10,554 nucleotides of DNA from Candidatus Zophobacter franzmannii (lineage in GTDB: Bacteria; Cloacimonadota; Cloacimonadia; Cloacimonadales; JAFGVF01). A program made the position numbers and the translations under genes. The notes below the pieces were generated by a model. That model did no database searches and was not told the origin of the DNA. It saw only the letters and a program-made list of their open reading frames with translations. The stretch is taken from assembly GCA_030765245.1 (NCBI GenBank), contig JAVCCX010000081.1:1-10554 (forward strand), given 5' to 3'. Shown piece after piece: positions 1-10,554 of the stretch; position 1 is the first letter of the stretch, and the number at the start of each line of letters is the position of its first letter.

Positions 1-116
1 CATGACAGGTAGTTGTTTTACAAAAAAAGATGCATATTTACTCTTTCGAAAGAAATTAATTGTAAAGATATCGTGAGTTGAGTAAGTTGTCAGTAACAAA
101 ATTCAAAGGGTTGATA

Positions 117-1499
117 ATGAGAAAAGAAAAAGACCTTTTAGGTGAGATTGAGATTCCGCAAGACGCTTACTGGGGCGTGAATACTCAACGAGCAATAGAA
201 AACTTCAATGTTTCGAACTCCGTGCTACCTTCTATCTTCACTAAGGCAATAGCAGAGGTGAAACTCGCTTGTGCCAGAACAAACTTCAGACTCGGGTATC
301 TTGATGATACTAAGTTTGAAGCAATATCCTATGCCTGTGAAGAGATTCGAGAAGGGAAATACAATGACCAATTTGCTTTAGATGCCCTTCAAGGCGGAGC
401 AGGAACATCTGCAAATATGAATGCCAACGAGGTGATTGCTAACATTGCAATAGAGTATCTCAAAGGTGAAAAGGGTGATTACACCCTCGTTCATCCTCTG
501 CACGATGTGAACATGCACCAATCAACTAATGATGTTTATCCAACTGCATCCAGGATTGCTCTTCTCTATCTACTCAAAGAGTTAGAGCTTCAAACCGGCT
601 ATCTACAGGAAGAGTTCCAGAAAAAAGAAGCTGAGTTCCACCATGTTGTAAAACTTGGTAGAACACAGTTGCAGGATGCAGTTCCGATGACCCTCGGTCA
701 GGAGTTTAGCGCTTATGCAGAAGCTCTTTCCCGTGATCGTTGGAGAATCTTTAAATGCAGAGAGAGAATTAAGGTTCTCAATCTTGGTGGTACGGCAATA
801 GGAACTGGACTCGGAGCTCCAAGAGAATATATATTTAAAGCTGTTGAAGCACTGAAAGATATCACCGGACTGACCATTGCCAGAAGTGAGAACCCTATTG
901 AGACCACTCAGAACCTTGATCCTTATGTTGAAGTTTCAGGAATGCTAAAGACTCTTGCCGTTAACCTAATGAAAATTGCAAATGATTTAAGACTGCTAGC
1001 TTCAGGACCACATGGTGGACTGGGCGAGATTACTCTTCCTGCGATGCAGTCCGGCTCTTCCATTATGCCAACTAAAGTGAATCCTGTTATCCCCGAGATG
1101 GTAGTACAGGTTGCACTTAAGGTTATGGGAAATGATAGTGTCCTCTCGAATGCTGCCGGAATGGGTAACCTTGAACTAAACCAGCTCATGCCGTTGATTA
1201 ACCATGCCATCCTTGACTCTGCCTTTATCCTAAAGAATGCTGTAAAGATTTTTAGTGATAAGTGTATTTCAGGAATCACAGCAAATGCTGATGTTTGCAA
1301 AGAACATCTAATGAAAGGTTCAATCCTGGCAACAGTACTTGTACCTGTATTAGGATACAAAGAGGTCGAATCCCTAATGACAGAAGCAACCAATAAACAG
1401 ATAAATATTAGAGAGCTTATTCTTGAGAGAAAGCTTCTCACAGAAGAACATCTAAACGAATTGCTTGAACCCAAGCGAATGTATAAACTCGGATTTTAA
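117..1499 (+). CDS. aspA: Aspartate ammonia-lyase (aspartase)
   Basis: Catalyses reversible deamination of L-aspartate to fumarate and ammonia in the cytoplasm; a member of the fumarase/aspartase superfamily, homotetrameric in known examples. At 460 residues it is close to the usual length (about 470). Visible signatures are GTSANMN (96-102), STND (136-139), GRTQLQDAVPMTLGQEF (181-197) and the SS-loop GSSIMPTKVNP (313-323), which carries the catalytic serine region and the substrate-binding Lys320/Asn322. The Gln in GRTQLQD, where class II fumarases have His, favours aspartase over fumarase. I start at ATG 117 because AAAGGG (105-110) lies 6 nt upstream and the protein then begins MRKEKDLLGE, like known aspartases. 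An in-frame TTG at 78 would add 13 unsupported residues. hydF follows after 10 nt, so the two are probably co-transcribed. aspA is known to neighbour hyd maturation genes in several anaerobes, perhaps as an ammonia source. Confidence 0.94.
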   Translation: MRKEKDLLGEIEIPQDAYWGVNTQRAIENFNVSNSVLPSIFTKAIAEVKLACARTNFRLGYLDDTKFEAISYACEEIREGKYNDQFALDALQGGAGTSANMNANEVIANIAIEYLKGEKGDYTLVHPLHDVNMHQSTNDVYPTASRIALLYLLKELELQTGYLQEEFQKKEAEFHHVVKLGRTQLQDAVPMTLGQEFSAYAEALSRDRWRIFKCRERIKVLNLGGTAIGTGLGAPREYIFKAVEALKDITGLTIARSENPIETTQNLDPYVEVSGMLKTLAVNLMKIANDLRLLASGPHGGLGEITLPAMQSGSSIMPTKVNPVIPEMVVQVALKVMGNDSVLSNAAGMGNLELNQLMPLINHAILDSAFILKNAVKIFSDKCISGITANADVCKEHLMKGSILATVLVPVLGYKEVESLMTEATNKQINIRELILERKLLTEEHLNELLEPKRMYKLGF

Positions 1500-1509
1500 G
1501 GATTACTGA

Positions 1510-2712
1510 ATGGCTAAAGTACCACGCGGAGAACGCCTTGTTCTCACCCTAATCGGCAAACGCAATGCAGGGAAATCCTCCCTTATCAATGCTCTTACAG
1601 GTCAAGATATCTCGATTGTTTCAACTACACCGGGAACTACTACTGACCCTGTGGCAAAATCTTACGAACTACTCCCCCTCGGTCCTGTAACCATCTATGA
1701 TACAGCGGGTATCGATGATGTTGGAGATTTAGGTGAAGAGCGTGTTAAGCGAACTCGTAAGATTCTTTTCAGAACTGACATTGCCCTAATTGTGACAGAA
1801 TCAACTCACTTAGATACTGATTTAGAGAAGATTATCACCGATATTCAAGCTCTCCATATCCCCTTTATTCTTGTCTTTAATAAGGCTGACATAACTCCTC
1901 TTCCCGATGAGACAGTGAAAGCGTGTCGTGAACGCAAGATTAGCTTCTCTTCAGTTTCAAGTGCTGATGGCACGGGAATCAGGATGTTGAAAGAGAAACT
2001 GATGGCTATTGCTCCACTTGAAATGAGTAAAGAACAGATTCTTGTCAGCGACCTTATTCGTCCCGGTCAGACAGTCCTACTTGTTGTTCCCATCGACCTT
2101 GCAGCTCCCAAGGGCAGACTTATATTACCCCAAGTGCAAGTATTGAGAGAGCTTCTTGATAGTGATGCTATCGGGATTATTGTGAAGGAAAGGGAGTTAG
2201 AGAAATCCCTAACAGAACTTAACCGTAAACCTGACTTGGTGATTACTGACTCTCAGGTTGTACTCAAAGTAGTTGGAGATATTGATCCAGATGTAAGGCT
2301 AACCACTTTTTCAACCCTCTTCGCTCGCTATAAAGGCAACTTCGAGACACTTATTGACGGTGCTCGTAAGATTGATGAATTAGAAGACGGAGACAAAGTA
2401 CTTATAGCTGAGTCCTGCTCTCACCATGTACAACCGGATGATATTGGGAGAGTAAAGATTCCTCGCTGGATCAGACAATATACAGGCAAAGACTTGACCT
2501 TTGATGTTGCTTCCGGGCATGATTTCCCCGATGACCTCGAGAGCTATGCTCTTGTGATTCATTGCGGAGCTTGTATGACAAATCGGATGGAAGTAATGCG
2601 TAGGATTATGGAATGTGAGCGTCGTGGGGTAAAGATTACTAATTATGGAGTTGCGATTTCAAAGTTGCATGGAGTATTGGAAAGAGTAATAGCTCCCTTC
2701 TTTGGTGGATAA
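1510..2712 (+). CDS. hydF: [FeFe]-hydrogenase H-cluster maturation GTPase HydF
   Basis: HydF is the GTPase and scaffold on which the di-iron subcluster made by HydE and HydG is assembled before delivery to apo-hydrogenase. It has 400 residues, full family length. The N-terminal Ras-like GTPase domain shows the P-loop GKRNAGKS (16-23), a switch region around STTPGTTTDP (38-47), DTAG (64-67) and NKAD (124-127). A middle dimerisation domain follows. The C-terminal cluster domain has the expected C-x-H (Cys303, His305) and HCGAC (His351, Cys352, Cys355), the ligands for the [4Fe-4S] cluster. The start ATG has AAGGA (1498-1502) overlapping the aspA stop, 7 nt upstream. No hydE, hydG or hydrogenase gene is inside the window; they may lie to the left or elsewhere. 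The HydF assignment is firm because GTPase plus CxH...HCxxC is diagnostic. Confidence 0.96.
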   Translation: MAKVPRGERLVLTLIGKRNAGKSSLINALTGQDISIVSTTPGTTTDPVAKSYELLPLGPVTIYDTAGIDDVGDLGEERVKRTRKILFRTDIALIVTESTHLDTDLEKIITDIQALHIPFILVFNKADITPLPDETVKACRERKISFSSVSSADGTGIRMLKEKLMAIAPLEMSKEQILVSDLIRPGQTVLLVVPIDLAAPKGRLILPQVQVLRELLDSDAIGIIVKERELEKSLTELNRKPDLVITDSQVVLKVVGDIDPDVRLTTFSTLFARYKGNFETLIDGARKIDELEDGDKVLIAESCSHHVQPDDIGRVKIPRWIRQYTGKDLTFDVASGHDFPDDLESYALVIHCGACMTNRMEVMRRIMECERRGVKITNYGVAISKLHGVLERVIAPFFGG

Positions 2713-2782
2713 TTAAAGACCTGCACCATAGGGAATGAAATGAAGACGTGGTTTGTGATTTTTGTGGAGTGGAAGTTAGTTA

Positions 2783-3094
2783 AAGCCTTGAAGAGGCTTA
2801 AGTTTAAATAGCCACATGCGACAGCGTGTGGTATGGATTATGTGATTATCTCAGCCCTGAGGGACTGAAGATACATGTCATAAAGAAACAATTCAACCCA
2901 TTAGGGTTGTTTTTCTGGGGGGAATACTACCATGGGCTTACGCCACATGGCTATTCACATTCTGTCCTTAACGGACTGGAGACTACATCAAGAATACAAT
3001 TTAAGCTAAGTAACAATCACGGAATATCTTAACCCTTCGGTTTCCATTTACTATAATCAGGTGAATCCAATTCTGTCAGCCCTATATGGGTTGA
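2783..3094. repeat. Array of short degenerate hairpin (REP-like) repeats
   Basis: This is most of the 419-nt gap between hydF and the flavoprotein gene. Eight short inverted repeats can be read: 2783-2799 (AAGCCT/AGGCTT), 2812-2831 (CCACATGC/GCGTGTGG), 2851-2868 (TCAGcCC/GGGaCTGA), 2894-2909 (CAACCC/GGGTTG), 2930-2950 (CCATGGGC/GCC-A-CATGG), 2964-2976 (GTCC/GGAC), 3031-3042 (AACC/GGTT) and 3076-3094 (TCAGCCC/GGGTTGA). The segments around 2812-2875 and 2930-2990 look like two diverged copies of one composite unit: a CCAyrnGC hairpin, a 13-19 nt spacer, then a (C)CTGnCC...GGACTG hairpin followed by a GA-CAT stretch. A 68-codon reading frame (2826-3032) runs through the array but is probably a by-product. 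Similar 'PHGYSHSVLNGL'-type frames recur, as I remember, in many environmental genomes. No transposase is present. Positions 2713-2782 show nothing recognisable. Confidence 0.6.
2894..2915 (+). terminator. Possible intrinsic terminator within the repeat array
   Basis: A perfect 6-bp stem CAACCC/GGGTTG with an ATTA loop is directly followed by five T residues. It could end the aspA-hydF transcript. Against this, it lies about 180 nt after the hydF stop, the stem is short, and it is one of a series of similar hairpins that lack T-tracts, so the T-run may be coincidence. Confidence 0.25.
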
Positions 3095-3131
3095 ATTTAT
3101 TCAAATAGCATCCTTTCAACCGCAATTAACT

Positions 3132-3761
3132 CTATCTGACAAAGTTAGTGAAAATCTTCTTCTCAGCTTCAGGTTTAGGAACAGTAGACTGGTTAAGGCT
3201 CTTCAGCAACCATGCCATGTTTTTACCCAGCATTCGCATAATCTGATTACCTTCTAAATCTTTCTCTGCATCTCCCGGCATTGTTCCATGGATAACATTC
3301 CAGTAGTTAGAAGTTGAAACAACCATTTCTGAATAGTGGATATAATTGTTAAGTTCCTGGAATGCAGGCATCCCACCGGTGCGACGTACTGCAACAACTG
3401 ATGCGCCTACCTTATGTCGGAACATACTACCATTCACACCCGCAACATAGAAAGCTCGGTCCATAAATGACTTCATCGTTCCGGCAACACCTGAGAAATA
3501 AATTGGAGAGGCAAAGATAAGCCCATCAGCATCTTTCATTATCTGAAGCCATTCATTGAGCTTGTCGCCCTTTAAAACACACTTCTCATCCTGGTTTTTA
3601 GCACACATATTACACCCGGCACAACCTCTGACAATCTGATTACCAACATGAATTATCTCAGTCTCAATTCCCTCACTTTCTAATTGCTCAAAGACTACCT
3701 TGATTGCATATGCAGTATTCCCATTTGCCTTGGGGCTACCATTAATCGCTACTACTTTCAT
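3132..3761 (-). CDS. Flavodoxin-fold FMN/Fe-S flavoprotein (NADPH-dependent FMN reductase family)
   Basis: Probable cytoplasmic redox flavoprotein of 209 residues, of the family that includes iron-sulfur flavoproteins and NAD(P)H:FMN/quinone reductases. The FMN-phosphate loop INGSPKANGNT (6-16) sits at the N terminus. A compact cysteine set C47-x2-C50-x2-C53-x7-C61 (in RGCAGCNMC...KC) follows the first alpha/beta units and matches the [4Fe-4S] motif of archaeal Isf proteins. SPIYFSGVAGTMKSFMDR (85-102) is the typical isoalloxazine-side loop. The start is supported by TAGGAG a few nt upstream on the minus strand. It is transcribed divergently from the EamA permease, with 148 nt between the two. 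Its partner and substrate cannot be told from sequence: ferredoxin-linked electron transfer and reduction of quinones or nitro-compounds are both possible. Confidence 0.92.
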   Translation of the reverse strand: MKVVAINGSPKANGNTAYAIKVVFEQLESEGIETEIIHVGNQIVRGCAGCNMCAKNQDEKCVLKGDKLNEWLQIMKDADGLIFASPIYFSGVAGTMKSFMDRAFYVAGVNGSMFRHKVGASVVAVRRTGGMPAFQELNNYIHYSEMVVSTSNYWNVIHGTMPGDAEKDLEGNQIMRMLGKNMAWLLKSLNQSTVPKPEAEKKIFTNFVR

Positions 3762-3876
3762 TGTTATCTCCTACTAGGTTTTAAAATCTATCTTTTCTTC
3801 TCGTCTCACTTCAACTGATAGTAATAATTAAGGCAATACAATTAAATTCTTCCAATGCAATTTTAACTTCACTATG

Positions 3877-3888
3877 GACAATATTGTC
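3877..3888. promoter_or_regulatory. Perfect 12-bp palindrome in divergent intergenic region (candidate operator)
   Basis: GACAATATTGTC is a perfect inverted repeat located 22 nt before the EamA start and 116 nt before the divergent flavoprotein start. The ATTGT/ACAAT half-sites resemble operators of dimeric winged-helix repressors such as MarR-type proteins. No regulator gene is adjacent, so this remains a positional inference. Confidence 0.3.
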
Positions 3889-3909
3889 TACGTCTAACTA
3901 ATCGCATCC

Positions 3910-4773
3910 ATGACAAACAAAACACGCTCGGTAATCTTTATTCTACTGTCATCATTGTCATTTGCCTTGATGTCAGTATTTGTGAAACACCTGACTAGGA
4001 TCCCGGTACTGGAGAAGGTATTCTTCCGCAACCTAGTGAGTCTGGTAGTAACATTCCTTATGTTTAGGAAGGCATCCGGAAGTTTTACAGGGAAAAAAGA
4101 GAACCGCAAATATTTGATACTCCGCTCTCTGCTAGGATTGACGGGAGTATTTCTCTATTTTTATGCTATCAACAATCTTTATTTAGCAGATTCTGCGATG
4201 TTAAATAAGCTTTCACCCTTTTACGTTACCCTCTTCGCCTTTTTCTTTCTGAAAGAAAAGATCTATAAACAACACATTGTTGCTCTCGTGATTGTATTCC
4301 TCTCAGCCTTAATGATTATAAAGCCCCGCTTCGATATGTCAGTTCTTCCATCCCTTGCAGGTTTCCTATCGGCAATTTGTGCCGGTGCAGCCTACACGAC
4401 TGTACGTTATCTGGGAAATCAGGGCGAACAACCCAAGACCATAGTCTTCTACTTCTCCTTTATCTCTGTAATTGCCATATTCCCCGCAATGTTCTTTGTC
4501 TTTGTAAGACCAACCTTGATTGAGACTTTATCCCTCTTTGCAATTGGGCTCTTTGCTGCAGGTGGGCAATTCGGATTAACCTATGCCTACAAATACGCTA
4601 AGGCTTCTGAAGTCTCTATCTACAACTACACAAACATCGTCTTCGCTGCAATACTTGGGCTTTCCATCTGGAAGGAAATACCGGATATCTGGAGTCTTAT
4701 TGGGTCTGGTATTATTATCCTGACATCTATCTTTATATTTAGATTCAATAATCGGGAGAAAAGAGATAAGTAG
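3910..4773 (+). CDS. EamA/DMT-family permease
   Basis: Inner-membrane transporter of the drug/metabolite transporter superfamily, 287 residues, the usual length for a ten-helix two-repeat EamA protein. The first repeat spans about residues 8-138: hydrophobic segments near 8-25, 38-52, 68-90, 98-114 and 122-138. The second spans about 149-277, with the charged tail FNNREKRDK predicted cytoplasmic. The first repeat has the characteristic late-helix pattern ADSAMLNKLSPFYVTLFAFFFLKEK (92-116), split here only for description, and the second has the matching ASEVSIYNYTN...WKE (232-255). Substrate is unpredictable for this family (amino acids, purines and drugs are all known). No good Shine-Dalgarno site precedes ATG 3910, and upstream stop codons exclude a much longer form. 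It is not obviously part of the arsenic operon, from which it is separated by 171 nt. Confidence 0.92.
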   Translation: MTNKTRSVIFILLSSLSFALMSVFVKHLTRIPVLEKVFFRNLVSLVVTFLMFRKASGSFTGKKENRKYLILRSLLGLTGVFLYFYAINNLYLADSAMLNKLSPFYVTLFAFFFLKEKIYKQHIVALVIVFLSALMIIKPRFDMSVLPSLAGFLSAICAGAAYTTVRYLGNQGEQPKTIVFYFSFISVIAIFPAMFFVFVRPTLIETLSLFAIGLFAAGGQFGLTYAYKYAKASEVSIYNYTNIVFAAILGLSIWKEIPDIWSLIGSGIIILTSIFIFRFNNREKRDK

Positions 4774-4796
4774 TGAATTATACTTTAGCATTCACT
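4772..4796 (+). terminator. Weak hairpin after the EamA gene
   Basis: AGTGAAT (4772-4778) and ATTCACT (4790-4796) form a 7-bp stem with an 11-nt loop, overlapping the stop codon of the permease gene. It is AT-rich and lacks a T-tract, so a terminator role is uncertain; it may only protect the 3' end. Confidence 0.2.
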
Positions 4797-4850
4797 TCAG
4801 TTACAGACCACTATCACAATAAAGTTTCAACCCTGGCAATATTTTATTAC

Positions 4851-4879
4851 TTGCTTTTCATAATGTAATAGATTAATTT
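4851..4879 (+). promoter_or_regulatory. Candidate promoter of the arsenosugar operon
   Basis: TTGCTT (4851-4856) and TAATTT (4874-4879), 17 nt apart, form a plausible sigma-70 type -35/-10 pair upstream of the first operon gene. A TATATTTG at 4884-4891 also fits the Bacteroidota-type TAnnTTTG -7 element. The region is so AT-rich that either match could be chance. Confidence 0.22.
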
Positions 4880-4909
4880 GTAATATATTTGTGAATTAAA
4901 GGTGGTAGA

Positions 4910-4948
4910 ATGGATTTTAGTAGATTACTTTTTAGTAGGAATATATGA
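4910..4948 (+). CDS. 12-codon leader ORF overlapping the first operon gene
   Basis: ATG 4910 is preceded 4 nt earlier by a good Shine-Dalgarno sequence, AGGTGG (4900-4905). It encodes MDFSRLLFSRNI and stops at TGA 4946-4948, giving an ATGA overlap with the start of the following transferase gene (ATG 4945). The strong site belongs to this mini-frame; the transferase itself has only AGGA (4937-4940) 4 nt before its ATG. This layout suggests translational coupling through a leader peptide. It could also be the remnant of a shifted N terminus, but homologous transferases normally begin right at the IIPVYNE strand. No function is claimed for the peptide. Confidence 0.33.
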   Translation: MDFSRLLFSRNI

Positions 4949-5640
4949 TTTCCATTATCATTCCAGTTTACAACGAACCGAATATCAACACTACTATCGA
5001 AGAAATACGCAAGCAATCTTATCTAGATTACGAATTAATCATTGTAGATGGTCAGGAAGATGGGAACACAATCAATTTGATCGATGATGACAACTGCCTT
5101 AAGCTGAATTCTAAAGCCGGACGTGCTTGTCAATTGAATGCTGGAGCAAAAAAAGCTAAGGGTGATGCGATGCTTTTTCTGCACGCGGATAGTTTCTTAC
5201 CAGAAAACGGCTTGAAAATGATTGATGATATTATCAGAAGTGGTTTCAAAGTCGGAGCATTTGACCTCTGGATTGAAAGTAGGAATTTTATTTTACGGGA
5301 GTTTGTTTCCCGCATTAGTTCATTTCGGAGTAGACTGACCAGGTTTCCTTATGGAGACCAGGGGCATTTCTTCAGCAAAGAATACTTCCAAAAGATTGGA
5401 GGATATTCTGATATTCCCTTGATGGAAGATATAGAGATTATGCAACGGGTTAAACAACGGAAAGATAAGATCTTCATAATTCCACAAAAGATAATAACCT
5501 CTGCTCGCAGATGGGAAGAAGAGGGCTTACTTTTTGTGATGCTCAGGAATCCCATTTTATCCACTTTATATTATTTAGGTGTCCCGGCAGAAAAGTTGAG
5601 TAGATTTTATCCAAGAGCAAAGAATAAAAGAGAGGTATGA
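4945..5640 (+). CDS. Arsenosugar-cluster GT2-like transferase (TIGR04283 type)
   Basis: Family-2 glycosyltransferase fold protein, 231 residues, of the 'transferase 2, rSAM/selenodomain-associated' type now linked to arsenosugar biosynthesis. The N-terminal strand MISIIIPVYNE (1-11) is followed by the nucleotide-contact D35-G36, then the family hallmark GRACQLNAGAKKAKGD (59-74). LHADS (79-83) stands in the DxD position. Further features are PYGDQG (136-140), the likely catalytic MEDIE (160-164) and SARRWEEEG (186-194). The C terminus lacks a long membrane region. It is the first full gene of the operon and overlaps the next gene by 4 nt (ATGA). By association it should act on the product of ArsS, adding or exchanging the sugar aglycone, but donor and acceptor are inferred only from context. 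Confidence 0.9.
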   Translation: MISIIIPVYNEPNINTTIEEIRKQSYLDYELIIVDGQEDGNTINLIDDDNCLKLNSKAGRACQLNAGAKKAKGDAMLFLHADSFLPENGLKMIDDIIRSGFKVGAFDLWIESRNFILREFVSRISSFRSRLTRFPYGDQGHFFSKEYFQKIGGYSDIPLMEDIEIMQRVKQRKDKIFIIPQKIITSARRWEEEGLLFVMLRNPILSTLYYLGVPAEKLSRFYPRAKNKREV

Positions 5641-5975
5641 AAATGGATGTTTATTACAAATCAGAAGACTTGAAGAAGTTTGGCAATATTACCCGAGTTA
5701 ATGAAGAATTAGGTACAGCTTACTTTGATTATTACGGCAAAGCAATGGCAGAAGGTGCTCTCAGTGAAAGGGAAAAAGCTCTGATTGCCTTGGCCGTTGC
5801 GCACGCTCTCAAATGTCCATATTGCATCGAAGCTTATACAGAAGCCTGCCTGACAAAAGGTGCTGATGAAGAACAAATGAACGAAGCTGTACATGTCGCA
5901 GCAGCAATAGCTGCGGGTGTGATTCTGGTTCACAGCACCCAGATGATGAACAAAATTGATGAGACCCTGATCTAA
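5637..5975 (+). CDS. Arsenosugar-associated carboxymuconolactone decarboxylase/AhpD-like protein
   Basis: Small all-alpha protein (112 residues) of the CMD/AhpD-like fold, of the subtype regularly encoded beside ArsS. The core reads LSEREKALIALAVAH (42-56) followed by the redox pair Cys60-Pro-Tyr-Cys63 within CPYCIEAYTEAC. The residue three to four after the CxxC, His in AhpD, is Ala/Tyr here, so classical alkylhydroperoxidase chemistry is not assured. The MNEAVHVAAAIAAG helix (81-94) is typical. ATG 5637 overlaps the previous stop (ATGA). However, AGAGG (5631-5635) is better spaced (7 nt) for ATG 5643, so the protein may begin MDVYYKSED, two residues shorter. ArsS follows after 4 nt. A thiol-redox or arsenical-handling role is inferred from the fold and neighbours; the reaction is not known to me. 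Confidence 0.9.
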   Translation: MKMDVYYKSEDLKKFGNITRVNEELGTAYFDYYGKAMAEGALSEREKALIALAVAHALKCPYCIEAYTEACLTKGADEEQMNEAVHVAAAIAAGVILVHSTQMMNKIDETLI

Positions 5976-5979
5976 GAAA

Positions 5980-6954
5980 ATGGAAACAACCAAACAATTA
6001 ACAATTCTGCAGGAACATGCTCCATCCTTTGACGAGAAGATTTCCGGACCTTTGAATGCAATCAACCTGAAAACATTCCAAGTGAATATTGGTAGAAAAT
6101 GCAATCAGGCCTGCCGGCATTGTCATGTGAATGGATCCCCGCAGGATGAGCGGGAAATGACGAGGGAAACGGTTGATCTTTGCCTGGATGTGATAAGAAA
6201 TGTTTCTGATATTGAGACTATTGATCTAACAGGTGGTGCTCCGGAAATGAACGAGAATTTTCGTTATTTCGTGAAGGAAGCACGCAAAGCGGGAAAGCAT
6301 GTAATCGACCGTTGTAATCTAACGATTCTGGAAGAACCCGGCTATGAGTATCTTTATGATTTCTTATCGGACAATCAGGTTGAGATTGTTGCTTCACTAC
6401 CTCATTTTCGTTCCAGTTCCACAGATAGACAGAGAGGTGGTGGTGTTTTTGAGAAATCGATCCTTGCTCTTCAGAAACTGAACAAACTAGGTTATGGGGA
6501 ATCGCTGGCTTTGAATTTGGTTTATAATCCTACAGGCTTGTATATCAGCTCTCCTCAGGAGCAGTTAGAAAGAGAATTTAAAGAAAGTTTGTATCAAAAA
6601 TTCGGTATAGTCTTTAATAATTTATACTGCATAAATAACATCCCAATTAATCGCTTTCTGGAAAGCCTGATTCGGGTTGATAAACTGTCAGATTATATGG
6701 AAATTCTGGTGAATGCCTATAATCCCTGCACGATTGATAATCTTATGTGCCGTCATCAGATTTCGGTTGGCTACGATGGAAACTTATACGATTGCGACTT
6801 CAATCAGATTCTGGATATGAAACTAGCTCCGATTGGACACATCCAGGATTTCGATTATGACAAAATAATCAATCGGACTATCCAAACCGGGAATCATTGT
6901 TATGGCTGCACAGCCGGAAGCGGTTCCAGCTGAGGAGGCGAAATCTCGGAATAG
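5980..6954 (+). CDS. arsS: Arsenosugar biosynthesis radical SAM protein ArsS, probable selenoprotein (UGA at 6931 read as Sec318)
   Basis: Radical SAM enzyme believed to join the 5'-deoxyadenosyl group of SAM to dimethylarsenite, giving the precursor of arsenosugars. The CxxxCxxC cluster motif is Cys41/45/48 in NIGRKCNQACRHCHVNGSP (37-54). LTGGAPEMN (83-91) and the family block QRGGGVFEKS...LNLVYNP (151-184) follow. The Cys-rich C-terminal domain has Cys250, Cys257, Cys272 (LYDCDFNQ), Cys307 and Cys310 (HCYGCTAGSGSS). The frame meets UGA at 6931-6933 just after GSS. Family members carry Cys there, or selenocysteine in some lineages, followed by Gly. Reading UGA as Sec gives U318-GGEISE and a TAG stop at 6952-6954, so a 324-residue protein; a termination product would have 317. 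A SECIS-like hairpin follows the UGA. The Shine-Dalgarno is weak and the gap to the CMD gene is 4 nt, so coupled translation is likely. Identity of ArsS is firm; Sec insertion is inferred. Confidence 0.9.
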
Positions 6955-6970
6955 TTTATTCCGACTTCCT
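6933..6970 (+). promoter_or_regulatory. Candidate bacterial SECIS element overlapping the next gene's ribosome-binding region
   Basis: Immediately after the arsS UGA, TCGGAATA (6946-6953) and TATTCCGA (6957-6964) form a perfect 8-bp stem with loop GTT. The first loop base is G, and the loop begins 20 nt after the UGA. Both agree with described bacterial SECIS rules (short apical loop with an early G, UGA-to-loop spacing of roughly 16-37 nt). A lower helix AGGAGG (6933-6938) with CTTCCT (6965-6970) is also possible, leaving a 7-nt 5' bulge CGAAATC. The lower helix would hide a perfect Shine-Dalgarno and abut the AUG of the next gene (6971). The TAG stop of arsS lies inside the hairpin. Confidence 0.65.
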
Positions 6971-7705
6971 ATGAAAACCAAGATACTGATTCTCACCAAA
7001 TTTCCCGAAGCAGGGAAGGTAAAATCACGGCTGGCAAAAGAGATCGGCAACCACAAAGCTGCGGAAATATACAGAACTGTTCTTTTAAATAATTGGCAGC
7101 AGGCAAAAGAAACTGATCACGGAATCAGTATCGAATTTTCACCCCCTGATTCCAAAGATAAATTTCATAAGATGTTTGGAAGTAATGCTAAACTTAATCC
7201 GCAAGTTGGGAGTGATATTGGGTGGAAAATGGCAAACGCTTTTACAAATTGCTTCCAGCAGCAATTCGATGCGGCGATCCTGATCGGGGGCGATGCACCA
7301 AATATTTCTACACAGCTTTTTAACGAAGCTTTGACTTCTCTTCAAGATCATGACATTGTTTTAGGCCCAACTCATGATGGTGGTTATTTTCTCATTGGAT
7401 TTAAATGGGATAGCTTCGACACCAAATATTTCCAAAATATCAATTGGAGTACACCCAAAGTTTTTGAGCAGACTTCAGATATAATTCGTAAAAGCAATAA
7501 TAAACTATATCTTATTGAAAAAAGAATCGATCTGGATACTTTTCATGATGTGAAAGAGTTCCTAAGGTCAAATAAAGAAAGATCTGGAGTTTCAGGAAAG
7601 ATACTGGAGATTCTTGAATGTGAGGATTCCGATGAAGATAATAGTTTTAATACTGTTACTAATCATGCCGATCCTAGTATATGCTCAGACAGAGATCTAC
7701 GATAA
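6971..7705 (+). CDS. Arsenosugar-cluster CofC/GT-A-like transferase (TIGR04282 type)
   Basis: Nucleotidyl/glycosyl-transferase-fold protein of the 'transferase 1, rSAM/selenodomain-associated' family. The N terminus carries the phosphate-binding pattern LTKFPEAGKVKSRLAKE (8-24). Further on are LIGGDAPNIS (104-113), LGPTHDGGYFLIG (131-143), WSTPKVFEQT (159-168) and RIDLDTFHDV (185-194), the usual last family motif. Start ATG 6971 is chosen because homologues begin at the KILILTKFPE strand. In-frame ATG 6902 would add 23 residues that merely read the ArsS tail in another frame. No Shine-Dalgarno lies close by; AGGAGG is 32 nt upstream, or about 13 nt if the intervening hairpin forms. After about residue 216 there is a 28-residue tail with no family look (CEDSDEDNSFN...). 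It extends 74 nt into the next gene and may reflect a frame change. Likely acts with the GT2-like protein on the arsenosugar. Confidence 0.88.
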   Translation: MKTKILILTKFPEAGKVKSRLAKEIGNHKAAEIYRTVLLNNWQQAKETDHGISIEFSPPDSKDKFHKMFGSNAKLNPQVGSDIGWKMANAFTNCFQQQFDAAILIGGDAPNISTQLFNEALTSLQDHDIVLGPTHDGGYFLIGFKWDSFDTKYFQNINWSTPKVFEQTSDIIRKSNNKLYLIEKRIDLDTFHDVKEFLRSNKERSGVSGKILEILECEDSDEDNSFNTVTNHADPSICSDRDLR

Positions 7706-8372
7706 ATGGGATGAGTTGACAGGGAAATATATAAGCCAAAGTTTTAAAGAAAATATAGAATTCAATAGTGTTGATTATGCTCAATTAAAGAACGACACAA
7801 CATTTTCAGGAATTATCGAACTCCTGATGGATTTTGATATTTCACAATTACAATCCAAAAATCAGAAATTAGCCTTCTGGATAAATGTATATAACATTGC
7901 TGCTATAAAAGTGGTATCAGATGATAATATTCCAAAGAGTATCAAAGATGCAGGGAGTTTGTTCAAGCCGGTTTGGAAGAATGATGCGATCAATGTGGGT
8001 GGAATTGTTTATTCTTTGGGAGAGATAGAGCATAAAGTATTGCGTCCCATGAATGAACCTTTAATCCACTTTGGCATTGTCTGTGCTTCTCTTTCCTGCC
8101 CTGATCTTAGAAACGAAGCTTATAGACCTCAATCGGTCATTGAGCAGTTAACAGCTAACACAAAGTCATTTCTACTGAATACATCAAAAGGATTAAAGAG
8201 CGATCAATCAAGAAAAGTGGTTGAGTTATCTGCTATTTTTAAATGGTTTGAAGATGATTTTGCAATAGGTATTCCTCAATTTATTTTTGAGAACTCAGGA
8301 ATTGATGTAAAAGGATACAAGATCAAATACCTCGATTACAACTGGGATTTGAACAACCTTGAGATAAAGTGA
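7632..8372 (+). CDS. Secreted DUF547-domain protein
   Basis: Protein of 246 residues with a clear Sec signal peptide: MKIIVLILLLIMPILVYAQ, likely cleaved after VYA, so it should be periplasmic or extracytoplasmic. The DUF547 domain follows, recognised by KLAFWINVYNIAAI, LGEIEHKVLRP, HFGIVCASLSCPDL with two cysteines, SAIFKWFEDDF and the terminal YLDYNWDLN. DUF547 proteins are common in arsenosugar and TVP38-oxidoreductase neighbourhoods, but their biochemical activity is unknown to me; the conserved Cys/His/Glu residues suggest a papain-like or transglutaminase-like fold. Start ATG 7632 has GAGGA (7622-7626) 5 nt upstream and makes residue 1 the start of the signal peptide. The in-frame TTG at 7614 would add NVRIP before it. 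The gene overlaps the preceding transferase frame by 74 nt, and the next gene begins after 65 nt. Confidence 0.88.
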   Translation: MKIIVLILLLIMPILVYAQTEIYDKWDELTGKYISQSFKENIEFNSVDYAQLKNDTTFSGIIELLMDFDISQLQSKNQKLAFWINVYNIAAIKVVSDDNIPKSIKDAGSLFKPVWKNDAINVGGIVYSLGEIEHKVLRPMNEPLIHFGIVCASLSCPDLRNEAYRPQSVIEQLTANTKSFLLNTSKGLKSDQSRKVVELSAIFKWFEDDFAIGIPQFIFENSGIDVKGYKIKYLDYNWDLNNLEIK

Positions 8373-8437
8373 AAGAATAGAGATCGGGTTTCCAAAAACC
8401 AACACATCGCAAGTCAACTTTTTAAAAGGAATGAATT

Positions 8438-9853
8438 ATGAAATACGATTTTCACATTATTGTTATTGGAGCTGGAAGTGCCGGTCTTACTGTTGCATCC
8501 GGTGCTAGTGGATTGGGTGCCAAAGTTGCTCTTATCGAAAACCACAAAATGGGTGGTGACTGCCTGAATTACGGTTGTGTTCCCAGCAAAGCTTTTCTAA
8601 GAACAGCACATCTGGCTAAAGACATTTCAAATTCATCTGAATTTGCCCTTGATGCAAAATTGGGAGAAGTTAATTTAAAAAAGGTGATGCAGCGTGTCAA
8701 AAGTGTTATCGCTGAGATCGAACCGCACGATTCTAAAGAACGTTTTGAAGGTTTGGGAGTGAAAGTTTTCATGGGTGAACCTGAAGTTATCGATAATCAC
8801 ACTGTTAAGATAAACGACCAACTAATGACAGGCAAAAAGTTAGTTTTTGCTACCGGATCAACAGCTAGAGTTCCAGCTATTCCCGGCTTGGAAAATGTAG
8901 ATTATCTTACCAATCAAACTATCTTTGATTTGGAGAATTTACCTGAGCATCTGGTCATTATTGGTGGTGGTCCTATCGGGTTGGAATTGGGACAAGGCTT
9001 CCGACATCTTGGTTCCAAAGTTACCATTATTGATCAAAACGATCACCTCTTCCCAAAAGATGATCCCGAAGTGTGGGATGTAATGAAGCAGGTTTTTGCC
9101 AAAGATGGAGTAGATCTCTGTCTGGAATGCAAAGTGAAATCAATAAGTGGGAAAGAGAATCAGAAATCTGTGACTGTAGAAATGAATGGAGCAGAAAAAG
9201 TGATATCCGGAGATGCACTATTGGTATCTGCAGGACGAATTCCAAACTCAGAGCACCTGAACCTGGGGAAACTCGGTGTGGAAACAGATAAGCGCGGATT
9301 CATTATTACTAACAAGAAGATGCGGACGTCAGTCAGCAATATTTTCGCTGCCGGAGATGTAACTGGACCTTTCCAATTTACTCATATGGCTGGTTATCAA
9401 GCTGGTAAAATTGTACCAAATGCAATCCTGGGTTTTGGTGGAAAATCTTCTTATACAATGATTCCCTGGACGACTTACACCAAACCGGAAGTAGCTCATA
9501 TTGGTTATACGCAACCCTGGGCAGAGCAGCTTGGGATATATCAAGAATCAATGACCTTTCCGTTAGAAGAAATTGATCGAGCCAAAGCAGACAATGACAG
9601 AGATGGATTTCTGAAACTAATTTTAGGAAAAAAAGGTAAAATAATTGGTGCAACTTTAGTGGGAGAAAAAGCAGGAGAGATGATCCCGGTAGCTTCTTTA
9701 GCAATTGCCAAAGGATTGAAAGCGTCTACTTTCGCATCGTTCATTTTTTCATATCCTACTCAAGCTGAGATTTTCCAGCGAATCAGTTTTAATTATCTAA
9801 AACGTTCATTCAAAGATTGGATGAAAGAATTGATAAAGAACATATTCTTGTAA
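8438..9853 (+). CDS. Mercuric-reductase-like FAD/NAD(P) disulfide oxidoreductase
   Basis: Class I flavoprotein disulfide reductase, 471 residues. FAD-binding IGAGSAG (10-16) is followed by the redox-active pair Cys42/Cys47 in GGDCLNYGCVPSKAF (39-53) and ATGSTARVP (138-146). The NAD(P) domain has VIIGGGPIGLELG (173-185), and the second FAD strand is IFAAGDVTGP. The dimerisation domain ends with FSYPTQAEIFQR. Dihydrolipoamide dehydrogenase has a catalytic His-Pro at this place; here it is Tyr439-Pro440, as in MerA-like proteins. There is no N-terminal heavy-metal domain and no C-terminal vicinal Cys-Cys, so Hg(II) reduction is unlikely. The start has AAAGGA (8425-8430) 7 nt upstream. Such proteins are often adjacent or fused to TVP38/TMEM64 proteins, and the next gene is one. 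A role in reducing a disulfide, quinone or arsenical in the operon's pathway is inference. Confidence 0.92.
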   Translation: MKYDFHIIVIGAGSAGLTVASGASGLGAKVALIENHKMGGDCLNYGCVPSKAFLRTAHLAKDISNSSEFALDAKLGEVNLKKVMQRVKSVIAEIEPHDSKERFEGLGVKVFMGEPEVIDNHTVKINDQLMTGKKLVFATGSTARVPAIPGLENVDYLTNQTIFDLENLPEHLVIIGGGPIGLELGQGFRHLGSKVTIIDQNDHLFPKDDPEVWDVMKQVFAKDGVDLCLECKVKSISGKENQKSVTVEMNGAEKVISGDALLVSAGRIPNSEHLNLGKLGVETDKRGFIITNKKMRTSVSNIFAAGDVTGPFQFTHMAGYQAGKIVPNAILGFGGKSSYTMIPWTTYTKPEVAHIGYTQPWAEQLGIYQESMTFPLEEIDRAKADNDRDGFLKLILGKKGKIIGATLVGEKAGEMIPVASLAIAKGLKASTFASFIFSYPTQAEIFQRISFNYLKRSFKDWMKELIKNIFL

Positions 9854-9954
9854 TCTGGAGGAAGATTCCGGTCCTATAAGGATTTTACTGGGTTCTTTGA
9901 AAGGATAATGTTACTTTGCTTACCAAATCGACTAAAAAACAATAGGAAAATATA

Positions 9955-10554
9955 ATGAAACCGTTTCATAAAAAACTCTTGATCGTATTGATCTTGATCC
10001 TGGTAATCGTCGCAATTCGATTAACCGGAGTTCATAAATATCTCACCTTTGAAAACCTGCAGACACAAAAAGATATTCTGCATGCTTATGTAGACGCGAA
10101 CTATCTTCTGGCTATGCTCATTTTTGTTTTGACCTACACAATCTCTGTTGCTTTTTCCATACCCGGAGCCACAATTCTCACGCTTACCGGAGGTTTGCTT
10201 TTCGGCACAATATTTGGTGCTCTCTTTGTGAATGTGGGAGCAACTGCAGGTTCTATCGGTGTCTTTCTTTTTGCCCGATATTTATTGGGCGCAAAACTTC
10301 AGGAGAAGTATTCAGAGAAATTAGCAAAATTCAATAAAGAGATTGAAGTAAATGGATATAGTTATCTACTAACTTTGCGATTTATTCCGCTCTTTCCGTT
10401 CTGGATGGTAAACCTATTTGCGGGATTAACAAAAATACCATTGCGTACCTATGTCTGGACAACAGCTCTTGGCATTTTACCGGGATCATTGGTTTACACC
10501 TATACCGGTAATCAACTGAACACGATCAATTCACTTAAGGATATTTTTTCATGG
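9955..10554 (+). CDS. TVP38/TMEM64-family membrane protein (3' end outside the window)
   Basis: First 200 residues of an inner-membrane protein of the DedA/TVP38/TMEM64 (VTT domain) family; the frame is still open at the right edge. An N-terminal membrane segment (about 8-22) is followed by helices near 50-68 and 70-110. The family core is visible as FSIPGATILTLTGGLLFG (67-84), then RFIPLFPFWMVNLFAGL (142-158), and the TTALGILPGSLVYTYTG segment (169-185). AGGAAA (9944-9949) lies 5 nt before the ATG. The gene is 101 nt after the oxidoreductase, so it probably shares the transcript. TVP38 proteins recur with MerA-like flavoproteins, and fusions of the two are known, so a membrane-linked redox or export partnership is plausible. 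Related eukaryotic and bacterial VTT proteins handle lipids; substrate here is unknown. Confidence 0.9.
   Translation, partial: MKPFHKKLLIVLILILVIVAIRLTGVHKYLTFENLQTQKDILHAYVDANYLLAMLIFVLTYTISVAFSIPGATILTLTGGLLFGTIFGALFVNVGATAGSIGVFLFARYLLGAKLQEKYSEKLAKFNKEIEVNGYSYLLTLRFIPLFPFWMVNLFAGLTKIPLRTYVWTTALGILPGSLVYTYTGNQLNTINSLKDIFSW

Follow-up and report, generated by a model that had tools for sequence, protein, structure and literature searches.

Here, we describe an arsS gene that, with very little doubt, encodes a selenoprotein: the UGA codon at 6931-6933 would be recoded as selenocysteine (Sec) under the direction of the hairpin that follows it, and the true stop codon supplies the first base of that hairpin's loop. 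The gene is found in a 10,554-nucleotide stretch of DNA from Candidatus Zophobacter franzmannii (the window, to which all positions refer; Table 1). That this UGA is recoded inside the cell, as the original prediction proposed, is almost certain from the aligned column of Cys and UGA codons, the conservation of the hairpin, and the selA, selB, selC and selD genes of the same genome.

Results

The arsS frame starts at ATG 5980, the codons just 5' of the TGA are HCYGCTAGSGSS, and the protein up to that point ends ...NHCYGCTAGSGSS. Direct reading agrees with the original prediction in both coordinates and description, with GGEISE running from the UGA to a TAG at 6952 and a perfect 8-bp stem with a G-first loop placed 20 nt after the UGA. 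The list of open reading frames ends arsS at 6933 (317 aa), and a standard annotation therefore misses seven residues, the truncation that had been anticipated. Read through, the protein scores 426 bits against TIGR04167 (NCBIfam; cut-off 300), aligned from position 3 to position 303 of a 303-position profile, and also matches PF04055 and PF12345 (DUF3641). NCBIfam names the TIGR04167 family a (seleno)protein; 'selenodomain' is, we take it, an old name of this radical SAM family.

Table 1. Features in and around arsS, with the evidence for each
Feature	Position	Strand	Evidence
TIGR04283 arsenosugar-associated glycosyltransferase	4945..5640	+	224.8 bits
TIGR04169 AhpD-like peroxidase-like protein (CPYC, without UGA)	5637..5975	+	172.4 bits
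arsS, 324-residue radical SAM (seleno)protein with Sec predicted at 318	5980..6954	+	TIGR04167, PF04055, PF12345
In-frame UGA, predicted to be read as selenocysteine, residue 318	6931..6933	+	invariant Cys/UGA column in 49 aligned members
Predicted lower stem 6933-6938/6965-6970, extends hairpin	6933..6970	+	fold prediction
C-terminal tail GGEISE (GGA GGC GAA ATC TCG GAA)	6934..6951	+	direct sequence reading
SECIS-like hairpin with an upper stem of 8 bp (6946-6953/6957-6964) and a GUU loop (6954-6956)	6946..6964	+	conservation, folding
True stop UAG, whose G is loop position 1 of the SECIS hairpin	6952..6954	+	direct sequence reading
TIGR04282 glycosyltransferase	6971..7705	+	177 bits; start is the authors' choice
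DUF547 protein	7632..8372	+	PF04784; start codon inferred
FAD-dependent pyridine nucleotide-disulphide oxidoreductase	8438..9853	+	profile matches

Homologous loci were kept from a genome collection (80 of 94) and from phylum-wide searches. The C-terminal pattern was readable in 150 loci: the codon is TGT or TGC in 106 of them and TGA in the other 44, which include one duplicate; one locus missed by the first pattern (L195) was added later to give 44 distinct UGA genes, and some counts below have n = 43. L169 (the same gene as L049) and L124 and L127 (both cut off) were excluded, and L170, missed by the pattern, is absent from all counts. Among the homologues read, codon 318 is only ever Cys or UGA (106 Cys and 44 UGA, plus Cys in L170), and the column is invariant in a 49-member protein alignment in which U was counted as C. 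The residue stands after GSS, GST or GFT and before xG, as in the ArsS family. The expectation of a Cys or Sec at codon 318 was borne out in every homologue with a readable C-terminus, and none of those read ends at GSS. Alignment of the UGA with Cys, one mark of a bacterial selenoprotein gene, is seen for 106 homologues. One of the Cys genes, L113 (arsS of Verrucomicrobia isolate AH-558-L06), has a frame shift before the C-terminus, from a sequencing error or a broken gene; its C-terminal Cys is counted among the 106.

Searches across whole phyla provide the rates, as the 38 UGA stretches were picked by a flagged TGA. ArsS was found in 3 of 124 genomes of the window's phylum, in two families, all three with one in-frame TGA. 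The phylum to which G166 (the Desulfobacterales record) belongs gave 124 ArsS matches in 120 of 395 genomes; 40 of these have an inside stop, namely 39 TGA (one each), one TAG (G454, scoring under the cut-off) and no TAA, with the codon unread in G454 and in 54 of the 124 matches, these being without an inside TGA. The G125 phylum has ArsS in 3 of 40 genomes, one with TGA.

Little can be concluded from a single TGA in this assembly, as lepA (named by look; L040, contig 126, minus strand, approximately 4194-4883) is also interrupted by an in-frame TGA, after GVVVLV. That position is presumably Arg in relatives, and the interruption is probably a consensus error or a nonsense change. Such a stray codon is what could be said for a sequencing or assembly error that turned TGT or TGC into TGA at arsS codon 318. 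Against this stand two other assemblies of the same order, which have the identical UGA in proteins 70-72% identical to the window ArsS and the hairpin at the same place, with a stem in L011 that differs in sequence yet stays paired. An error at codon 318 is thus extremely unlikely and close to refuted.

The selenocysteine machinery is present in the genome, which is 83% complete. A tRNA-Sec with anticodon UCA was detected at 60.4 bits, over the Rfam cut-off; SelA (529.5 bits) and SelB (313.1 bits) are adjacent on contig 205; and SelD (372.7 bits) has UGA as its own active-site codon (TTAAG-U-GAKLGPG), with a hairpin after it. Absence of selB or selC had been named as an outcome that would speak against recoding, and the genome search returned all four sel genes. 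The selD gene (L045, contig 145) is flanked by cysteine-desulfurase-like and YedF-like genes (named by look).

SelB was compared in two sets of genomes: 45 genomes, made up of 2 relatives and 43 of the 80 loci chosen for spread and including all UGA ones; and the UGA genomes of the G166 phylum (36 of 37, as G166 itself belongs to the first set) together with the 30 best-scoring Cys genomes. SelB was over the cut-off in 40 of 42 UGA genomes (this genome, 5 of 5 others and 34 of 36 further) versus 38 of 70 Cys genomes (15 of 40 and 23 of 30), with a Fisher p of 1.7e-6 that serves as a guide only, as do the other SelB p values, since the genomes are related and the sets are not random. Taken by itself, the G166 phylum shows a weak contrast (34/36 vs 23/30, p 0.07). 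The two UGA genomes in which SelB was not found, G330 and G509, are small (1.9 and 2.0 Mb).

Two further readings of the UGA bear on these results. Were it an ordinary stop, ArsS would be a protein of 317 residues without its last conserved residue, a reading that suits the indirect nature of the evidence for readthrough and a post-UGA tail of only six residues. It is very improbable given that the column is Cys in 106 + 1 non-UGA homologues read, that the GGE after the UGA matches the family, and that a SECIS-like hairpin and SelABCD are present. A changed genetic code in which UGA is read as some other amino acid (e.g., Trp) has nothing beyond the open frame in its favor and can hardly be credited, as the Sec machinery is present, the aligned residue is Cys, and 19 of 43 UGA genes, in other lineages, end with TGA as the true stop after a six-residue tail. 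Recoding as Sec is the reading followed here.

All 8 pairs of the hairpin are perfect, and 20 nt separate its loop from the UGA. In its available text, PMC13188914 gives for a bacterial SECIS a loop of 3-9 nt, a stem of 4-16 bp, a G in the first two loop bases, a spacing of 16-37 nt, and a minimum free energy of at most -7.5 kcal/mol. A check against a bacterial SECIS model had been suggested with the original prediction, and the arsS hairpin (GUU, 8 bp, G first, 20 nt) fits this geometry as given there. The isolated upper stem, at -7.4 kcal/mol, falls just short of the energy limit, while the local fold has -13.9 kcal/mol (z -2.14), a value matched or bettered by 8 of 200 shuffles. The fold differs in the relative L010, where the lower stem is not formed. 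Dinucleotide shuffles contain such an 8-bp G-loop stem in 7 of 5000 cases at 18-21 nt and in 35 of 5000 at 16-37 nt. Of the 455 TGA trinucleotides on both strands of the window, 11 are followed by such a stem at 16-37 nt. An Rfam scan of 6850-7050 gave nothing up to E = 1. On its own, the arsS hairpin is modest and only moderately unusual, within what shuffles sometimes give; it is beyond chance because the UGA and the hairpin position are conserved in homologues.

At 18-21 nt, a G-loop stem (5 bp or more, with a G among the first two bases of the loop) is found in 37 of 43 UGA genes versus 8 of 106 Cys genes (Fisher 6e-21, rows related), leaving six UGA genes without one. Spacing in UGA genes peaks at 19 nt (35/43, against 5/106 Cys genes) and 20 nt (23/43, against 1/106). 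When stems only were evaluated, the -7.5 kcal/mol limit was passed by 25 of 44 UGA loci (one a duplicate) versus 6 of 106 Cys loci. Within the group to which the window belongs, a stem base is changed in L011 with pairing kept, and L049 has no G-loop stem of even 4 bp at 17-23 nt, other hairpins being predicted there.

Covariation was assessed in an alignment of 14 of the 44 UGA genes, all from the G166 phylum and in one common register, with the window's own group outside it. The helix in these 14 genes has 87.8% standard pairs and a covariation score of 0.311; shuffles give 0.146, and none of 500 reaches the observed score. Changes on both sides occur in 3 of 7 pairs, a value that 164 of 500 shuffles reach and that slides of +1 to +3 equal. 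Cells changed on both sides number 9 (2 of 500 shuffles as high) versus 11 at slide +3; the remaining measures drop when the helix is slid.

The true stop codon is in the apical loop in 33 of 44 UGA genes, in the stem in 4 and outside in 6, with no hairpin found in one. A tail of six residues follows codon 318 in 32 of 43 UGA genes, and one of five residues in 77 of 106 Cys genes. Stops are TGA in 22, TAG in 19 and TAA in 3 UGA genes, versus TGA in 45, TAA in 38 and TAG in 23 Cys genes. TAA is thus rarer in UGA genes (p 2e-4; within the G166 phylum 3/39 vs 10/30, p 0.011), and all three of its occurrences there lie outside the hairpin. Where the stop is TGA, a G follows it in 21 of 22 UGA genes versus 9 of 45 Cys genes (p 2e-9). 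In 22 of the 44 UGA genes, UGA serves both as the Sec codon and as the stop. The simplest reading of these sequences is that the loop needs its G, which UAG or UGA-G would supply.

A tree was built from 131 proteins (26 UGA, 105 Cys), without codon 318 and the tail and with L113 left out; of the 38 UGA genes, 20 were retrieved at full length for this purpose. The Sec/Cys state needs three changes on this tree versus approximately 24 when labels are shuffled. The UGA genes fall into three groups: the window with L010, L011 and L049, in which L049 joins with a support of 83 (unstarred); three genes that include the Nitrospirota record; and 19 genes that include the Desulfobacterales record. The nearest row outside the phylum by path length is a Cys gene, L053, of a Zixiibacteriota record. 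The tree is unrooted, and gain of Sec is therefore indistinguishable from its loss. Three rows titled Klebsiella pneumoniae or Akkermansia muciniphila (L107, L058 and L061) group with ArsS from Verrucomicrobiota metagenome-assembled genomes; the Klebsiella title looks wrong.

The order TIGR04283, TIGR04169, ArsS, TIGR04282, DUF547 and FAD oxidoreductase also occurs in the relatives G016 and G031 (by look), and in the window a VTT-domain protein comes after the FAD oxidoreductase. The ATG of the TIGR04282 gene is 6 nt 3' of the hairpin upper stem. AGGAGG at 6933-6938 was considered as a ribosome-binding site for this gene and dropped, as GGnGGn encodes the conserved GlyGly. If the DUF547 start at 7632 is correct, the TIGR04282 and DUF547 genes overlap by 74 nt (7632-7705) in different frames.

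No ArsM was recognised by look among the ORFs listed around arsS in G016 and G031. The ArsM model NF008823 gave nothing over its cut-off in this genome at 83% completeness (best 19.3 bits) and no match at E <= 1e-40 in G016 (98% complete) or G031 (95% complete). In a search covering UGA genomes only, it has matches in 19 of the 41 others, over the cut-off in 13. One in-frame TGA lies inside 9 of the 24 ArsM-model matches of UGA-arsS genomes, and TAA or TAG in 3 others; ArsM selenoproteins are listed in the available text of a review (PMC13188914).

Discussion

A 'Radical SAM domain protein, TIGR04167, GxxU, AAR34688.1' is listed as a predicted selenoprotein in the available text of two sources (PMC13188914, PMC9312934). 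The Sec form of TIGR04167 (rSAM_SeCys/ArsS) resembles the window ArsS in family, in Sec position (GxxU: G315-S-S-U318), in a SECIS-like hairpin, and in partner genes that NCBIfam names arsenosugar-associated. The likeness to AAR34688.1 is by review entry rather than residue by residue, and the entries, in their available text, do not contain the stop in the loop. Because this Sec form is already in catalogues, the finding is less novel: the window arsS adds a member to a catalogued type, and the stop-in-loop design is the one part for which no description was found. No publication on a stop codon in or overlapping a bacterial SECIS was found by title or start of abstract, and one may still be published; a literature search joining ArsS or radical SAM selenoprotein with arsenosugar and selenocysteine found none. 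The TIGR04167 family is not named in the available text of PMC1088965. ArsS Cys forms (from cyanobacteria, Verrucomicrobiota, Bacteroidota and others) are like the window protein over the whole length, including CxxxCxxC, C257/C272/C307/C310 and the GSS-C-xG end; they differ in having TGT or TGC for UGA, a tail mostly of 5 residues, and a G-loop stem of 5 bp or more (18-21 nt) in only 8 of 106.

In the mechanism we propose, SelB with Sec-tRNA(UCA) would bind the hairpin, which has its loop 20 nt 3' of the UGA, and the ribosome would insert Sec instead of stopping. It would then open the hairpin, read GGEISE, and terminate at the UAG in the loop. Selection on the loop might on this account dictate both the stop codon and the next base, and SelB binding could affect termination or re-initiation and make the operon selenium-responsive; taken as a whole, this is a doubtful proposal, of which the stop-in-loop half is seen in the sequences and the regulatory half is speculation.

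The predicted ArsS structure has a mean pLDDT of 95.3 (last block 66). Foldseek matches it, at probability 1.00 in each case, to SkfB (6efn, query TM 0.57), EpeE (8ai1-8ai6, 0.48-0.52), BlsE (7vob, 0.51) and BtrN (4m7t, 0.35), which we take to be grouped as SPASM/Twitch radical SAM enzymes. ArsS shares with these the spacing C-x9-G-x4-C then CxxC at 13-16% identity. CxxxCxxC (41, 45, 48) would bind the SAM cluster, and C257, C272, C307 and C310, invariant in the 49-member alignment, probably bind one auxiliary cluster. We assume that C257-x9-G-x4-C272 with C307-x2-C310 resembles the complete ligand set for one such cluster, as in Twitch enzymes. The residue lost to truncation had been called probably catalytic or metal-ligating. 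The auxiliary cluster could draw its ligands from four other invariant Cys, which would leave residue 318 as an extra thiol or selenol and answers the point in part. Sec318, as a further conserved selenol, may handle an As(III) substrate, whether as a ligand, as a selenyl leaving or reducing group during adenosylation, or in a selenyl radical relay.

The ArsS product, in work by Cheng and colleagues from 2021, is said to be 5'-deoxy-5'-dimethylarsinoyl-adenosine. According to the available text of PMC12159101, a radical SAM enzyme, which is ArsS by the reference cited there, adenosylates arsenic in oxo-arsenosugar synthesis. For the window, 'arsenosugar biosynthesis' stands as a family name rather than for a demonstrated pathway. 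Three genomes of the same phylum with arsS and without a recognisable ArsM raise the question of the source of the methylated arsenic, or of the true substrate.

Standard annotation leaves the enzyme seven residues short and loses an invariant position, which would carry over to cloned or modelled versions. TAG or TGA-G after the Sec codon is a suggested sequence mark of Sec-type arsS genes. A stop in the SECIS loop places recoding, termination and protein sequence all in one compact RNA segment, and exchange of Sec and Cys within a radical SAM family that forms C-As bonds offers natural pairs for testing what selenium adds.
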